Shown in pieces: positions 1-64,000 of a stretch of DNA of 64,000 bases. The DNA comes from an uncultured Hoeflea sp. GTDB taxonomy: Bacteria; Pseudomonadota; Alphaproteobacteria; Rhizobiales; Rhizobiaceae. Positions within the stretch are counted from its first letter, which is position 1; each line of letters starts with the position of its first letter. The translations under genes and the position numbers were made by a program. Under the pieces are notes generated by a model that was not told the origin of the DNA, ran no database searches, and was given only the letters and a program-made list of their open reading frames with translations. Location of the stretch: the NCBI RefSeq assembly GCF_947501405.1, contig NZ_CANMVK010000001.1, positions 1,240,001 through 1,304,000 on the forward strand, written 5' to 3'.

Positions 1-1
1 G

Positions 2-757
2 GACCTTGATGCGCGGATGGAAGCCTCATCAGAGCAGGAAACTGCCGCTGACCATGAATCCGGTGCGCGCGATTTTGTCGGCGATGAGGCTGGCGCCGGC
101 ATGCCGGACGCAAAGCCTACCGGTACCGATGAGCATGAAGCTACCGCTTCTGCCGTTTCGCCCTCGGATGATGACGCCGCCGCGCCGGTGTCGCTGGCCG
201 ATGTGGCGGCAAGGGTGCGCGGGCACTCGGACCAGGGTTCCGAGCAAGCCGCCGCTCCCAGCCATGTCCCGGATCGTGACGCCGAAGCGGTGATCGATGA
301 CGCGATTGCGGAAGAGCTGCGTCAGGCGCTGGTCTCCAATGATCCGGTTTCCGCTCCGCAGCCGTCGCACGATCAGGCTCAGCTCAAGGGGCCCGAGACC
401 GAGCGCGATGCTGCGCCGCAGATGACGAAGGCAGCACAAGAGTCCGCACTGCAGTCAGGCGCCGTCAATGATCCCGCACCTGCCTCGACCGCGGTTCAGG
501 TGGCGGCTCCCGTTGAGGCTGAGACGGATGAGGCGCGTGGACAACTGGTGTCCCTTCACACTGGCGAGAAGGTGGCAGCGGCGTTTAACGAATTGACCGC
601 TGCGATCGAGGCCGGGCAGGCGCGATCGTTTGACGATATTGCCCAGGATATGCTCCGGCCGATGCTGACCCAATGGCTTGATGATAATCTTCCGACGCTG
701 GTTGAAAGACTGGTTCGCGAAGAAATCGAACGGGTTTCGCGCGGCGACCGCCGCTAG
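2..757 (+). CDS. popZ: PopZ-like DUF2497 protein, C-terminal part (partial)
   Basis: The frame is open at the left edge of the window, so the N-terminus is missing; the first in-frame ATG is at 17 but need not be the real start. Most of the visible protein is low-complexity, rich in Ala, Asp, Glu and Pro. The last ~45 residues (SFDDIAQDMLRPMLTQWLDD, then NLPTLVERLVREEIERV) match the conserved DUF2497 tail of the pole-organising protein PopZ. In the family this helical tail drives self-assembly into a polar matrix that anchors chromosome and polarity factors, while the acidic linker is disordered. A gene of this family next to valS is usual in Rhizobiales. The family call is firm; polar function is inferred. 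Confidence 0.8.
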   Translation, partial: DLDARMEASSEQETAADHESGARDFVGDEAGAGMPDAKPTGTDEHEATASAVSPSDDDAAAPVSLADVAARVRGHSDQGSEQAAAPSHVPDRDAEAVIDDAIAEELRQALVSNDPVSAPQPSHDQAQLKGPETERDAAPQMTKAAQESALQSGAVNDPAPASTAVQVAAPVEAETDEARGQLVSLHTGEKVAAAFNELTAAIEAGQARSFDDIAQDMLRPMLTQWLDDNLPTLVERLVREEIERVSRGDRR

Positions 758-1109
758 CGGCTCCGACGCATCCCGCATTAAGGCGACGCGGTAACGCCAG
801 GTCCAGGTCAGCGATGAGCGCACGTGTTTTATCGCGCTGGAATCGCGGGCGGCCGGTCGCTTGGCCTCAAGACCACGCTCCATCCCGGCCGCACCGGTCT
901 TGCCGCCTGCAAACGTCATCTTTGTGTCGATGATTGCCTCTCACAATTGCGCAAAGCGGTGGCGGCGTGCAGTCTGTGGACCGGCGGGCCGCGCGGCCCA
1001 TTGTGCGACAAAGGCGGCTGGCCGCCATTGTTGACTTCACCGTGCCGTTCCGGTTTATCCCAGCCGGGGCGCGGGCCCTTCATTGACCAGATGCGAACGG
1101 TTTTCGATC
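758..1109. other. Intergenic region between popZ and valS
   Basis: I see no convincing gene in these 352 bases; the short open frames here lack a ribosome site and recognisable protein character. Two compact GC-rich palindromes are present: GGGCCGCGCGGCCC at 986-999 and GGCGGCTGGCCGCC at 1013-1026, the latter followed by ATTGTTGAC. They could fold as terminator-like hairpins after popZ, but there is no real T tract, so this is only a suggestion. Confidence 0.4.
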
Positions 1110-3923
1110 ATGCTTGAAAAGACTTACGACGCCGCGGCTGTTGAGCCGAAAATCGCTGCACGCTGGGCGGAGGCGGACGCCTTTGCCGCCGGCGCGGGTT
1201 CGAAGCCCGGCGCGGACGCATTCTGCATCGTAATCCCGCCGCCCAACGTGACTGGCTCGCTGCATATGGGCCACGCGCTCAACAACACGCTGCAGGACAT
1301 TCTGGTGCGCTATCACCGCATGCGCGGCGCCGACGTGCTGTGGCAACCTGGTATGGATCATGCCGGAATTGCCACGCAGATGGTTGTCGAGCGTCAGTTG
1401 ATGGAACGGCAGATCCATCGCCGGGATCTTGGTCGCGATGAGTTTGTCAACAAGATCTGGGAATGGAAGGATCAATCCGGCGGGATGATCTTCAATCAAC
1501 TCAAGCGGCTGGGCGCTTCCTGCGACTGGTCGCGCGAGCGCTTCACCATGGATGACGGGTTGTCGCGCGCGGTGCTTGAAGTCTTTGTGAGCCTCTACAA
1601 GGACGGCCTGATCTATAAGGACAAGCGGCTGGTCAACTGGGATCCCAAGCTGCTGACGGCGATTTCGGATCTGGAGGTCGAACAGGTCGAGATCAACGGC
1701 AATCTGTGGCATTTCCGCTATCCGCTGGCCGATGATGCGAATTACGAGCATCCGGTCGAGTTTGGCGAAGACGGCCAGGTGCTGCGTTCCGAGACCCGCG
1801 ACTACATCATCGTCGCCACCACGCGGCCCGAAACCATGCTCGGCGACACGGCGATCGCAGTCAATCCCGAGGACGAGCGTTACAAGGATCTCATCGGCAA
1901 AGACGTCATCCTGCCGCTGGTGAGCCGGCGCATCCCCATCGTCGGTGATGATTATGCCGATCAGACCGCCGGTTCAGGCGCGGTCAAGATCACGCCGGCG
2001 CATGATTTCAACGACTTCGAGGTCGGCAAGCGGCATGACCTGAAGGCGATCAATGTGCTGACCACCGATGCGCGGATAACGCTGAAGGACAATGAGGATT
2101 TTCTCGATGGCGTCGCTGTTGAAGGCAAGCTGATCGAGGTGATGGAAGAACTTGATGGCGTTGACCGCTTTGCGGCACGCAAGGAAATCGTCGTCAAGAT
2201 GGAGGAACTCGACCTGCTCGACCGGGTCGAACCGCACACCCATATGGTGCCGCATGGCGATCGCGGCGGGGTGCCGATCGAGCCGTTTTTGACCGATCAA
2301 TGGTATGTCAATGCCGCCGAACTGGCCCGGCCGGCAATCGAAAGCGTGCGCGAAGGCCGCACCAATTTCGTGCCCAAGAACTGGGAAAAGACCTATTTCG
2401 ACTGGATGGAAAACATCCAGCCCTGGTGCATCTCGCGGCAATTGTGGTGGGGGCATCAGATCCCGGCGTGGTACGGGCCTGATGGCCAGGTCTTTGTGGA
2501 AAAAGACGAGGAAACGGCGCTGGAAGCGGCAATCCAGCATTACCTTGCCCATGAGGGTCCCTGGAAAGCATGGGTCGAGGACAAGCTTGAAAACTTCAAG
2601 CCAGGCGACATCCTGACCCGGGACGAGGATGTGCTTGACACCTGGTTTTCTTCCGCGCTGTGGCCGTTTTCGACGCTGGGCTGGCCTGATAAGACCCCTG
2701 AGCTCAAGCGCTACTACCAGACCGATGCGCTGGTCACCGGTTTCGACATCATCTTTTTCTGGGTTGCCCGGATGATGATGATGGGCCTGCATTTCATGAA
2801 GGAAGAGCCGTTCCACACGGTCTATGTGCATGCGCTGGTGCGCGACAAGCACGGCGCCAAGATGTCGAAATCCAAGGGCAATGTCATCGATCCGCTGGAA
2901 CTGATCGACGATTACGGCGCGGATGCGCTGCGCTTTACGCTGGCAATCATGGCCGCGCAGGGCAGGGACGTGAAGCTCGATCCGTCGCGGATTGCCGGCT
3001 ACCGCAATTTCGGCACCAAGCTTTGGAACGCCACGCGGTTTGCCGATATGAACGGCGCAGTGCTGGATTCCGGTTTCGATCCGTCAGCCGCCAAGCTGAC
3101 CATCAACCGCTGGATCCTGACCGAACTCGGCCGAACCGCGGCCGAGGTCAAGACGGCGATTGAAGCCTACAAGTTCAACGAGGCATCCGCGGCGCTCTAC
3201 CGGTTTGTCTGGAACCAGGTGTGCGACTGGTATCTTGAATTGCTAAAGCCTGTGTTCAACGGCGAAGACGAGGCCGCAAAAACCGAAGCGCGGGCCTGTG
3301 CAGCCCATGTGCTGGCTCAGTCGGTCAAGTTGCTGCATCCCTTCATGCCATTCATGACCGAGGAACTCTGGGCGCATCTGACCGGGGGAACGGCCGGATT
3401 GGCGTGCCACGCCGAGTGGCCGGAGCCCGGCTTCAGGGATGAGGCGGCTGCCGAAGAAATCAACTGGCTGGTGGATCTGGTGTCGGGCCTTCGCTCGGTG
3501 CGCGCTGAAATGAACGTGCCGCCATCGGCCACGGCGCCGCTGGTGATGGTGGGAACCGGTGAGCTCACCAATGAGCGGTTGGTTCGCCATGATCCGGCGA
3601 TCAAGCGGCTGGCGCGGGTTACCGACATCATTCTCGAAAGCCAGGCGCCGCGCGGTTCCGCCCAGATAGTGATCGGTGAGGCCACAGCCTGCCTGCCGCT
3701 TGGCGACCTGATCGACCTCGAGGCCGAGAAGGCGCGGCTTGAAAAGGCCGCGGCCAAGGTGGCGGCGGATATCGACAAGATCCAGCGCAAGCTCGGCAAC
3801 GACAAGTTCGTGGCCAACGCGAAGCCTGAAATTGTTGAGGCGGAGCGTGACAAACTTGCCGATCTTGAAGGCCAGCGGGACAAGCTCGCCCAGGCCATCG
3901 CGCGTCTTGACGAGGCCGGTTGA
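1110..3923 (+). CDS. valS: Valyl-tRNA synthetase
   Basis: Class Ia aminoacyl-tRNA synthetase that charges tRNA-Val in the cytoplasm. The product is 937 residues, normal for bacterial ValRS. The HIGH-type motif is HMGH at residues 52-55 after PPPNVTGSL, and KMSKS lies at about 584-588 (AKMSKSKGNVIDP). Between them is the large CP1 editing domain, and the C-terminal ~70 residues form the Lys/Glu-rich coiled coil typical of ValRS. I chose the ATG at 1110 because MLEKTYDAAAVEPKIAARW is the usual family start; an in-frame TTG at 1083 would add nine unrelated residues. It follows popZ by 352 bases and probably has its own promoter. Confidence 0.97.
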   Translation: MLEKTYDAAAVEPKIAARWAEADAFAAGAGSKPGADAFCIVIPPPNVTGSLHMGHALNNTLQDILVRYHRMRGADVLWQPGMDHAGIATQMVVERQLMERQIHRRDLGRDEFVNKIWEWKDQSGGMIFNQLKRLGASCDWSRERFTMDDGLSRAVLEVFVSLYKDGLIYKDKRLVNWDPKLLTAISDLEVEQVEINGNLWHFRYPLADDANYEHPVEFGEDGQVLRSETRDYIIVATTRPETMLGDTAIAVNPEDERYKDLIGKDVILPLVSRRIPIVGDDYADQTAGSGAVKITPAHDFNDFEVGKRHDLKAINVLTTDARITLKDNEDFLDGVAVEGKLIEVMEELDGVDRFAARKEIVVKMEELDLLDRVEPHTHMVPHGDRGGVPIEPFLTDQWYVNAAELARPAIESVREGRTNFVPKNWEKTYFDWMENIQPWCISRQLWWGHQIPAWYGPDGQVFVEKDEETALEAAIQHYLAHEGPWKAWVEDKLENFKPGDILTRDEDVLDTWFSSALWPFSTLGWPDKTPELKRYYQTDALVTGFDIIFFWVARMMMMGLHFMKEEPFHTVYVHALVRDKHGAKMSKSKGNVIDPLELIDDYGADALRFTLAIMAAQGRDVKLDPSRIAGYRNFGTKLWNATRFADMNGAVLDSGFDPSAAKLTINRWILTELGRTAAEVKTAIEAYKFNEASAALYRFVWNQVCDWYLELLKPVFNGEDEAAKTEARACAAHVLAQSVKLLHPFMPFMTEELWAHLTGGTAGLACHAEWPEPGFRDEAAAEEINWLVDLVSGLRSVRAEMNVPPSATAPLVMVGTGELTNERLVRHDPAIKRLARVTDIILESQAPRGSAQIVIGEATACLPLGDLIDLEAEKARLEKAAAKVAADIDKIQRKLGNDKFVANAKPEIVEAERDKLADLEGQRDKLAQAIARLDEAG

Positions 3924-4378
3924 TCCGGTCAGTCCGATGGCCGATCTGCTCCGCTTCAGGTGGCACAGGTGACCTGTCGCATCGCCGGTCTAACGGTGAG
4001 CGGTGGCTGGCTGGCTACGGTAACCCGGTAAGAGAATCGCCAAACCGGCGCGGGCCGTGTTTTGGCCGCTTGGGGCGAAAACCAGGCCGCTTTGCCGGGT
4101 TCAGGCACGGTATTTCGTTTTTGCTCAAAATCGCGGCAATTGTGACTGAATTGCAACAAAAACGTGGCGCAACCCCGTTTTCGCCGTATTTCACGATCTC
4201 GAAAGACATTGATGGGTCGATTTTGAGCTTTGAGGGCTATTTTTGAGCGGTTTTGGACCGTTAACGGCGCAATTTCCGGGCAGCATTGTGGCGCCATCAT
4301 GGCGGCCGCTGTTTACAAACAGCCAAATTTCTTTACCTAATCAGTCCAATCGTAAGCTTTTCATCCTGGAGGGGATTC
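3924..4378. other. Long upstream region of the FadL-like porin gene
   Basis: These 455 bases contain no convincing gene. From about 4120 the composition shifts to markedly more A+T than the surrounding coding DNA, as expected of a promoter-bearing region. A perfect inverted repeat lies at 4308-4323 (listed separately), and a strong ribosome site (CTGGAGGGG) sits at 4367-4375, just before the ATG at 4379. I could not define a clear -35/-10 pair. Confidence 0.4.
4308..4323. promoter_or_regulatory. Perfect dyad GCTGTTTACAAACAGC upstream of FadL-like gene
   Basis: Seven-base arms GCTGTTT and AAACAGC flank a 2-base centre (AC). The dyad lies 55 bases upstream of the ATG at 4379, in an A+T-rich stretch where a promoter is expected. 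Such a compact symmetrical site is typical of dimeric repressor operators (for example TetR- or GntR-type regulators of fatty-acid genes), but the binding protein is not known and none is encoded nearby. Confidence 0.35.
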
Positions 4379-5806
4379 ATGATTCGTGGTTCTTTGAAAT
4401 CGGTCGTCGCAACAATGGCGGCGAGCGTTGCCATGGTGACAGTGGCGCAGGCGGGCGGATTCGATCGCGGCGGCGTGAATATCGATCTTTTGTTCGATGA
4501 ATCCCGGTTCGCAACCGAGGCGGCTGTGACCTACGTTACGCCTCAGCGCGAGATACAGAACGTCCAGCGTGGGACCAATGAAGCGACCCAGACTGCGATC
4601 TCGTCGCAACTGGCTCCTATCGTCGGCGCGGCAGGTGCAACTGCAACGCAGGCTGAAATCAATGCGTTCATTGCCGCAAACCCGCCAGTCAACGGCGCCA
4701 TTGTGCAAAATGTCAGCAATGCCGTCGTCGCCAATTTCGCTGGCGCCGGCCTTAACCCGGGACCGGCAACCACCACATCGATCGACGTAGATTCCGATTA
4801 CGCAGTTCCGCGTCTTGGCGCGAAGGTTACTGTGATTGACAATGTCGACTGCCTGGCCTCCTACACCGAACCTTTCGGCGCCGATGCCGACTACGGGACA
4901 GGACACGCTTACTCTGCCTCAGCGGTGAAATTCAGCATCGACACCAATGATTACGGCTTGACCTGCTCGTACAAATTCGGTGCCGGCGAAACGTCGCTCG
5001 GCAAGGCGCAGTTCCGCATCATCGGCGGCGTTTCCTATCAGGAACTGGATGGTTTTCAGTCTCGCCAGCGCTTCCTCGATTTCGCAAATCTCGGCTTGGC
5101 CACCATTGGCGGCGTGACCAATACCGCAGGTGTCGGCAGCTTCTCCGTGGATGGGGACGCCTGGGGCTGGCGCATCGGTGCAGCCTATGAAATTCCCGAC
5201 ATCGCGCTTCGCGCACAGCTCATCTACAGCTCGAAATACGAGTACGACCTGACCGGCATTCAGGACAATCGCGGCTTCGGAGCGGCGATCCCGGGAACCG
5301 CGGTTGTCCCGATCTCGCTGACCACAGAAATCCCGCAGTCACTCGAGTTCAAGCTGCAGTCGGGCATTGCGCCGGGAACCCTGGCATTCTTCAATGTCAA
5401 GTGGCAGGAGTGGAGCAAACTCGGCATCATCCCGATCGTGGGCGGTCGCAGCCCGGTCACCGGTCTGCCGACCAACCTGTCGTTCGATCCCTTGTATCAG
5501 GATGGCTGGACCATCACTGGCGGCCTTGGACGGCAGATCAACGAACAATGGTCCGGAGTGTTCGCCGTGACCTGGGACCGTGGCACTGCGACGACTTCGG
5601 GTACGCAAACCGACACCTGGACGTTTTCGGGTGGTGTCTCCTACAACCATTCGGAATCGGTTGAGCTCCGGCTTGGCGGAGCTCTGGGTGTGCTGACGTC
5701 GGGCACCTCGATTCCGACCGGCGGTGATGCGGCAAACAATGTGAGCTATTCCTTCGGCAACGATCTGGTTGCCGCGATTTCGGGAGCCGTCAGGATCAAG
5801 TTCTGA
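4379..5806 (+). CDS. Outer-membrane transport protein, OmpP1/FadL family
   Basis: Predicted outer-membrane beta-barrel that takes up hydrophobic substrates such as long-chain fatty acids. The start at 4379 is supported by the ribosome site CTGGAGGGG and gives a 475-residue product with a classic signal peptide (MIRGSLKSVVATMAASVAMVTVAQA, cut after AQA). The mature protein begins GGFDRGGVNIDLLFDESRF, as FadL-family proteins do; there are many alternating aromatic/hydrophobic strands and the protein ends in Phe (AVRIKF), the usual barrel insertion signal. The middle has a Thr/Gln/Asn-rich insert (residues ~55-110). It stands alone with a strong terminator behind it, so it is probably monocistronic. 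The true substrate is unknown. Confidence 0.85.
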   Translation: MIRGSLKSVVATMAASVAMVTVAQAGGFDRGGVNIDLLFDESRFATEAAVTYVTPQREIQNVQRGTNEATQTAISSQLAPIVGAAGATATQAEINAFIAANPPVNGAIVQNVSNAVVANFAGAGLNPGPATTTSIDVDSDYAVPRLGAKVTVIDNVDCLASYTEPFGADADYGTGHAYSASAVKFSIDTNDYGLTCSYKFGAGETSLGKAQFRIIGGVSYQELDGFQSRQRFLDFANLGLATIGGVTNTAGVGSFSVDGDAWGWRIGAAYEIPDIALRAQLIYSSKYEYDLTGIQDNRGFGAAIPGTAVVPISLTTEIPQSLEFKLQSGIAPGTLAFFNVKWQEWSKLGIIPIVGGRSPVTGLPTNLSFDPLYQDGWTITGGLGRQINEQWSGVFAVTWDRGTATTSGTQTDTWTFSGGVSYNHSESVELRLGGALGVLTSGTSIPTGGDAANNVSYSFGNDLVAAISGAVRIKF

Positions 5807-5831
5807 TCTGCTCCTGCCGGTCGCTAATTCG

Positions 5832-5861
5832 AAAAACCCCGCACGCGTGGCGGGGTTTTTT
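5832..5861 (+). terminator. Rho-independent terminator after the FadL-like gene
   Basis: CCCCGC (5837-5842) pairs with GCGGGG (5850-5855) across a 7-nt loop, extended by five A bases on the left against a run of six T bases on the right. It lies 26 bases after the stop codon at 5806 and is symmetrical enough to work in both directions. Confidence 0.85.
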
Positions 5862-6104
5862 GTGTCTTGATGCCAGCGGTTGCAAGATTGCCGGGATAAC
5901 ACCCGAATTGCCTGCTTATCCAAGGCGGTAATTGCCCGTCATCACAAAATGTGACGTTTCCGCAACACATTTTTTGCAAAGCATCTGCTATGAAATGTGC
6001 CGGGTGCAATGTGCCCATTTCCCGCCACAAACGAGGCGCAGGGCAGGGCTTCACGTTCAGCCCCGCGGCTCGGTCAGGAAGACCACGACGCGTCTGAGGA
6101 TCCG

Positions 6105-7829
6105 ATGACCGCCAAGCCATTCGACAAGTCCAAGCTTCCAAGCCGCCACACCACCGTCGGTCCGGCGCGCGCGCCGCATCGTTCGTATCTGTATGCGATG
6201 GGGCTTTCGAGTGAGGAGATCGCGCAGCCGCTGGTGGGCGTGGCGTCGTGCTGGAATGAGGCGGCGCCGTGCAACATCTCATTGATGCGGCAGGCCCAGG
6301 TGGTCAAGAAGGGCGTCGCCGCGGCCCATGGCACGCCGCGCGAGTTCTGCACCATTACGGTGACCGATGGCATCGCCATGGGACACCAGGGCATGAAAGC
6401 TTCGCTGGTCAGCCGCGACGTCATCGCCGATTCGGTGGAACTGACCATGCGTGGCCACTGTTACGATGCGATTGTCGGTCTGGCCGGTTGCGACAAATCA
6501 CTGCCGGGCATGATGATGTCGATGGTGCGCCTGAATGTGCCGTCGGTCTTCATCTATGGCGGGTCGATCCTGCCGGGCAGCTTCCGCGGACGCCAAATCA
6601 CCGTGCAGGATGTGTTCGAGGCCGTGGGCCAGCATTCGGTCGGCGCCATGTCGGACGAGGATCTGCTTGAAATCGAACAGGTTGCCTGTCCCTCGGCGGG
6701 TTCCTGCGGTGCGCAGTTTACAGCCAACACCATGGCGACGGTGGCCGAGGCGATCGGTCTGGCGCTGCCTTATTCGTGTGGCGCCCCTGCGCCGTACGAG
6801 ATTCGCGACCGGTTCTCCTACGCCGCCGGTGAGAAGGTGATGGAACTGATTGCCAAGCAGATCCGCCCCCGCGACATTGTCACCCGCAAGGCGCTGGAGA
6901 ATGCCGCCGCTGTGGTGGCCGCGTCGGGCGGATCGACCAACGCGGCGCTGCATCTACCGGCGATCGCCCATGAATGCGGCATCGAGTTCGACCTGTTCGA
7001 CGTAGCCGAGATTTTCAAGAAAACACCCTACATCGCCGATCTGAAACCGGGCGGAAAATACGTCGCCAAGGACATGTTCGAAGCCGGCGGCATTCCGCTG
7101 TTGATGAAGACCATGCTCGACCACGGGTATCTGCATGGCGACTGCATGACCGTGACCGGACGCACGATCGCCGAGAACATGGAAAAAGTTGCCTGGAACC
7201 CCGATCAGGATGTGGTGCGCCCGGCTGACAATCCGATCACCGTGACTGGCGGTGTGGTGGGGCTGAAGGGCAATCTTGCAGTCGATGGAGCCATCGTTAA
7301 GGTGGCGGGCATGTCGCGGCTCAAATTCACCGGGCCGGCGCGTTGCTTCGATTCCGAGGAAGAGTGCTTCAATGCCGTCACAAATGGCGGTTACAAGGAA
7401 GGCGAAGTTCTTGTGATCCGCTATGAGGGCCCCAAAGGCGGGCCCGGCATGCGTGAGATGCTGTCGACCACTGCCGCCATCTACGGCCAGGGCATGGGCG
7501 ACAAGGTGGCGCTGATCACCGATGGCCGGTTTTCCGGCGCAACCCGCGGCTTCTGCATCGGCCATGTCGGCCCGGAAGCCGCCGAAGGCGGGCCGATCGG
7601 CCTGCTCGAAGACGGCGATATCATCGAGATCGACGCCGTCGATGGCATTTTGAATGCGCAGCTTTCCGATGAGGAATTGGCTGCGCGCAGGCAAAAATGG
7701 ACAGCGCGGGAGACCGACTATGCGTCGGGCGCGCTTTGGAAATACGCCCAGACGGTAGGTTCGGCGCGCTATGGCGCTGTCACTCACCCGGGCGGATCAA
7801 AAGAAAAGCAGTGCTATGCGGATATCTGA
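6105..7829 (+). CDS. ilvD: Dihydroxy-acid dehydratase
   Basis: Dehydrates 2,3-dihydroxy-isovalerate and 2,3-dihydroxy-3-methylvalerate to the 2-oxo acids in valine and isoleucine synthesis, using an Fe-S cluster and a divalent metal. The ATG at 6105 follows GAGGA at 6096-6100 and yields 574 residues; more upstream starts in the same frame have no family support. Signature segments are [10 protein letters not shown] with Cys129, [11 protein letters not shown] with Cys195 and Cys201, and [14 protein letters not shown] near the C-terminus. Length and motifs fit the shorter IlvD class common in alphaproteobacteria. Its last 14 bases overlap the start of exoR in another frame. Confidence 0.95.
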
Positions 7830-8613
7830 TCGAACCCGGACCAGTCTTTTTTGCGCGGTTGTCGCTGCGGCCGTCGGCCTTGGCGGACCGGCGCAGGCAC
7901 TCGACCCCAACAGCGGTGTTTCGCCCGAATCCGGGCCGTTCGCGCTGTTTAAATTCGGCTTCTCGGCCTACAAAAAGGGCCGCAAGGACGAGGCGATCGA
8001 GGCCTATAAATATGCCGCCGACAAGGGCCATCCCGGTGCGCGCTGGGCGCTGGCGAACATGTATGCCTATGGCGACGGTGTGGTCGAAAACGACTATGAA
8101 GCCTTCAAGATCTATGATGACATTGCCCGGCAGGGCGTGGAGCCGGGCTCGCAAGACACCGGCTACTTCGTCAACGCGCTGTTGTCGCTTGCAAACTACT
8201 ACCAGCTGGGTATTCCCGGCAGCCCGATAAAGCCCAATCTGGGCGCTGCGCGGCAGCTCTATTTCCAGGCGGCGTCGGCCTTCGGGGTGCCTGAAGCACA
8301 ATACCGGCTTGGGCGCATGATCCTGGAAGGCCAGGGCGGCGCCAATGACATTCAGCAGGCCAAGAAATGGCTTAACCGGGCCCGCGTCAGCGGCCACCCG
8401 GCGGCCTCCGCGGTGCTTGGCAATGTGGTGTTCGAAGAAGGTCAGGTGGTGCGTGGGCTGGCGTTCATGACCACGGCGCTCGAGCGTTCGCAGCCCGGCG
8501 ACCGCGCCTGGATACAGGCGCTGCAAGAGCGGGCATTTTCGCTTGCCGGTGAAGCCGACCGCCGCACCGCGGTGGCGTTGGCCCAGGACATGCTGGCCAA
8601 AGGTCTCAACTGA
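7816..8613 (+). CDS. exoR: ExoR-type periplasmic Sel1-repeat regulator
   Basis: A 265-residue secreted protein with signal peptide ([18 protein letters not shown]..., cut after AQA) followed by Sel1/TPR-like repeats (for example [20 protein letters not shown] and [19 protein letters not shown]). Length, domain layout and sequence fit rhizobial ExoR, which in Sinorhizobium binds the sensor ExoS in the periplasm and holds the ExoS/ChvI pathway off, repressing succinoglycan and activating motility genes. The start codon lies inside the end of ilvD (14-bp overlap), suggesting translational coupling or a promoter within ilvD. No exoS/chvI or exo genes are in the window, so the regulatory role is inferred from the family. 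Confidence 0.85.
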
Positions 8614-8681
8614 GATACCGCGACGTCTGCGGGAATGCCGGATATCGGGCGCTAGCTCATTTCCCTCCGCCGGCGTCGGTT

Positions 8682-8698
8682 TTTATTGATCAAATAAA
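8682..8698. promoter_or_regulatory. A+T-rich inverted repeat upstream of the LysE-type gene
   Basis: TTTATT and AATAAA flank the centre GATCA. It lies 51 bases before the ATG at 8750, in an otherwise G+C-rich gap after exoR. It may be an operator or promoter element; no regulator gene sits beside it. Confidence 0.25.
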
Positions 8699-8749
8699 TC
8701 CATCGATCCCAGACTGGTTGTTGATGGGCCGTTGTGGCACTGATCGGCC

Positions 8750-9385
8750 ATGTTTGAGTATTCGGCCCTGCACTGGACCACCTTCTTCACCGCAGCGGTG
8801 CTGCTGAACCTGTCGCCGGGGCCGGATTTTGCGTTCATTCTGGCGCAGACGGCGCGGGGCGGCCGGCGGCCGGGGTTTGCCGCCATGTTCGGCATCTGGA
8901 CCGGGGCGCTCGGCCATGTGGCGATGGCGGCGGTGGGGCTGTCGACAATTCTGGCAACATCGGCGACGGCGTTTTCGGTCATCAAATGGGCAGGCGCGGC
9001 CTATCTGATCTGGCTCGGCGTCAATGCTTTCCGGTCCGGTGGTGCCGCGGCCGGTGATCCGGTCGTAGTCCGCGAACCGGCGCTGCTGGCGATCTATCGC
9101 CAAGGCGTGCTGGTCTCGCTGCTCAATCCCAAGGTCGCTATGTTCTTTCTGGCGTTCTTGCCGCAATTCGTCGTTGTCGGGGCCGGGCCCAACTGGGCGC
9201 AACTGGCCTTGCACGGCATTTTGATCGTGGTGATCGCGGCGATGATCGAGCCCGTCCTGGTTCTCACCGGGGAAAAGGTGGTCGCAGCGCTCAAGTCCAA
9301 TGCGCGCACCGGGCGGCTTATGGAGCGGGCCCTGGGTGTGATCTTTATATCGCTCGGGGTGCGTCTGGCGCTTCTGGAGCGCTAA
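8750..9385 (+). CDS. LysE/RhtB-family amino-acid exporter
   Basis: Predicted inner-membrane exporter of 211 residues, the usual LysE/RhtB length, with about six hydrophobic segments. The N-terminal family signature NLSPGPDFAFILAQTARGG is present at residues ~20-38, followed by GFAAMFGIWTGALGHVA. Proteins of this family export amino acids or small derivatives by proton exchange, but sequence alone does not give the substrate. It is convergent with the minus-strand gene ending at 9397, with only 11 bases between stop codons, and no LysR-type regulator flanks it as in classic lysE loci. Confidence 0.85.
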   Translation: MFEYSALHWTTFFTAAVLLNLSPGPDFAFILAQTARGGRRPGFAAMFGIWTGALGHVAMAAVGLSTILATSATAFSVIKWAGAAYLIWLGVNAFRSGGAAAGDPVVVREPALLAIYRQGVLVSLLNPKVAMFFLAFLPQFVVVGAGPNWAQLALHGILIVVIAAMIEPVLVLTGEKVVAALKSNARTGRLMERALGVIFISLGVRLALLER

Positions 9386-9396
9386 GGCTGGCCCTT

Positions 9397-9711
9397 TTAG
9401 CCGGGAATTTGGCTCATGGCCGCACTGGCTGGCGGCGACAGCGGCAGGATTTGCGCGGTCGGGCAGCCGTCGGCAATCTTTTTCCAACTGGTGTTGTTGA
9501 GGTTGCGCTCGCAACGCGCCAGGTAGCGCGTCGAGGAACCGATCTGCAGGCAGACGACGCCGCCTTCCTTGATGCGCTTGCCGTTGCCCACGCATTCGCA
9601 ATCCTGACCGGCCAGCGCTGGCGGGGCTGCAAGTACAGCAGCCGTCCAGACACCAGCGGCAATTGCCGATAGCCAAGGCCGTCTCGCCTGTATGGATCGT
9701 CTCGCTTGCAT
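9397..9711 (-). CDS. Small secreted cysteine-containing protein of unknown function
   Basis: I do not recognise a characterised family. The ATG at 9711 gives 104 residues: a signal peptide with a basic start (MQARRSIQARRPWLSAIAAG, cut near ALA) and a short mature domain with five Cys residues (GQDCECVGNGKRIKEGG, then VVCLQIG, LARCERN, DGCPTA). The Cys pattern suggests disulfides in the periplasm. The tail LSPPASAAMSQIPG looks disordered. The frame stays open further upstream, but those residues look like noncoding DNA. It lies downstream of xthA on the same strand (129 bases apart). Confidence 0.6.
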   Translation of the reverse strand: MQARRSIQARRPWLSAIAAGVWTAAVLAAPPALAGQDCECVGNGKRIKEGGVVCLQIGSSTRYLARCERNLNNTSWKKIADGCPTAQILPLSPPASAAMSQIPG

Positions 9712-9839
9712 GGGCGTATGATGCGCCCGTCTCGTCGGTTTGGCAAGTTTTCGGGAGTTGGCGGGTCTTCGGGACTTGGCGAGGTTTTGGACCGCCGGCG
9801 CCGGTGCCCGGGGTGGTCCCGCCAGACTGGGTGTCGCAA

Positions 9840-10622
9840 CTATTGCCTGAGCGACACTGCCACCGGCACATGGTCGGAGGGGCGTTCCCAACCCCGCACA
9901 TGCTTTTCGACATTGGCCCATTCCAGGCGATCGGCGGCCTCCGGCGAGAGCATCAGATGGTCGATGCGGATGCCGTTGTTCTTGGGCCAGGCGCCGGCCT
10001 GGTAGTCCCAGAACGTATAGGTTTGGCTTGTGTCATCGACGGCGCGCAAGGCATCTGTCAGCCCGAGATTTTCGAGCCTGCGGAATGCGGCGCGGGTCTC
10101 GGGCCGAAACAGTGCGTCGCCTTCCCACACTTTGGGATCGTGGCAATCCACCGGTTCGGGGATGACGTTGTAGTCGCCGGCCAGAACCAGCGGTTCGTCA
10201 AGCGCCAGACGGTCGCGAACATAGGTTTCGAGCCGGTCCATCCAGGCCAGCTTGTAGGGAAATTTCTCGGTATCGACCGGATTGCCGTTGGGCAAATAGA
10301 GCGAGACGACGCGCACCACGCCCGAATCGGTGGAAAACACTGCTTCGATAAAGCGCGCCTGGATGTCGTCATCATCGCCGGGCAGCCCGCGATTGACCTC
10401 GTCGGGGCTTTGCTTTGACAGGATCGCGACACCATTGAAGCCCTTCTGGCCATGAGTTTCAACATGGTAGCCCAGGGCCTCGATCTCGAGGCGGGGAAAG
10501 CCCTCGTCAACCGACTTGATTTCCTGCAGGCAGGCAATATCGGGATCGCTTTCCTTGAGCCAGGCCTGAAGGTTTTCGAGCCGCGCCTTGACGCCATTGA
10601 TGTTCCATGTGGCGATTTTCAA
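9840..10622 (-). CDS. xthA: Exodeoxyribonuclease III
   Basis: AP endonuclease / 3'-5' exonuclease of the exonuclease-endonuclease-phosphatase superfamily, acting in base-excision repair. The start is a TTG at 10622, preceded by AAAGGA at 8-nt spacing; it reads MKIATWNINGVKARLENL, the standard XthA start, and gives 260 residues. Catalytic elements visible are WNINGV, the metal-binding Glu in CLQEIKS, GDYNVIPEP, and the C-terminal RIDHLML and PSDHVPV. It lies downstream of erpA on the minus strand, 61 bases apart, perhaps as one unit. The short SFT-to-IP differences from E. coli are ordinary for alphaproteobacteria. Confidence 0.95.
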   Translation of the reverse strand: MKIATWNINGVKARLENLQAWLKESDPDIACLQEIKSVDEGFPRLEIEALGYHVETHGQKGFNGVAILSKQSPDEVNRGLPGDDDDIQARFIEAVFSTDSGVVRVVSLYLPNGNPVDTEKFPYKLAWMDRLETYVRDRLALDEPLVLAGDYNVIPEPVDCHDPKVWEGDALFRPETRAAFRRLENLGLTDALRAVDDTSQTYTFWDYQAGAWPKNNGIRIDHLMLSPEAADRLEWANVEKHVRGWERPSDHVPVAVSLRQ

Positions 10623-10683
10623 GGCAATTGTCCTTTGGCGTGGCGGTGACGAAGCCTGCGACCGGCAGGGAGTATAGCCGCTG

Positions 10684-11019
10684 TTAAACGGTAAAGCTGG
10701 TGCCGCAACCGCAAGAAGCGACTGCATTTGGGTTTTTGATCTGGAAGGCCTGGCCCATCAGATTGTCGACAAAATCGATCTCCGACCCCGCCATATAGAC
10801 CAGCGACACAGTGTCGATCAGCACCCGGGCATCGTCGCGTTCGAGCACGATGTCATCCTCGGCCGGCTGATCGTCGAGATCAAACTTGTAGGAGAAACCG
10901 GAACAACCTCCGCCTTCCACCGACACGCGGAGTGCGGATTTGCCCTCCTCGGTGGCCAGAATTTCCTTTATGCGGCGCGCGGCCGCCTGCGACAGCGTCA
11001 CAGTTTCGGTGTCAGTCAT
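10684..11019 (-). CDS. erpA: Iron-sulfur cluster insertion protein, ErpA/HesB family
   Basis: A-type carrier that delivers Fe-S clusters to target apoproteins. The product is 111 residues with the three conserved cysteines: GGGCSGFSY (residues ~38-46) and SCGCGTSF at the C-terminus, plus the family segment VSLVYMAGSEIDFVD. It is divergent from dgt, a gene order common in rhizobia, and is followed by xthA on the same strand. IscA and ErpA are hard to tell apart by sequence; the genomic position next to dgt favours the ErpA designation. Confidence 0.9.
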   Translation of the reverse strand: MTDTETVTLSQAAARRIKEILATEEGKSALRVSVEGGGCSGFSYKFDLDDQPAEDDIVLERDDARVLIDTVSLVYMAGSEIDFVDNLMGQAFQIKNPNAVASCGCGTSFTV

Positions 11020-11212
11020 GTAACCTCCTTGCCGGGGTCAAGGTCCGGCAGAGACGTGTTTCAAATCATCTTCACTATAGGTATGAAGGCGCTGGCCCGG
11101 CGTCAATGCTTCGTCGTGGCGAGTCGGGGCTTACCGGGCATTATGCCGCGACTTGATGGCGGCAACCGGGGTGCTGCGGAACGGGGCCCGGGACGGCTTT
11201 TGCGGGATGGCG

Positions 11213-12424
11213 ATGGCGTATGATTTGGCACAATTGGGGTTTGGCGCGGGTTTGCGCGCGCCGTGGGCGGCCGATCCCTGGGCTAGCCGCGGGCGGCTTG
11301 TCGCCGAGCCTCTAAGCCCCACCCGATCGGAATTTCAGCGCGACCGCGACCGCATCATCCACACCACTGCTTTTCGCCGGCTCAAGCACAAGACCCAGGT
11401 TTTTATCGCCCATGAGGGAGATCACTACCGCACCCGGCTGACGCACACGATCGAGGTGGCGCAGATCGCCCGGGCGCTGGCGCGGGCCTTGCGGCTTGAC
11501 GAAGATCTTGCCGAGGGTGTGGCGCTGGTCCATGATTTCGGCCATACGCCGTTTGGCCACACCGGCGAGGAGGCGCTGGATGCGTTGATGGCTGACGCTG
11601 GCGGGTTCGACCACAATGCCCAGTCGCTTCGCATCGTCACCGAACTGGAGCGGCGTTATGCGGACTTTGACGGCCTTAACCTGACCTGGGAGACGCTTGA
11701 GGGGCTGGTAAAGCACAACGGGCCGCTTTTGGATGGTGGCGATTCCGGATCCCAAATCCCGGAACCGATAGCCCAATACAACCGCAGCCATGATTTGTGG
11801 CTCGATACCCACTCCAGCCTGGAAGCGCAGGTGGCGGCGATTGCCGATGACATCGCTTACAACACCCATGACATCGACGACGGACTTCGCTCCGGGCTTC
11901 TCACACTGGAAATGCTCGAGGAGCTTCCGCTGATTGCCGGCCTGTTGGCTGAAGTGCGGACGCGTTATCCGGGCCTGGAAGAGCCGCGGCTGATCCACGA
12001 AATCATGCGCCGCCAGATTACGGCGATGGTGGAAGATGTGATTGCCGTCGCCCAGGCCAATCTTGCCGAATTCAAGCCCGGTTGCGCCGACGATGTGCGG
12101 CGGGCAGGGCGGCCGATGGCGCATTTTTCCGAAGAGCTGGCGGCCGCTGACCATCAGATCAAGGCCTTTCTCTATCAGCATCTTTACCGGCATCCCGATG
12201 TAATGCGGGTGCGGGCAAACGCCACACAAATCATTGAGGATCTGTTTGCCGCCTTTCTGACCGATCCCGGCGCGATGGGTGAGAAGCACAGCGATGCAGA
12301 TAGCGCTAATATGCCAAGCGAGCGACGGGCGCGAAAAGTTCGCGACTACCTTGCCGGCATGACCGATACCTATGCGATTGCCGCGCATCGGCGTTTGTTT
12401 GACCATACACCGGATTTGCGATAG
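11213..12424 (+). CDS. dgt: dGTP triphosphohydrolase-like protein (HD domain)
   Basis: Hydrolyses dNTPs, classically dGTP, to deoxynucleoside and triphosphate. The product is about 403 residues with the HD-domain metal-binding motifs: [17 protein letters not shown] and the signature [20 protein letters not shown], plus an [11 protein letters not shown] segment. Two ATGs occur close together (11207 and 11213); I chose 11213 because [13 protein letters not shown] aligns with the usual start of rhizobial homologues. Upstream in-frame codons look non-coding. It is divergent from erpA, and argS follows 74 bases later, so the two may be cotranscribed. Confidence 0.92.
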
Positions 12425-12498
12425 GCAGCGGGCACTTCGCGTCCGGGGCCGGCAAACGGCCGGGCGCGGTCTTTATCTGCATCTCCCGGACCGCAATC

Positions 12499-14259
12499 AT
12501 GAATGTGTTCAAAGACTTCGAAGACAGAATCAAGCAGGCTGTTCAAGCGACTGATATCGCGAAAGAAAAATCCGGAGAGCTGAATTTCGAAAGACTTGCG
12601 GTGGAGCCGCCGCGCGACCCTGCCCATGGCGATATCTCCACCAATGCAGCCATGGTGCTGGCCAAGCCGCTGGGCACCAATCCCAGGGTCTTGGCGGAAC
12701 AGATCGCCGCGCAGTTTGAAGGTGATCCGGATGTGGCCGAGACGGCGGTGGCGGGACCTGGTTTTCTCAATTTCCGGCTCACGCCCGAGTTCTGGCGCAA
12801 GCTGCTTTCCACTGTCATCACCGAGGGCGTGGATTTCGGGCGGTCCGATCTGGGTGCTGGCCGCAAGGTCAACGTCGAATATGTGTCGGCCAACCCGACC
12901 GGTCCGATGCATGTGGGCCATTGCCGCGGCGCGGTGGTGGGCGACGCGCTGGCCAATCTGATGGGGTTTGCCGGTTTCGATGTGACCAAGGAATATTACG
13001 TCAACGACGCAGGGTCGCAGATCGACGTGTTGGCCAATTCGGCCTATCTGCGCTACCGCCAGGCGCTGGGGGAGGAGATCGGCGAGATTCCGGCGGGGCT
13101 ATACCCCGGAGACTATCTGATTCCGGTCGGCCAGGCGCTGGCCACGGAATTCGGCCTCGCCTTGAAGGAAATGCCTGAGGTAGACCGCATGGCGCTGATC
13201 CGGCCGCGCACCATCGATGCGATGATGGCGATGATCCGGGACGACTTGAAGGCGCTCAATGTCGAGCACGACGTGTTCTTTTCCGAGCGCAGTCTGCATG
13301 CCGATGGCGCCAAGGCGATCCGTCAGGCGATCAACGATCTGACTTTCAAGGGCCATGTCTACAAGGGAAAACTGCCGCCGCCCAAGGGGCAGGCGCCGGA
13401 GGAGTGGGAGGACCGCGAACAGACGCTGTTCCGCTCCACCGATGTGGGTGATGATATCGACCGGCCGCTGATCAAGTCGGATGGCAGCTACACCTATTTT
13501 GCTGCTGACGTGGCCTATTTCCGCGACAAGTTCGAACGCGGCTATTCGGAGATGATCTATGTTCTGGGAGCCGATCACGGCGGTTACATCAAGCGCCTCG
13601 AGGCCGTGGCCAAGGCGGTGTCGGCCGGCGAAGCGAAGCTTACAGTGCTGCTGTGCCAATTGGTGAAGATCTTCCGCAACGGCGAACCGGTGCGGATGTC
13701 CAAGCGCTCCGGGGATTTTATCACCCTGCGTGACGTGGTCGACGAGGTCGGCCGTGATTCCGTGCGCTTCATGATGCTCTACCGTAAGAGCTCGGAAACG
13801 CTGGATTTCGATTTCGCCAAGGTCACGGAGCAGTCCAAGGACAATCCGGTATTCTATGTACAATACGCCCATGCGCGCTGCGCCTCGGTGATGCGCCAGG
13901 CGCTGGAGGTCTTTCCCGATCTCGACCTTTCGCCCGGCGCACTGGCGCAGGTGGACATGTCGGATCTGTCGCATGAGAGTGAATTGGCGCTGATTGCCAG
14001 GCTCGGCGAGTATCCGCGGATGATCGAAGCTGCGGCCTCGGGGCAGGAGCCGCACCGGGTGGCGTTTTACCTCTATGATCTGGCGAGCCTGTTGCACACA
14101 CATTGGAACAGGGGCCGCGACGAGCCGGGTTTGCGGTTTGTTAACGATAAAAACCGACAATCCACTCTTGCCAGGTTGGGATTGGTGTACGCAATCGCGT
14201 CGGTGTTGAAGTCAGGTCTCACAATCACGGGAACTGACGCACCGGAAGAGATGCGCTAA
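12499..14259 (+). CDS. argS: Arginyl-tRNA synthetase
   Basis: Class Ia synthetase that charges tRNA-Arg, which it must bind for amino-acid activation. The product is 586 residues. The N-terminal tRNA D-loop-recognition domain is followed by the HIGH-type motif HVGH at residues 138-141 ([12 protein letters not shown]), the KMSKS-type loop [16 protein letters not shown], and the C-terminal DALR anticodon-binding domain ending at [15 protein letters not shown]. The start [15 protein letters not shown] is standard. The order argS, SPOR protein, nagZ, scpA, scpB downstream is strongly conserved in Rhizobiales. Confidence 0.97.
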
Positions 14260-14319
14260 AGGTCACCTTTTCCCCACATTGCTCTGGCAGACAACTGCGT
14301 GAGAGTGTGTGAGTGACGT

Positions 14320-17300
14320 ATGGCTGATCAACTGGATAGCAACACCCGGGCTCCAAATCCCGATCAGGATGGCGACGATCCGTTGGCGGAACTCGCCCGG
14401 ATCATCGGCTATGAAAAGCCCGCCGAAGCCAACGCGGACCAGCAGGTGGCTGACGAGATCGAGGCCAGTGCCTTCGATCTGGAAGCGGAGCTGATGCGCG
14501 AACTCGACGTGCTTCCTGCAAGCGGCACGGAGGGCGAGCCCGAGGCGGACACGATCGCTCAGGACGTGTCCTTTGAGTCCGATCCTGGCGCAAACGAGTT
14601 AAATCCGCCGGATAGCGCGGACGCTGCGGCGCCGGACGATGTTGTCGCGCTGGACGCGTCGTGGCTCGACAACAAGCCCCAGGACATGGAATTTGACGAC
14701 GACGCCCCCGGGTCGCCGGCGGTGGAGCCGTTGCAACCCATATCGGCGAATTACCATGCCGAGGCTCCGGTGGCTGGGGACGTCGATGAACTGGGACAGG
14801 TCATCGCCTCCGGTGTTGTTTCGCCCGTGGCTGCATCGACAGATGTATCCTCGGAGACGCCCGGAATCGCCTGGCCGGATCAGGACGCGGATGCCGTTTC
14901 TTCCGATGTCTTTGATGTTGCAGCCGAAGAAGCTTGGCAGGGCGCGGATGGCGATCAATTCGCGGACGCAGGCCCTGATGATTTAGACCCGGACTTCGGG
15001 GCCGGCGCTTCCGATCCGACCGACGACGACGTACTTGCCGACATGGTTCGCTTCGATCTGCCCGGGCAAGGTTCCGAAGCCGATGACGGACATCTCGCCC
15101 AAACCTCTGCCAACGAACAGCTTCCATCGCAATCGGACGCTGACGATTTTCAAATTGAAGGCGCGGATGCCGGATCGACCGAGGCGGGCGAATTCGATCT
15201 CGATCTTGCATCGGTCTTTGACGACATCGACGCGGGTCCATCCGACAATGGCTGGGCTGAGACCACGGGCGCTGGCGCGGATACCGGGGAGCTGACACCA
15301 GCCGCAGACGACGTGTCCGCGGCAGGCGATGTCCCGATCCAGAGCTCGGCCACGGCCGATTCGATTGATTTCGAGGATTATCTGTCAGCAGAACTCGATG
15401 TGTTCGGCTATGAAACAGCCAATGCCCCAGACATACCGGTTGGAGCGGACCTTGCGGACTCCGGGATGGACCAGAACGGTCCAGACCTTGAGCCAGCACA
15501 GACGTTCCAGAGCAAAGCCGTGGCTGAACCTCAGGCGGAACCTGTGTCCGATGTGGATATCGATGCCTTCGAACCGGCAAGTGACGAGACGGAACTGGTT
15601 TTCGACGAAGCCGCTGAAGAGCTGCTCGCCGATATCGAACAGGACGCGGCCATTGCCGAGGCTGGCGACCCGGTCTGGCCCGATGCCGGGGCAGATGATG
15701 CCGGGTCTGGTTATACGCTGACGGATGAGCCTGTATCAGATGTTCCACCGGCTGACGCCGAGTTTACTCTGGCTTCTGACGCGACTGAGGGGTGGTCCGA
15801 CGCCGATATTGGTGAAGGTCTGTCGGAAGAGCTGAGCGAAGAGCTGGAAGACAGCTTCGGATTGGCGCCGCAGGGTGAAGACGCGGATGGTCTGATGGAC
15901 GCCGGTGAGCTGGAGCTAGACCTGGAACAGGTTCTGGCCGAGACCGTCATCGACGATGCGGCTGCGGCGGATCCTGCAGGGTTACCCGATGATGCGTTGG
16001 CGGAGGCCCCGCGACTGACCGAAGATGTGGTCGCACAGGCCCTTGAAAACGCCGAGATCGAGGCGCCGCACCTGATTGCAGAGGCGTCTTCCGATCCCGA
16101 GCGGGATGAAATGGAAAGGGCGTTTCTGGGTCTTGTTCCCGAGACGGATGAACAGCCCGGCAACCAAGACATTGAGCCCGATTTCGAGGCCGGGCCCGAA
16201 CAGATTGCAGCTGCGACGGTATCCGGCTTCGGGACCGTGCGCGGGTCGGTACCAGAGGATGTGTCGCCTGAGCAGACCGCAACCATGGAGCCGGGACCGT
16301 CCGATCAGGACAATGACTGGTTGGCAGGCTTTGAACCCGCCGGGGATCAATCGCAAAGCGATGACGATGCGTTCTTTTTCGACGCCTCGACGATCTCGGA
16401 ACCGGAAGAGCCGGTTCAGCCGGTCGCCGAAATTGATGTGCCCGAGATCGCCGATGACGAACCGCGGCCCGCGCCTGGCGATTATGACGCCGACATCGAA
16501 CGTGAATTCGCCGATATCATTGATCTGGATGCCTCGCGCACGGCGGCCGTGGCGCAGGGGCATGCGACGCAGCAGGAGTCCGGGCAAGATCTTGCCGGTG
16601 AATGGGGCGTTGAAGGTCTGGACGGACCCGGATATGAGGCCTCCGATGATTACATCGCGCTCGAACGCGAACTGGGCGTCGAAGATCCCCATGTAGCCCC
16701 TCCCTATGGCGAGCCGGGCAATGGAGGGCAGGATGCCACATCATTTGACGGAGAGTACGCCGCTGGAATGAGCGGCGAATCGCCGCCGGAGAAGGATTCA
16801 CGCGGTCCGATGGTGGCCGCCGCAGTGCTCGGTGTGGCGCTTCTGGCAGGCGTCGGCGCCTTTGGCTGGAGCATGTTGTCGGGCGGCGATACCGCCGGCA
16901 GCGATGGCCCGCGGATCATCCGCGCCGACAAGGATCCGGTTAAGGTTCTGCCGGAAAACCCCGGTGGCGTCACCGTTCCCAATCAGGACAAGGCCGTCTA
17001 CGACCGTGTCGCCGGAGGCAATGGCGCTCAGACCGGGCAGCCGTCGCTGGTCAACACCGCCGAGGAACCGGTCGATGTGGTACAGCGCACGCTTGATCCG
17101 GACATGCTGCCGCTTGAAGGGCGCGATGCGCCCGTCAAGTCCGAAGAGCGGCTTGCGGTCAATGGCGGTGATGCTGCCGCATCGGGCGCAGATGGTGCAC
17201 CTGTAGTGTCGCCACGCCGGGTGCGCACCATGATTGTCAAGCCCGATGGCTCGATTGTGGCGCGCGAAGATCCCGCACCGGAAGTGGCCGCGCCGGTCAC

Positions 17301-17931
17301 CCCCGTAGCCGAGCCGATTGTTGAAACCGCCCGGACGGGAAGTTCCGAACCGCAACCGGCGGCGGCTGAAGACGCTCTTGTCTCAAGCTCCGGCTCACCC
17401 CAACTGGAGGCTGCCGCGATCCCGGAAACGGGCGCTGCCGATGCGGCCAATGGTGACGCATCGCAGGGCACCATCGCTCCGGTGCGCGTCGTGACCACCC
17501 AGCCAATCCGCGCGCCGATCCCGCAAGGACGTCCTGCTGACCAGCCGGTGACTGTCGTGGGAACCGTGACACAGGGTGGAAATGTCTCCAACGGCCAACC
17601 AGCACCAGCCGCTCCGGCACCGGCCGCAGCCGCGCAGCCGGTCGAAGTGGCTGCCGCACCCGTTGCTGCAGCACCCGCGGCCAACCCGGGCGGCTATTAC
17701 ATGCAGATTGCTTCGCAGCCCACCGCGGAAGGCGCACAGGCGTCCTGGCGCACGCTTTCAAACCGGTTTTCCTCCGTGCTTGGCGGTCGCGCTGTCGACA
17801 TCCAGCGCGCCGACATTCCCAACAAGGGTGTGTTCCACCGGGTGAGGGTGCCCGCAGGATCGCGGGCTGAGGCCAATGCGCTGTGCAGCCGCTACAAGGC
17901 GGCCGGGGGAAGCTGCTTCGTCTCCCGCTAA
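14320..17931 (+). CDS. Giant acidic single-pass membrane protein with C-terminal SPOR domain
   Basis: A 1203-residue protein with three parts. Residues 1-~825 are strongly acidic, low-complexity and Ala/Asp/Glu/Pro-rich, with loose repeats such as FDLDLASVFDDI and ELELDLEQVL, and should be cytoplasmic and disordered. One membrane helix follows at about 830-853 (MVAAAVLGVALLAGVGAFGW). The rest is periplasmic: a Pro/Ala-rich linker and a SPOR domain over the last ~80 residues (GGYYMQIASQPTAEGAQASW ... FVSR). SPOR domains bind denuded glycan strands at the division septum, so a role in cell division or envelope remodelling is inferred. Position between argS and nagZ is conserved in rhizobia. The cytoplasmic part is unusually long for the family. 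Confidence 0.85.
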   Translation: MADQLDSNTRAPNPDQDGDDPLAELARIIGYEKPAEANADQQVADEIEASAFDLEAELMRELDVLPASGTEGEPEADTIAQDVSFESDPGANELNPPDSADAAAPDDVVALDASWLDNKPQDMEFDDDAPGSPAVEPLQPISANYHAEAPVAGDVDELGQVIASGVVSPVAASTDVSSETPGIAWPDQDADAVSSDVFDVAAEEAWQGADGDQFADAGPDDLDPDFGAGASDPTDDDVLADMVRFDLPGQGSEADDGHLAQTSANEQLPSQSDADDFQIEGADAGSTEAGEFDLDLASVFDDIDAGPSDNGWAETTGAGADTGELTPAADDVSAAGDVPIQSSATADSIDFEDYLSAELDVFGYETANAPDIPVGADLADSGMDQNGPDLEPAQTFQSKAVAEPQAEPVSDVDIDAFEPASDETELVFDEAAEELLADIEQDAAIAEAGDPVWPDAGADDAGSGYTLTDEPVSDVPPADAEFTLASDATEGWSDADIGEGLSEELSEELEDSFGLAPQGEDADGLMDAGELELDLEQVLAETVIDDAAAADPAGLPDDALAEAPRLTEDVVAQALENAEIEAPHLIAEASSDPERDEMERAFLGLVPETDEQPGNQDIEPDFEAGPEQIAAATVSGFGTVRGSVPEDVSPEQTATMEPGPSDQDNDWLAGFEPAGDQSQSDDDAFFFDASTISEPEEPVQPVAEIDVPEIADDEPRPAPGDYDADIEREFADIIDLDASRTAAVAQGHATQQESGQDLAGEWGVEGLDGPGYEASDDYIALERELGVEDPHVAPPYGEPGNGGQDATSFDGEYAAGMSGESPPEKDSRGPMVAAAVLGVALLAGVGAFGWSMLSGGDTAGSDGPRIIRADKDPVKVLPENPGGVTVPNQDKAVYDRVAGGNGAQTGQPSLVNTAEEPVDVVQRTLDPDMLPLEGRDAPVKSEERLAVNGGDAAASGADGAPVVSPRRVRTMIVKPDGSIVAREDPAPEVAAPVTPVAEPIVETARTGSSEPQPAAAEDALVSSSGSPQLEAAAIPETGAADAANGDASQGTIAPVRVVTTQPIRAPIPQGRPADQPVTVVGTVTQGGNVSNGQPAPAAPAPAAAAQPVEVAAAPVAAAPAANPGGYYMQIASQPTAEGAQASWRTLSNRFSSVLGGRAVDIQRADIPNKGVFHRVRVPAGSRAEANALCSRYKAAGGSCFVSR

Positions 17932-17955
17932 GGCGGGAGAAACCTTACGAATTCC

Positions 17956-17984
17956 AAACGCCGCGCGTCACCTGCGCGGCGTTT
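17956..17984 (+). terminator. Hairpin after the SPOR gene
   Basis: A perfect 11-bp stem (AAACGCCGCGC with GCGCGGCGTTT) closes a 7-nt loop, 24 bases after the SPOR stop codon. It ends in GTTTGCCGTTG with only a weak T tract, so it may be a terminator or an mRNA 3'-stabilising hairpin before nagZ. Confidence 0.6.
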
Positions 17985-18060
17985 GCCGTTGCTGATGCCT
18001 GCCGGGTTCAGCCGGGGTAGTGAGATTCCCATTGCGGCCGAATGGCTCTACGATCATCAA

Positions 18061-19077
18061 ATGAGCGAATCAGCAGCAGTCATCTTCGGATGTTCAGGCC
18101 CGGTTATCACCGCCGACGAGCAAGCCTTCTACCGCGACGTACGGCCCTGGGGATTTATCCTGTTTGGCCGCAACATCGTAAGCCTCGATCAGGTTGCAGA
18201 GCTGACGGCCAGCCTTCGCGACAGCATCGGCCGTCCGGATGCGCCGGTGCTGATCGATCAGGAAGGTGGACGGGTGCAGCGCTTCAAGCCGCCGCTGGTT
18301 CCGCAATACCCTTCGGGAGCCGATCTTGGCGGGCTCTATCTTGCCGATAAAGAGGCGGGGCTGCGCGCGGCATGGATCCTGTCGCGGCTTCATGCCTTTG
18401 ATCTGCTGAAGCTCGGCATCACCGTGAACTGCCTGCCGGTGCTCGATGTTCCCGCGCCCGGCGGCCATGAAGTGATAGGCAGCCGCGCCTACGGGATGAC
18501 GCCCGAGGTGGTCGCGGATATGGGGCAGGCGGCCTGCGCCGGGTTGAAGGCAGGCGGTATGCTGCCGGTGATCAAGCACATTCCCGGTCACGGCCGGGCA
18601 GACGTCGACACCCATTTCCAATTGCCCACCGTGGCCGCCAGCCGCACTGAGCTGCAGGATCGCGATTTCGCGCCTTTCAAGGCGCTGGCCGGTGAGGCCA
18701 TGGCGATGTCGGCGCATGTGGTGTTTTCCGACATCGATCCGGACAATCCGGCGACGACGTCGAAAACCGTGATTGAAGATGTGATTCGCGACGAGATCGG
18801 TTTTGACGGTCTGTTGATGTCCGACGATGTGTCGATGAACGCGCTTTCTGGGGATTTCGCGGTCAGGGCGGGTGCAATTTTGGGCGCGGGATGCGATGTC
18901 AGTCTGCACTGCAATGGCGTTCGCGCGGAAATGGAGGCGGTTGCTTCCGTGACGCCGCTTCTGTCGGGGGATGCGCTGCGCCGCGCCAAGGCGGTGTTGG
19001 CGGCATTTCAATCGCCCGACGACAGCGATGAAGCGGCATTGCGGGATGAATTTGCGGGGCTGATGGCGGCCTCGTAA
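18061..19077 (+). CDS. nagZ: Beta-N-acetylhexosaminidase (GH3), peptidoglycan recycling
   Basis: Removes GlcNAc from GlcNAc-anhydroMurNAc-peptides in the cytoplasm during cell-wall recycling; its product can feed beta-lactamase induction in some species. The ATG at 18061 gives 338 residues (MSESAAVIFGCSGP). The GH3 NagZ signature KHIPGHGRADVDTHFQLPTV is intact, with the loop His of the catalytic dyad, and the Asp nucleophile segment LLMSDDVSMNAL follows. DQEGGRVQRF near residue 70 is also characteristic. scpA starts 20 bases downstream, so nagZ-scpA-scpB probably form one transcription unit. Confidence 0.95.
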   Translation: MSESAAVIFGCSGPVITADEQAFYRDVRPWGFILFGRNIVSLDQVAELTASLRDSIGRPDAPVLIDQEGGRVQRFKPPLVPQYPSGADLGGLYLADKEAGLRAAWILSRLHAFDLLKLGITVNCLPVLDVPAPGGHEVIGSRAYGMTPEVVADMGQAACAGLKAGGMLPVIKHIPGHGRADVDTHFQLPTVAASRTELQDRDFAPFKALAGEAMAMSAHVVFSDIDPDNPATTSKTVIEDVIRDEIGFDGLLMSDDVSMNALSGDFAVRAGAILGAGCDVSLHCNGVRAEMEAVASVTPLLSGDALRRAKAVLAAFQSPDDSDEAALRDEFAGLMAAS

Positions 19078-19097
19078 CGGGCTGAGAGGCGACAAGG

Positions 19098-19961
19098 GTG
19101 AACACCAGCAATCGAACGGCCAGCAACGAACAAGGCAAGGCGAGCGCAACCGCGACGCCGATGGATGCCGTGTGGGACGATGCGCGCGCCAACCGGGCAA
19201 CCGGTGATCCATCGCTGGTTATCGATGTTGACGGTTTTGAAGGCCCGCTCGATCTGCTTTTGCATCTGGCCCGCACCCAGAAAGTCGACCTGGCAAAGAT
19301 CTCGGTGCTGGCGCTGGCCGAGCAATATCTGCAATTTGTGGAAAAGGCACGGGCTTTGCGGCTCGAACTTGCGGCCGATTATCTGGTGATGGCGGCGTGG
19401 CTCGCTTATCTCAAATCCCGCCTGCTGATCCCCCAGGGACCCAAGGGCGATGAGCCCAGCGGCGAGGAAATGGCCGCACAACTGGCGTTTCGGCTCAAGC
19501 GGCTGGAGGCCATGCGCGAAGCTGCGACGCGGCTGGTCAACCGCAACCGGCTGGGGCGCGATGTGTTTGTCCGCGGCGCTCCGCAACCGACGATCACCGA
19601 TCGGACGTCATGTTTCGAGGCGACGCTTTACGATCTGCTGACAGCGTACGCCGCGCAAAAACAACGCCAGACCGTGACACAGGTAACGATCAGCCGGCGC
19701 AGGGTCTGGTCGCTTGGTGATGCAAGAGTGATCCTGGTGCGGCTGATCGGCGAATTGAAGGACTGGACGGCCCTCGATCACTTTCTGGTGCGCTACATGG
19801 CTGATCCGGAGGAACGCGCCACGGCGATTGCCAGTTCCTTTGCGGCAAGCCTGGAAATGGTGCGCGAGGGGCGGCTTGAGATGCGCCAGGACGGCGCATT
19901 TGAACCCCTATATATGCGGCGTCCGGCTAAGGCTGTCGCCGGTGCGGAGGGCAGGGCATGA
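19098..19961 (+). CDS. scpA: Segregation and condensation protein A
   Basis: Kleisin subunit that bridges the SMC heads in the bacterial condensin complex. The start is GTG at 19098 and gives 287 residues. After a ~40-residue variable N-terminus the conserved kleisin segment begins (FEGPLDLLLHLARTQKVDLA), with LAADYLVMAAWLAYLKSRLL, and a C-terminal winged-helix half (HFLVRYMADPEERATAIASS). The stop codon overlaps the scpB start as ATGA (19958-19961), indicating translational coupling. smc itself is not in the window. Confidence 0.93.
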   Translation: MNTSNRTASNEQGKASATATPMDAVWDDARANRATGDPSLVIDVDGFEGPLDLLLHLARTQKVDLAKISVLALAEQYLQFVEKARALRLELAADYLVMAAWLAYLKSRLLIPQGPKGDEPSGEEMAAQLAFRLKRLEAMREAATRLVNRNRLGRDVFVRGAPQPTITDRTSCFEATLYDLLTAYAAQKQRQTVTQVTISRRRVWSLGDARVILVRLIGELKDWTALDHFLVRYMADPEERATAIASSFAASLEMVREGRLEMRQDGAFEPLYMRRPAKAVAGAEGRA

Positions 19962-20725
19962 CAATGGATCCGGGGCATGGCACGGCAATCGCCTATGGCC
20001 ATGAGGCTGATCAGGTCGATCACACCGAGGATGATCAAATGAACTCGGACGCGCTGGATGCGCTAAAGGACCGTGCGCTGCGCGAAGCCGAGCGCATCGC
20101 CGAAGCATTGGTGTTCGCTTCAAGCGAACCGGTGGCCGAGAAACTGATCGCGACCAAATTGCCCGACGGCGTTCCGGTCGAGGCTGTGATGACCAGGCTT
20201 GCGCAGAGCTACGCCCATCGCGGCGTCAATCTGGTGCGGGTCGGCGAGGCCTGGGCATTCCGTACCGCCGCCGATCTTGGCTTTCTCATCCGGCAGGAAG
20301 AGACCGAAATCAAGAAGCTTTCGCGGGCCGGGCTCGAGGTTTTGTCAACCATTGCCTATCACCAGCCTGTCACCCGGGCGGAGATTGAAGATGTGCGCGG
20401 CGTGGCCACCTCCAAGGGCACGCTCGATGTGTTGATGGAGACCGGCTGGGTACGCATGCGCGGCCGGCGGCGCTCGCCGGGCCGCCCGGTGACCTATGGC
20501 ACCACGCCGGCGTTTCTCGATCATTTCGGTCTCGAGGACCTGCGCGATCTGCCGGGCATGGACGAACTCAAGGGCGCCGGGCTGCTGTCGGGCCGGGTTC
20601 CGGCCAACTTCCAGCCCCCCGTGTCGCCGGCCAATGACGAGCTTGCCGAGGATGAGGATCCGATCACGCAAATGGATCTCGAGGAGCTTGGTCTCTTGAC
20701 TCCGATGGGCGAAGCAGAGGACTAA
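19958..20725 (+). CDS. scpB: Segregation and condensation protein B
   Basis: Winged-helix dimer that binds ScpA and regulates SMC-ScpAB. The 255-residue product starts at the ATG overlapping the scpA stop codon; an alternative in-frame ATG lies at 20039 (MNSDALDALKDRALREAERI), and the intervening His/Asp-rich stretch is poorly conserved in character, so the true start could be either. Core motifs are AEALVFASSEPVAEKLIA, LSTIAYHQPVTRAEIEDVRG and GRPVTYGTTPAFLDHFGLED. The C-terminal ~50 residues are an acidic tail. Confidence 0.92.
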   Translation: MTMDPGHGTAIAYGHEADQVDHTEDDQMNSDALDALKDRALREAERIAEALVFASSEPVAEKLIATKLPDGVPVEAVMTRLAQSYAHRGVNLVRVGEAWAFRTAADLGFLIRQEETEIKKLSRAGLEVLSTIAYHQPVTRAEIEDVRGVATSKGTLDVLMETGWVRMRGRRRSPGRPVTYGTTPAFLDHFGLEDLRDLPGMDELKGAGLLSGRVPANFQPPVSPANDELAEDEDPITQMDLEELGLLTPMGEAED

Positions 20726-20862
20726 GCTTCCGGTTCCGGAATTCGATCCGGATCGGCAACGCTCAAGACAAGGGTCCGGTCATCGCCAGACAGAAGGCAC
20801 AAGCGGCAATCGCGCGTAGAACCGCCGGCGTAACATTCGCCGCGCGTCTGGCGTTTGAGGAT

Positions 20863-21879
20863 GTGTACCATTCCTATGGCGAATTGCAGACCCTGCGCGG
20901 GGTAACGCTGGCGGCTGAACCCGGCGAGGTGCTGTGTTTGCTCGGCCCATCGGGCTCCGGGAAAACCACGCTTTTGCGCATTGCTGCCGGCATCGAGCCT
21001 TTAGATCGCGGCCGGCTGGTTCTCAATGACCACGAAATCGCCGGGCCCGAGGTCAATCTGCCGCCCGAGCGGCGGGGCATCGGGCTGATGTTTCAGGATT
21101 TCGCGCTGTTTCCGCATCTCACCATTCTCGACAATGTGCGCTTCGGCCTGACGGCGTTGTCGGGCGCGGATTCGCGACGCGAAGCAATGGCGGCGTTGGA
21201 GCGGGTTGGCATGGCCGAGTATGCTGCCAATTACCCGCATGCACTTTCGGGTGGCGAGCAGCAGCGTGTGGCGCTGGCCCGGGCGCTGGCGCCGAGACCT
21301 GCGGTGCTGTTGATGGACGAGCCGTTTTCGGGGCTCGATTCCCGGCTCAAAGACAGTGTCCGGGCGGAAACCCTTGCAATTCTGCGCGAGGCGCGGGCCA
21401 CGGCGGTGGTGGTGACCCACGACGCCGAGGAAGCAATGCGCATGGGCGACCGGATTGCACTGTTGCGCGATGGCGCGCTGGTACAACTGGGCACGGCCGA
21501 AGATCTCTATCACCGGCCTGCCAACCTGTTCGCGGCGGGGTTTTTCTCCGAAATCAACGTGTTTGACGCCGTGGTTTCAGGCGCGGTCGCACAGACGCCG
21601 CTTGGCCCGGTCACAACCGCTGGGCTGGCCGATGGCGCCGAAGTATCGGTAGCGGTGCGGCTGCCCGGAGTGGAGATTACCGAAACGCCCTGCGGCGTTC
21701 CTGCACGGGTGGTGGCGCGGCGTTTTTTGGGGGTCGAGGAGCTGATCACTCTGGCGGTGGCGGGTGGCGACAAGCCGATTGACGCCCGCATCCGGGCCGG
21801 ACAATTGCGGCCAGATGCGCGCGATGTTTCGGTCACTGTCAACCAGCGTGACATTTTGGTGTTTGAAAGAAACGGATAA
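20863..21879 (+). CDS. Orphan ABC-transporter ATP-binding protein (FbpC/PotA-like)
   Basis: All ATPase motifs are intact: Walker A LGPSGSGKTT, Q-loop MFQDFALFPHL, signature LSGGEQQRVALARAL, Walker B AVLLMDEPFSGLD and H-loop VVTHDAEEAMRMGD. A C-terminal ~100-residue TOBE-like extension groups it with ferric-iron, polyamine and sulfate importers. No permease or binding protein is nearby, so the substrate is unknown. The start is doubtful: the only ATG/GTG/TTG codon before the motifs is the GTG at 20863 (reading YHSYGELQTL), yet the first beta-strand of the fold (LAFEDVYHSYGE) begins five codons earlier at a CTG (20848). Translation may begin at that CTG. It sits between scpB and tatA. Confidence 0.8.
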   Translation: MYHSYGELQTLRGVTLAAEPGEVLCLLGPSGSGKTTLLRIAAGIEPLDRGRLVLNDHEIAGPEVNLPPERRGIGLMFQDFALFPHLTILDNVRFGLTALSGADSRREAMAALERVGMAEYAANYPHALSGGEQQRVALARALAPRPAVLLMDEPFSGLDSRLKDSVRAETLAILREARATAVVVTHDAEEAMRMGDRIALLRDGALVQLGTAEDLYHRPANLFAAGFFSEINVFDAVVSGAVAQTPLGPVTTAGLADGAEVSVAVRLPGVEITETPCGVPARVVARRFLGVEELITLAVAGGDKPIDARIRAGQLRPDARDVSVTVNQRDILVFERNG

Positions 21880-21918
21880 AGACCTTAAATCAAGGTGAGA
21901 TCCTTACAGGAGAGTTCC

Positions 21919-22125
21919 ATGGGTACTTTTAGCATTTGGCATTGGCTTATCGTTCTGGTCGTCGTTCTGCTGCTGTTCGGCCGCGGCAAGATTCCGGAAC
22001 TGATGGGCGACGTCGCCAAGGGAATCAAGAGCTTCAAGAAGGGCATGGGTGACGACGAACAGGCGCCGGCGCAGGAGACCAAGACGGTCGAGAGCAAGGC
22101 TGAAGATGCCAAGGACCGCGGCTGA
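21919..22125 (+). CDS. tatA: Sec-independent translocase subunit TatA
   Basis: Forms the channel of the twin-arginine pathway for folded proteins. The product is 68 residues: a short N-terminus ([21 protein letters not shown]), the conserved hinge [20 protein letters not shown], and an acidic C-terminal tail. The ATG at 21919 follows CAGGAGAG. It heads tatABC, with tatB 42 bases downstream; the whole set sits between the ABC ATPase and serS, the usual alphaproteobacterial place. Confidence 0.95.
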
Positions 22126-22167
22126 CCCCGCCCTTTCCATTGCCCCTGGCGGGTACGGAGAAGCTGA

Positions 22168-22935
22168 ATGTTGGATATCGGTTGGCCGGAGCTTCTGATC
22201 GTCGCCGTGGTGCTGATCATTGTGGTCGGTCCAAAGGACCTGCCGCCAATGCTGCGCGCCTTTGGACGAACCACCACAAAGCTGCGCTCGATGGCCGCGG
22301 AATTCCGCGGCCAGTTCGACGAGGCCTTGCGCGAAGCGGAACTCGATGACGTCAAGAAGACGTTTGACGACGCACGCAAGCTCAATCCGATGCAATCGAT
22401 CCGCGACGCGGTCAATCCGCTCAAGCAGACCGGTGATGAAATCCGATCTGATCTGGAAAAGACCATGCGGGGCCCCGATGCCGCCAAGGCTGCAGCCAAG
22501 GTCGATGTTCCCGAACCGGCCATGAAGCTTGCTGACGGGCCACCGGCGATCAAGACTGCCGATCAGGCGGGTTCGGCGGCCGGCGCCAAGGCGCCTGCAA
22601 AAGCGCGCGGGTCCAAATCCGCGGGTTCGGCAAAGAGCAAGGCCAAGACGCCCGTAACTACCGGCGCTGCCAAGACTGCGGGTTCAGCCAAGACGGCCGG
22701 GTCGGCCAAAGCCGCAAGCACGACCAAAGCTGCGGGAGCGGCCAAAACCAGCCCGCGGGCAACGGGCAATGCTGCGAAAACTACAGCCAAGCCGAAACCA
22801 GCGGCGTCGACCAAAGCGGGCGCATCGAAACCCGCCGGATCGACCAGGGCTGCCGCCAAAACGCCCTCGAAGGCTGCTTCAACCAAGCCGGCTCCGCGCG
22901 CGAGAAAAACCAAGACCGGTGAGGGTGCTGCGTGA
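22168..22935 (+). CDS. tatB: Sec-independent translocase subunit TatB
   Basis: Part of the TatBC substrate receptor. Residues 1-~110 carry the family features: a membrane helix (WPELLIVAVVLIIVVGP), then KDLPPMLRAFGRTTTKLRSM and an amphipathic helix. The remaining ~145 residues are a Lys/Ala/Pro/Thr/Ser low-complexity tail with repeated GSAKTA-type units. At 255 residues it is longer than E. coli TatB (about 170) owing to that tail. Its TGA overlaps the GTG start of tatC, so the two are translationally coupled. Confidence 0.93.
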   Translation: MLDIGWPELLIVAVVLIIVVGPKDLPPMLRAFGRTTTKLRSMAAEFRGQFDEALREAELDDVKKTFDDARKLNPMQSIRDAVNPLKQTGDEIRSDLEKTMRGPDAAKAAAKVDVPEPAMKLADGPPAIKTADQAGSAAGAKAPAKARGSKSAGSAKSKAKTPVTTGAAKTAGSAKTAGSAKAASTTKAAGAAKTSPRATGNAAKTTAKPKPAASTKAGASKPAGSTRAAAKTPSKAASTKPAPRARKTKTGEGAA

Positions 22936-23771
22936 CCGACGATATCGAAGACAAGCCGCAGCCGCTGCTTGAACATCTGATGGAACTGCGCAACCGGCTG
23001 ATGTGGGCGATCGGTGCGTTCTTCATCGCCTTCCTGATCTGTTTTGCCTTTGCCAAACCGCTGTTTAACCTCCTGGTGGAGCCTTTCACCTGGGCGGTGG
23101 ATTGGGCCGGGCTTTCCGATCGCAAGATCGAGCTGATCTACACCGCGCCTCAGGAATTCTTCTTCACCCAGATCAAGATCGGCATGTTCGGAGGTCTGGT
23201 GCTGGCGTTCCCGGTGATTGCTTCCCAAATCTACAAATTCGTGGCCCCCGGCCTCTACAAGAACGAGCGTTCCGCGTTCCTGCCGTTTCTGGTGGCTTCA
23301 CCGATGCTGTTTCTGCTGGGCGGGGCGCTGGTCTATTTTTTCTTCACTCCGATGGTGATGTGGTTCTTCCTGTCGATGGAGCAGGTGGGGAGCGCCGATG
23401 AGGCGTCGATCATGCTGTTACCGAAAGTGTCGGAGTATCTGGGCCTGATCATGACCCTGATCTTCGCCTTCGGTCTGGTGTTCCAGTTGCCCGTGGTCAC
23501 CACGCTTTTGGCGCGGGCGGGGCTGGCCACCAGCGAAGGGCTGGCAAGCAAGCGCAAATACGCCATTGTCGCAGCCTTCGTGGCCGCGGCGGTGCTGACC
23601 CCGCCCGATCCGGTCTCCCAGATCGGACTTGCACTGCCCACCATCATTCTTTACGAGATTGCCATCTACTGCGCCCGACTCGTGGAGCGCCAGCGCGCTG
23701 CGGCTCGAGCTGACGCGGATGCGGATGACACGGCGTCACCGGCAGCCTCCGATACCAAAGAGGACGCCTGA
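22932..23771 (+). CDS. tatC: Sec-independent translocase subunit TatC
   Basis: Multi-pass inner-membrane protein that recognises the twin-arginine signal peptide. The start is GTG at 22932, inside the tatB stop (GTGA), and the product is 279 residues with six hydrophobic segments. Conserved features are PLLEHLMELRNRLMWA at the N-terminus, the segment TAPQEFFFTQIKIGMFGGLV, and VVTTLLARAGLATSEGLASK before the last helices. The C-terminal ~30 residues are Ala/Asp-rich and cytoplasmic. Confidence 0.95.
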   Translation: MTDDIEDKPQPLLEHLMELRNRLMWAIGAFFIAFLICFAFAKPLFNLLVEPFTWAVDWAGLSDRKIELIYTAPQEFFFTQIKIGMFGGLVLAFPVIASQIYKFVAPGLYKNERSAFLPFLVASPMLFLLGGALVYFFFTPMVMWFFLSMEQVGSADEASIMLLPKVSEYLGLIMTLIFAFGLVFQLPVVTTLLARAGLATSEGLASKRKYAIVAAFVAAAVLTPPDPVSQIGLALPTIILYEIAIYCARLVERQRAAARADADADDTASPAASDTKEDA

Positions 23772-23868
23772 GCCTGACAGCGCCTGGCGCGTCGGGATCA
23801 TGGTGCGGCCGGCGATGTTCTGTCATGGCGGCGGGCGTCTTGCAGCCTATTGAGTACCGGAACCTGCC

Positions 23869-25152
23869 ATGCTTGACATCAAATGGATACGAGAAAACCC
23901 GACGGCGTTTGATGCGGCGATGGCCAAGCGCGGCCTTGAAAACGAGGCTGGGCGGCTGATTGCGCTTGATGAGGCGCGCCGCAGCCATGTCGGTAGCGTG
24001 CAGGCGCTGCAGGAGCGGCGCAACGCGGCTTCCAAGGACATCGGCAAGGCGATGGCTTCCAAGGACCAGGCGCGCGCCGACGCGCTCAAGGCCGAAGTCG
24101 CCAAGCTCAAGGATGATCTTCAAGCCGGCGAAGCCAAAGAACGCGCGCTTGACGAGGAACTCAAGCACGCGCTGTCGGTGCTGCCCAACATGCCGCTTGA
24201 CGAGGTGCCGGTGGGCAAGGACGAGAGCGACAATGTCGAGGTGCGGCTGGTGGGCGAAAAACCAGCCCTCGGGTTTGCGCCCAGGGAGCATTTCGAACTC
24301 GGCGAAGCGCTTGGCATGATGGATTTCGAGCGGGCGGCGAAAATGTCCGGGTCGCGGTTTACGATTGTGTCGGGGAAGCTGGCTCGGCTCGAACGGGCGC
24401 TGGGCCAGTTCATGCTGGATCTGCACACCGCGGATCATGGCTACCGCGAAATCAATCCGCCGCTTCTGGTCAATGACGCGGCTGCCTATGGCACCGACAA
24501 ACTGCCGAAGTTTGGCGACGATCTGTTCCGTACCACCGATGGCCGCTGGCTGATTCCGACCGCCGAAGTGCCGCTGACCTATATGGCGGCGGGCGAGATT
24601 CTGGCCGAGGAAGAGCTTCCGTTGCGCTACACGGCACAGACCGCCTGTTTCCGCTCGGAGGCGGGATCGGCCGGCCGAGATACCCGCGGCATGTTGCGCC
24701 AACATCAGTTCACCAAGGTGGAGCTGGTCTCGGTCACGACGCCGGAGACCTCGCTTGAGGAACATGAACGGATGACGGCAAGCGCCGAACAGGTGCTCAA
24801 GCTTCTGGGCCTACATTTCCGCACGGTGGTGCTGTGCACCGGCGATATGGGGTTTGGCGCGCAAAAGACCTACGATCTCGAGGTTTGGCTGCCGGGGCAG
24901 GATGCCTACCGGGAGATCTCGTCGTGCTCGGTCTGCGGCGATTTCCAGGCGCGTCGTATGAATGCGCGCTGCCGCAAGGCGGGCGACAAGGCCACACGGT
25001 TTGTCCATACGCTCAACGGTTCGGGTGTCGCGGTCGGCCGCGCGCTGATCGCGGTGATGGAGAATTATCAGAACGCCGACGGCTCGATCACCGTGCCCGA
25101 AGTGTTGCGGCCCTATATGGGCGGGCTCGAAACGATCAACAAATCCGCCTGA
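23869..25152 (+). CDS. serS: Seryl-tRNA synthetase
   Basis: Class II synthetase charging tRNA-Ser (and tRNA-Sec where present). The product is 427 residues: an N-terminal coiled-coil arm (residues ~25-100) that clamps the tRNA, then the class II core with motif 2 ([20 protein letters not shown]) and motif 3 ([18 protein letters not shown]) and the family end [15 protein letters not shown]. The start [15 protein letters not shown] is standard. It follows tatC by 97 bases and is followed by surE 28 bases later, suggesting a serS-surE-pcm run. Confidence 0.97.
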
Positions 25153-25180
25153 GCGGCCCCCACAAGGCAAGGACCCAAAG

Positions 25181-25942
25181 ATGCGCATCCTCATTACCAA
25201 TGACGACGGCATTCATGCCGAAGGGCTTGAGGTGCTCGAGCGCATCGCCAGGACATTGTCGGACGATGTCTGGATAGTCGCGCCTGAAACCGACCAGAGC
25301 GGGCTGGCGCATTCGCTGACGCTGTCCGAGCCGCTTCGGCTGCGCAAGGTGCGTGACAAGACCTATGCGTTGCGCGGTACGCCGACCGATTGCGTGATCA
25401 TGGCGATCAAGAGCCTGATGGAGCCCGGTCCGGATCTGGTGCTTTCGGGTGTCAATGCCGGGCAGAACGTTGCCGATGACGTGACCTATTCAGGCACCGT
25501 GGCCGGGGCGATGGAAGGCACCTTGCTGGGCGTGCGGTCGATCGCCATCAGCCAGGCCTACAATTGGAATGAGGATGGCCGTTTGCTGCCCTGGGATGTG
25601 GCTGAAACGCTGGCGCCGGCCTTAATCGAAAGACTGGTCAAGCTTTCTTTGCCGCAAGGGACGTTGCTCAACGTCAATTTCCCCAATTGCGCCGTGGACG
25701 CAGTCAAGGGTGTGATGGTGACCGAGCAGGGCCAGATGACCCATGGTCTATCGATCGAGGAACGCCACGATGGCCGTGGATTTCCCTATTACTGGCTGAA
25801 ATTCGGCCGTCGTGATTTTTCACCCGAAGCCAACAGCGACATCAAGGCGATTTCCAACGGCTATGTTTCGGTGACCCCGCTCAAGCTCGATCTTACCAAC
25901 CACGCGGTGCAGGATCAGATCGCCAAAGCCCTAAGAGACTGA
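25181..25942 (+). CDS. surE: 5'/3'-nucleotidase SurE
   Basis: Metal-dependent phosphatase acting on nucleoside monophosphates and some other small phosphate esters, linked to stationary-phase survival. The 253-residue product begins with the family motif [16 protein letters not shown] containing the metal-binding Asp pair, followed by [13 protein letters not shown] and [20 protein letters not shown]. The surE-pcm pair, here 3 bases apart, is conserved across proteobacteria. Confidence 0.96.
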
Positions 25943-25945
25943 CCT

Positions 25946-26602
25946 GTGAACGTCCGGCTGATGGAAAAAGAGGGATTTGCCAGTCTTTTTCTGCGGCTGC
26001 GCGCTGCGGGCATTGCCGACACGGCCATTCTGACCGCCATCGAGCAGACGCCGCGCACGCTGTTTCACTCTGCCGCTTATGCCGATGCGGTCTATCAGGA
26101 CCGGCTGCTTCCGACCGATTGCGGCGGGTTTGCCGAAAGTGCGGACATGGTGGCGCGGGTGCTCGGCGCTGCGGCGATCGAGCCCGGGCACCGGGTGCTG
26201 GACATCGGCACCGGCAGCGGTTTTCTTGCCGCCGTCGCCGCTCGTCTGGCCGAGCGGGTGATCACCGTCGACCGCTACAGGACGCTTACGCAACTGGCCC
26301 AGCAGCGATTTGCACATCTGGGGCTCGGCAATGTCATCGTGCGGCAGCTTGACGGTTTGAAGGGCGTAAGCGGCGAGGGCAATTTCGACCGCATTATCGC
26401 AACTTGCGTTTTTGACAGCATGCCGAGGCAGTTTGTCGATCAGCTTGCCTCGGGTGGAATCATGCTTGCACCGATCGCCCGGGAAGATGGCGGGCGGGCG
26501 CGGATGGCGCGATTGACCAAGATCGGCAGCCGTTTCGACCGCCTGGATTTGTTCGAGGTTCCCTATCACGGTTTCATTGCAGGCACCGCGGCGGCGCTCT
26601 AG
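25946..26602 (+). CDS. pcm: Protein-L-isoaspartate O-methyltransferase
   Basis: Uses S-adenosylmethionine to methylate isoaspartyl residues, starting repair of aged proteins. The GTG at 25946 lies 3 bases after surE and gives 218 residues; an internal ATG follows at residue 6. Motifs are the SAM-binding VLDIGTGSGFLAAVAARL, the acidic segment VITVDRYRTLTQLA, and the C-terminal FEVPYHGFIAGTAAAL. An L-isoaspartyl recognition segment FAESADMVARVLGA precedes the Rossmann core. Confidence 0.94.
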   Translation: MNVRLMEKEGFASLFLRLRAAGIADTAILTAIEQTPRTLFHSAAYADAVYQDRLLPTDCGGFAESADMVARVLGAAAIEPGHRVLDIGTGSGFLAAVAARLAERVITVDRYRTLTQLAQQRFAHLGLGNVIVRQLDGLKGVSGEGNFDRIIATCVFDSMPRQFVDQLASGGIMLAPIAREDGGRARMARLTKIGSRFDRLDLFEVPYHGFIAGTAAAL

Positions 26603-26768
26603 CTTGGGGTGAGGGGGCCTCGCAGGCGCAGGCGGGAGACGGCCCGGAATGTGTGCTCCAGGTTGCGGCTGGCGCAAAAAGTCAACAGGAATTTTGTCCC
26701 CTTAACCGATGAGTAACACTAACACGCTTTAATCATCACAGTTGGTTTTGCGTTGATTGGGTAGTGTT

Positions 26769-28652
26769 ATGCGTCCTAGACAGACTGTTGTTCCCGGTGC
26801 TTCTGTGACCCGATTGCTCGGTGTCGCGCTTCTGGCAAGCTCCGCCGCCGCCTGCAGTTCGGATGCAAACCGGTTCTCCTATAAAAACGCCGATCAGTTC
26901 TACACAGCTTCGGTGCCGCAACCGTCCGCTGCGTCGCTTGCGCCGATGGCGAATGTCGGCGGCAATCCGACACCGCCCGGCGGCGTCTCGGGCGGTTATC
27001 CGCAAGCACCTTCCGCTTTTCCGCAGGCTGGTGCCTATCCGCAGGCTGGCGCTTATCCGCAGGCTGGCGCTTATCCGCAAGCTGGTGCCTATCCCCAGGC
27101 TCCGGCCCAGGCGGGGATTGCCGGACCGCAGGCGTTTCCAGGCGATTACCGGGCGCCGTTGCAGCCTTCATACGATCAGACGGCAACCGGATCTGTGCCA
27201 GGATCGGTTGCGCGGGCCGCTGCCTCGCCGTCGAGCCTTATCCCAGCGCCGGTGCAGCGCGCGGCAGCCTCTGCGCGCAATCTATTGCCGGCGCGCGCTC
27301 CCTCGGTGACGGCTCCGACCAAGGTCGGTTCCGTGCTTGAGCCGATGGTGGCTCCGGCGCTGGCAGCACCCAGCCGCGCTCCCGTTACGCAACCCGCGCC
27401 GCAGCGTCAGGCTGTTGTTTCGCCGGTGCAGGCGTCTCAGCCATTTCCGGAGCGGCCGCGCGACGTCTCCGCCTTGGCGCAGCCGCAGTCGACCTATGCA
27501 AGGGACGCTGCTCCGGTGCTGGCGCCCGACCCGATCGTTACCGGCACCGCGCCGCAAGGGGCAGGGTGGACCACCACCGGCGCCACCCGCATCACGCTGG
27601 GCCCGGGCGAAACTATCTACAATCTGTCAAAGCGTTACGGTGTTCCGGCACGCGAGATCATGAAGGCCAATGGCATTGCCGATGCGTCGAAAGTCTCGGC
27701 CGGGCGTCAGTTGCTGATTCCGGTCTATGTCTATTCGCGCCAGGCTCCGGTCTCAGCGCCCGACAACAATCCCAAGACCCGTGCCGCCAGATCCGGCGTC
27801 GGTCTGAGTGGTGAAGCCCGCCAAGGCAACATTCCCGTGCCGGTGCCCGCACCCAACCGTGATTATGCTGTGCTGCCGACCGCGCCGTCGCTGCGCAGCC
27901 CGCAAAACGCTGAAACCCAGGCTGCATCGACCGCACGGGCGGTGACCGAAAAGGCTGCCAATGCGACCGGCGGCTCCACCTCGAGCGGTCTCTACGACGT
28001 CAAGAGCGGCGATACGCTGAGCAAGATTGCCCGCAATCATGGCGTCAGTGTCGATGCGCTCAAGGCCGCCAACAGCCTTTCCGGCTCCAATATCCGGATC
28101 GGGCAGAAACTTGCCATTCCCGGTCCCGGCGCGGGGCAGGTGGACGCCACCCGCACCGCCTCGGTGCCGGCGAAACCGACGCCCAAGGCCTACACACCGC
28201 CGGTTCAGAAAGCCCAGGATGGCGTGGCCGCCAAAACCAGGGCCGATACCGCCTCGGTGGCGCCGGCTGCGACCGGCATTGGCAAATTCAGGTGGCCGGC
28301 CCGTGGGCAGGTGATCACCGGTTTCGCCAAGACCGAGAACGGCAAACGCAATGACGGCATCGACATTTCCATGCCCACCGGCACGCCGATCAAGGCAGCG
28401 GAAAACGGCGTGGTGATCTATTCCGGTGACGGGCTCAAGGAATACGGCAAGACCGTGCTGATCCGCCACGATGACGGCCTCGTGACGGTCTATGCCCATG
28501 CCGACAGCCTCAAGGTCAATCGCGGCGACAAGATCGCTCGCGGTCAGGTGATCGCCAGCTCCGGGATGACCGGCACAGCCAAGACCCCGCGGCTGCATTT
28601 CGAGGTGCGCAAAAACGCCTCGCCAGTCGATCCGATCGCTTATCTCGAATAA
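26769..28652 (+). CDS. LysM and LytM (M23) protein, NlpD/DipM-like amidase activator
   Basis: A 627-residue exported envelope protein. The N-terminus resembles a lipoprotein signal (LLGVALLASSAAACSSD), although the -3 Ala makes the lipobox weak. Then come a Pro/Gln/Ala-rich linker with an 18-bp tandem repeat, two LysM domains (ITLGPGETIYNLSKRYGVPA and YDVKSGDTLSKIARNHGVSV) and a C-terminal M23 domain. The metal-binding His of active M23 enzymes (HxGIDI) is replaced here by Asn (RNDGIDIS), while the late LHF motif remains. It is therefore probably a non-enzymatic activator of septal amidases, as NlpD and DipM are. ATG 26769 is preferred over a TTG at 26757. The pcm neighbour fits nlpD loci in other proteobacteria. 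Confidence 0.88.
   Translation: MRPRQTVVPGASVTRLLGVALLASSAAACSSDANRFSYKNADQFYTASVPQPSAASLAPMANVGGNPTPPGGVSGGYPQAPSAFPQAGAYPQAGAYPQAGAYPQAGAYPQAPAQAGIAGPQAFPGDYRAPLQPSYDQTATGSVPGSVARAAASPSSLIPAPVQRAAASARNLLPARAPSVTAPTKVGSVLEPMVAPALAAPSRAPVTQPAPQRQAVVSPVQASQPFPERPRDVSALAQPQSTYARDAAPVLAPDPIVTGTAPQGAGWTTTGATRITLGPGETIYNLSKRYGVPAREIMKANGIADASKVSAGRQLLIPVYVYSRQAPVSAPDNNPKTRAARSGVGLSGEARQGNIPVPVPAPNRDYAVLPTAPSLRSPQNAETQAASTARAVTEKAANATGGSTSSGLYDVKSGDTLSKIARNHGVSVDALKAANSLSGSNIRIGQKLAIPGPGAGQVDATRTASVPAKPTPKAYTPPVQKAQDGVAAKTRADTASVAPAATGIGKFRWPARGQVITGFAKTENGKRNDGIDISMPTGTPIKAAENGVVIYSGDGLKEYGKTVLIRHDDGLVTVYAHADSLKVNRGDKIARGQVIASSGMTGTAKTPRLHFEVRKNASPVDPIAYLE
27021..27101 (+). repeat. 18-bp tandem repeat within the NlpD-like gene
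   Basis: Four complete and one half copy of CCGCAGGCTGGYGCYTAT (27021-27038, 27039-27056, 27057-27074, 27075-27092, then 27093-27101) encode PQAGAY repeats in the linker before the LysM domains. Copies differ mainly at third positions. Copy number in such in-frame repeats can change by slippage, lengthening or shortening the periplasmic linker. Confidence 0.9.
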
Positions 28653-28671
28653 CACTGCCCCTCCAGGCAAA

Positions 28672-28712
28672 CGAAAAAGGGCTGATGCGTGCGCCGCATC
28701 AGCCCTTTTTCG
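28672..28712. terminator. Bidirectional terminator between NlpD-like and DUF815 genes
   Basis: An 18-bp perfect stem (left arm 28672-28689, right arm 28695-28712) encloses a 5-nt loop. The stem contains AAAAA on the left and TTTTT on the right next to the G+C-rich part, giving a T tract in both directions. It lies between the convergent genes ending at 28652 and 28736. Confidence 0.92.
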
Positions 28713-28735
28713 CTTTTGTCAGTATGGTTGCTTTG

Positions 28736-29605
28736 TCAGGTGCGCTGGCCCAGCCGGCCGGCGAGATCCTGAATGAACTGCCAGGCGACACGGCCCGAGC
28801 GTGCGCCGCGGGTGGTGGACCACTCCAGCGCCTGTGATCGCAGCTCGGCGGGATCGATCTTGAGGCCGAAATGGGCGGCATAGCCTTCGATCATCGCCAG
28901 ATAATCATCCTGGCTGCATTTGTGAAAACCCAGCCACAGGCCGAAGCGGTCGGAGAGCGAGACCTTTTCCTCCACCGCCTCGCTGGGATTGATCGCGGTC
29001 GAGCGTTCGTTCTCCATCATGTCGCGCGGAAGCAGGTGGCGGCGGTTGGAGGTGGCGTAAAGCAGCACGTTGTCGGGCCGGCCCTCTATTCCGCCATCGA
29101 GCGCTGCCTTTAGGGATTTATAGGCGGTATCGTCATGATCAAACGAGAGATCGTCACAAAACACGATGAAACGCGCAGCCACGGGGCGCAGCAAGGCCAT
29201 CAACAGCGGCAGGGAATTGATATCCTCGCGGTGGATTTCCACCAGCTTGAAGGGTGCTTCGAGATCCGCTTGCGACGAGAGTGCTGCGTGCACGGATTTG
29301 ACCAGGGATGACTTGCCCATGCCGCGCGCGCCCCACAACAGCACATTGTTGGCAGGCAGCCCCTTGGCGAAACGGTCGGTGTTGTCGATCAGAATGTCGC
29401 GCACGTGATCAACACCCTTGATCAGTTCGATATCTATCCGGTTGGGGCTTGTGATGGGCGCAAGCGAGCCAACAGAAGCCTCCCAGACGAAACAGTCCGC
29501 TTCCGTGACATCCACCGGACCCGGACCGGAAGGTGAAAGTGATTCCACCGCGCGGGCGAGCCGGCTCAATTCGGCAAGGATTTGACGGGCGATTTCATCT
29601 TGCAT
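28736..29605 (-). CDS. DUF815 family P-loop ATPase
   Basis: A 289-residue AAA-type ATPase. Walker A is NVLLWGARGMGKSSLV (residues ~87-102), Walker B is RFIVFCDDLSF, and an arginine-rich segment YATSNRRHLLPRDM follows, all typical of DUF815. The biological role of this family is not established; it resembles DnaC/ORC-like remodelling ATPases. It is convergent with the NlpD-like gene and divergent from yajC. Confidence 0.88.
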   Translation of the reverse strand: MQDEIARQILAELSRLARAVESLSPSGPGPVDVTEADCFVWEASVGSLAPITSPNRIDIELIKGVDHVRDILIDNTDRFAKGLPANNVLLWGARGMGKSSLVKSVHAALSSQADLEAPFKLVEIHREDINSLPLLMALLRPVAARFIVFCDDLSFDHDDTAYKSLKAALDGGIEGRPDNVLLYATSNRRHLLPRDMMENERSTAINPSEAVEEKVSLSDRFGLWLGFHKCSQDDYLAMIEGYAAHFGLKIDPAELRSQALEWSTTRGARSGRVAWQFIQDLAGRLGQRT

Positions 29606-29809
29606 GGCCTGGTCTGGCCTCCTGTCAGGCTTTCATCGACATGAAGCGTGCCGGTAGCATGCCACAGCGGCGCGGAAAAGCGCTCAAGCCCACGAATTCC
29701 AGCGTCCGGCGGCCATGTTTGCGTTGCATTCGGCACGTCTGCCACTATATTCCGCTCGACTGTTGGCGGGCCGGATCGGGCCCGCATGCTTATTCCTGAG
29801 GAGTTTTTC

Positions 29810-30136
29810 ATGCTAGTCACCCCGGCCTATGCCCAGTCCGCCGCTGGCGGCGGCGGCGAGATCCTGATGTCGATCCTGCCCTTCCTGCTGATCTTTGTGA
29901 TTATGTACTTCCTCATCATCCGTCCGCAGCGGACCCAGATGAAGAAGCGCGAGGAAATGCTCAAGAATGTGCGCCGGGGCGATCAGGTGGTGACCGGCGG
30001 CGGCGTGCTCGGCAAGGTTACCAAGGTGATCGACGACGCCGAACTGGAAGTCGAAATCGCCGACGGCGTCAAGGTTCGGATGGTTCGCAGCCTGATCGCC
30101 GATGTGCGCGCCAAGGGCGAACCGGTCAAGGAATAG
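29810..30136 (+). CDS. yajC: Preprotein translocase subunit YajC
   Basis: Accessory subunit of the SecDF-YajC complex that aids Sec export. The ATG at 29810 follows CTGAGGAG and gives 108 residues. A single membrane helix (ILMSILPFLLIFVIMYFLII) is followed by the signature RPQRTQMKKREEMLKNVRRG and a small beta domain (DQVVTGGGVLGKVTKV). Its place just before secDF is the standard order. Confidence 0.96.
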   Translation: MLVTPAYAQSAAGGGGEILMSILPFLLIFVIMYFLIIRPQRTQMKKREEMLKNVRRGDQVVTGGGVLGKVTKVIDDAELEVEIADGVKVRMVRSLIADVRAKGEPVKE

Positions 30137-30229
30137 TCGATTCCACCGGATCGGCCTTAATCCTGTCCAGCTTCAATGTCAGGCGCATAGCCACACCAAA
30201 TTAGTCTATCAGGCTAAACCGAGAGCGAC

Positions 30230-32794
30230 ATGCTGTATTTCTCCCGTTGGAAAACAACCCTGATCTGGCTTGCGGTTCTCGCGGGCGTGGTTTTCGCGTT
30301 TCCGAATCTTTTGAGCCGCGATCAGGTCGACAGCCTTCCCGACTGGGTTCCCTCCAAGCAACTCACTCTCGGTCTCGATTTGCAGGGCGGCTCCTACATG
30401 CTGCTGCAGGTGGAGCGTGAAGACATCGTCAAGGACCGCCTGACCACGACCGTGGATGATGTGCGGCGGCTCTTGCGTGAGGCCGGGATCGGCTACACCG
30501 GCCTGTCGGGCACAGGGCAGATGGTGCAGGTGCGCATTCGTGACGATGCGCGGGTGGAAGAGGCCATGGAGATTCTGGCCGAACTCTCCGCGCCGGTGGC
30601 TTCGGGGCTGTTCGGCGGCGGCACGGTGATCGAAGCCTCCGTCGAGGAGGTTCGGCCCGGGCAGTTGCGCATATTGTTGTCCGATGAGGGCATTACCTAT
30701 CGGGTGTCGTCGGCCGTGGCGCAGTCGATTGAGGTGGTGCGCAAGCGTATTGACGAACTTGGCACCACCGAACCGGTGATCCAGCGCCAGGGCGCCGACC
30801 GGATTTTGGTGCAGGTTCCGGGACTTGACGATCCGGAGCGGCTCAAGAGCCTGCTCAACCAGACCGCCAAGCTGGCGTTTCGCATGGTCGACAGCTCGAT
30901 GTCGGTTCAGGAAGCCATCGACGGCCGCCCGCCGGCCACGTCGGAAGTGCTGTTTTCCACCGACGATCCGCCGGTGCCCTATCTGATCCAGCGCAGCGTG
31001 CTGGTTTCGGGTGAAAACCTCGTCGACGCTCAGGCCGGGTATGACCAGCGCACCAACGAGCCGATCGTTACCTTCCGGTTCGATTCCAAAGGCGGGCAGC
31101 GTTTCGGTCAGGCGACCACGCAGAATGTCGGTCTGCCCTTTGCCATCGTATTGGACGAACAGGTTATTTCGGCGCCGGTGATCCGTGAGCCGATCCTTGG
31201 CGGCACCGGCCAGATTTCCGGCAATTTCGACGTCGAAAGCGCCAATGATCTGGCAATCCTGCTGCGCGCTGGCGCGCTTCCGGCCACGCTCACCGTGATC
31301 GAGGAACGCACGGTCGGGCCGGGTCTGGGCGCCGATTCGATCGCGGCTGGCGAAATCGCCGGCGTGATTGGCGCGATCCTGGTTCTGGCGTTCATGTTCG
31401 TGGCCTATGGCATGCTCGGCTTCCTCGCCAACATGGCGCTGATTGCCAACGTGACCATGATCCTTGCCATTCTCACGGTACTGGGCGCCACGCTGACCTT
31501 GCCCGGAATTGCCGGCATCGTGCTCACGGTGGGTATGGCGGTGGACTCCAACGTGCTGATTTACGAGCGCATTCGGGAGGAACACCGGTCCGGCCGCTCG
31601 CTCATTCAGGCCATTGATGCGGGTTTCGCGCGGGCCTTCTCGACCATTTTGGACGCTAACGTCACCACGCTGATTGCGGCGATCATCCTGTTTTATCTCG
31701 GCACCGGCCCGGTGCGCGGCTTTGCCGTGACGCTGGCGATCGGCATCGTTACCACCGTGTTCACGGCCTTCACCTTCACCCGCTGGATGGTGGCTGAATG
31801 GGTGCGGCGCAAGCGGCCCAAGGAACTGCCCAGGGGCCTGCTCGACAAGGTGGTGCGGGATTTCAATTTCCGTTTCATGACGTTTCGCCGTTTCGCCTTC
31901 ATGCTGTCAGCAGCGGCGGCGATCGGCTCGCTGGCGCTGTTTGCGACGGTCAACATGAATTACGGCATCGATTTCAAGGGCGGATCGATGATTGAGGTTC
32001 AGTCCAGGGACGGAAACGCTGATGTCGGCGACATCCGGGCGCGACTGTCGGAGCTCAATCTCGGTGACATTCAGGCCCAGGAGTTCGGCACGCCGCGCGA
32101 TGTGCTGATCCGGGTTCAGGCCCAGGGCGGCGGCGAGAACGCCGAGCAGACGGTGATTACCCTGGTGCGCGCTGAACTGGAGGGCGATTACGATATCCGC
32201 CGGGTCGAGGTCGTGGGGCCAACGGTCTCTGGCGAACTCGCGCAAGCCGGCACCATTGCGGTGATCGCGTCGCTGATGGCAATTCTGGTCTATATCTGGT
32301 TCCGGTTCGAATGGCAGTTTGCGCTGGGGGCGATCATCGCAACGGTGCATGACGTGGTGCTGACCATCGGAATCTTCGTGATTTCGGGTATCGAGTTCAA
32401 CCTGTCGAGTATCGCTGCGGTGCTGACGATTGTCGGCTATTCGCTCAACGATACGGTGGTGGTCTATGACCGGGTGCGCGAAAACCTCAGGCGATATAAA
32501 AAGCTGCCGTTGACGAGCCTTCTCGATCTCTCGGTCAACCAGATGCTGCCGCGAACGATCCTGACTTCGGTGACCACGTTGCTGGCGCTGCTGTCGCTGT
32601 TCATTTTCGGTGGCGAAGTGATCCAGTCATTCACCTTCGCAATGATCTTCGGAGTGCTGGTGGGCACCTATTCGTCGATCTTTATCGCGGCGCCGGTGCT
32701 GATCCTGTTCAAGCTGCGGGCGGACAATTTCCGCGTCGGACTTGATGTCGAGGAACCAGCAGAGCCCGAGACGGCTGAAAAGAGCACGGCCTAG
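30230..32794 (+). CDS. secDF: Fused protein-export protein SecDF
   Basis: Proton-driven factor that pulls translocating proteins to the periplasmic side. SecD and SecF are fused in one 854-residue chain. The SecD half has the first helix (TTLIWLAVLAGVVFAF), the signature LGLDLQGGSYMLLQVE, a large periplasmic domain (residues ~40-370), and helices including AGEIAGVIGAILVLAFMF. The SecF half begins near residue 545 (RRFAFMLSAAAAIGSLALF) with the motif NYGIDFKGGSMIEV and ends with a short acidic tail. Fusion is common in alphaproteobacteria. An Mth938-like gene starts 3 bases after the stop. Confidence 0.96.
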   Translation: MLYFSRWKTTLIWLAVLAGVVFAFPNLLSRDQVDSLPDWVPSKQLTLGLDLQGGSYMLLQVEREDIVKDRLTTTVDDVRRLLREAGIGYTGLSGTGQMVQVRIRDDARVEEAMEILAELSAPVASGLFGGGTVIEASVEEVRPGQLRILLSDEGITYRVSSAVAQSIEVVRKRIDELGTTEPVIQRQGADRILVQVPGLDDPERLKSLLNQTAKLAFRMVDSSMSVQEAIDGRPPATSEVLFSTDDPPVPYLIQRSVLVSGENLVDAQAGYDQRTNEPIVTFRFDSKGGQRFGQATTQNVGLPFAIVLDEQVISAPVIREPILGGTGQISGNFDVESANDLAILLRAGALPATLTVIEERTVGPGLGADSIAAGEIAGVIGAILVLAFMFVAYGMLGFLANMALIANVTMILAILTVLGATLTLPGIAGIVLTVGMAVDSNVLIYERIREEHRSGRSLIQAIDAGFARAFSTILDANVTTLIAAIILFYLGTGPVRGFAVTLAIGIVTTVFTAFTFTRWMVAEWVRRKRPKELPRGLLDKVVRDFNFRFMTFRRFAFMLSAAAAIGSLALFATVNMNYGIDFKGGSMIEVQSRDGNADVGDIRARLSELNLGDIQAQEFGTPRDVLIRVQAQGGGENAEQTVITLVRAELEGDYDIRRVEVVGPTVSGELAQAGTIAVIASLMAILVYIWFRFEWQFALGAIIATVHDVVLTIGIFVISGIEFNLSSIAAVLTIVGYSLNDTVVVYDRVRENLRRYKKLPLTSLLDLSVNQMLPRTILTSVTTLLALLSLFIFGGEVIQSFTFAMIFGVLVGTYSSIFIAAPVLILFKLRADNFRVGLDVEEPAEPETAEKSTA

Positions 32795-32797
32795 CGC

Positions 32798-33184
32798 ATG
32801 GCCCGCGGCATCGAGATTCGCGAGGCGCATTTTCCGGGCCGCTCGGGGATCGACGCCTATGGCAATGGCGGGTTTCGCTTCGCCGATATGTCACACCGCG
32901 GGTCTATCCTGTGCCTGCCGTCGGGTATCTACGGTTGGGATGCGAGCGAGGATCAGCCGTTGGAAGCCGGCCTGTTTGACCGGGTTCTGGCTGAAACCGG
33001 TGACATCGAGTTTCTCCTGGTTGGAACGGGGATGTCGATCCGGCCGCTGCCGGCTGAACTGAAGACGGCGCTCCGTGCCGCCAATGTCTCGTCTGATCCG
33101 ATGAGCACGGGGGCTGCGGTGCGTACCTTCAATGTGATGTTGGCCGAATCGCGCGCGGTGGCCGCGGCGCTGATCGCAGTCTAG
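32798..33184 (+). CDS. Mth938-like (NDUFAF3-related) protein
   Basis: A 128-residue protein with the Mth938 fold signature: IEIREAHFPGRSGIDAYGNG at the start, then RGSILCLPSGIYGWDA and EFLLVGTGMSIRPLPAEL. The mitochondrial relative NDUFAF3 is an assembly factor of respiratory complex I. It starts 3 bases after secDF and ends 3 bases before the phytoene-synthase-like gene, so the three are surely cotranscribed. A role in complex I or membrane-protein assembly is inferred, not shown. Confidence 0.88.
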   Translation: MARGIEIREAHFPGRSGIDAYGNGGFRFADMSHRGSILCLPSGIYGWDASEDQPLEAGLFDRVLAETGDIEFLLVGTGMSIRPLPAELKTALRAANVSSDPMSTGAAVRTFNVMLAESRAVAAALIAV

Positions 33185-33187
33185 ACG

Positions 33188-34057
33188 ATGGCTGACGGCG
33201 ACAGGGGTGCTGCGCAGCCACTGGACCCTGACGGGCTTGTGCGGCTCAAGGACGCCGATCTCGACCGCTATCTGGCGCTTTTGCTGATGCCTGAGGCCGC
33301 GCAGGCTGATTTGTTGACCCTGATGCTGTTCAACGCCGAGATCGCGCAAATTCGCGACAAGGTGCGCGAACCGCTGCCCGGTGAGATCCGGCTGCAATGG
33401 TGGTGCGATGTTCTGGCCGGCGAACGCGGCGGAGAGGCGCAGGCACATCCGCTCGCCTCGCAGCTCATTGAGTTGATTGCCCGCCGAAACCTGCCTGTCA
33501 CGGCGCTGCAAGCGATGTGCGAAGCGCGGATTTTCGATCTTTACGATGACCCGATGCCCGACCGGACGTCCTATGAGGGCTATGCCGGGGAAACCGCGGC
33601 GACGATGTTGCAGATGTCGGCAATGGTGCTCGATCCGTCCGCCTCGAATGCGACCGGAACGGCCAGCGGCCACGCGGGTGTGGCACAGGCGGTGGCTGGT
33701 CACCTGATGATGTTGCCGTTGTCTCAGGCGCGGGGGCAGGTCTTTGTTCCGGGCGATTTGCTGACGGCGACCGGGCTTGACCGCGACAGCCTTCTGGCGG
33801 GCGGCAACCGGGCCGCCATTGCAGCCGCGGTGAAGGCGTTTGCCGGATTTGGCCGGGATCATTTCGCCAAGGCCCGGGCGGCGCTCACGGACGTGCCCGA
33901 CACGGTTCGTGCAGCCTATCTGCCGATTGCACTGGTCGAACCCGTGTTCTCGAGGGCGGAGAAGTTCGGGGCTGACTGTCTTCAAACCGTCCCGCGTCCG
34001 CCGCAATGGAAGCGCCAGTGGCGGCTGTGGCGGGCCGCACGTAGTGGGCGGATCTAG
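33188..34057 (+). CDS. Squalene/phytoene synthase-like (NDUFAF6-related) protein
   Basis: A 289-residue protein of the trans-isoprenyl diphosphate synthase fold: LQWWCDVLAGE (residues ~68-78), then FDLYDDPMPDRTSYEGYAGE and RGQVFVPGDLLTATG. True phytoene/squalene synthases have two DxxxD metal sites; here the first region has only DVLAGE and the second is not evident, so enzyme activity is doubtful. The mitochondrial homologue NDUFAF6 is a complex I assembly factor. Tight linkage (3 bases) to the NDUFAF3-like gene supports that alternative. Confidence 0.85.
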   Translation: MADGDRGAAQPLDPDGLVRLKDADLDRYLALLLMPEAAQADLLTLMLFNAEIAQIRDKVREPLPGEIRLQWWCDVLAGERGGEAQAHPLASQLIELIARRNLPVTALQAMCEARIFDLYDDPMPDRTSYEGYAGETAATMLQMSAMVLDPSASNATGTASGHAGVAQAVAGHLMMLPLSQARGQVFVPGDLLTATGLDRDSLLAGGNRAAIAAAVKAFAGFGRDHFAKARAALTDVPDTVRAAYLPIALVEPVFSRAEKFGADCLQTVPRPPQWKRQWRLWRAARSGRI

Positions 34058-34250
34058 CACTTCACTGTCGCCGGCTCCGTCCCGGGCTCAACCACCTGCC
34101 TCGCAGCCGTGTCGGCAGCCGGGCCGATTGCCGCGTTGGCGTGGCTGATCCCCCGCCACGCTTAAATCCGAAGGCTGCAGCGACATGGCGCGAGTCTGTG
34201 GATTTTGGCGGGTTGCGAAACATTTGTGTGGCGGGCATAGTTCGAAAAAA

Positions 34251-34275
34251 TTGACGCAAACCCCATCTGCGTCAA
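34251..34275 (+). promoter_or_regulatory. Perfect hairpin abutting the ribosome site of the next gene
   Basis: TTGACGCA (34251-34258) and TGCGTCAA (34268-34275) are perfect 8-base arms around a 9-nt loop, ending directly before the ribosome site GTGGAGGA (34276-34283) of the gene at 34289. It could be an operator, or an mRNA hairpin affecting translation start. TTGACG also resembles a -35 box. Confidence 0.35.
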
Positions 34276-34288
34276 GTGGAGGAAAGCT

Positions 34289-34739
34289 ATGAGTCTCGGG
34301 GTTCTCGTGGTGATTGTCGCCTTTGGCGTGATTCTGGTGATCGGAGCCGTGCATTTTACCGGCGGATCGCGGCAGAAGGACACGCGCGATCATGGGGATG
34401 CAATCCTGGAATTCTCCCGCGCCTATCCGGGCGAGGCTATCCGCTCTGTGATCATGACCGCCGACGGCAAGGCCAGCTTCATGCGGCTGGCGAGCGGCAA
34501 GACCGGCTTCCTGCAGGCGATGGGCCACCATTTTGTGGCCCGGTTGATCGAGCCGCAGGCGGTTTCAGTGGAAGCTCTCGAGGATCAGTCCGGCCTCAGG
34601 GTCGGATTTCACGACACAACGCTGAAAGGCGGCGACTATCTGTTTGCCAGCACCGAGGATGCAGCCGAGGTATCGCTATGGCTGTGTGGAAGCCTGGCGC
34701 TTGCAAGCCCGAAACTCGAAGGGCCGGAGGAGGCCGGCC

Positions 34740-34747
<8 letters not shown>
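34289..34747 (+). CDS. Small single-pass membrane protein of unknown function
   Basis: Not recognised as a named family. The 152-residue product has one N-terminal membrane helix (LGVLVVIVAFGVILVIGAVHF) followed by a soluble domain of about 125 residues (AILEFSRAYPGEAIRSVIMT, MGHHFVARLIEPQAV, LRVGFHDTTLKGGDYLFAS). The ATG has a strong ribosome site (GTGGAGGA). Its last 8 bases overlap the start of the sterol-desaturase gene, so the two are translationally coupled and may act together at the inner membrane. Confidence 0.65.
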
Positions 34748-35699
<952 letters not shown>

Positions 35700-35702
35700 C
35701 GT

Positions 35703-37133
35703 CTACTCGGCGGCGTCCCGGTGTGCGGGCTCGTCGAGCCAGGCTGCGAAATCGGTCAGTGCGCGCCGGGCCATCGCCTGTTTCTTGGCGCGACCCTTTT
35801 CCTTGCCGCGAAAACGGCCGCCGCCTTCCGGACGGACGATGGCGCCGGGTTCGAGCGGCGGAAACAATCCGAAATTCACATTCATCGGCTGGAATGAACG
35901 CTTGCCCGGCTCGTCGTCGCTTGAGAGATGGCCGCCGGTGATGTGATTGAGCAGAGCCCCGAAAGCGGTCGTTACTGGCGGCGGCGCCAGAACCTCGCCC
36001 AACCGTTCGGCAGCGGCGAAGCGGCCGGCAATCAATCCCATGGCCGCACTTTCGACATAGCCTTCGCAGCCGGTGATCTGGCCGGCGAAGCGCAACCCGG
36101 GGCGTGATCTGAGCGTCAGGGTGCCATCGAGCAATTGCGGTGAATTGAGGTAGGTGTTGCGGTGCAGGCCCCCCAGCCGGGCGAATTCGGCGTTCTCAAG
36201 GCCCGGGATCATCCGGAAGATCTCGCCCTGTGCGCCATATTTCAGTTTGGTCTGAAATCCGACCATGTTGTAGAGCGTGCCCAGAGCGTTGTCCTGGCGA
36301 AGCTGGACCACTGCATAGGCCTTGATGTCGGGCTGATGGGCATTGGTCAGCCCCATGGGCTTCATCGGGCCGTGGCGCAGGGTTTCGCGGCCGCGCTCGG
36401 CCATGATTTCGATAGGCAGGCAGCCATCGAAATAGGGCGTGCCCTCCCACTCCTTGAAGCCGGCGGTATCGCCGGCAATCAGCGCATCGACAAAGGCTTC
36501 GTACTGGGCCTTATCCATCGGGCAATTGATGTAATCGCGGCCGGTGCCGCCGGGGCCGACCTTGTCGTAGCGGGACTGGAACCAGCAGACCGACATGTCG
36601 ATGGAATCAGTGTGGATGATCGGCGCGATGGCATCGAAAAACGCCAATGCTTCGCGGCCGGTCTCGGCGCGGATTGCCTCGGCGAGATCGGGCGCTGTGA
36701 GCGGTCCGGTGGCGATGATTGTCTGATCCCAGTCCGCGGGCGGCAGGCCCGCGATTTCCTCGCGGGCGATTGTGATCAGCGGCTCGGCCTCGATCGCCGC
36801 GGTCACGGCGTTGGCAAAGCCTTCGCGATCGACCGCAAGTGCGCCGCCGGCGGGCACCTGGTTGGCGTCCGCGCAGCGCATGATCAGCGAACCGGCCATG
36901 CGCATTTCGGCATGGATGACACCGACAGCATTGTTCTCCGCATCATCGGAGCGGAACGAGTTGGAACAAACCAGCTCGGCAAGGCTGTCAGTCTTGTGGG
37001 CGTCGGTGCCGCGCACGGGGCGCATTTCATGCAGGATGACAGGAAGGCCGCGGCGGGCAATCTGCCAGGCGGCTTCTGAACCGGCGAGGCCGCCGCCGAT
37101 CACGTGAATGGGGGAGTGAGAATTTGTGCTCAT
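35703..37133 (-). CDS. trmFO: Folate/FAD-dependent tRNA (m5U54) methyltransferase
   Basis: Methylates U54 of the tRNA T-loop using methylenetetrahydrofolate and FADH2. The 476-residue product has the N-terminal FAD-binding motif [20 protein letters not shown], then [20 protein letters not shown] and [19 protein letters not shown] (with the conserved Cys), and the GidA-like C-terminus [17 protein letters not shown]-type segment (here [19 protein letters not shown]). The 25-residue tail is Arg/Lys/Ala-rich. Presence of trmFO instead of trmA is normal for rhizobia. Confidence 0.95.
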
Positions 37134-37276
37134 GGCGCGGGGTTTAACACGGCCAAGGGCGGCTCTCCAAGGCCAAACGGTCTGCAGTGCATCGCCAGCG
37201 GATGAGGCCTTGCGGCCGGTCAGTCCATCGGATGCCTGACAGTCTATCCGAGCTTAAAGGGATGTCGTATCGCGCA

Positions 37277-37305
37277 AACAAAAACGGCGTCCTTTCGGAC
37301 GCCGT
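37277..37305 (-). terminator. Rho-independent terminator of DUF1127 gene 1
   Basis: On the minus strand a perfect 9-bp stem (ACGGCGTCC with GGACGCCGT, 37284-37305) closes a 4-nt loop and is followed by TTTTGTTTG. It lies 24 bases after the stop codon of the small gene ending at 37329. Confidence 0.88.
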
Positions 37306-37328
37306 TGCATCATGCATCGTGGGCGCGC

Positions 37329-37472
37329 TTAACGGCGAAGGCCACGGGCCACGTTGTCGATGTCGAAACGGGTCAGGCCGATATCTTCAAGGGTCTCATT
37401 GGAGAGATTTGCGAGCTGCTGAGCGGTCTGGCGGGTCTTCATCCAGCTGCGGGCTGATTTGAGAATGTTCAT
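37329..37472 (-). CDS. Small DUF1127 protein 1
   Basis: A 47-residue basic protein, MNILKSARSWMKTRQTAQQL at the start and LEDIGLTRFDIDNVARGLRR at the end, the DUF1127 signature. The ATG at 37472 has a good ribosome site (GAGGAG). DUF1127 proteins are small alphaproteobacterial factors, some shown to bind RNA and affect sRNA stability or to be virulence- or stress-related. It has its own promoter-like element (37522-37550) and terminator, so it is a single-gene unit. It is the most divergent of the three paralogues here. Confidence 0.88.
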   Translation of the reverse strand: MNILKSARSWMKTRQTAQQLANLSNETLEDIGLTRFDIDNVARGLRR

Positions 37473-37521
37473 GGCGGTCTCCTCGGGTAAGTGCTTTGGG
37501 GCGTTCAATCTGATGCCCTTC

Positions 37522-37550
37522 ATATAGGCGATTGCCTGTGAATTGTGCAG
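37522..37550 (-). promoter_or_regulatory. Promoter-like element of DUF1127 gene 1
   Basis: Read on the minus strand: CTGCAC (37550-37545), 17 nt, CTATAT (37527-37522), embedded in GCTCTGCACAATTC. The same layout with identical spacing precedes DUF1127 genes 2 and 3. The -10-like box lies 50 bases before the ATG at 37472. The rest of the gap 37473-37833 holds no gene I can support. Confidence 0.6.
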
Positions 37551-37767
37551 AGCAATATTCGCAGGTCTGGTATGCAGTGCCCGAATGGCTGATAAACCGT
37601 TCATCAGTTTGCGTGGGGCGATGAAAAATGAGGCAATGATTGCCTTGATTGGCCGGATATCGCTGATCGCCGCTGTCGCAGATGGCGTGACCAGGGCGCA
37701 CCCGCTCAGATTACCTTTTTGGCCCCGGCGACGGGACATCTTGCGGTTGGCCGCAAGCCAGAATCAG

Positions 37768-37797
37768 AAACGGCGCCCCGTTGCCAGGGCGCCATTT
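37768..37797 (-). terminator. Probable terminator of DUF1127 gene 2
   Basis: GGCGCCC (37772-37778) pairs with GGGCGCC (37787-37793) around an 8-nt loop; flanking AAA/TTT extends it across one mismatch. On the minus strand the stem is followed by GTTTCTGATTC. It lies 37 bases after the stop at 37834. A second perfect hairpin (CTTGCGG, TTGG, CCGCAAG; 37740-37757) follows. Confidence 0.6.
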
Positions 37798-37833
37798 GGA
37801 TTGACCGGCCGAAGCCGGGCAAGCTGGTTTGTC

Positions 37834-37977
37834 TTAGTTGCCGGGACGGCGGGCGACGAAGGGAATGTCACCGCGCGAAATACCCAGATCGTTGAGTTCG
37901 CGCTCAGACATGCGCGACAGTTCGTTGACGGTGTTGCGGTATTCGCGCCAGTCTTTGTAAGCCTTACGGAAGTTCAT
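37834..37977 (-). CDS. Small DUF1127 protein 2
   Basis: A 47-residue basic protein (MNFRKAYKDWREYRNTVNEL ... ERELNDLGISRGDIPFVARR). The ATG at 37977 has AAGGA at 9-nt spacing; an ATG three codons upstream overlaps that site and is unlikely. It shares the block LSRMSERELNDLGISRGDIPF with DUF1127 protein 3, so these two are close paralogues. It has its own promoter-like element at 38036-38064 and probable terminator. Confidence 0.88.
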   Translation of the reverse strand: MNFRKAYKDWREYRNTVNELSRMSERELNDLGISRGDIPFVARRPGN

Positions 37978-38035
37978 GGTTTTCATCCTTTGCTGTGTGC
38001 GCCGGCCCATCCGGCGTCGTCTTCGATTGATCTGC

Positions 38036-38064
38036 ATATAGGTGGCGTCCAACGATTTGTGCAG
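38036..38064 (-). promoter_or_regulatory. Promoter-like element of DUF1127 gene 2
   Basis: Minus strand: CTGCAC (38064-38059), 17 nt, CTATAT (38041-38036), embedded in CGCACTGCACAAATCG. That 16-base flank is nearly identical to the element of gene 3 and resembles that of gene 1. The -10-like box lies 59 bases before the ATG at 37977. Confidence 0.65.
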
Positions 38065-38302
38065 TGCGAAAAAATGCATAGGGGGCATGCATTGGCTGCA
38101 ACGCCGGTTAACGCCGATTCACCCCTTGAGCCAAGCAAACGCCGCTCCTTATGGCCGCCCTGCAGTCATGAGGCCTGAGAGCGTTCAAGACAGTTTGAGG
38201 ATGCGGCATTCGGGGATTTCAATTTGCCCATCTGCCAGCCGCGAACAGCTGTGCCGGGCGGTGATGCCACGTCGTATTTGAAATTTGCGATTTTGGAGCC
38301 GC

Positions 38303-38346
38303 CCAAACAAATAACGCCCACCGGGGGAGGAGGATCCGGTGGGCGT
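38303..38346 (-). terminator. Terminator hairpin of the DUF1127-sRNA unit (hairpin C)
   Basis: The 11-bp perfect stem ACGCCCACCGG/CCGGTGGGCGT (38314-38346) is followed on the minus strand by TTATTTGTTTGGG. It doubles as the last anti-SD hairpin of the small RNA and should end the transcript started upstream of DUF1127 gene 3. Confidence 0.75.
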
Positions 38347-38430
38347 CATTTTGAACGACTGACGCTCGGGAGGAGGATGAACGTCAGTCACATCGAAGCG
38401 GCTATTGGGAGGAGGAGGAGGCCGCTCCGA
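38303..38430 (-). ncRNA. CuckOO/CcsR-like small RNA: three hairpins with anti-SD loops
   Basis: Downstream of DUF1127 gene 3 on the minus strand come three consecutive stem-loops, each exposing a CCTCCTCC-type loop complementary to Shine-Dalgarno sequences. Hairpin A: 38397-38426, 6-bp stem AGCGGC/GCCGCT (3 more pairs across a mismatch), loop CTCCTCCTCCTCCCAATA. Hairpin B: 38357-38389, 8-bp stem GACTGACG/CGTCAGTC, loop with ATCCTCCTCCCGAG. Hairpin C: 38314-38346, 11-bp stem, loop ATCCTCCTCCC, followed by TTATTTGTTT as a terminator. Stem sequences differ while loops are kept, which points to selected RNA structure. In Rhodobacter, CcsR/CuckOO RNAs with such loops follow a DUF1127 gene (ccaF1). 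Hairpin A begins 13 nt after the stop, so the RNA is probably processed from the DUF1127 mRNA. Confidence 0.85.
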
Positions 38431-38442
38431 ATTCCTAAACTC

Positions 38443-38583
38443 TTACAGGGCGCGTCGCGCAGCGAATGGGATATCGCTACGGACCATGCCAATGTCGCTC
38501 AACTCACGCTCGGAGAGCCTGTTCAGCTCGGAGCAGGTCTCGCGATATTTGCGCCAGCTGGCGTAGGAGCGGATCAATTTCAT
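38443..38583 (-). CDS. Small DUF1127 protein 3, linked to CuckOO-like sRNA
   Basis: A 46-residue basic protein (MKLIRSYASWRKYRETCSEL ... ERELSDIGMVRSDIPFAARR). The ATG at 38583 follows AAAAGGAGAG. It is closest to DUF1127 protein 2. Its stop codon lies 13 nt before the first of three anti-SD hairpins, the same order as Rhodobacter ccaF1 followed by CcsR RNAs. CcaF1 there is an RNA-binding protein that influences maturation and stability of the linked sRNAs; a like role is inferred here. Confidence 0.9.
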   Translation of the reverse strand: MKLIRSYASWRKYRETCSELNRLSERELSDIGMVRSDIPFAARRAL

Positions 38584-38647
38584 GGAAACTCTCCTTTTGT
38601 CCCGCTGTTGATTTTCGAAGCGCCACCGTGGCGTTCCGATGTTTGGA

Positions 38648-38676
38648 AGATAGGGTCTTTCAATCGATTTGTGCAG
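38648..38676 (-). promoter_or_regulatory. Promoter-like element of DUF1127 gene 3 and sRNA
   Basis: Minus strand: CTGCAC (38676-38671), 17 nt, CTATCT (38653-38648), embedded in TGCACTGCACAAATCGA. The -10-like box lies 65 bases before the ATG at 38583. Same layout as elements 1 and 2. The conserved part GCACTGCACAA could be a regulator site (a LysR-type protein such as VtlR/LsrB activates DUF1127 genes in Brucella and relatives) or the -35 region itself. Confidence 0.65.
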
Positions 38677-38842
38677 TGCAAAAAACTCATGGAAGCCATT
38701 CGGTATTTGCATGGCTAAATGATGATCCATGCCGAATTGCCTAACCAACAGGCAATAACCGCTGTAGGCTCCGGTTTACGCCTGATTTGCCGGCATTGCG
38801 GCAATTGGGAGTTGGTGTAACCTGACGCTGCGACATCGGCTG

Positions 38843-39973
38843 GTGAAAAGACGGGAACTTGGTGTGTTACGCAGATATCTGGCGCGGGAGATCGAGAACT
38901 GGACCAAGAACGGGCTGCTGGAGCCCGGGCAGGGTGCTGCGCTTTTGGCAGATCATGACCGGCGGCACTCCGGGTTTAGCCTGTCGGGCGTGCTCGGCGT
39001 GCTTGCCGCAGTGCTGTTTGGCGCGGCTGTCATCGCGCTGGTGGCCGCAAACTGGGAATTGATTGCCCGGCCGCTGCGGGTGGCGATGATCGTCGCAATG
39101 ATTGTCGTCGGGCTTGCCATTGCCGTTGTGGCGCGCAGGCGTGATTTTGGCTGGATTGCCGAAGCTGCTCTCGTCTTTACGCTGCTAAGCTATGGCGCGG
39201 GGATCGCGCTTGTGGGGCAGATGTATCACTTGAGTGGCGATGAGGCCGCTTTCATGCTGGCCTGGACAATCGGCGCGCTGGTTGTCGCATTGAGTTTTTC
39301 CTCGGCATTCGCCGCCATCGCCGCCGGATTGCTGGGGCTTGGTTACTTCTTCGCCGAAGCGGAGATCTGGGGCAGGGCGGTCGAGGCTTCCAATGCAGCG
39401 GCCTATCTCCATGTTCCTCTGGTCGCGATTGCCATTGCGGCTGCCGCCTTGCGGACGGAATCAAAAGTGGCAGGGCATCTTGCAGCGCTGCTGGTTGTCG
39501 GATGGGCCATGTGGTTGTTTTCCGAACGATTCGGAGGCGATCCGGGTTATCTGCTGGCTGTGTTGGGGGCTATCGCCTTTGCCGCGGGATCGCTGGTTCC
39601 GGCGGTCTACCAGCGCTTGGGCGGCCCGCATGGCGTTGCCTCGGTTTACGGAACCGTGATGCTGTTGGCCGGTCTGGGTGTGATTCAAGGTGATCTGAGT
39701 GGCGACAATCTGGTTCTTGAAATCGCCATGGCCGTGCTGATTTTAGGAGCCAGTGTCGCGGTGCTGGCAATTGCCGGCCGCGACAATCAGTCGATCCGGC
39801 GGTTTGCCTATGTCGCCTTTGCCGCGGAAACCATTTATGTGGTCAGCGAAACGCTGGGCTCGCTGATCGGCAGTTCGGGCTTCCTGTTCCTGGGCGGTCT
39901 GACGCTGGCGATCATCGCCTATCTGGTGATGCGGGTGGAAAGACGTTTCAACGCCAAGCGGGAGCAAACCTGA
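38843..39973 (+). CDS. DUF2157 multi-pass membrane protein
   Basis: A 376-residue protein starting at GTG 38843. A short cytoplasmic N-terminus (LARYLAREIENW-like helix, then NGLLEPGQGAALLADHD) is followed by about 10-11 hydrophobic helices, the DUF2157 layout. Function of the family is unknown. Its TGA overlaps the ATG of the next gene (TGATG at 39971-39975), and a DUF2157 gene followed by a GDYXXLXY-protein gene is a recurring bacterial pair, suggesting the two proteins work together in the membrane. Confidence 0.82.
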   Translation: MKRRELGVLRRYLAREIENWTKNGLLEPGQGAALLADHDRRHSGFSLSGVLGVLAAVLFGAAVIALVAANWELIARPLRVAMIVAMIVVGLAIAVVARRRDFGWIAEAALVFTLLSYGAGIALVGQMYHLSGDEAAFMLAWTIGALVVALSFSSAFAAIAAGLLGLGYFFAEAEIWGRAVEASNAAAYLHVPLVAIAIAAAALRTESKVAGHLAALLVVGWAMWLFSERFGGDPGYLLAVLGAIAFAAGSLVPAVYQRLGGPHGVASVYGTVMLLAGLGVIQGDLSGDNLVLEIAMAVLILGASVAVLAIAGRDNQSIRRFAYVAFAAETIYVVSETLGSLIGSSGFLFLGGLTLAIIAYLVMRVERRFNAKREQT

Positions 39974-40578
39974 TGCGTTTTCTTCGCACCCTGCGGGCTC
40001 CGCTCAATCCGGTGATCGCGGCGTTGGTCTCGGCCTGCGTGTTAATCGGCACGCTGGCGGTTATGATCGAGAGCCGGGCGTCGATCCTGCGCCATGGCGA
40101 GGAAATCGTGCTCAAGACGGCGCCAGTGGATCCACGCGACCTGATGCGCGGCGATTATGTCCGTCTTCGTTATGAGGACATTTCCACCGTCGATATCGCG
40201 CTCATTACTGGTCAGTGGCCGGAGAAAGACCGGATGGCGCCCCTGTGGTTGACCCTGGTCGCAGGTGAAGACGGGCTGGCCGATGTCATAGAGGTTTCCA
40301 CCGAACGGCCATCCACGCGCGCCGAGGGCGAGGTGGTGCTCAAGAGCAAGCCGGAGAGATTGCGTGCGGCGTCCAAATCGGGCGCGCGTACCGGGAGTTA
40401 CAATCTCACATTCGGCATTGAGCGCTACTACGTGCCTGAAGGCGAGGGGCTTGAGATCGAGAAGGCGCGCAATCAGGAGCGCACCACCGTCGCGGTGCGC
40501 GTATCCGAGGATGGCGAGGCGCAGATAGCGAGGCTGATGATCGATGGCGAAACGCTCTATGCAGAGCCGCTTTATTGA
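39973..40578 (+). CDS. GDYXXLXY-motif membrane-anchored protein
   Basis: A 201-residue protein with one N-terminal membrane helix (PVIAALVSACVLIGTLAVMI) and a soluble, probably periplasmic domain. The family motif appears as MRGDYVRLRYEDIS (residues ~57-70), followed by the segment GIERYYVPEGEGLEIEKARN. The function is unknown. It overlaps the stop codon of the DUF2157 gene and should be translated with it. Confidence 0.82.
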   Translation: MRFLRTLRAPLNPVIAALVSACVLIGTLAVMIESRASILRHGEEIVLKTAPVDPRDLMRGDYVRLRYEDISTVDIALITGQWPEKDRMAPLWLTLVAGEDGLADVIEVSTERPSTRAEGEVVLKSKPERLRAASKSGARTGSYNLTFGIERYYVPEGEGLEIEKARNQERTTVAVRVSEDGEAQIARLMIDGETLYAEPLY

Positions 40579-40730
40579 TCGTTTCCCCGGGGCTTATGGC
40601 GAAACCGGCATCGATGGTCAAAAACCGTGGCTCCCGTGGCGATTTTTCCTTTGATCGCCGTCAATCGGGTGATATAGACCGACCGCGTTCAGGGCCGCCC
40701 TTGCGCGAGCGGTGGTTTGCGGCCTACTGA

Positions 40731-40815
<85 letters not shown>

Positions 40816-40998
40816 ATTACAGTTCGCCCAAACCACCAGTGGACGGGGGTTTGAGGCAGGACAAGTGCAAGGTGGCAATCAGCCGGCCCGACCGGTTCAA
40901 AGCCATTGATGAAGAATGCCACAAGCGACGCCGGAAATCCGGCCCAGTCGCGGGGCCAACCCGAACGGTCGCAGTCGCGACGAAATGAAGGTTTGAAC

Positions 40999-42420
40999 AT
41001 GCAGGTAACCGAAACGCTTGCCGAAGGGCTGAAGCGCGAATTGAAAGTGGTTGTCCCGGCCAAGGACATGGAAGCGCAGCTCAACGAAAAGCTGGCTGAT
41101 GCTAAGGGCAAGATGCGGATCAACGGATTCCGCCCTGGCAAGGTGCCGATCTCGCACATCAAGAAAGTCTATGGCCGATCGATGATGGCGCAGATGGTCA
41201 ACGAGATGATCCAGGAAAAGCCCAACTCGATCCTGTCCGAGCGCGGCGAGAAGGCTGCCACCCAGCCCGAAATCTCGATGACCGAGGACGAGAAGGAAGC
41301 CGAGGAAATCCTCACATGCGCCGCCGATTTCGAATTCACCATGGCCTATGAGGTGATCCCGGATTTCACGGTCGCCGACATGTCGAGCTTCAAGGTGGTG
41401 CGCGAGGTCGTTGACGTACCGGCCGAGGAAGTCGAGGAGCAGGTGCTTCGGGTTGCCGAAAACAGCCGCAGCTACGAGCCCAAGAAGGGCAAGGCGGCCG
41501 AAGGCGACAAGGTCACGGTCGACTATCTGGGCAAGGTTGACGGCGAACCCTTCGAGGGTGGCGCTGATCAGGACGCCGAACTGGTGATCGGCTCCAACCG
41601 CTTCATTCCCGGCTTTGAAGAACAGCTCGTTGGCGCCAAGGCCGGCGACGAGAAGGTGATCAAAGTCACTTTCCCCGAAGACTATCAGGCGGCGCATCTG
41701 GCCGGCAAGGAAGCCACGTTTGACATCACCGTCAAGGCTGTGGCCGCTCCCGGCGATCTGGAAATTAACGACGAAGTCGCAAAGTCGCTGGGCCTGGAAT
41801 CAGCCGACAAGCTGCGCGAAATCGTCAAGTCGCAGATCGAAAGCCAGTATGGTCAGGTCACACGTCAGAAGCTCAAGCGGCAGATCCTCGATCAGCTTGA
41901 TGAGGCTCACAAGTTCGATTCGCCCTCCAAGCTGGTCGATGCCGAATTTGAAAACATCTGGCGCCAGATCAACCAGGAACTGACCGACAACGGCAAGACC
42001 TTCGAGGACGAGGACACCACCGAGGAAGCCGCGCGCGAAGAGTACCGCAAGCTTGCCGAGCGCCGGGTGCGTCTTGGTCTGGTGTTGTCGAAGATCGGCG
42101 AAGATGCCGGCGTTCAGGTGAGCGACGAGGAACTTCAGCGTTCGCTGTTCGAACAGGTGCGCAAGTTCCCGGGTCAGGAACAGGAAATCTACGAATATTT
42201 CCAGAAAACCCCGGGTGCCGTGGCCTCGCTGCGCGCTCCGATCTTTGAAGAAAAGACCATCGATCACATGATGACCGTGATCGATGTGACCGACAAAGCG
42301 GTGAGCAAGGAAGAGCTGATGGCCGACGACGAGGCCGAAGCCGCCGAAGAAAAGCCCAAGCCCAAAAAGAAGGCGCCGGCCAAGAAAAAGGCCGCCAAGA
42401 AGGACGCCGCTGCCGAATAA
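40999..42420 (+). CDS. tig: Trigger factor
   Basis: Ribosome-bound chaperone with peptidyl-prolyl isomerase activity that receives nascent chains. The ATG at 40999 gives 473 residues ([20 protein letters not shown]). The N-terminal ribosome-binding loop shows the signature [17 protein letters not shown] (residues ~43-59), the FKBP-type PPIase domain spans ~155-255 ([18 protein letters not shown]), and the rest is the helical chaperone domain. The end is a Lys/Ala-rich tail typical of alphaproteobacterial homologues. The frame stays open upstream to 40906 but without family resemblance. Confidence 0.96.
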
Positions 42421-42448
42421 GCGTCAGCCACATCTTGCAAAATCCAAT

Positions 42449-42480
42449 GAACGCCGGAATCTGATCAGATCCCGGCGTTC
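42449..42480. terminator. Terminator-like hairpin after tig
   Basis: GAACGCCGG (42449-42457) pairs with CCGGCGTTC (42472-42480); after one mismatch the inner ATCT/AGAT extends it. It is followed by TTGCGTTTGTCG, a weak T-rich tail. It begins 29 bases after the tig stop codon and precedes the palindromic element before radC. Confidence 0.7.
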
Positions 42481-42620
42481 TTGCGTTTGTCGCACGCTGT
42501 TTCGGCTTCGGTTTAACCGCGCGGCAGCGGCCGCCACGTCATGAATGAAGTGAAGCCGTTGCGGCGGACATGCAAGAGATGGCCGGCCAATCCCGGGATT
42601 GATGCGGCACATCCGGGGAC

Positions 42621-42720
42621 TACAGCGCCGCGCATCCAATTGGATGCGCAAAGGACGCTGTAACACTTTGAAAGAATGCATGTCGCGCTCAATTGAATCC
42701 AATTGAGCGCGACATGCATT
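42621..42720. repeat. Rhizobial-style palindromic intergenic element (RIME-like)
   Basis: Two large palindromes in 100 bases. The first (42621-42662) has outer arms TACAGCG/CGCTGTA around the perfect 20-bp palindrome GCGCATCCAATTGGATGCGC (42630-42649). The second (42675-42720) is a perfect 21-bp inverted repeat with a 4-nt centre AATC. They are joined by the spacer ACACTTTGAAAG. From memory, this order (palindrome, CGCTGTARCACTTTGAA, palindrome) is a repeated intergenic motif in rhizobial genomes, where palindrome arms vary but pairing is kept. It ends 4 bases before the radC stop codon and may act as an mRNA 3' structure for radC. Confidence 0.75.
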
Positions 42721-42724
42721 AGCG

Positions 42725-43615
42725 TCAGATCAGTTTCAGGCCCTTGAGGCTGGCATGGCCGTTTTTGCCGATGATGATGTGATCATGCACGGTGATGCCG
42801 AGTGGCCGGGCGGTGTCGATGATCAGCTTGGTCATCTCAATATCGGCGCGTGAGGGCGTTGGGTCCCCGGACGGATGGTTGTGGACCAGGATGATTGCGG
42901 TGGCGGATAGTTCCAGCGCCCGCTTGACGACCTCACGGGGATAGACCGGCGTATGGTCGACGGTGCCGGTCTGCTGCACCTCATCGGCGATCAGCGCGTT
43001 CTTCTTGTCTAAAAACAGCACCCGGAACTGCTCGCGGGCTTCGAACGCCATCGCCGCTCGACAATATTCAATCACCGATGACCAGGAGGCGAGCACCTGA
43101 CGGTCCTTGAGTTCACCCTTGAGCATGCGGTGGGCGATGGAGGCAACCAGCTTGAGATCGGTGGCGACACTGTCGCCAACCCCCTTCACCTCGGTAAGCA
43201 AATGACTAGGAGCCCCCAGCACTTCCGGCAGCGAGCCGAAGCGGGTCAGAAGCGCCTTGGCGATCGGCTTGGTGTCGCGGCGTGGAATCAGCCTGAACAG
43301 CAGCAGTTCCAGCAATTCGTAATCGGCCAGCGCCCGGTCGCCGCCATCGCGAAAACGCTGCCGCAGCCGGTCGCGATGGCCGTGATAATGCTCTTCCGGC
43401 GCGGGCGTGCGCGTTGGGTCTGTTGCCATCGCCTGGCCGCTGGTTCGGCTTTGGCGGGTTTCGGCAAAAAAGCTGCGCTCGTCATGATCACCGTGCTCGG
43501 TGCTGACGGGTTCAGCGGAACCTGCGTTGGGTTCAGCCTCTACGCCGGGGCCATTGTTGTCGCCCGGATCCTTCAGGCCGTCTTCCTTCAGACCTGGGCG
43601 GCGGCGTGGCGTCAT
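42725..43615 (-). CDS. radC: RadC/JAB-domain DNA repair-family protein
   Basis: A 296-residue protein. The start at 43615 overlaps the map stop codon as ATGA, so it is probably translationally coupled to map; the first ~75 residues are variable and disordered, and an internal ATG ([20 protein letters not shown]) is possible. The helix-hairpin-helix region ([18 protein letters not shown]) is followed by the MPN/JAB domain with the metal motif [14 protein letters not shown]. RadC was named for DNA repair, but the biochemical role of the family remains uncertain. Confidence 0.9.
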
Positions 43616-44439
43616 GCAGGCAGGCCGGGACGGTCCAACCCGGCGGGCGACAGGGTGAAGATTTCGCAGCCGGTCTCGGTTACTCCAATGGTGTGTTCGT
43701 ACTGGGCCGAAAGCGAGCGGTCGCGGGTGACCGCGGTCCATCCGTCGGACAAGACTTTTACGTGCGGGCGGCCAAGATTGATCATCGGCTCGATGGTGAA
43801 GATCATGCCCGGCCGCATTTCCGGACCCTCGCTGGCCCGGCCGTAATGCAGGATGTTGGGGGCATCGTGAAACAGCCGGCCGAGGCCGTGGCCGCAGAAA
43901 TCGCGGACCACCGAGCACCGTTGCGCCTCCGCATAGGTTTGAATTGCCTCTCCGATGGCGCCGGTGCGGGCGCCGGGTTTGACGGCCTCAATGCCCAGCA
44001 TCAGCGATTTCTGGGTGATCTCCAGAAGCCGTTCGGCGGCGCGTTTGATTTCGCCCACTGGGTACATTCGGCTGGAATCGCCATGCCAGCCGTCAAGCAC
44101 ATAGGTCACGTCGATATTGACGATCTCGCCTTCGCGCAGCGGCTTGTCGTTGGGGATGCCGTGGCAGACCACATGATTGATCGAGGTGCAGCAGGATTTG
44201 GTATAGCCGCGGTAGTTCAAGGTCGCGGGCAGGGCACCGTGATCCTGGCCGAATTCGAACACGAAGCGGTCAATCTCGTTGGTGGTGAGGCCCGGCTCTA
44301 CGCGTGCGGCGAGTTCGTCGAGACAACGCGCGGTCAACTGGCTGGCCTTGCGCATGCCCTCAAATCCTTCGGGGCCGTAAAGGCGGATTTGGCCGGTGTT
44401 TTTCATCGGGGCCGAATTGGCTTCGATATAGGTAACCAT
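43612..44439 (-). CDS. map: Methionine aminopeptidase, type I
   Basis: Removes the N-terminal Met from nascent proteins, using a two-metal site. The 275-residue product shows metal-ligand segments [32 protein letters not shown] (two Asp), [25 protein letters not shown] and YEHTIGV. The start [20 protein letters not shown] is the one with a continuous family match. It overlaps radC downstream by 4 bases (ATGA). Confidence 0.96.
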
Positions 44440-44485
44440 GTCAGGCTCGCTTTGCTTCAGATCGTCGGCCGCCTCCGGCCGATGC

Positions 44486-45208
44486 TCATGATACGCTGTT
44501 CAGGTTGGGTTCCTCAATGGGAACGATGGTTTCAGCGCGAATTTCGTCAACTGTGATTTTGCATCCAATGGCGCAGGCTTCAACCCCGCGTTTCATGGCC
44601 CGGTCAAAGGCCCTTGCGTAGACCGGATCGAGATCGCGGCACAGTTTCATCCGGTCGACATCGCCGCGCTGTATCAGATAGACCATGATGGCGCGATGAC
44701 CGGCCTCGGCCATGTCGCCCAATTCTTCAAGATGCTTGGCGCCGCGGGCGGTTACGCTGTCGGGAAATTCCGCAAGGCCGGGCCCGCGGCGATAATGTAC
44801 ATTCTTGACCTCGACATAGGCGCGGCCGAGACGCTCGTCGCTTAGCAGGATGTCGATCCGGGAATTCAGCCCGTATTTCTGTTCGCGCTTCATGGCGGAA
44901 TATTGCCCGAGCGATCCGATCAGGCCCTGGCCTATGGCCTCTTCGACCAACCGGTTGGGGCGTCCGGTGTTGATCCCTACCAAGGTGCCGTCTGCCTCGA
45001 CCAGTTCCAGCGCATGGCGGTACTTGCGGGTGCCGGTCGTGTGCTCCGTCAGATAAATCCGCGAGCCCGGCGCGGTCAGACCGAGCATCGATCCAGTGTT
45101 GGGACAAGAACCGGTGATGGCCTCGCCGCCGTCCAGATGCGCATCGAACAAGAAGCGCTTGTAGCGGCGAACCAGTGTGGCGGGGATCAGGGGCGGCTCG
45201 AACTTCAT
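44486..45208 (-). CDS. sfsA: SfsA-family (sugar fermentation stimulation) nuclease-like protein
   Basis: The 240-residue product matches SfsA throughout: [65 protein letters not shown] and [20 protein letters not shown]. The D...EVK arrangement is of the PD-(D/E)XK nuclease type. E. coli SfsA was described as affecting maltose metabolism genes and nonspecific DNA binding; the real role is open. It lies upstream of map on the same strand (46 bases apart). Confidence 0.93.
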
Positions 45209-45279
45209 GCGGGCGGCGAATAGCAGGCTTTGGCGTTAGCGGCAAACCTGCCGGACCCGACCCGTGAGTTTGCTTACGC

Positions 45280-45383
45280 TAGCGCATCTCCACTCGAAGT
45301 TGGGTCAGAAATTGCTGCCGCTCGCGATGCTCGCCCGCATTTTCTGACACGCTACTGATTCAAGCTGAAGTGGAATTGCGCTA
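45280..45383. repeat. Imperfect palindromic element containing the phaC stop codon
   Basis: Outer arms TAGCGCATCTCCACT (45280-45294) and AGTGGAATTGCGCTA (45369-45383) are imperfect inverted repeats; inner arms GTCAGAAATTGC (45304-45315) and GCATTTTCTGAC (45337-45348) pair at 11 of 12 positions. The whole could fold as a ~104-nt hairpin in the phaC transcript. The last three bases of the element are the phaC stop codon (TAG on the minus strand). It resembles rhizobial intergenic palindromic elements in style and differs in sequence from the one next to radC. Confidence 0.65.
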
Positions 45384-47276
45384 GACCCGCGCCCGCACAT
45401 AGGAACCCGGTGCGGCTTCGATCGGCTTGAGCTTCTTGCCGCCCGGCTTGCGTGCTGGAACCTCCGCATCCGAGTTGGCGCGGATCCATTCATGCCAGTG
45501 CGGCCACCAGGAGCCCGGGGTCTCGGTGGCGCCGGCCACCCAATCGTCGAACTCGGCGTCTTTCGGTCCATCAGTCCAGTACTGGTATTTGCCGGCCGCC
45601 GGCGGATTGACGACACCGGCAATGTGGCCGGAACCGGCCATCACATAGGTGACGTCACCGCCAAACAGCTTGCCGCCGATATAGGCCGAACGGGCAGGGG
45701 CGATGTGATCTTCTCTGGCCGCCAGATTGTAGATCGGGATCTTGACGTCAGAGAGTTTGAGCGTCTTGCCGGCAAGCTCCATCTTGTCTTGCGACAGGTT
45801 GTTCTCAAGGTAGCAGTTGCGCAGGTAGTAGGAATGATTGGCCGCAGGCATCCGGGTGGCGTCGGAATTCCAGTAGAGCAGATCAAAGGGCATCGGATCC
45901 TTGCCCTTCAAGTAATTGTTGACGACATAGGGCCAGATCAGATCCGACGCGCGCAGCATGTTGAACGCCGTGGCCATCTTCGAGCCGTCGAGATAGCCGC
46001 TCTTTTGCATCGAGGTTTCGATGGCGGCGATCTGGTCTTCGTCGACGAACACCTTGAGATCGCCCGCATGGGTGAAATCGGTCTGGGTGGTGAAGAAGGT
46101 CGCCGTGGCGATGCGCTTGTCTTTCTCCTGGGCATGCAGAGCGAGCGTGGCGGCCAGCAATGTGCCGCCGACACAATAACCGATGGCGTTGACCTGTTTT
46201 TCGCCAGTCGACGCCTCGATGGTGTCGAGCGCGAAGGAGATGCCTTCACGTGAATAGGCCTCCCAATCCTTGTCGGCATGCCGCTCGTCGGGATTGACCC
46301 AGGAGATCACGAACACGGTATGGCCCTGTTCGACCGCCCATTTGATGAACGACTTCTTGGGATTGAGATCGAGAATGTAGAACTTGTTGATCCAGGGCGG
46401 TACGATCAGAAGCGGGCGTTTGAGCACCGTGTCGGTTTTGGGATCGTACTGGATGATCTGGCAGACATCGTCCTGGGCGACAACCTGGCCTTCGGAGACG
46501 GCGATGTTTTCGCCGACGGCGAATTTCGAGGCATCGGACTGGCGCAGCTTGAGCTCGCCGCGCCCGGCGGTGATGTCCTCGGCCAGCATATGCATGCCGC
46601 GCACCAGGTTTTCGCCATTGGTGGCCACCGTCTCCTTGTAGAGCTCGGGATTGGTGATCAGGAAATTGGCCGGCGACAGCGCGCTGGTGACCTGTTTGAT
46701 GTAAAACTCGGCCTTGTGACGGGTCCGTTCGTCGAGGCCATCGCTTTCGGCGACCAGCCTGTTGGCCCAGTCGGATGTGACGAAATAGGCGTTCTTCATC
46801 AGCTCGAAAAACGGGTTTTGTTCCCAGTCGGGATCGGAAAACCGCTTGTCGGCGGGCTTTGAGGGCGGCTTGGCCTGGGTCTCGGCATCGATGTTGGACA
46901 TGCGCTGCATCGATTCGTTCCACATGCCGAAATAGCTGGTCAGCAGCGATGTTTGGGCTTCGATGGCGCGTTTGGGATCGGACAGCCAGTATTCGCCAAC
47001 CTTGGAGAAGGTCTTGACCATGTCGGCCATGGGCTCGGAAACGGTATCGACAACTTCTCCCTTTTCGCGCGGTTCGATCCATGCCGAAGCCGCCTTGCCG
47101 AGTTCCTCGAGCATGCGCGCGACATTTCGGGCGAAGGCTTCGGGGTCTTTGACAACATAGGCCTCAACCGGTGTTGCGCCATCAGACCCGCCATCGGCAT
47201 GCCCCTTGGACTGGCCGTTTTGGGACTGGCCGTTTTGGGTGGATGTGTCTGCAGTGGTCTTGCCCTTGCCCGCCAT
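45381..47276 (-). CDS. phaC: Class I poly(3-hydroxyalkanoate) synthase
   Basis: Polymerises 3-hydroxyacyl-CoA into polyhydroxyalkanoate storage granules. The product is 631 residues, long for class I because of a Ser/Gln/Lys-rich start. The catalytic triad can be read: Cys368 in the lipase-like box IGYCVGGTLLA, Asp523 in AAREDHIAPARSA, His551 in AGSGHIAGVVNPP. The N-terminal domain has KTDTVLKRPLLIVPPWINKF leading into the alpha/beta hydrolase core. The ATG has a strong GAGGAGG site. No phaA/B/R lies in the window. Its stop codon is part of a palindromic element. Confidence 0.95.
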   Translation of the reverse strand: MAGKGKTTADTSTQNGQSQNGQSKGHADGGSDGATPVEAYVVKDPEAFARNVARMLEELGKAASAWIEPREKGEVVDTVSEPMADMVKTFSKVGEYWLSDPKRAIEAQTSLLTSYFGMWNESMQRMSNIDAETQAKPPSKPADKRFSDPDWEQNPFFELMKNAYFVTSDWANRLVAESDGLDERTRHKAEFYIKQVTSALSPANFLITNPELYKETVATNGENLVRGMHMLAEDITAGRGELKLRQSDASKFAVGENIAVSEGQVVAQDDVCQIIQYDPKTDTVLKRPLLIVPPWINKFYILDLNPKKSFIKWAVEQGHTVFVISWVNPDERHADKDWEAYSREGISFALDTIEASTGEKQVNAIGYCVGGTLLAATLALHAQEKDKRIATATFFTTQTDFTHAGDLKVFVDEDQIAAIETSMQKSGYLDGSKMATAFNMLRASDLIWPYVVNNYLKGKDPMPFDLLYWNSDATRMPAANHSYYLRNCYLENNLSQDKMELAGKTLKLSDVKIPIYNLAAREDHIAPARSAYIGGKLFGGDVTYVMAGSGHIAGVVNPPAAGKYQYWTDGPKDAEFDDWVAGATETPGSWWPHWHEWIRANSDAEVPARKPGGKKLKPIEAAPGSYVRARV

Positions 47277-47438
47277 GACGGCGTCTCCTCCTCAGAGTCT
47301 GGAGGTTGCCTCCAAACCCTCTTCTGCCTTAAATCGGCTTCGTTGCGGTGCTATGCGCACTATCCAGCACATGCAGTCCTTGATACGGACTTTTTTTGTC
47401 CATGTCATGACCGCCATTGGGTGGAGACCGGAAAACAC

Positions 47439-47909
47439 GTGAAAATTGCAAGGATCTCCAGCCTGGTGTGTGTCGCTTTGATTGTCGCCGGCTGCCAAAC
47501 CGCCTCACTCGAGGATGCCGCGCCGAAAACCGTGCCTGTGGCCGGGCCCGAGACTGTTTCCGCAGATAGCGAAGGCACGCAGCAAGCGGCGCCGACGGTC
47601 ACGCAACGCCCCAATCCCGGTTTCATGTCGGTCATTCCGCTCGAATCCCGGCCGCAAGTGGAGGACAAGGAGTTTGTGACAACCGGCACCAGCCGTAGCG
47701 GCGCCTTTCCCACCTTCGAGACACCGCGGGCCGCCAATGCGCAGATGACGGACGCTGAAAGGATCGCCGCCGAGGCCGAAATGACGGAGTTGTTGCAGTC
47801 AAGGGCGACAACGCCCAATGCAAGAGCGCAATATGAAGCGCGGCTTAAAGAACTGCGGGCACTGGCCGACAATCACGCACGCGAGACCCAGGCACAAATC
47901 GAGAATTAG
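47439..47909 (+). CDS. Small predicted lipoprotein of unknown function
   Basis: Not assigned to a family. The GTG at 47439 gives 156 residues with a clear lipoprotein signal (VKIARISSLVCVALIVAGC, lipobox IVAGC). An in-frame GTG at 47421 is an alternative. The mature part is rich in Thr, Ala, Pro and Glu (QRPNPGFMSVIPLESRPQVE) and ends in a predicted helical segment, MTELLQSRATTPNARAQYEA then RLKELRALADNHARE. It is divergent from phaC, 162 bases apart, and 77 bases before alaC. Confidence 0.65.
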   Translation: MKIARISSLVCVALIVAGCQTASLEDAAPKTVPVAGPETVSADSEGTQQAAPTVTQRPNPGFMSVIPLESRPQVEDKEFVTTGTSRSGAFPTFETPRAANAQMTDAERIAAEAEMTELLQSRATTPNARAQYEARLKELRALADNHARETQAQIEN

Positions 47910-47986
47910 GTCTTGCCTTGAGCCCAAATTGGCCCCAAACCCCTGTCATCAGCATGTATCATCGCCCAGCTTGATCGGGGAATTCA

Positions 47987-49204
47987 ATGGAAGAATTTCA
48001 CAAAGTCCGCAGATTGCCGCCTTATGTTTTCGAACAGGTGAACCGGCTCAAGGCGTCGGCCCGGGCCGGCGGTGCGGACATTATCGATCTCGGCATGGGC
48101 AATCCGGACCTGCCGACACCGCAATCCATCGTCGACAAATTGTGCGAAGCGGTCAAAGATCCGCGCACACACCGCTATTCGACCTCACGCGGCATTCCAG
48201 GCCTCAGGCGGGCGCAGGCGGCCTATTACCAGCGCCGGTTTGGCGTCAAGCTTGATCCCGAAACCCAGGTTGTCGCGACCCTGGGCTCCAAGGAAGGTTT
48301 TGCCAATATGGCGCAGGCGATCACCGCGCCTGGCGATGTGATCTTGTGCCCGAACCCGACCTATCCGATCCACGCCTTCGGCTTCATCATGTCGGGCGGC
48401 GTCATCCGCTCGCTTGATGTGGTGCCCGATGACAGTTTCTTTGCGCCGCTTGAGCGTTCGGTGCGCCATTCAATCCCCAAGCCGCTGGCGTTGATCCTCA
48501 ACTACCCTTCCAATCCAACCAGCCATGTGGCGACGCTCGATTTTTACAAGGAAGTGATCGCGTTTGCCAAAAAGCACGACATCATCGTGTTGTCGGATCT
48601 GGCCTATTCGGAGATTTACTTCGACGGCAATCCGCCGCCATCGGTGCTTGAGGTGCCGGGCGCGATGGACATCTGCGTCGAGTTCACCTCGATGTCCAAG
48701 ACCTTCTCGATGCCAGGCTGGCGTATGGGCTTTGCAGTCGGCAATGAGCGGCTGATCTCGGCGCTCACCCGGGTGAAATCCTATCTCGATTATGGTGCTT
48801 TCACACCGATCCAGGTGGCGGCCACCGCGGCGCTTAACGGCGACGGAACGGACATTGAAGATGTGCGGTCGATTTACAAGCGCCGGCGCGACGTGCTGGT
48901 CGACAGTTTCGGCAAGGCGGGATGGAAAGTGCCGCCGCCGCCGGCCACCATGTTTGCCTGGGCGCCGATCCCCGAACCATTCAAGGCGTTGGGTTCTCTG
49001 GAGTTTTCCAAGCTGCTGGTGGAAAAAGCCGATGTGGCGGTGGCGCCGGGCATTGGCTTTGGCGAGCATGGCGACGAACATGTGCGCATCGCGCTGGTGG
49101 AAAACGAACACCGGATCCGTCAGGCCGCGCGCAACATCAAGCGATACTTGGCCACAGTCAGCGGCGGCAGCGACAACGTGGTGGCCTTGCCGGCGCGGCG
49201 TTGA
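47987..49204 (+). CDS. alaC: Class I/II aminotransferase, AlaC-like
   Basis: PLP-dependent aminotransferase of 405 residues. Sequence and the hom neighbour match the alphaproteobacterial AlaC-type (glutamate-pyruvate) group, though LL-diaminopimelate or other amino donors cannot be excluded. Landmarks: IDLGMGNPDLPTPQ at the substrate site, NYPSNPTSHVA (cofactor Asn), DLAYSEIYFDG (cofactor Asp/Tyr), the PLP lysine Lys238 in SMSKTFSMPGWRMGF, and the carboxylate-binding Arg in HVRIALVENEHR. hom begins 89 bases downstream, a common pairing. Confidence 0.88.
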   Translation: MEEFHKVRRLPPYVFEQVNRLKASARAGGADIIDLGMGNPDLPTPQSIVDKLCEAVKDPRTHRYSTSRGIPGLRRAQAAYYQRRFGVKLDPETQVVATLGSKEGFANMAQAITAPGDVILCPNPTYPIHAFGFIMSGGVIRSLDVVPDDSFFAPLERSVRHSIPKPLALILNYPSNPTSHVATLDFYKEVIAFAKKHDIIVLSDLAYSEIYFDGNPPPSVLEVPGAMDICVEFTSMSKTFSMPGWRMGFAVGNERLISALTRVKSYLDYGAFTPIQVAATAALNGDGTDIEDVRSIYKRRRDVLVDSFGKAGWKVPPPPATMFAWAPIPEPFKALGSLEFSKLLVEKADVAVAPGIGFGEHGDEHVRIALVENEHRIRQAARNIKRYLATVSGGSDNVVALPARR

Positions 49205-49293
49205 CCGCCTGACCGCCCGCGGTTAAACCCCGCCCATGCATTTCTTGTTCCGCCGGATCCCGCGCGGAGCTTCCAGACAGGTGGACATTTGAT

Positions 49294-50616
49294 ATGACTG
49301 ATGCCCTGAAAATCGGCATTGCGGGTTTGGGAACTGTTGGCGGCGCGCTGTTCCGCGCGATCACCGCCCGGCACAATCTTCTGGCCGATATTTGCGGCCG
49401 CGAAATCCGCATCACCGCGGTGAGCGCGCGTGATCGCAGCCGTGACCGGGGAATCGATCTTGATGGCGTGATCTGGTTTGACGATCCGGTGGAAATGGCC
49501 CGCGAGGCGGATATCGATGTCTATGTTGAACTGATCGGTGGCGATGCCGATCCCGCCCATGCCGCAGTGCTGGCCGCATTGGGGCGCGGCCGCCATGTGG
49601 TCACCGCCAACAAGGCGCTGCTCGCCAAACACGGTGTGGCGCTGGCGCGGCTGGCCGAAGACAATGGCGTGCTTTTGAATTTCGAGGCGGCGGTGGCCGG
49701 CGGCATTCCGGTGATCAAGGCGATGCGCGAATCGCTGACCGGCAATTCGATCCAGCGGATCTATGGAATTCTCAACGGGACCTGCAATTACATCCTGACC
49801 CGGATGCAGCGCGAGAATATGGGCTTTGCCGAGTGTCTGGCGGAAGCGCAACGGCTGGGCTATGCGGAAGCAGACCCCGCCTTCGACATCGAGGGTAATG
49901 ACACCGCGCACAAGCTGGCGATCCTGACCAGCCTGGCCTTCGGGTCCCAGATCGCTGCGGATGAAGTCTATATCGAGGGCATCACCAACATCTCGATCGA
50001 CGACATTCACGCTGCCGATGAACTGGGTTACCGGATCAAGCTTTTGGGTGTGGCCCAGCGCACTGCTTCGGGCATCGAGCAACGGGTTCATCCCACAATG
50101 GTTCCCAAGGGCTCGATGATTGCCCAGGTCGAGGGTGTTACCAATGCGGTGACCATCGAGGCCGATATTCTGGGTGAATTGATGCTGTCGGGACCAGGTG
50201 CGGGCGGCGACGCCACTGCGTCTGCGGTGCTCGGCGATGTTGCCGATATTGCCAAGAGCAGGCCGGGCCACCAGCATGCGCCGGCGCTTGGCCGCCCGGC
50301 CGCCAAGCTCGAGCCCTACCAGCGCGCGCGCATGCGCAGCCATGAGGGCGGTTACTTCATCTCGCTCAAGGTCGAGGATCGCGCCGGCGTGTTTGCGTCG
50401 ATCGCCGCCCGCATGGCCGAAAACGACATCTCGCTTGAATCGATTGTGCAGCGGGCTCGGCCGACGGGTGCGGCGGAAGGGCCGCAAACGGTCATTCTGG
50501 TCACTCATGCGACCACCGAATCCAACGTCCGGGCGGCGGTGGACGGGGTCAAATCCGAGGGCTATCTGTCTGGTGAACCGCAGGTGATCCGGATTGAACG
50601 GACTCGCGATAACTGA
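49294..50616 (+). CDS. hom: Homoserine dehydrogenase
   Basis: Reduces aspartate semialdehyde to homoserine for threonine, methionine and isoleucine. The 440-residue product has an N-terminal NAD(P) site (IGIAGLGTVGGALF), the segment ANKALLAKHGVALARLAEDN, the catalytic-domain signature GILNGTCNYILTRM with EAQRLGYAEADPAFDIEGND, and a C-terminal ACT domain (FISLKVEDRAGVFASIAARM), suggesting feedback control by threonine. It follows alaC, and glpX follows 185 bases later. Confidence 0.96.
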   Translation: MTDALKIGIAGLGTVGGALFRAITARHNLLADICGREIRITAVSARDRSRDRGIDLDGVIWFDDPVEMAREADIDVYVELIGGDADPAHAAVLAALGRGRHVVTANKALLAKHGVALARLAEDNGVLLNFEAAVAGGIPVIKAMRESLTGNSIQRIYGILNGTCNYILTRMQRENMGFAECLAEAQRLGYAEADPAFDIEGNDTAHKLAILTSLAFGSQIAADEVYIEGITNISIDDIHAADELGYRIKLLGVAQRTASGIEQRVHPTMVPKGSMIAQVEGVTNAVTIEADILGELMLSGPGAGGDATASAVLGDVADIAKSRPGHQHAPALGRPAAKLEPYQRARMRSHEGGYFISLKVEDRAGVFASIAARMAENDISLESIVQRARPTGAAEGPQTVILVTHATTESNVRAAVDGVKSEGYLSGEPQVIRIERTRDN

Positions 50617-50801
50617 GCGCGGCCAGCCATCGCCGCAAGGTCCGAAACGGGTCACAAAAATGGCGGCGTTGTCTAATCGATTTAGTTTTGGATCGGCCGC
50701 AAATCCTGAAAATTCAAGGACCTCAATGCGGTTTTCACATTGCCTTGCTGGCTTTGAACGCTGTATGAGCGGCCGAACACTATATCCGGGGGAAGACCGC
50801 C

Positions 50802-51788
50802 ATGGCTGGCACGCAGACCGACGTTAGCGCACTTGACCGAATCCTTACGCTGGAAATCGCCCGTGTGACCGAGCGCGCCGCGGTGGCCGCCGCACGGTTG
50901 CGCGGCCGTGGAGACGAGATGGCTGCTGACCAGGTCGCCGTCGATGCGATGCGTCAGGAACTCAACCGGCTGCCGATCGATGGCGTAGTGGTGATTGGTG
51001 AAGGTGAGCGCGACGAGGCACCGATGCTCTACATCGGTGAGGAAGTTGGCACGCGCGAAGGCGCCAAGGTCGACATTGCGCTCGATCCGCTGGAAGGCAC
51101 GACGATCTGCGCCAAGAACCTGCCCAATTCGCTGGCAGTGATCGCCATCGCCGAGAAGGGCAGCCTGCTTTACGCACCCGATGTCTATATGGAGAAGATC
51201 GCCATCGGACCGGGCTATCCGGCCAACACCGTGGCGCTTGATGCTTCTCCGACCGAAAACATCCAGGCCGTTGCGCGCGCCAAGGGCGTTTCGGTGGGCG
51301 ATGTGACGGCGTGTATTCTTGACCGGCCGCGGCATGCACGGATGATCGAGGAAGTTCGCGCCACGGGCGCTGCGATCCGGCTGATTGGCGATGGTGATGT
51401 GGCCGGCGTCATTCACACCACCGATCCCGATGAGACCGGCATCGACATCTATCTCGGCATTGGTGGCGCGCCCGAAGGCGTGCTGGCAGCGGCCGCGTTG
51501 CGCTGCATCGGCGGCCAGATGCAGGGCCGGCTGCAGCTCAACACCGAGGAAAAGATCGCGCGCGCAGCCAAGATGGGCATTTCCGATCCCGACAAGATTT
51601 ACACGATGGAAGAAATGGCGCGCGGTGACGTGCTGTTTTCCGCGACCGGCGTGACCGACGGCAATCTGTTGCAGGGTGTGCGTTTTGCCCGCGACGCGAT
51701 CGTTACCCATACCATCGTCATGCGCTCGTCTTCGCGAACCGTCCGCGAAATCAAGGCGCGGCACCAGGATCTCGACAAGTTCGGCTGA
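50802..51788 (+). CDS. glpX: Class II fructose-1,6-bisphosphatase
   Basis: Gluconeogenic phosphatase of the Li-sensitive superfamily, 328 residues. Metal and substrate motifs are VVIGEGERDEAPML, DIALDPLEGTTICAK, and GDVAGVIHT with IGGAPEGVLAAAALRC. The ATG at 50802 follows a GGGGGAAG ribosome site. The hom-glpX-recJ order is widespread in rhizobia. Because class II enzymes of some bacteria also act on sedoheptulose bisphosphate, exact specificity is not certain. Confidence 0.95.
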   Translation: MAGTQTDVSALDRILTLEIARVTERAAVAAARLRGRGDEMAADQVAVDAMRQELNRLPIDGVVVIGEGERDEAPMLYIGEEVGTREGAKVDIALDPLEGTTICAKNLPNSLAVIAIAEKGSLLYAPDVYMEKIAIGPGYPANTVALDASPTENIQAVARAKGVSVGDVTACILDRPRHARMIEEVRATGAAIRLIGDGDVAGVIHTTDPDETGIDIYLGIGGAPEGVLAAAALRCIGGQMQGRLQLNTEEKIARAAKMGISDPDKIYTMEEMARGDVLFSATGVTDGNLLQGVRFARDAIVTHTIVMRSSSRTVREIKARHQDLDKFG

Positions 51789-51932
51789 GCCGGACTGTCG
51801 GTCATTTCCAATTTATCACCTGTTGCTGTGACCCGGTGCGCACTGGCGGCTTTGCCGCGTTGGTGCGATTGCGCTATGAGCTAGGGACAAGGCCATTTCC
51901 GGCCCGAAGCTGCATGACGGGTTGAACTGAAT

Positions 51933-53732
51933 ATGACACAGGGTGGCGCGGCGCAGCGGGCGTTTTTGGGTGTGGAGCAATCGCTCTCGGGCCAGCGATG
52001 GGTCGCGCGGCTTGACCAGTCCGGTGAAAACAAGGCGATCTCGATCGCCCAGACGACCGGGCTTCCCGACATCGTGGCGCGGGTGCTGGCCGGTCGTGGT
52101 GTGCCGATTGACCAAGCGGCAGAGTTTCTCGATCCGACCATCAAATCACTGATGCCCGATCCTTCCCGGCTCACCGATTGCGATGCTGCCGCTGAACGAT
52201 TGGCGGCCGCGATCGCGGCGCGCGAGCGGGTGGCGATCTTTGGCGACTACGACGTGGACGGCGGTGCGTCTTCGGCCTTGATGCAGCGGTTTTTCAACCA
52301 TTTCGGCGTGACCAGCGAAATCTACATTCCAGACCGGATTTTTGAAGGTTACGGCCCCAACCCAACGGCGATCGGCGAATTGATTGAACGCGGCGCGCGT
52401 CTGCTGGTCACCGTGGATTGCGGGTCCACCAGCCGTGAGGCCTTGACTGAAGCTGCCCGGCGCGGGGTCGATGTGGTGGTGATCGATCACCATCAGATGC
52501 CTGCGGAGCCGCCAGTCGCTTTGGCGCTGGTCAATCCCAACCGCGAAGACGACGTGTCCGGTCAGGGGCACCTGTGTGCCTGCGGTGTGGTGTTTATGGT
52601 GCTGGCGGGCACGTTGCGGCTGCTGCGTCAGCGTGGCGACGTGCGCGCCTCAGACTTCAATCTGCTGTCGTGCCTTGATCTGGTGGCACTTGCCACGGTG
52701 TGCGATGTGGTGCCGCTCAAGGGGCTGAACCGGGCCTTCGTGGTCAAGGGGCTGCTGGCCGCCCGCGGCATGGGCAATGCCGGGTTGGCCGCACTTAGCC
52801 AGCGGGCGGGCGTCAACGGGCCGCTCACGCCGTATCATCTGGGGTTTTTGATTGGTCCGCGAATCAATGCCGGCGGCCGCATTGGCGATGCCGCACTGGG
52901 TAGCCGGCTGTTGACCATCGACGATTCCGCCGAGGCCCAGGTGATCGCCGAACGGCTTGAGGAGTTGAACCGCGAGCGCCAGGCGATCGAAGCGGCGATG
53001 CTGGCGGAAGCTGACGCGGAGGCCGCGATTGAAATGCATGGCGGCGAGGGGCCGGCGGTGATCGTTACCGCGCGTCAGGGCTGGCATCCGGGTGTCGTTG
53101 GCTTGCTCGCCTCACGCCTCAAGGAACGTTACCGGCGTCCCGCCTTCGCCATCGCATTTGATGGCAACGGCAAGGGCACCGGGTCGGGGCGTTCGGTACC
53201 CGGGCTCGATATCGGGCGACTTGTGCGCGAGGCAGTAGAGACCGGGCTGCTGGTCAAGGGCGGTGGGCACGCGATGGCCGCGGGTCTGACCGTGGAGGAG
53301 GCGCGTCTTGGCGATCTCCGGGCCTTTTTCGAGGACAGGGCGGCCGAAACCGTCTCGACCCTTTCCGCGGCGCACAGCCTGAAGATCGACGGTGCGGTGG
53401 CGGCCTCCGGCGTGACGCTGGATCTGGCCGACTTGATCGAAAGCGCCGGCCCCTATGGTGCGGGCCACTCGCAGCCGGTGTTTGCAGTACCCGCGCACCG
53501 TCTCAGCGATGCCCGGGTGGTGGGCCAAAACCACATCAAGCTCACCCTGGCCGGGCCTGATGGCGGCAAGCTCAACGGCATTGCCTTTCGCGCTGCCGAC
53601 ACGGAGATGGGCGCGGCGCTGCTTGGCGGGCGCGGTCTGGCGTTCCATTTCGCGGGCTCGATCTCGGTTGATTACTGGCAGGGCGTGCGAAGGGTGCAGA
53701 TCCGGGTGATGGACGCCGCGCAGGCGCACTGA
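51933..53732 (+). CDS. recJ: Single-stranded-DNA-specific exonuclease RecJ
   Basis: 5'-3' exonuclease acting in recombination and mismatch repair, of the DHH phosphoesterase family. The 599-residue product carries the DHH-family motifs VAIFGDYDVDGGASSALM, VTVDCGSTSREALTEAA, VVVIDHHQMPAEPPVALALV and, in the DHHA1 part, GWHPGVVGLLASRLKERYRR and KGGGHAMAAGLTVEEARLGD. The OB-fold C-terminus ends in YWQGVRRVQIRVMDAA. The start matches the family (GVEQSLSGQRWVARL near the N-terminus). Confidence 0.95.
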   Translation: MTQGGAAQRAFLGVEQSLSGQRWVARLDQSGENKAISIAQTTGLPDIVARVLAGRGVPIDQAAEFLDPTIKSLMPDPSRLTDCDAAAERLAAAIAARERVAIFGDYDVDGGASSALMQRFFNHFGVTSEIYIPDRIFEGYGPNPTAIGELIERGARLLVTVDCGSTSREALTEAARRGVDVVVIDHHQMPAEPPVALALVNPNREDDVSGQGHLCACGVVFMVLAGTLRLLRQRGDVRASDFNLLSCLDLVALATVCDVVPLKGLNRAFVVKGLLAARGMGNAGLAALSQRAGVNGPLTPYHLGFLIGPRINAGGRIGDAALGSRLLTIDDSAEAQVIAERLEELNRERQAIEAAMLAEADAEAAIEMHGGEGPAVIVTARQGWHPGVVGLLASRLKERYRRPAFAIAFDGNGKGTGSGRSVPGLDIGRLVREAVETGLLVKGGGHAMAAGLTVEEARLGDLRAFFEDRAAETVSTLSAAHSLKIDGAVAASGVTLDLADLIESAGPYGAGHSQPVFAVPAHRLSDARVVGQNHIKLTLAGPDGGKLNGIAFRAADTEMGAALLGGRGLAFHFAGSISVDYWQGVRRVQIRVMDAAQAH

Positions 53733-53926
53733 AGCCCACGACCGAGGAGGCGCATCTCTATCTCAAACGCCCGCACAATGGCGTCGCATTCGGGGCCTGA
53801 AGCAGGTTTCCGGCGTCAGCGCGGCGTAAACGGACGCGGCTGTCCATGCGAAACCGATGCGTTGCATCCGGTTTGTGCGCAATTGACAAGGGAGATGAAG
53901 AAATCAAGCCAACTGCTTGAAAAGGG

Positions 53927-54001
53927 TGGCACGCCCTAGGGGAGTCGAACCCCTCTTTCCAGAATGAAAATCTGGCGTCCTAACCGATAGACGAAGGGCG
54001 C
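53927..54001 (-). tRNA. tRNA-Glu (anticodon TTC)
   Basis: A 75-nt tRNA with encoded CCA. Acceptor stem GCGCCCT pairs with AGGGCGT (one G-U pair), the discriminator is G, and the anticodon arm is CCAGA, loop TTTTCAT, TCTGG, giving anticodon TTC. The T-arm GAGGGGTTCGACTCCCCT is canonical. Reads GAA/GAG codons. Confidence 0.95.
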
Positions 54002-54148
54002 GTGCGATGTGGGCGTCTTATAGTCAGAGCAGTTTGCGACCGCAAGCGGATAATTGCTGTCTGACGTAAAAAAATCTCACCTGATTATAGCGGATTCAAA
54101 TTTGCCGGATGCGGTTCGATCCCGAACCGCGCGGCGTCCCGGCAAAGC

Positions 54149-55333
54149 CTATTTGCGGCGGCGGCAGCGCCAGTTCCAGTCGCGGGTATTGCCGATGTCG
54201 ATATGCACCGATTCGGTGTGGCAATAGGTGCCCACACCGCCACGTCCGGGCATGGAGCGCAGATATTTGGCGAGTTGCCATTTGGAGACGCCAACAATCT
54301 GGATATCGGCTGCTTCGCAGGACGTGTGTCTTGAGCCGGATGCCCCGCCAATGCGGCGATTGTGCCTGGGGCTGCGGAAGCCGGAGGTCACGACCACCGG
54401 CCGGCCATAGTGGCGCTCAACCGACTTTAGCATCCGTACCAATTGCGGCTTCAGGCATGCCACCTCGACCTTGTCGGTCTGGGTGTGGAGGCCATTGGGC
54501 GCAAGTCGTGCGAGGCCCGCGGCGGATGCTACTTCAATGACGCGGGATCCCTTTGCGCTATTGCTGTTGTTGCTGAGGCCGAACAGCGCCGCAAGGCTGA
54601 CACCGGGGAGGCCGTCCTGGCCGCCTGTTGAAGCTGATGCCATAACAACGCGCTTGGGCTCCGGCCTGGCGGCCCGCTTTGTGGTGCCCGACGGCGCCTT
54701 GCGCTTGGCCTGCGCCTGGGGCGCGAACAGCCGCGAAAAAATCGATGTTTTCTTAGGCGCTGCGGCAACGGCCAATTCCTGTACCTGCGGTGCTTCACTT
54801 GCCGGAGCAGGGTCGGATGCCGATTCGGCCGTCGCTGGCTGCGTTACAGGAGAGGGCGCAGGCGCGGGCGTTGCCGCCGCCGTGGCGACGACAGGCTGGG
54901 GCTCAGCGGGTGCTGCCGGTTGAGGCGCCGTCGCGCTGTAGAGATTGGCGCCTGGCGTTGCGGCCTGCGCCTGGGTGATGCCGCGGTTGAGCGCATCGAC
55001 GCCGGTCGAGGATTGGACCAGCGGTTGCGCCATGGCGGTTTGGGTCATCGGAGCACGCGATGCAGCGTCGGCGGCAGCCGGTGACGGTGTGGGAAGCGGA
55101 ACGTCAGCCGCCGCCGTCATCTGCATGGATTGGCCCGGGAAATCGTTGGTGCTCTGGTTTGCAGCAGCGTCCGTGGACTGGCCGGCCGCGCCGGGAGCAA
55201 AGCCTTGTGTGGAGTTGAACATGGCGGGATCGCCAGCCGATACGCAGCCGCTCAGGGCAACCGCAACGCCTGCCATCAGCCAAGCCCGCGTTACTCCGCG
55301 GTGTCCGGCTGTTTTGTTCCCGCCATCAAGCAA
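54149..55333 (-). CDS. Lipoprotein with C-terminal M15A peptidase domain
   Basis: Probable envelope lipoprotein of about 394 residues if translation starts at the TTG at 55333; this gives a basic n-region and the signal WLMAGVAVALSGC (lipobox LSGC), whereas the next ATG (55276) leaves almost no n-region. A ~230-residue Ala/Pro/Gln/Thr-rich linker follows. The C-terminal ~100 residues are a zinc M15A (YcbK/DUF882-like) domain: VVVTSGFRSPRHNRRIGGAS, SRHTSCEAADIQI (H...D ligands) and ESVHIDIG (final His). Such domains cut peptidoglycan peptides; activity here is inferred. Confidence 0.82.
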   Translation of the reverse strand: MLDGGNKTAGHRGVTRAWLMAGVAVALSGCVSAGDPAMFNSTQGFAPGAAGQSTDAAANQSTNDFPGQSMQMTAAADVPLPTPSPAAADAASRAPMTQTAMAQPLVQSSTGVDALNRGITQAQAATPGANLYSATAPQPAAPAEPQPVVATAAATPAPAPSPVTQPATAESASDPAPASEAPQVQELAVAAAPKKTSIFSRLFAPQAQAKRKAPSGTTKRAARPEPKRVVMASASTGGQDGLPGVSLAALFGLSNNSNSAKGSRVIEVASAAGLARLAPNGLHTQTDKVEVACLKPQLVRMLKSVERHYGRPVVVTSGFRSPRHNRRIGGASGSRHTSCEAADIQIVGVSKWQLAKYLRSMPGRGGVGTYCHTESVHIDIGNTRDWNWRCRRRK

Positions 55334-55632
55334 TCTTCCCGGTCCCCGGTCTATTTTTGTGCCCCGGCCCGTGGGGCCTGTGTGGATGCCTTGCCAATCC
55401 CGACCCAACCGCAACTGGACAATTCGCTGTCCGCATAGCGTATGTGACAGGCATTTTCAATGTCATGCGATGCGTCGCAAATACGGCGAAAGCATGACAC
55501 TTTTGGTAACATACGGTCTCTGTGTTGCCCGAGCCTTGCGCTCGATCAAACCTTCCGCGAAAAAACGCCGGATCCGGCAGTCATCTGACTTCCGCCTTCA
55601 GCCGATCCGGACCGGGCTCGCCGGCCTGAATT

Positions 55633-56073
55633 CTACCAGGAGCCGGTGTTGGGCATGGAAGCCCAAGGCTCCGCTGGCTCCAGCCGGTCGCCTTTCTGAA
55701 GCAGCTCGATGGAGATTCCATCGGGGGAGCGGACGAACGCCATATGACCGTCGCGCGGCGGACGGTTGATGGTTACGCCGTTTTCAGCCATATGCTGGCA
55801 GAGCGCGTAAATATCGTCGACCACATAGGCGAGATGGCCGAAATTGCGGCCGCCCTCATAAGTTTCAGGGTCCCAATTGTAGGTCAGTTCGAGCATCGGC
55901 GCCTGGTCGGCCAGTGCGCGCTCCTTGTCGTCGGGTGCGGCCAGAAAGATCAGCGTGAAACGGCCGGCCTCATTTTCATAGCGGCGGATTTCCACAAGCC
56001 CGAGCTTGTTGCAGTAAAAATCGAGCGATGCGTCGACATCGGTGACTCTGACCATCGTGTGCAGATAACGCAT
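55633..56073 (-). CDS. gloA: Lactoylglutathione lyase (glyoxalase I)
   Basis: Converts the methylglyoxal-glutathione hemithioacetal to S-lactoylglutathione. The ATG at 56073 gives 146 residues starting [20 protein letters not shown]. The metal ligands of the vicinal-oxygen-chelate fold lie in LHTMVRV (His), PMLELTYNW (Glu), [10 protein letters not shown] (His) and [10 protein letters not shown] (Glu). The frame is open further upstream but those residues lack family match. Confidence 0.94.
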
Positions 56074-56294
56074 TGACGTCTCCCGTAATTCCAGATTGAC
56101 GAAACGATAGGCCGATTGCGGCAAATGACAATAGCGCCCCAATTTCCGACCAAATTCCGGCAGCGATGGTGCGATTAACGTGGATGGATCAACAAGTTTT
56201 TCGCCGGGACTTGCGCTGTCCGCGCAATACAATGTTAATGTTTTGGTCAAGAATCACTTGGTTTGCTGGTGACGCGTATCGGAGAGGCATCCGG

Positions 56295-56870
56295 ATGGGG
56301 GAAAGGTCCTCAGACAAGAATCAGGCTGAAGCGGAGGCGCGCGCTGACGCGGTGGATCTCATTGAGATAACCGGTGTCATCAAGTGGTTCGACGTCGCCA
56401 AGGGATTTGGGTTCATCATTCCAGACAATGGCATGGAGGATGTGCTGCTGCACGTTACCTGCCTGCGACGCGACGGCTACCAGACGGTGCTCGAGGGCAC
56501 ACGCATCGTCTGCGAAATCCAGAAGCGCGAACGCGGCTACCAAGCCTTCCGGATCTTATCGATGGACACCTCCACGGCCGTGCATCCCTCGCAATTGCCG
56601 CCGGTGCGCACGCATGTTCAGGTCAAGCCGTCGAGCGGGCTGGAGCGGGCGATCGTCAAATGGTTCAACCGCACCAAGGGCTTTGGCTTCCTGACCCGCG
56701 GCGAGGGCACTGAAGACATCTTCATTCACATGGAAACGCTGCGCCGTTACGGTCTTGCCGAGTTGCGCCCGGGTCAGGTGGTTCTGGTGCGGTTCGGCCA
56801 TGGCGAAAAGGGCCTGATGGCTGCTGAAATCCATCCCGATGTCGATGCGCCACTACCCAAGGCGCACTAA
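56295..56870 (+). CDS. Tandem cold-shock-domain protein
   Basis: A 191-residue protein with two cold-shock domains, at about residues 20-90 ([20 protein letters not shown], then DVLLHVT) and 118-185 ([20 protein letters not shown], then DIFIHME). Both keep the RNP1 (KGFGF) and RNP2 nucleic-acid-binding motifs. The ATG follows GGAGAGG. Double-CSD proteins are usual in alphaproteobacteria (Caulobacter CspC/CspD type) and tend to respond to stationary phase rather than to cold. Confidence 0.9.
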
Positions 56871-56943
56871 CCTGTTTTCCGCTGCTGTTGTGATCACGCG
56901 AAACGTTGCCGCGTGGCGCGGGATCTCGCGGACCCTGCGCGCC

Positions 56944-57402
56944 ATGATCCTTCAATATGTAGCTCTCCTGTCGATATCTGCCGGCGTTGCGGCGGCGGCG
57001 ATGGTGCTGCCCGTCGATCAGGAGCGGCTGGTGGTTGAAACCGGGGCTGGCCCGGTCAACTTCAGCGTCGAACTGGCGTTAACCGCGGCGGACCGTTCCA
57101 ACGGGTTGATGCACCGCCAAGACATGGCCGCCGACCACGGCATGCTGTTTCGCTTTGACCGGACGCGGCAGGTGATGATGTGGATGAAAAACACGCCGTT
57201 GCCGCTCGATATGCTGTTCATCAGTGCCGATGGTGTGGTGGCGGGCATCGCTGCCAACACTGTTCCGTTTTCGCAAGCCATTATCGCCTCACCGGGGCCT
57301 GTGCGCTATGTGCTGGAGCTTAATGCGGGCACCGCCAAGCGGACCGGCATCGCGGTCGGCGACCGGGTGCGCCACCGGGTGATCGGCTCTGAGGGAAAAT
57401 GA
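56944..57402 (+). CDS. DUF192 exported protein
   Basis: A 152-residue protein with an N-terminal signal (MILQYVALLSISAGVAAAAM) and a DUF192 domain: NFSVELALTAADRSNGLMHR, MLFRFDRTRQVMMWMKNTPL and PLDMLFISADGVV. A GTG at 56890 would add 18 residues with several Arg and give a more typical n-region, so the start is uncertain. The family has no established function. It lies 73 bases after the cold-shock gene and is followed by tRNA-Pro. Confidence 0.85.
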   Translation: MILQYVALLSISAGVAAAAMVLPVDQERLVVETGAGPVNFSVELALTAADRSNGLMHRQDMAADHGMLFRFDRTRQVMMWMKNTPLPLDMLFISADGVVAGIAANTVPFSQAIIASPGPVRYVLELNAGTAKRTGIAVGDRVRHRVIGSEGK

Positions 57403-57474
57403 AGACCAGGCCGGCGACGATTTGGAGTTGCGGGGCCTGTCGTTCCGGTGTATCCCGACCACGCCTTCGGGCAT

Positions 57475-57551
<77 letters not shown>

Positions 57552-57641
57552 TTTGTTCAGCGCGCGTGTATATGGCGCAGGCAGCCTGGTGCTTGACCCG
57601 CCCTTTAGCGGCAGGGATGCGCCGCCAAGAGGATTTGGGGC

Positions 57642-57947
57642 ATGACCGCAAGAATTTTCCGGCCCGCGAAAACTGCCATGCAATCCGGCAAGGCCAAGAG
57701 CCAGGTCTGGATTCTTGAGTTCGAACCGGAAAAGCCGCGCAGCATCGACCCGATCATGGGCTACACCACATCGGGTGATATGAAGAGCCAGATCCGCATG
57801 CAGTTCGATACGCGCGAAGAGGCTGTAGCCTATGCCGTCCGCAATGGCGTTGAGCACCGCGTCGTTGAGCCCAAGGAAAGCAAGCGCCGCAAGGTGGCGT
57901 ATTCCGACAATTTCCGTTTCGACCGCAAGCAACCCTGGACCCATTGA
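57642..57947 (+). CDS. NDUFS4-like complex I accessory subunit
   Basis: A 101-residue protein matching the NDUFS4/AQDQ family: MTARIFRPAKTAMQSGKAKS, WILEFEPEKPRSIDPIMGYT, then FDTREEAVAYAVRNGVEHRV. In alphaproteobacteria and mitochondria this is an accessory subunit at the NADH-oxidising arm of respiratory complex I. It stands outside any nuo operon here, between two tRNA genes. The family call is strong; its presence in complex I is inferred from relatives. Confidence 0.93.
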   Translation: MTARIFRPAKTAMQSGKAKSQVWILEFEPEKPRSIDPIMGYTTSGDMKSQIRMQFDTREEAVAYAVRNGVEHRVVEPKESKRRKVAYSDNFRFDRKQPWTH

Positions 57948-57991
57948 TGAAGGATGCCGGTTACCACCGGTGTTGCTGGTCATGCGTTATC

Positions 57992-58068
<77 letters not shown>

Positions 58069-58575
58069 TCACACCTATCAGATCTTGTTGCTGTAGCTCT
58101 TCCATCCTTCCGGATCGCGAGAGGTCTGAGGGCAGGGCGTTCGTCCGCCTGCGGTCCGTTCTCCAAGAGATATGTAAAGCGTCTGCCGGTCGACGGCATT
58201 AGCGCGTTTCTGGAGGGTGATGCCTGGCCGATTTGGCTGTGCCGGGTCGCAGTAGGAGGACAGGCTTTCATCCGGATTTATGCGCACCACCGGCGCTCGC
58301 AAAACGATGCAGGAGCGTTTTCGCCGCGTGTGGCTTTGAGTGGTTGACGGAATTGCCGGTGCTGCCAGCAGGTCTTGCCGGCTGCAATACATGGTCAAGC
58401 AACAATAAATGTTGCGGCTTGCGGTTGCGCCAGGATTGTATGGACTAACACTTTAGTCAAAAACATAGCATTAACCCCTCAAAATTTACTGGAAATTGAG
58501 AGAATGCAGTTGTTTTGTAGTGAGCAATCGTGAAAATTGAATGCGTATGCGACCCTCTGATTCGAAAGAGATACT
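58069..58575. other. Intergenic region between tRNA-Arg and the LuxR-type gene
   Basis: No gene is supported in these 507 bases; the open frames present have no ribosome site and odd composition. The first 300 bases are G+C-rich, while from about 58390 the DNA is markedly A+T-rich and should hold the promoter of the downstream signalling genes. It includes a perfect dyad (58443-58458). There is no phage integrase or repeat of the tRNA 3' end in it, so no sign of an integrated element. Confidence 0.4.
58443..58458. promoter_or_regulatory. Perfect dyad GACTAACACTTTAGTC upstream of LuxR-type gene
   Basis: GACTAA and TTAGTC arms flank a 4-base centre CACT, 117 bases before the ATG at 58576 in an A+T-rich region. 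A candidate operator, perhaps for autoregulation by the LuxR-type protein. No second copy was noticed in the window. Confidence 0.35.
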
Positions 58576-59259
58576 ATGCTTGAGCCGGATGCAGCTTTTC
58601 ACCTGGGACCAGAGTTCGACAATGCTCTGAACCGAATGGATTTCTTCAGGTTGTTCAAGGCGCTGGCCAGCAATTTCGACGCACGGTATTTCGCTTTAAT
58701 CGAAGTCGGCGGCGACGAGACGCGCTTTGATGCGCATGGCGGCCATTCGTTGCACAATCTCCCCGATGCGCTGTTGGACGCAAAAGGCGGCTTTTCTCGC
58801 GATGAGCCGCTTCTGGCCCATGTGCTGGTGTCATCGGCGGCACGATCTTTCGACGCCACCGATGTCAAGTCGCCGCTGCTAGAACAAGGTGGTGCGCAAT
58901 CGGCTGTTTCGGTGCCGCTGCATACGGTGACTGCCAAGCGCTTCGCCTTGATCTTGTTGTGCAATCGCGAACGTCCCGATCATAAGGAACTGGCGCTGAT
59001 CTCCCATGAGGCGGCTTTGGTGTTCCAGCGTTACTTTGATGTGATACTGTCGCTCGATTCGATTACCGGATTGAGCGACCGGGAAATCCAGATCGTTCGC
59101 TGGACGTCGGAGGGCAAGACTTCGGCGGAGATTGCTATTATTCTCGGCTTGTCCGAACATACGGTGAATTCCTACATTGCCGCGATTTTGCGCAAATTGC
59201 AGGTGGTCAACCGGGCGCAGATGGTTGCAAGTGCACTGCGCAGCGGCATGATCAACTGA
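58576..59259 (+). CDS. LuxR-family transcriptional regulator
   Basis: A 227-residue regulator. The N-terminal ~150 residues form a sensor-like domain (MDFFRLFKALASNFDARYFA, LLEQGGAQSAVSVPLH) of the kind found in autoinducer-binding or GAF-like LuxR proteins, but the usual AHL-pocket Trp/Tyr/Asp pattern is not clear. The C-terminal LuxR HTH is intact (LSDREIQIVRWTSEGKTSAE, IAIILGLSEHTVNSYIAAI). It heads a module with a single-domain receiver (17 bases on) and a PAS kinase. No luxI gene is nearby. The signal it senses is unknown. Confidence 0.85.
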   Translation: MLEPDAAFHLGPEFDNALNRMDFFRLFKALASNFDARYFALIEVGGDETRFDAHGGHSLHNLPDALLDAKGGFSRDEPLLAHVLVSSAARSFDATDVKSPLLEQGGAQSAVSVPLHTVTAKRFALILLCNRERPDHKELALISHEAALVFQRYFDVILSLDSITGLSDREIQIVRWTSEGKTSAEIAIILGLSEHTVNSYIAAILRKLQVVNRAQMVASALRSGMIN

Positions 59260-59276
59260 TTAAATGGAGTGCATCG

Positions 59277-59708
59277 ATGACCGGGCAGAGCGCACCGACC
59301 CCACCATTGATCCTGTTGGTGGATGACGATCCGACCGAACAGTTGATTCTCAAGCGCAAGCTGCAAAGCGTCGACGGCCCGAAAATCGATCTGGAATATG
59401 TTCCCGACATTGGCCAGGCGGTCGAACGCGTCTCGGCGGGTGGCATTGATCTGATTTTTCTGGACAACCGGCTAATACCCAACAATGATTTCCGCGAAAC
59501 CGCACCGTTGCTGCGCCAGGCCGGTTTCGTCGGGCCGATCGGAATTATCTCTTCGGATATCAGCGGCGCCTATTTTCGGGAGTTTCGGGAATTCGGCGTG
59601 GATTTCCGAATGGGCAAGGATGAAATTGACGGCAACGCGATCTCCTTCATCATTTCCGAATATACCCGCGATCAGTTGTCCGAGACCTGCGCGGAAGACT
59701 TCCTGTGA
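59277..59708 (+). CDS. Single-domain response regulator
   Basis: A 143-residue stand-alone receiver domain. Acidic pocket Asp16-18 (LLVDDDPTEQ), phospho-acceptor Asp63 (LIFLDNRLIP), the switch Ser in GIISSDISGAYFREF and Lys114 in MGKDEIDGN are present. There is no output domain, so it probably passes phosphate or a binding signal to other proteins, perhaps the kinase encoded 39 bases downstream. The insertion-rich 'DNRLIPNNDFRETAPL' loop and the end YTRDQLSETCAEDFL are not typical of CheY. Confidence 0.88.
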   Translation: MTGQSAPTPPLILLVDDDPTEQLILKRKLQSVDGPKIDLEYVPDIGQAVERVSAGGIDLIFLDNRLIPNNDFRETAPLLRQAGFVGPIGIISSDISGAYFREFREFGVDFRMGKDEIDGNAISFIISEYTRDQLSETCAEDFL

Positions 59709-59747
59709 GCTGTCGGCCGCTTGCCCCTCGCGCATCCGGCGCATCTG

Positions 59748-61976
59748 ATGTTCTCATCTGACAGCCTGCTCAAGGCACTTTACGAATCGTTGCCGCACGC
59801 GGTGCTGGTGGTTGATGCAGACCGGAACATCGTTGCTGCAAACGCCGCCGCACAAACCCTGTTCGGATATGCCGAACGTGAACTGACGGCCATGCGGCCC
59901 GGTCAACTCCACGCCGAAGAGGCCGAATCGCGCGATATCGGAGAAACGCTGTTTCCGCTGGGGACGGACAGCGGCACGCTGCATCGCCAGGTTGAGTTCC
60001 GGTGCAAGGACGGATCGGTGTTTCCCGCTGAACTGACGGTCAGCCACATTCACGCTGAGAGCGGCGCGCCCGTTGGCCTGGTGGTGATGATCCGCGATTT
60101 GACGGAGGTGCTGGCCGCCCAGGCGGAGCAGCTCGGCATCGAGCGCATTCTCAAAACCGCGCTTGAGACGATCTCCGAGGGTTTTGCTGTCTACGATCCC
60201 GATGACAGGCTGGTGCTGTGCAACAATGCCTATAAGGAAATCTACGCTATTTCGGCGCCGGCCATGCAGACGGGCCGGACGTTTGAATCGATCATTCGCT
60301 ACGGGCTCGAATATGGCCAGTATCCGGAAGCCGGCGAGACCAAAGAGGAGCGTGAGCAATGGCTGCAGATGCGCCTCAGCAATCACACGGTTCCTTCCAC
60401 GCCGATGGTGCAGAAAGTTGCTGCTGAGCGCTGGGTGCAAGTGGATGAGCGTGTCACGGAAGACAATTACCGGGTGGGGCTGAGAACCGACATAAGTACG
60501 CTTTGGAGGGTGAAATCCGAAGCTGAACGACTGGGCACTATGCTCGAAGGCGTCGCCCAGGAGGTCTACCTGGTCAATCTCAAGGATGGACGGATCCTCA
60601 GCGCCAATCGCTCGGCGCTCGAAAACCTGCAGTATACGCTCGAAGAGATCCGCGAACTCACGCCGCGCGACATCAATGCGGATCACTCGGTGTTCGACCT
60701 GGCCGAGAAGATCGCGCCGATCATTGCGGGCTCCGCGAAGGTGCTGACCATCGATACGGAACATATGCGCAAGGACGGCACTACCTATGCCTGCCGGGTG
60801 CGGGTCGAGCGGCTGGACACTGAGTCCGAGCCGGTGGTCATGGCCTTTGCCGAAGACATCACCGAACGGCTGGCCATCGAGCGATCGCTGGAGCGCAAGC
60901 AGCACGAGTTCGAGACGCTGGTCGCCAACCTCCCCGATTTCATCACCCGCTCCAGGCCCGACACCACACTGACCTATGTGAACGATCACTACGCCCGATT
61001 TACCGGTCTCAATGTCGATGAAATGGTGGGGCGGAGATTTATCGACTTTACACCCGAACCGCTAAGGGCCGGGCTGATGGACCATTTCGCCAGTCTGACC
61101 CTGGAAGCGCCGATCAAGACCATGGAACAGGAGATGGTGCGGTTTGACGGGGTGCGGCGCTGGTACCTGTGGTCCAACCTGATGGTGTTTGATGATGGCG
61201 CGCCGGTGGAGCTGGTTTCGGTTGGCCGCGACATCACCGAAAGCCGTGAGGCCCGGGAGCGGATTGCCGCACAGTCACGCGAACTATCGATGCGCAACGA
61301 CGCCCTTGAGCAGTTTGGCGGGGTCGTCTCGCACGATCTCAAGGCGCCGCTCAGGCAAATTCAGCTGTTTGCCGATATGATCGCCGAGGATGTGGCGGCC
61401 GGAAAGACCGACGATCTGGAGATGTACTCGACCCATGTGTCCGAGCGCGCGCGGTTGCTGCAGCGGATGATCACCAGCCTGTTTGAATATTCGCAACTGG
61501 CCTATCAGGCGATTACCCGCAAGCATTTCGAAGTCACCTCGGCGATCACTGCGGCCTGGGATAACCTTTCGGTCAATGTGGTCGAATCCGGCGGCCGGCT
61601 GAAGGATGAAACCAATGCCATCGCCTACGCCGATTTCGACCTGATGACGCAATTGCTGCAAAACCTGTTCGCCAACTCCCTGAAGTACCGGCAGGATGCC
61701 CGGGCGCCGGAAATCCGCGTGACGAGCCAGTATGCCGACGGCATCGTGTCCATAATCATCGAGGACAATGGCATCGGCATCGATCCGGTCTATGCCGAAA
61801 GCATTTTTGGTGTGTTTCAGCGGTTGCATCGCGATGAACGCACCTATGCCGGATCAGGTATCGGGCTATCGCTGTGCCGCAGAATTGCGGAGAGCCACGG
61901 CGGCAGCATCGTGCTTGACCGGGAATTCCGCGACGGCGCGCGGTTTGTGGTGCAATTGCCCTTCGGCCGCGCCTGA
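59748..61976 (+). CDS. Multi-PAS sensor histidine kinase
   Basis: A 742-residue kinase with no membrane segment, so probably cytoplasmic. Four PAS domains can be read: about 5-120 (ALYESLPHAVLVVDADRNIV), 125-255 (ISEGFAVYDPDDRLVLCNNA), 265-385 (EEVYLVNLKDGRILSANRSA) and 390-505 (LPDFITRSRPDTTLTYVNDH). The H-box is GVVSHDLKAPLRQIQLFADM with His529, then the ATPase N (NLFANSLKYR), G1 (EDNGIGIDP), F and G2 (GSGIGLSLCRRI) boxes. The phytochrome-like HDLKAPLRQ box groups it with bacteriophytochrome-type kinases. A TTG at 59721 would add nine residues. It is the third gene of the LuxR / receiver / kinase set and is convergent with metC. Confidence 0.9.
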   Translation: MFSSDSLLKALYESLPHAVLVVDADRNIVAANAAAQTLFGYAERELTAMRPGQLHAEEAESRDIGETLFPLGTDSGTLHRQVEFRCKDGSVFPAELTVSHIHAESGAPVGLVVMIRDLTEVLAAQAEQLGIERILKTALETISEGFAVYDPDDRLVLCNNAYKEIYAISAPAMQTGRTFESIIRYGLEYGQYPEAGETKEEREQWLQMRLSNHTVPSTPMVQKVAAERWVQVDERVTEDNYRVGLRTDISTLWRVKSEAERLGTMLEGVAQEVYLVNLKDGRILSANRSALENLQYTLEEIRELTPRDINADHSVFDLAEKIAPIIAGSAKVLTIDTEHMRKDGTTYACRVRVERLDTESEPVVMAFAEDITERLAIERSLERKQHEFETLVANLPDFITRSRPDTTLTYVNDHYARFTGLNVDEMVGRRFIDFTPEPLRAGLMDHFASLTLEAPIKTMEQEMVRFDGVRRWYLWSNLMVFDDGAPVELVSVGRDITESREARERIAAQSRELSMRNDALEQFGGVVSHDLKAPLRQIQLFADMIAEDVAAGKTDDLEMYSTHVSERARLLQRMITSLFEYSQLAYQAITRKHFEVTSAITAAWDNLSVNVVESGGRLKDETNAIAYADFDLMTQLLQNLFANSLKYRQDARAPEIRVTSQYADGIVSIIIEDNGIGIDPVYAESIFGVFQRLHRDERTYAGSGIGLSLCRRIAESHGGSIVLDREFRDGARFVVQLPFGRA

Positions 61977-62049
61977 CGCCGGCACGCCCGTTTCGGTGAT
62001 CAGGGTAAGATGTGGCAGGGGCGACGTGACGTCGGCGAGATCATGCGGA

Positions 62050-63237
62050 TCAGGCCCTGGCCGCCGCGGCGAGGCCTCGTTCAATATCGGCCAACAGATC
62101 CTGGCTATCTTCAAGGCCGATTTGGAGCCGGATGACCGGTCCCTCCCTGGGCGGCATCGCGATGGTGCGGTCAGACAGGTTGGCGTGAACCGCCAGGCTT
62201 TCGTAACCACCCCAGGAATAGCCAAGGCCGAAGATCTGAAGCGCATCGAGAAAGGCGTGCGCCTTGGCGCGAAAGCGTTCGGAATCGGCCACGTCCAGCA
62301 CGATCGAGAAGATGCCGGAGGAGCCGCCGAAGTCGCGTTTCCACAGCTCATAACCGGGAAAGCTCTCGAGAGCGGGATGCAGGACCCGGGCGACGCCGGG
62401 CCGGCCTTCGAGCGCGCCGGCGATCTCCAGAGCGCTCTTTTGATGGCGCTCGAGCCGCACACCCATGGTGCGCAGGCCGCGAAGGGTCATGTAGCTGTCA
62501 TCGGGAGCGGCGCAAACGCCGAGCATCGAGAAGGTTTTCCACAAGGCCGGCCACGCCTTCTGATTTGCCGACACGGTGCCGATAAGCACGTCGGAATGGC
62601 CTGCGGGATATTTGGTGGCAGCGTGGATCGAGATGTCGACGCCGTGGTCGAGCGGCTTGAAGTAGAGCGGCGTTGCCCAGGTATTGTCCATTGAGACAAG
62701 CGCGCCATGGGCATGGGCGACTTCGGCAATGGCAGGGATGTCCTGCATTTCGAAAGTGTTCGAGCCGGGCGCCTCGGTGTGGACCAGCTTGGTGTTGGCG
62801 CGGATCAGCTGCTCAATGCCGGCGCCGATACCGGGATCATAATAGCTTGTCTCAACCCCGAAGCGGGCCAGCATCTGATCGCAGAAATTGCGTGTCGGCG
62901 CATAGATCGAATCGACCACCAGAAGGTGATCACCGGCGCCCAAGGTGGCCATGAACGGAACGGTGACCGCAGCAAGGCCCGAGGGCAGGGCGATGGTGCC
63001 ATGCGAGCCCTCAAGCTCATCCATGGCGGCGTTGAGCGCATCGGTCGTCGGGGTGCCGTAGGTGCCGTAAGTGTAGGGCTGGTTGCGGGTCTCGATGGCA
63101 CTGGCGTCGGGAAACAGAACGGTGGAGGCATGCACCACCGGGGGATTGACGAAGCCGAAGAAGCTTTGCGGCTGATAGCCGGCATGGGCGAGGCGGGTGT
63201 TAACGCCGTGCTTGGGGGAATTGTCGCTGTTGCTCAT
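62050..63237 (-). CDS. metC: Cystathionine beta-lyase
   Basis: PLP enzyme of transsulfuration that splits cystathionine to homocysteine, pyruvate and ammonia. The ATG at 63237 gives 395 residues (MSNSDNSPKHGVNTRLAHAG). Family landmarks are GTPTTDALNAAMDELEG, ALPSGLAAVTVPFMATLGAG, the cofactor Asp in VSMDNTWATPLYFKPLDHG and the PLP lysine Lys209 in IHAATKYPAGHSDVLIG. In rhizobia metC is commonly divergent from aapJ, as here. Close relatives with gamma-lyase activity exist, but the context favours MetC. Confidence 0.93.
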   Translation of the reverse strand: MSNSDNSPKHGVNTRLAHAGYQPQSFFGFVNPPVVHASTVLFPDASAIETRNQPYTYGTYGTPTTDALNAAMDELEGSHGTIALPSGLAAVTVPFMATLGAGDHLLVVDSIYAPTRNFCDQMLARFGVETSYYDPGIGAGIEQLIRANTKLVHTEAPGSNTFEMQDIPAIAEVAHAHGALVSMDNTWATPLYFKPLDHGVDISIHAATKYPAGHSDVLIGTVSANQKAWPALWKTFSMLGVCAAPDDSYMTLRGLRTMGVRLERHQKSALEIAGALEGRPGVARVLHPALESFPGYELWKRDFGGSSGIFSIVLDVADSERFRAKAHAFLDALQIFGLGYSWGGYESLAVHANLSDRTIAMPPREGPVIRLQIGLEDSQDLLADIERGLAAAARA

Positions 63238-63326
63238 AAGGAGTCCGCTGAGTTGCCGGCGCGGGCGCCGGTGAAATGGCTGCGGGTGATGTATCGTGAG
63301 ATCAGTTCGGCGGCAAGAACGGCCGG

Positions 63327-63360
63327 ACCGGTAACTTGCTTCAAGCATGTAATAACCGGT
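63327..63360 (-). promoter_or_regulatory. Inverted repeat in the metC leader region
   Basis: ACCGGT hexamers at 63327-63332 and 63355-63360 enclose a second stem (TGCT/AGCA with C-G/A-T extension) closing on a 3-nt loop, 90-123 bases upstream of the metC ATG. It could be an operator or an RNA leader hairpin. It does not match the SAM-II riboswitch consensus I know for rhizobial met genes. Confidence 0.3.
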
Positions 63361-63407
63361 TTAGCAGTGCAAATTGGCGCACTTGACAATTTTCGGAGCG
63401 AGGAGGC

Positions 63408-63439
63408 TTGACCCTCGCAGGATTTCGGCATGGTATACG
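63408..63439 (+). promoter_or_regulatory. Possible sigma-70 promoter of aapJ
   Basis: TTGACC (63408-63413) and GGTATA (63432-63437) are 18 bases apart, within TGGTATAC, and about 98 bases before the aapJ ATG. The -35 box is close to consensus; the -10 box is weaker. Nearby there is also TTGACA at 63383 without a good -10 partner. Confidence 0.35.
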
Positions 63440-63534
63440 AAGGTGCAAGAAGACTATGTGCGGAGGCCGAAACTTCAGCTTCCTCGTCTTCGACGCACCT
63501 AAAACAGGGCAACAGAAAAAAAAGGTTGTATCAA

Positions 63535-64000
63535 ATGAACAAAAAGATTTTGTCGGCTGTCGTTGGCGCCGCCGCCGTCGCAGGCATGGGAGCCGCGCCG
63601 GCTTCCGCCGCGACGCTGGACGACGTCAAGGCAAAGGGATTCGTCCAGTGCGGCGTGTCCACGGGCCTCGCCGGCTTCTCCGCGCCCAACGATGCGGGCG
63701 ACTGGTCGGGCATTGACGTCGATCTGTGCCGCGGCGTCGCCGCCGCGGTGTTTGGTGACGCGCAGGCTGTCAAGTTTAGCCCGCTGTCAGCCAAGGAGCG
63801 CTTCACCGCGCTTCAGTCGGGTGAAATTGACGTGCTGTCACGCAACACCACCTGGACCATGAGCCGCGACACCCAACTCGGGCTCAACTTTGCCGGCGTC
63901 AACTACTATGACGGTCAGGGCTTCATGGTACGCGAGGCACTGGGCGTGAGCTCGGCGCTGCAGCTTTCGGGCGCTTCGGTCTGCGTGCAGACCGGCACGA
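63535..64000 (+). CDS. aapJ: Amino-acid ABC transporter binding protein, AapJ-type (partial)
   Basis: The gene runs off the right edge; 155 residues are visible. It has a signal peptide (MNKKILSAVVGAAAVAGMGA, cut after ASA) and the start of a family 3 solute-binding domain: TLDDVKAKGFVQCGVSTGLA, GFSAPNDAGDWSGIDVDLCR, FTALQSGEIDVLSRNTTWTM and GVNYYDGQGFMVRE. These match AapJ, the periplasmic component of the general L-amino-acid permease AapJQMP of rhizobia. Position divergent from metC agrees. Confidence 0.92.
   Translation, partial: MNKKILSAVVGAAAVAGMGAAPASAATLDDVKAKGFVQCGVSTGLAGFSAPNDAGDWSGIDVDLCRGVAAAVFGDAQAVKFSPLSAKERFTALQSGEIDVLSRNTTWTMSRDTQLGLNFAGVNYYDGQGFMVREALGVSSALQLSGASVCVQTGT

Follow-up and report, generated by a model that had tools for sequence, protein, structure and literature searches.

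The window, the whole 64,000-nt stretch of DNA that we analysed, carries on its minus strand a cluster of three short DUF1127 genes, with an array of three hairpins directly 3' of the first of them. DUF1127-A (38443-38583, minus strand) encodes 46 amino acids and matches Pfam family PF06568 with 53 bits against a cut-off of 23.3; its stop codon is separated by 12 nt from the point where the predicted fold begins to pair. A terminator-like hairpin (37283-37306) lies 3' of the third gene, DUF1127-C. The cluster's neighbours, according to Pfam, are a DUF2157 gene at 38843, which is divergent, and, at 35703-37133, a GidA-family gene that is presumably TrmFO-like. The features are as follows.

38688-38711, minus strand: LsrB/VtlR-type box, TGCA-N6-GAAT-GGC-TT-CCA-TG, 43.8 bits with a matrix from other genera
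38669-38681, minus strand: TTGCACTGCACAA at the -35 region; conserved across the genus alignment
38648-38653, minus strand: -10 element CTATCT (CTATAT in many members of the genus), from the genus alignment and spacing
38443-38583, minus strand: DUF1127-A gene, Pfam PF06568, 53 bits
38430-38434, minus strand: GAATT, RNase E-like site of the type RN/WUU (slash, cut) at the start of hairpin 1, from motif comparison across loci
38309-38435, minus strand: alpha-r14 (NfeR1-family) sRNA, from the RF02344 covariance model
38393-38430, minus strand: hairpin 1, 10-bp stem, loop with CCTCCTCCTCCTCCC, from predicted fold and covariation
38357-38389, minus strand: hairpin 2, 11-bp stem, loop with CCTCCTCCC, from predicted fold and covariation
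38314-38346, minus strand: hairpin 3, loop with CCTCCTCCC, then a T-rich tail; probable terminator, from fold and covariation
38036-38100, minus strand: promoter-like elements of DUF1127-B (TGCA-N6-GCAT, TCGCACTGCACAA and CTATAT), by pattern; matrix score -8.1
37834-37977, minus strand: DUF1127-B gene, 47 amino acids, downstream paralogue, from Pfam and the equivalent position in relatives
37520-37589, minus strand: promoter-like elements of DUF1127-C; matrix score 13.3, second-best of the window
37329-37472, minus strand: DUF1127-C gene, 47 amino acids, from Pfam

DUF1127-B and DUF1127-C are conserved neighbours and no peculiarity of the window. The original prediction, made from the sequence of the stretch, had counted these extra paralogues among the less usual features of the locus, but they are ordinary: at least two DUF1127 genes lie downstream in 20 of the 70 family loci, counted over the 1-1.5 kb retrieved, and the B-like and C-like genes form two groups in the tree, with modest support (86 and 85).

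That prediction had also placed three stem-loops with anti-Shine-Dalgarno (anti-SD) loops directly 3' of the short DUF1127 gene, and the reading frame, the predicted fold and the motif search all bear this out. The exact sequence CCTCCTCCC occurs only three times in the 64-kb window, once per loop (38407-38415, 38368-38376 and 38325-38333); shuffled sequence contained it 0.72 times on average, and three or more times anywhere in the window in 3 of 100 shuffles. The hairpin region folds at -66 kcal/mol (z -7.6), and none of 200 shuffles reached an energy as low. The three stems are there, but not at the lengths first given for them (6, 8 and 11 bp); we predict 10, 11 and at least 14 bp. The T-rich tail reported after the third hairpin is present in the sequence, and hairpin 3 is absent from the listing of a simple terminator scan whose loop limit is 8.

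Covariation of the stems in relatives had been named as a check, and its outcome is favorable. Of the 116 genomes that match RF02344 we used 69, which supplied 70 family loci: one per genome (the best-scoring one, except for G113, where it was the second) and two from G046. In stems 2 and 3, 21 of 23 pairs have changed on both sides with pairing kept, and 95.5% of cells are paired, compared with 77.4% in shuffled controls and at most 50.1% when slid. Because the full alignment is poor at stem 1, we counted that stem in 18 chosen window-like sequences, where 9 of 12 pairs changed on both sides with pairing kept and 89.3% were paired (73.5% shuffled, at most 50.7% slid). The sequences are related, so the shuffle counts are not probabilities. 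The loops are conserved in relatives: their core is nearly invariant while the stems change around it and remain paired.

By its covariance-model score and structure, the hairpin RNA is a member of the known sRNA family alpha-r14. Searching the window with cmscan, we found a match to RF02344 (ar14) of 103.6 bits, against a gathering threshold of 58.8, over model positions 1-123 of 123; the three hairpins each present an unpaired CCUCCUCCC. This is the published form of alpha-r14, which has three hairpins that each leave CCUCCUCCC unpaired and whose stems vary greatly (PMC10746234, PMC7143759). The triple loop, earlier thought to be less usual, is the norm, since the published description has three hairpins (PMC10746234). 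The RNA had been called CuckOO/CcsR-like, with a covariance-model search proposed to check it. An anti-SD hairpin array beside a DUF1127 gene is indeed what we found, but the identity with CcsR did not hold up: CcsR1 (RF02791) scores 30.7 bits, below its gathering threshold of 65.3, and for this reason we do not file the RNA under CcsR. Models for alpha-r7 and 6C gave weak overlapping matches below threshold.

At an E-value of at most 0.001, RF02344 matches 116 of 121 genomes sampled in the family, 18 of 18 in the genus and 103 of 297 sampled in the order; above the cut-off the figures are 108 of 121, 17 of 18 and 55 of 297, the family and order surveys having used stricter filters than the genus survey. 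The genome of the window also contains a second alpha-r14-like RNA (L002, C2:781520-781665) that scores 43.1 bits, below the cut-off, and has a fold z of -5.7. It consists of two anti-SD hairpins followed by a terminator that lacks the motif, and the own-genome search gave no DUF1127 match nearby. Low-scoring matches resembling it occur in 16 of the 18 genus genomes. A different variant is seen in some stand-alone copies, which carry an extra short anti-SD hairpin 5' of the usual three (L115 and L124 in the window genus, and L032, L034, L035 and L044).

We next consider how regularly gene and RNA occur together. A DUF1127 frame, in one case a remnant (L013), ends within 110 nt upstream on the same strand in 37 of the 70 family loci. 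The other 33 alpha-r14 loci have no DUF1127 within that distance, which shows that an adjacent protein gene is not required for the RNA; in two of these (L055 and L059) a DUF1127 gene lies 165-179 nt upstream, before another copy of the RNA. Within the genus, 17 of 18 genomes have the pair of DUF1127-A and alpha-r14, the exception (G129) being a draft that is 77% complete, and 18 of the 20 loci in the genus alignment are linked, the two extra copies (L115, L124) being unlinked. For 20 loci outside the family, chosen among the matches listed and drawn from 18 genomes, a same-strand DUF1127 gene lies upstream within 800 nt in 16 and within 60 nt in 10; four have none.

Another check on this linkage starts from the protein alone. 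We searched with the DUF1127 alignment and took the best 80 of 363 relatives in named genomes. At least two TCCTCCC loops follow within 260 nt of the stop codon in 78 of these 80, and at least three in 71, while any TCCTCCC in the 260 nt before the start was found for a single one. Named Hoeflea supply 11 of the 12 closest relatives in this set, which makes Hoeflea the probable genus of the window. The coupling of DUF1127-A relatives with an RNA bearing anti-SD loops is real. Among the same best 80 of 363, 14 loci from Aurantimonas, Jiella, Fulvimarina and Mangrovicella have six anti-SD loops within 260 nt after the DUF1127 gene (L171, L183, L185, L188, L189, L192-L194, L199-L201, L205, L223 and L224). 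To judge from their sequence, these look like two alpha-r14 units in tandem.

The original prediction had noted one promoter-like element before the gene and no other obvious promoter before the hairpins. We scanned both strands of the window with a promoter matrix of 70 positions, built from 31 loci of other genera and none from the window genus. The DUF1127-A promoter ranks first (43.8 bits; training range 39.0-86.9; window mean -83, sd 16.3) and the DUF1127-C promoter second (13.3), while DUF1127-B, with its spacing of 59, scores -8.1, no better than a further site at 50743. The recognised promoter thus lies before the gene, and among the 12 matrix matches listed there is none inside DUF1127-A. 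A consensus sigma-70 scan returned no promoter anywhere in 37200-38900 and is thus blind also to the promoter that the matrix finds before DUF1127-A.

The DUF1127-A box lies 58 nt 5' of the -10 element CTATCT, and at DUF1127-B a CTATAT follows 59 nt after the start of the box. The TTGCACTGCACAA element is common to the DUF1127-C promoter (with one base different) and, with one further change, to that of DUF1127-B. Of 67 other loci, 31 have a related box, in some cases in front of a DUF1127 gene and in others immediately in front of a stand-alone RNA; in these 31 a -10 element of the form CTATNT or TTATNT lies 58 nt from the box in 22 and 57 nt in 2, and is unmatched in 7. In the window's own genome the box plus -10 pattern, allowing up to three mismatches, hits 11 places (reversed control, 0): DUF1127-A with no mismatch, the AbcR promoter with one and nine places with three, DUF1127-C among them; it misses DUF1127-B. 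The ranks of DUF1127-A and AbcR are not independent, because the pattern was written with both promoters in view. The AbcR in question (RF02345, 97.5 bits; L135, C1:208584-208771) adjoins an lsrB-like LysR gene of 298 amino acids, and its related box lies 59 nt before CATATC. We discarded an own-genome search for TTGCNCTGCACAA (2 exact hits, both in the DUF1127 cluster, and 35 with one mismatch) as circular, the pattern being post hoc.

The box resembles the binding site of a known regulator. In S. meliloti, lsrB also adjoins AbcR (PMC8844928), and LsrB binds TGCA-N6-GCAT about 60-72 nt before the start, activates the NfeR1 promoter and is needed for NfeR1 transcription (PMC10746234); a conserved promoter element upstream has been reported for members of the alpha-r14 family. 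VtlR is the name of the same regulator in other genera. In Agrobacterium it activates AbcR1 together with the small gene atu1667, and GCAT-N3-TG-N3-T has been proposed as its box (PMC7486931); in Brucella it activates AbcR2 and three DUF1127 genes (PMC12595884). The DUF1127-A box is one base off the S. meliloti LsrB site (GAAT for GCAT) and two off the VtlR box, and with 43.8 bits its promoter falls within the training range of the matrix, so that by sequence the locus has the promoter element of the family. From this likeness we infer that LsrB controls the DUF1127-A/alpha-r14 locus. Besides these base differences and the low score of DUF1127-B, it counts against such control that a regular expression recognises the box in 39 of the 80 named loci (best 80 of 363) and the box together with a -10 in 29.

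The site GAATT at 38430-38434, where hairpin 1 starts, fits RN/WUU, which we take to be the RNase E consensus; the window sequence at this candidate site is GGAATTCG. To see how the site is distributed, we divided the loci into 58 embedded ones, comprising 37 with DUF1127 and 21 with a leader longer than 40 nt (by the best matrix match), and 12 direct-start ones, whose best -10 lies within 25 nt of the RNA 5' end (within 3 nt in 11). An RNase E-like RN-WUU stands at the start of hairpin 1 in 47 of the 58 embedded loci and in 1 of the 12 direct-start loci. For matrix scores above 0 (53 and 12 loci) Fisher's p is about 4e-6, a value to be read with the facts that the motif was picked after looking, that 31 of the loci trained the matrix, and that the loci are related and not independent. 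From the -10 of DUF1127-A to the RNA is 212 nt. In Rhodobacter, RNase E and CcaF1 take part in releasing the CcsR RNAs from the ccaF1 mRNA (PMC8625941, PMC10253847). The promoter position and the AUU-type site suggest indirectly that the alpha-r14 RNA of the window is likewise likely to be made by processing of the DUF1127 mRNA.

We consider it probable that the locus is an LsrB-activated dicistron of DUF1127 and alpha-r14, cleaved to release a trans-acting anti-SD sRNA. An LsrB (VtlR)-type promoter would drive a single transcript holding the DUF1127-A message and the 3' alpha-r14 and ending at hairpin 3; the sRNA would be freed by an RNase E-type cut where hairpin 1 starts, between GGA and AUUCG; and the three CCUCCUCCC loops would pair with the ribosome-binding sites of several mRNAs and so repress them. 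In Sinorhizobium, NfeR1 represses mRNAs by pairing with ribosome-binding sites, and it uses its anti-SD seeds to regulate ntrB (PMC10746234). Maturation or turnover of alpha-r14 may be aided by the DUF1127 protein, as CcaF1 does for CcsR RNAs in Rhodobacter. Precedents elsewhere count against such a role: the partners of other DUF1127 proteins are PhoR or further proteins, and for Salmonella YjiS RNA binding was not observed (PMC12501420). The basis for this reading is present in the sequence, the predicted structure with its covariation, the family membership, the conserved linkage and the conserved promoter sequence; from it we infer not only LsrB control but also co-transcription, cleavage, target repression and a role of the protein on the RNA.

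It is unlikely that the sRNA has its own promoter inside DUF1127-A, gene and RNA being only neighbors. Some alpha-r14 RNAs, NfeR1 among them, do have their own start (PMC10746234), and in 12 of the 70 family loci a -10 lies within 25 nt of the model 5' end, 11 of them within 3 nt. In the window, however, the recognised promoter stands before the DUF1127 gene, none of the 12 listed matrix matches falls within it, and the AUU-type site is present that 11 of the 12 direct-start loci are missing. Slightly less likely again is a function in cis, in which the hairpins would stabilize or terminate the DUF1127 mRNA or pair with its AAGGAGAG ribosome site, and no trans-acting sRNA would exist. Hairpin 3 is a plausible terminator in the predicted fold, and the DUF1127-A ribosome site contains AGGAG, with which a loop CUCCU could pair. 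Yet the loop core is nearly invariant where the stems vary with pairing kept, relatives without a neighboring DUF1127 gene exist, and NfeR1 works in trans (PMC10746234).

The near-constant pairing of protein gene and loops among the best 80 of 363 relatives would also suit loops that imitate the tail of the 16S rRNA and titrate some protein, with DUF1127 itself as a candidate, instead of pairing with mRNAs, and CcaF1 is an RNA-binding DUF1127 protein (PMC10253847). We nonetheless hold titration, with its putative binding of a short DUF1127 protein to alpha-r14, to be very improbable, given that NfeR1 regulates ntrB through anti-SD seeds (PMC10746234). The attenuation by a uORF that is described for a DUF1127 gene of S. 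meliloti (PMC12218461) led us to consider also whether hairpin 3 attenuates DUF1127-B, an idea that we rejected.

If the cleaved sRNA does act in trans, its targets would carry matching ribosome sites. Searching the own genome for target patterns before ATG, we found four sites with GGGAGGAGG and 19 with GGAGGAGG-N3-9-ATG, not all of them at genes. Several precede frames of 2-34 codons only; the other genes, judged by eye, are a mixture (cytochrome c-like, TctC-type binding protein, ABC permease, acyl-CoA synthetase, AraC-type). Because the predicted sites are so mixed and several stand before such short frames, we claim no regulon. Within the window, a fatty acid hydroxylase-family gene (34740; Pfam-checked) is preceded by such a ribosome site, GGAGGAGG at 34726-34742, and is, by this pattern, a possible target of the loops.

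The family loci form a series that may record how free-standing copies arose: intact gene, remnant, leader, direct start, with a shared box, mostly 57-59-nt spacing and a similar start-site sequence. Among the 20 loci with at least two downstream DUF1127 genes, the upstream DUF1127 is intact in four (L001, L037, L048 and L051, the first in-frame ATG in the last two lying seven codons before the usual start). In L013 it is a remnant without an ATG, GTG or TTG start. A leader of 48-150 nt without DUF1127 takes its place in 14 (L009, L010, L012, L015, L017, L020, L021, L022, L024, L025, L027, L033, L040 and L069), and L046 is the sole direct start. Four of the leaders between promoter and alpha-r14 (L009, L010, L012 and L017) are 133-150 nt long, three of the four share GGTCAGCCGCCCGGA, and they may be structured. 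The -10 stands 2-3 nt from the RNA in 11 NfeR1-like loci. CATC or CAAC follows the -10 (7-nt stretch, offset 11) in 17 of 34 linked, 15 of 19 leader and 9 of 12 direct loci. At larger offsets the counts reach no more than 4 of 34, 2 of 19 and 1 of 12; the stretches overlap one another.

One reading of the series, to which we give an even chance, is that DUF1127 and the anti-SD array are an old LsrB module, that free-standing alpha-r14 (NfeR1) arose by decay of DUF1127 with loss of the RNase E site, and, as part of the same judgement, that the same promoter thereby came to start the RNA directly. Taken together with the DUF1127 linkage in other families of the order, the series is best explained by loss of DUF1127. 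The DUF1127 tree, which has 47 columns and leaves 61 of its 100 inner branches open, joins the A genes of the window genus to L048 and L051 with support 89. This protein tree would be compatible with gain of the DUF1127 gene as well, being too weak to exclude it or to separate gain from loss.

NfeR1 has been studied as a free-standing symbiosis sRNA, and DUF1127 proteins as small proteins without an agreed function. Among the papers that we searched, none names both NfeR1 and DUF1127. In the portions of the literature searched we likewise found neither a promoter type shared by DUF1127-linked and free-standing alpha-r14 nor a DUF1127 loss series. From its sequence, DUF1127-A with alpha-r14 looks like one LsrB-type transcription unit, and the nearest relatives of DUF1127-A (best 80 of 363) almost always carry the RNA. 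If this is true, an sRNA may have been lost or changed as well wherever such a DUF1127 gene was deleted, and phenotypes credited to the DUF1127 protein need to be re-read. The loss series, if true, would show in a concrete example how the tail of an mRNA turned into an independent sRNA gene.

Among known systems, the RNA of the window resembles alpha-r14/NfeR1 in its full-length model match, three hairpins with CCUCCUCCC in each loop, covarying variable stems and related box. It differs in that NfeR1 has its own promoter (PMC10746234), whereas in the window DUF1127-A, with the recognised promoter before it and 212 nt from -10 to RNA, lies between promoter and RNA, and in that the box is one base off the published LsrB site. 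Because of this promoter position we do not call the RNA an NfeR1 orthologue in arrangement. With the LsrB/VtlR regulon, which includes AbcR and short DUF1127 genes, the locus shares the related box before both DUF1127-A and AbcR; an anti-SD RNA as part of the DUF1127 transcript is not mentioned in the sections consulted of those reports (PMC7486931, PMC12595884).

Anti-SD loop RNAs beside short DUF1127 genes in an alphaproteobacterium also recall the cuckoo RNA/CIN1 system, which we set beside the window from its description in citing papers. Alpha-r14 has been discussed with the cuckoo family (Reinkensmeier and Giegerich 2015, as cited in PMC10253847 and PMC7143759), and SmelA075, with three hairpins bearing CCUCCUCCC loops in Rhizobiales, was described earlier than 2015 (PMC3927594). 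The CIN1 locus consists of short DUF1127 genes and CcsR-like RNAs according to PMC10253847, so the linkage of DUF1127 and RNA as such is already known. In CcaF1-CcsR1-4 of Rhodobacter sphaeroides, one transcript is matured with RNase E (PMC10253847, PMC8625941). CcsR1 has two hairpins per unit against three in the window, where the CcsR1 model fails; the promoter there is of RpoHI/RpoHII type, whereas the window has an LsrB-type sequence; and CcaF1 is 71 amino acids long against 46 for DUF1127-A. What the two loci have in common is a DUF1127 gene followed by anti-SD loop RNAs, and in the window this gene lies directly upstream on the same strand, with a 12-nt gap to hairpin 1.
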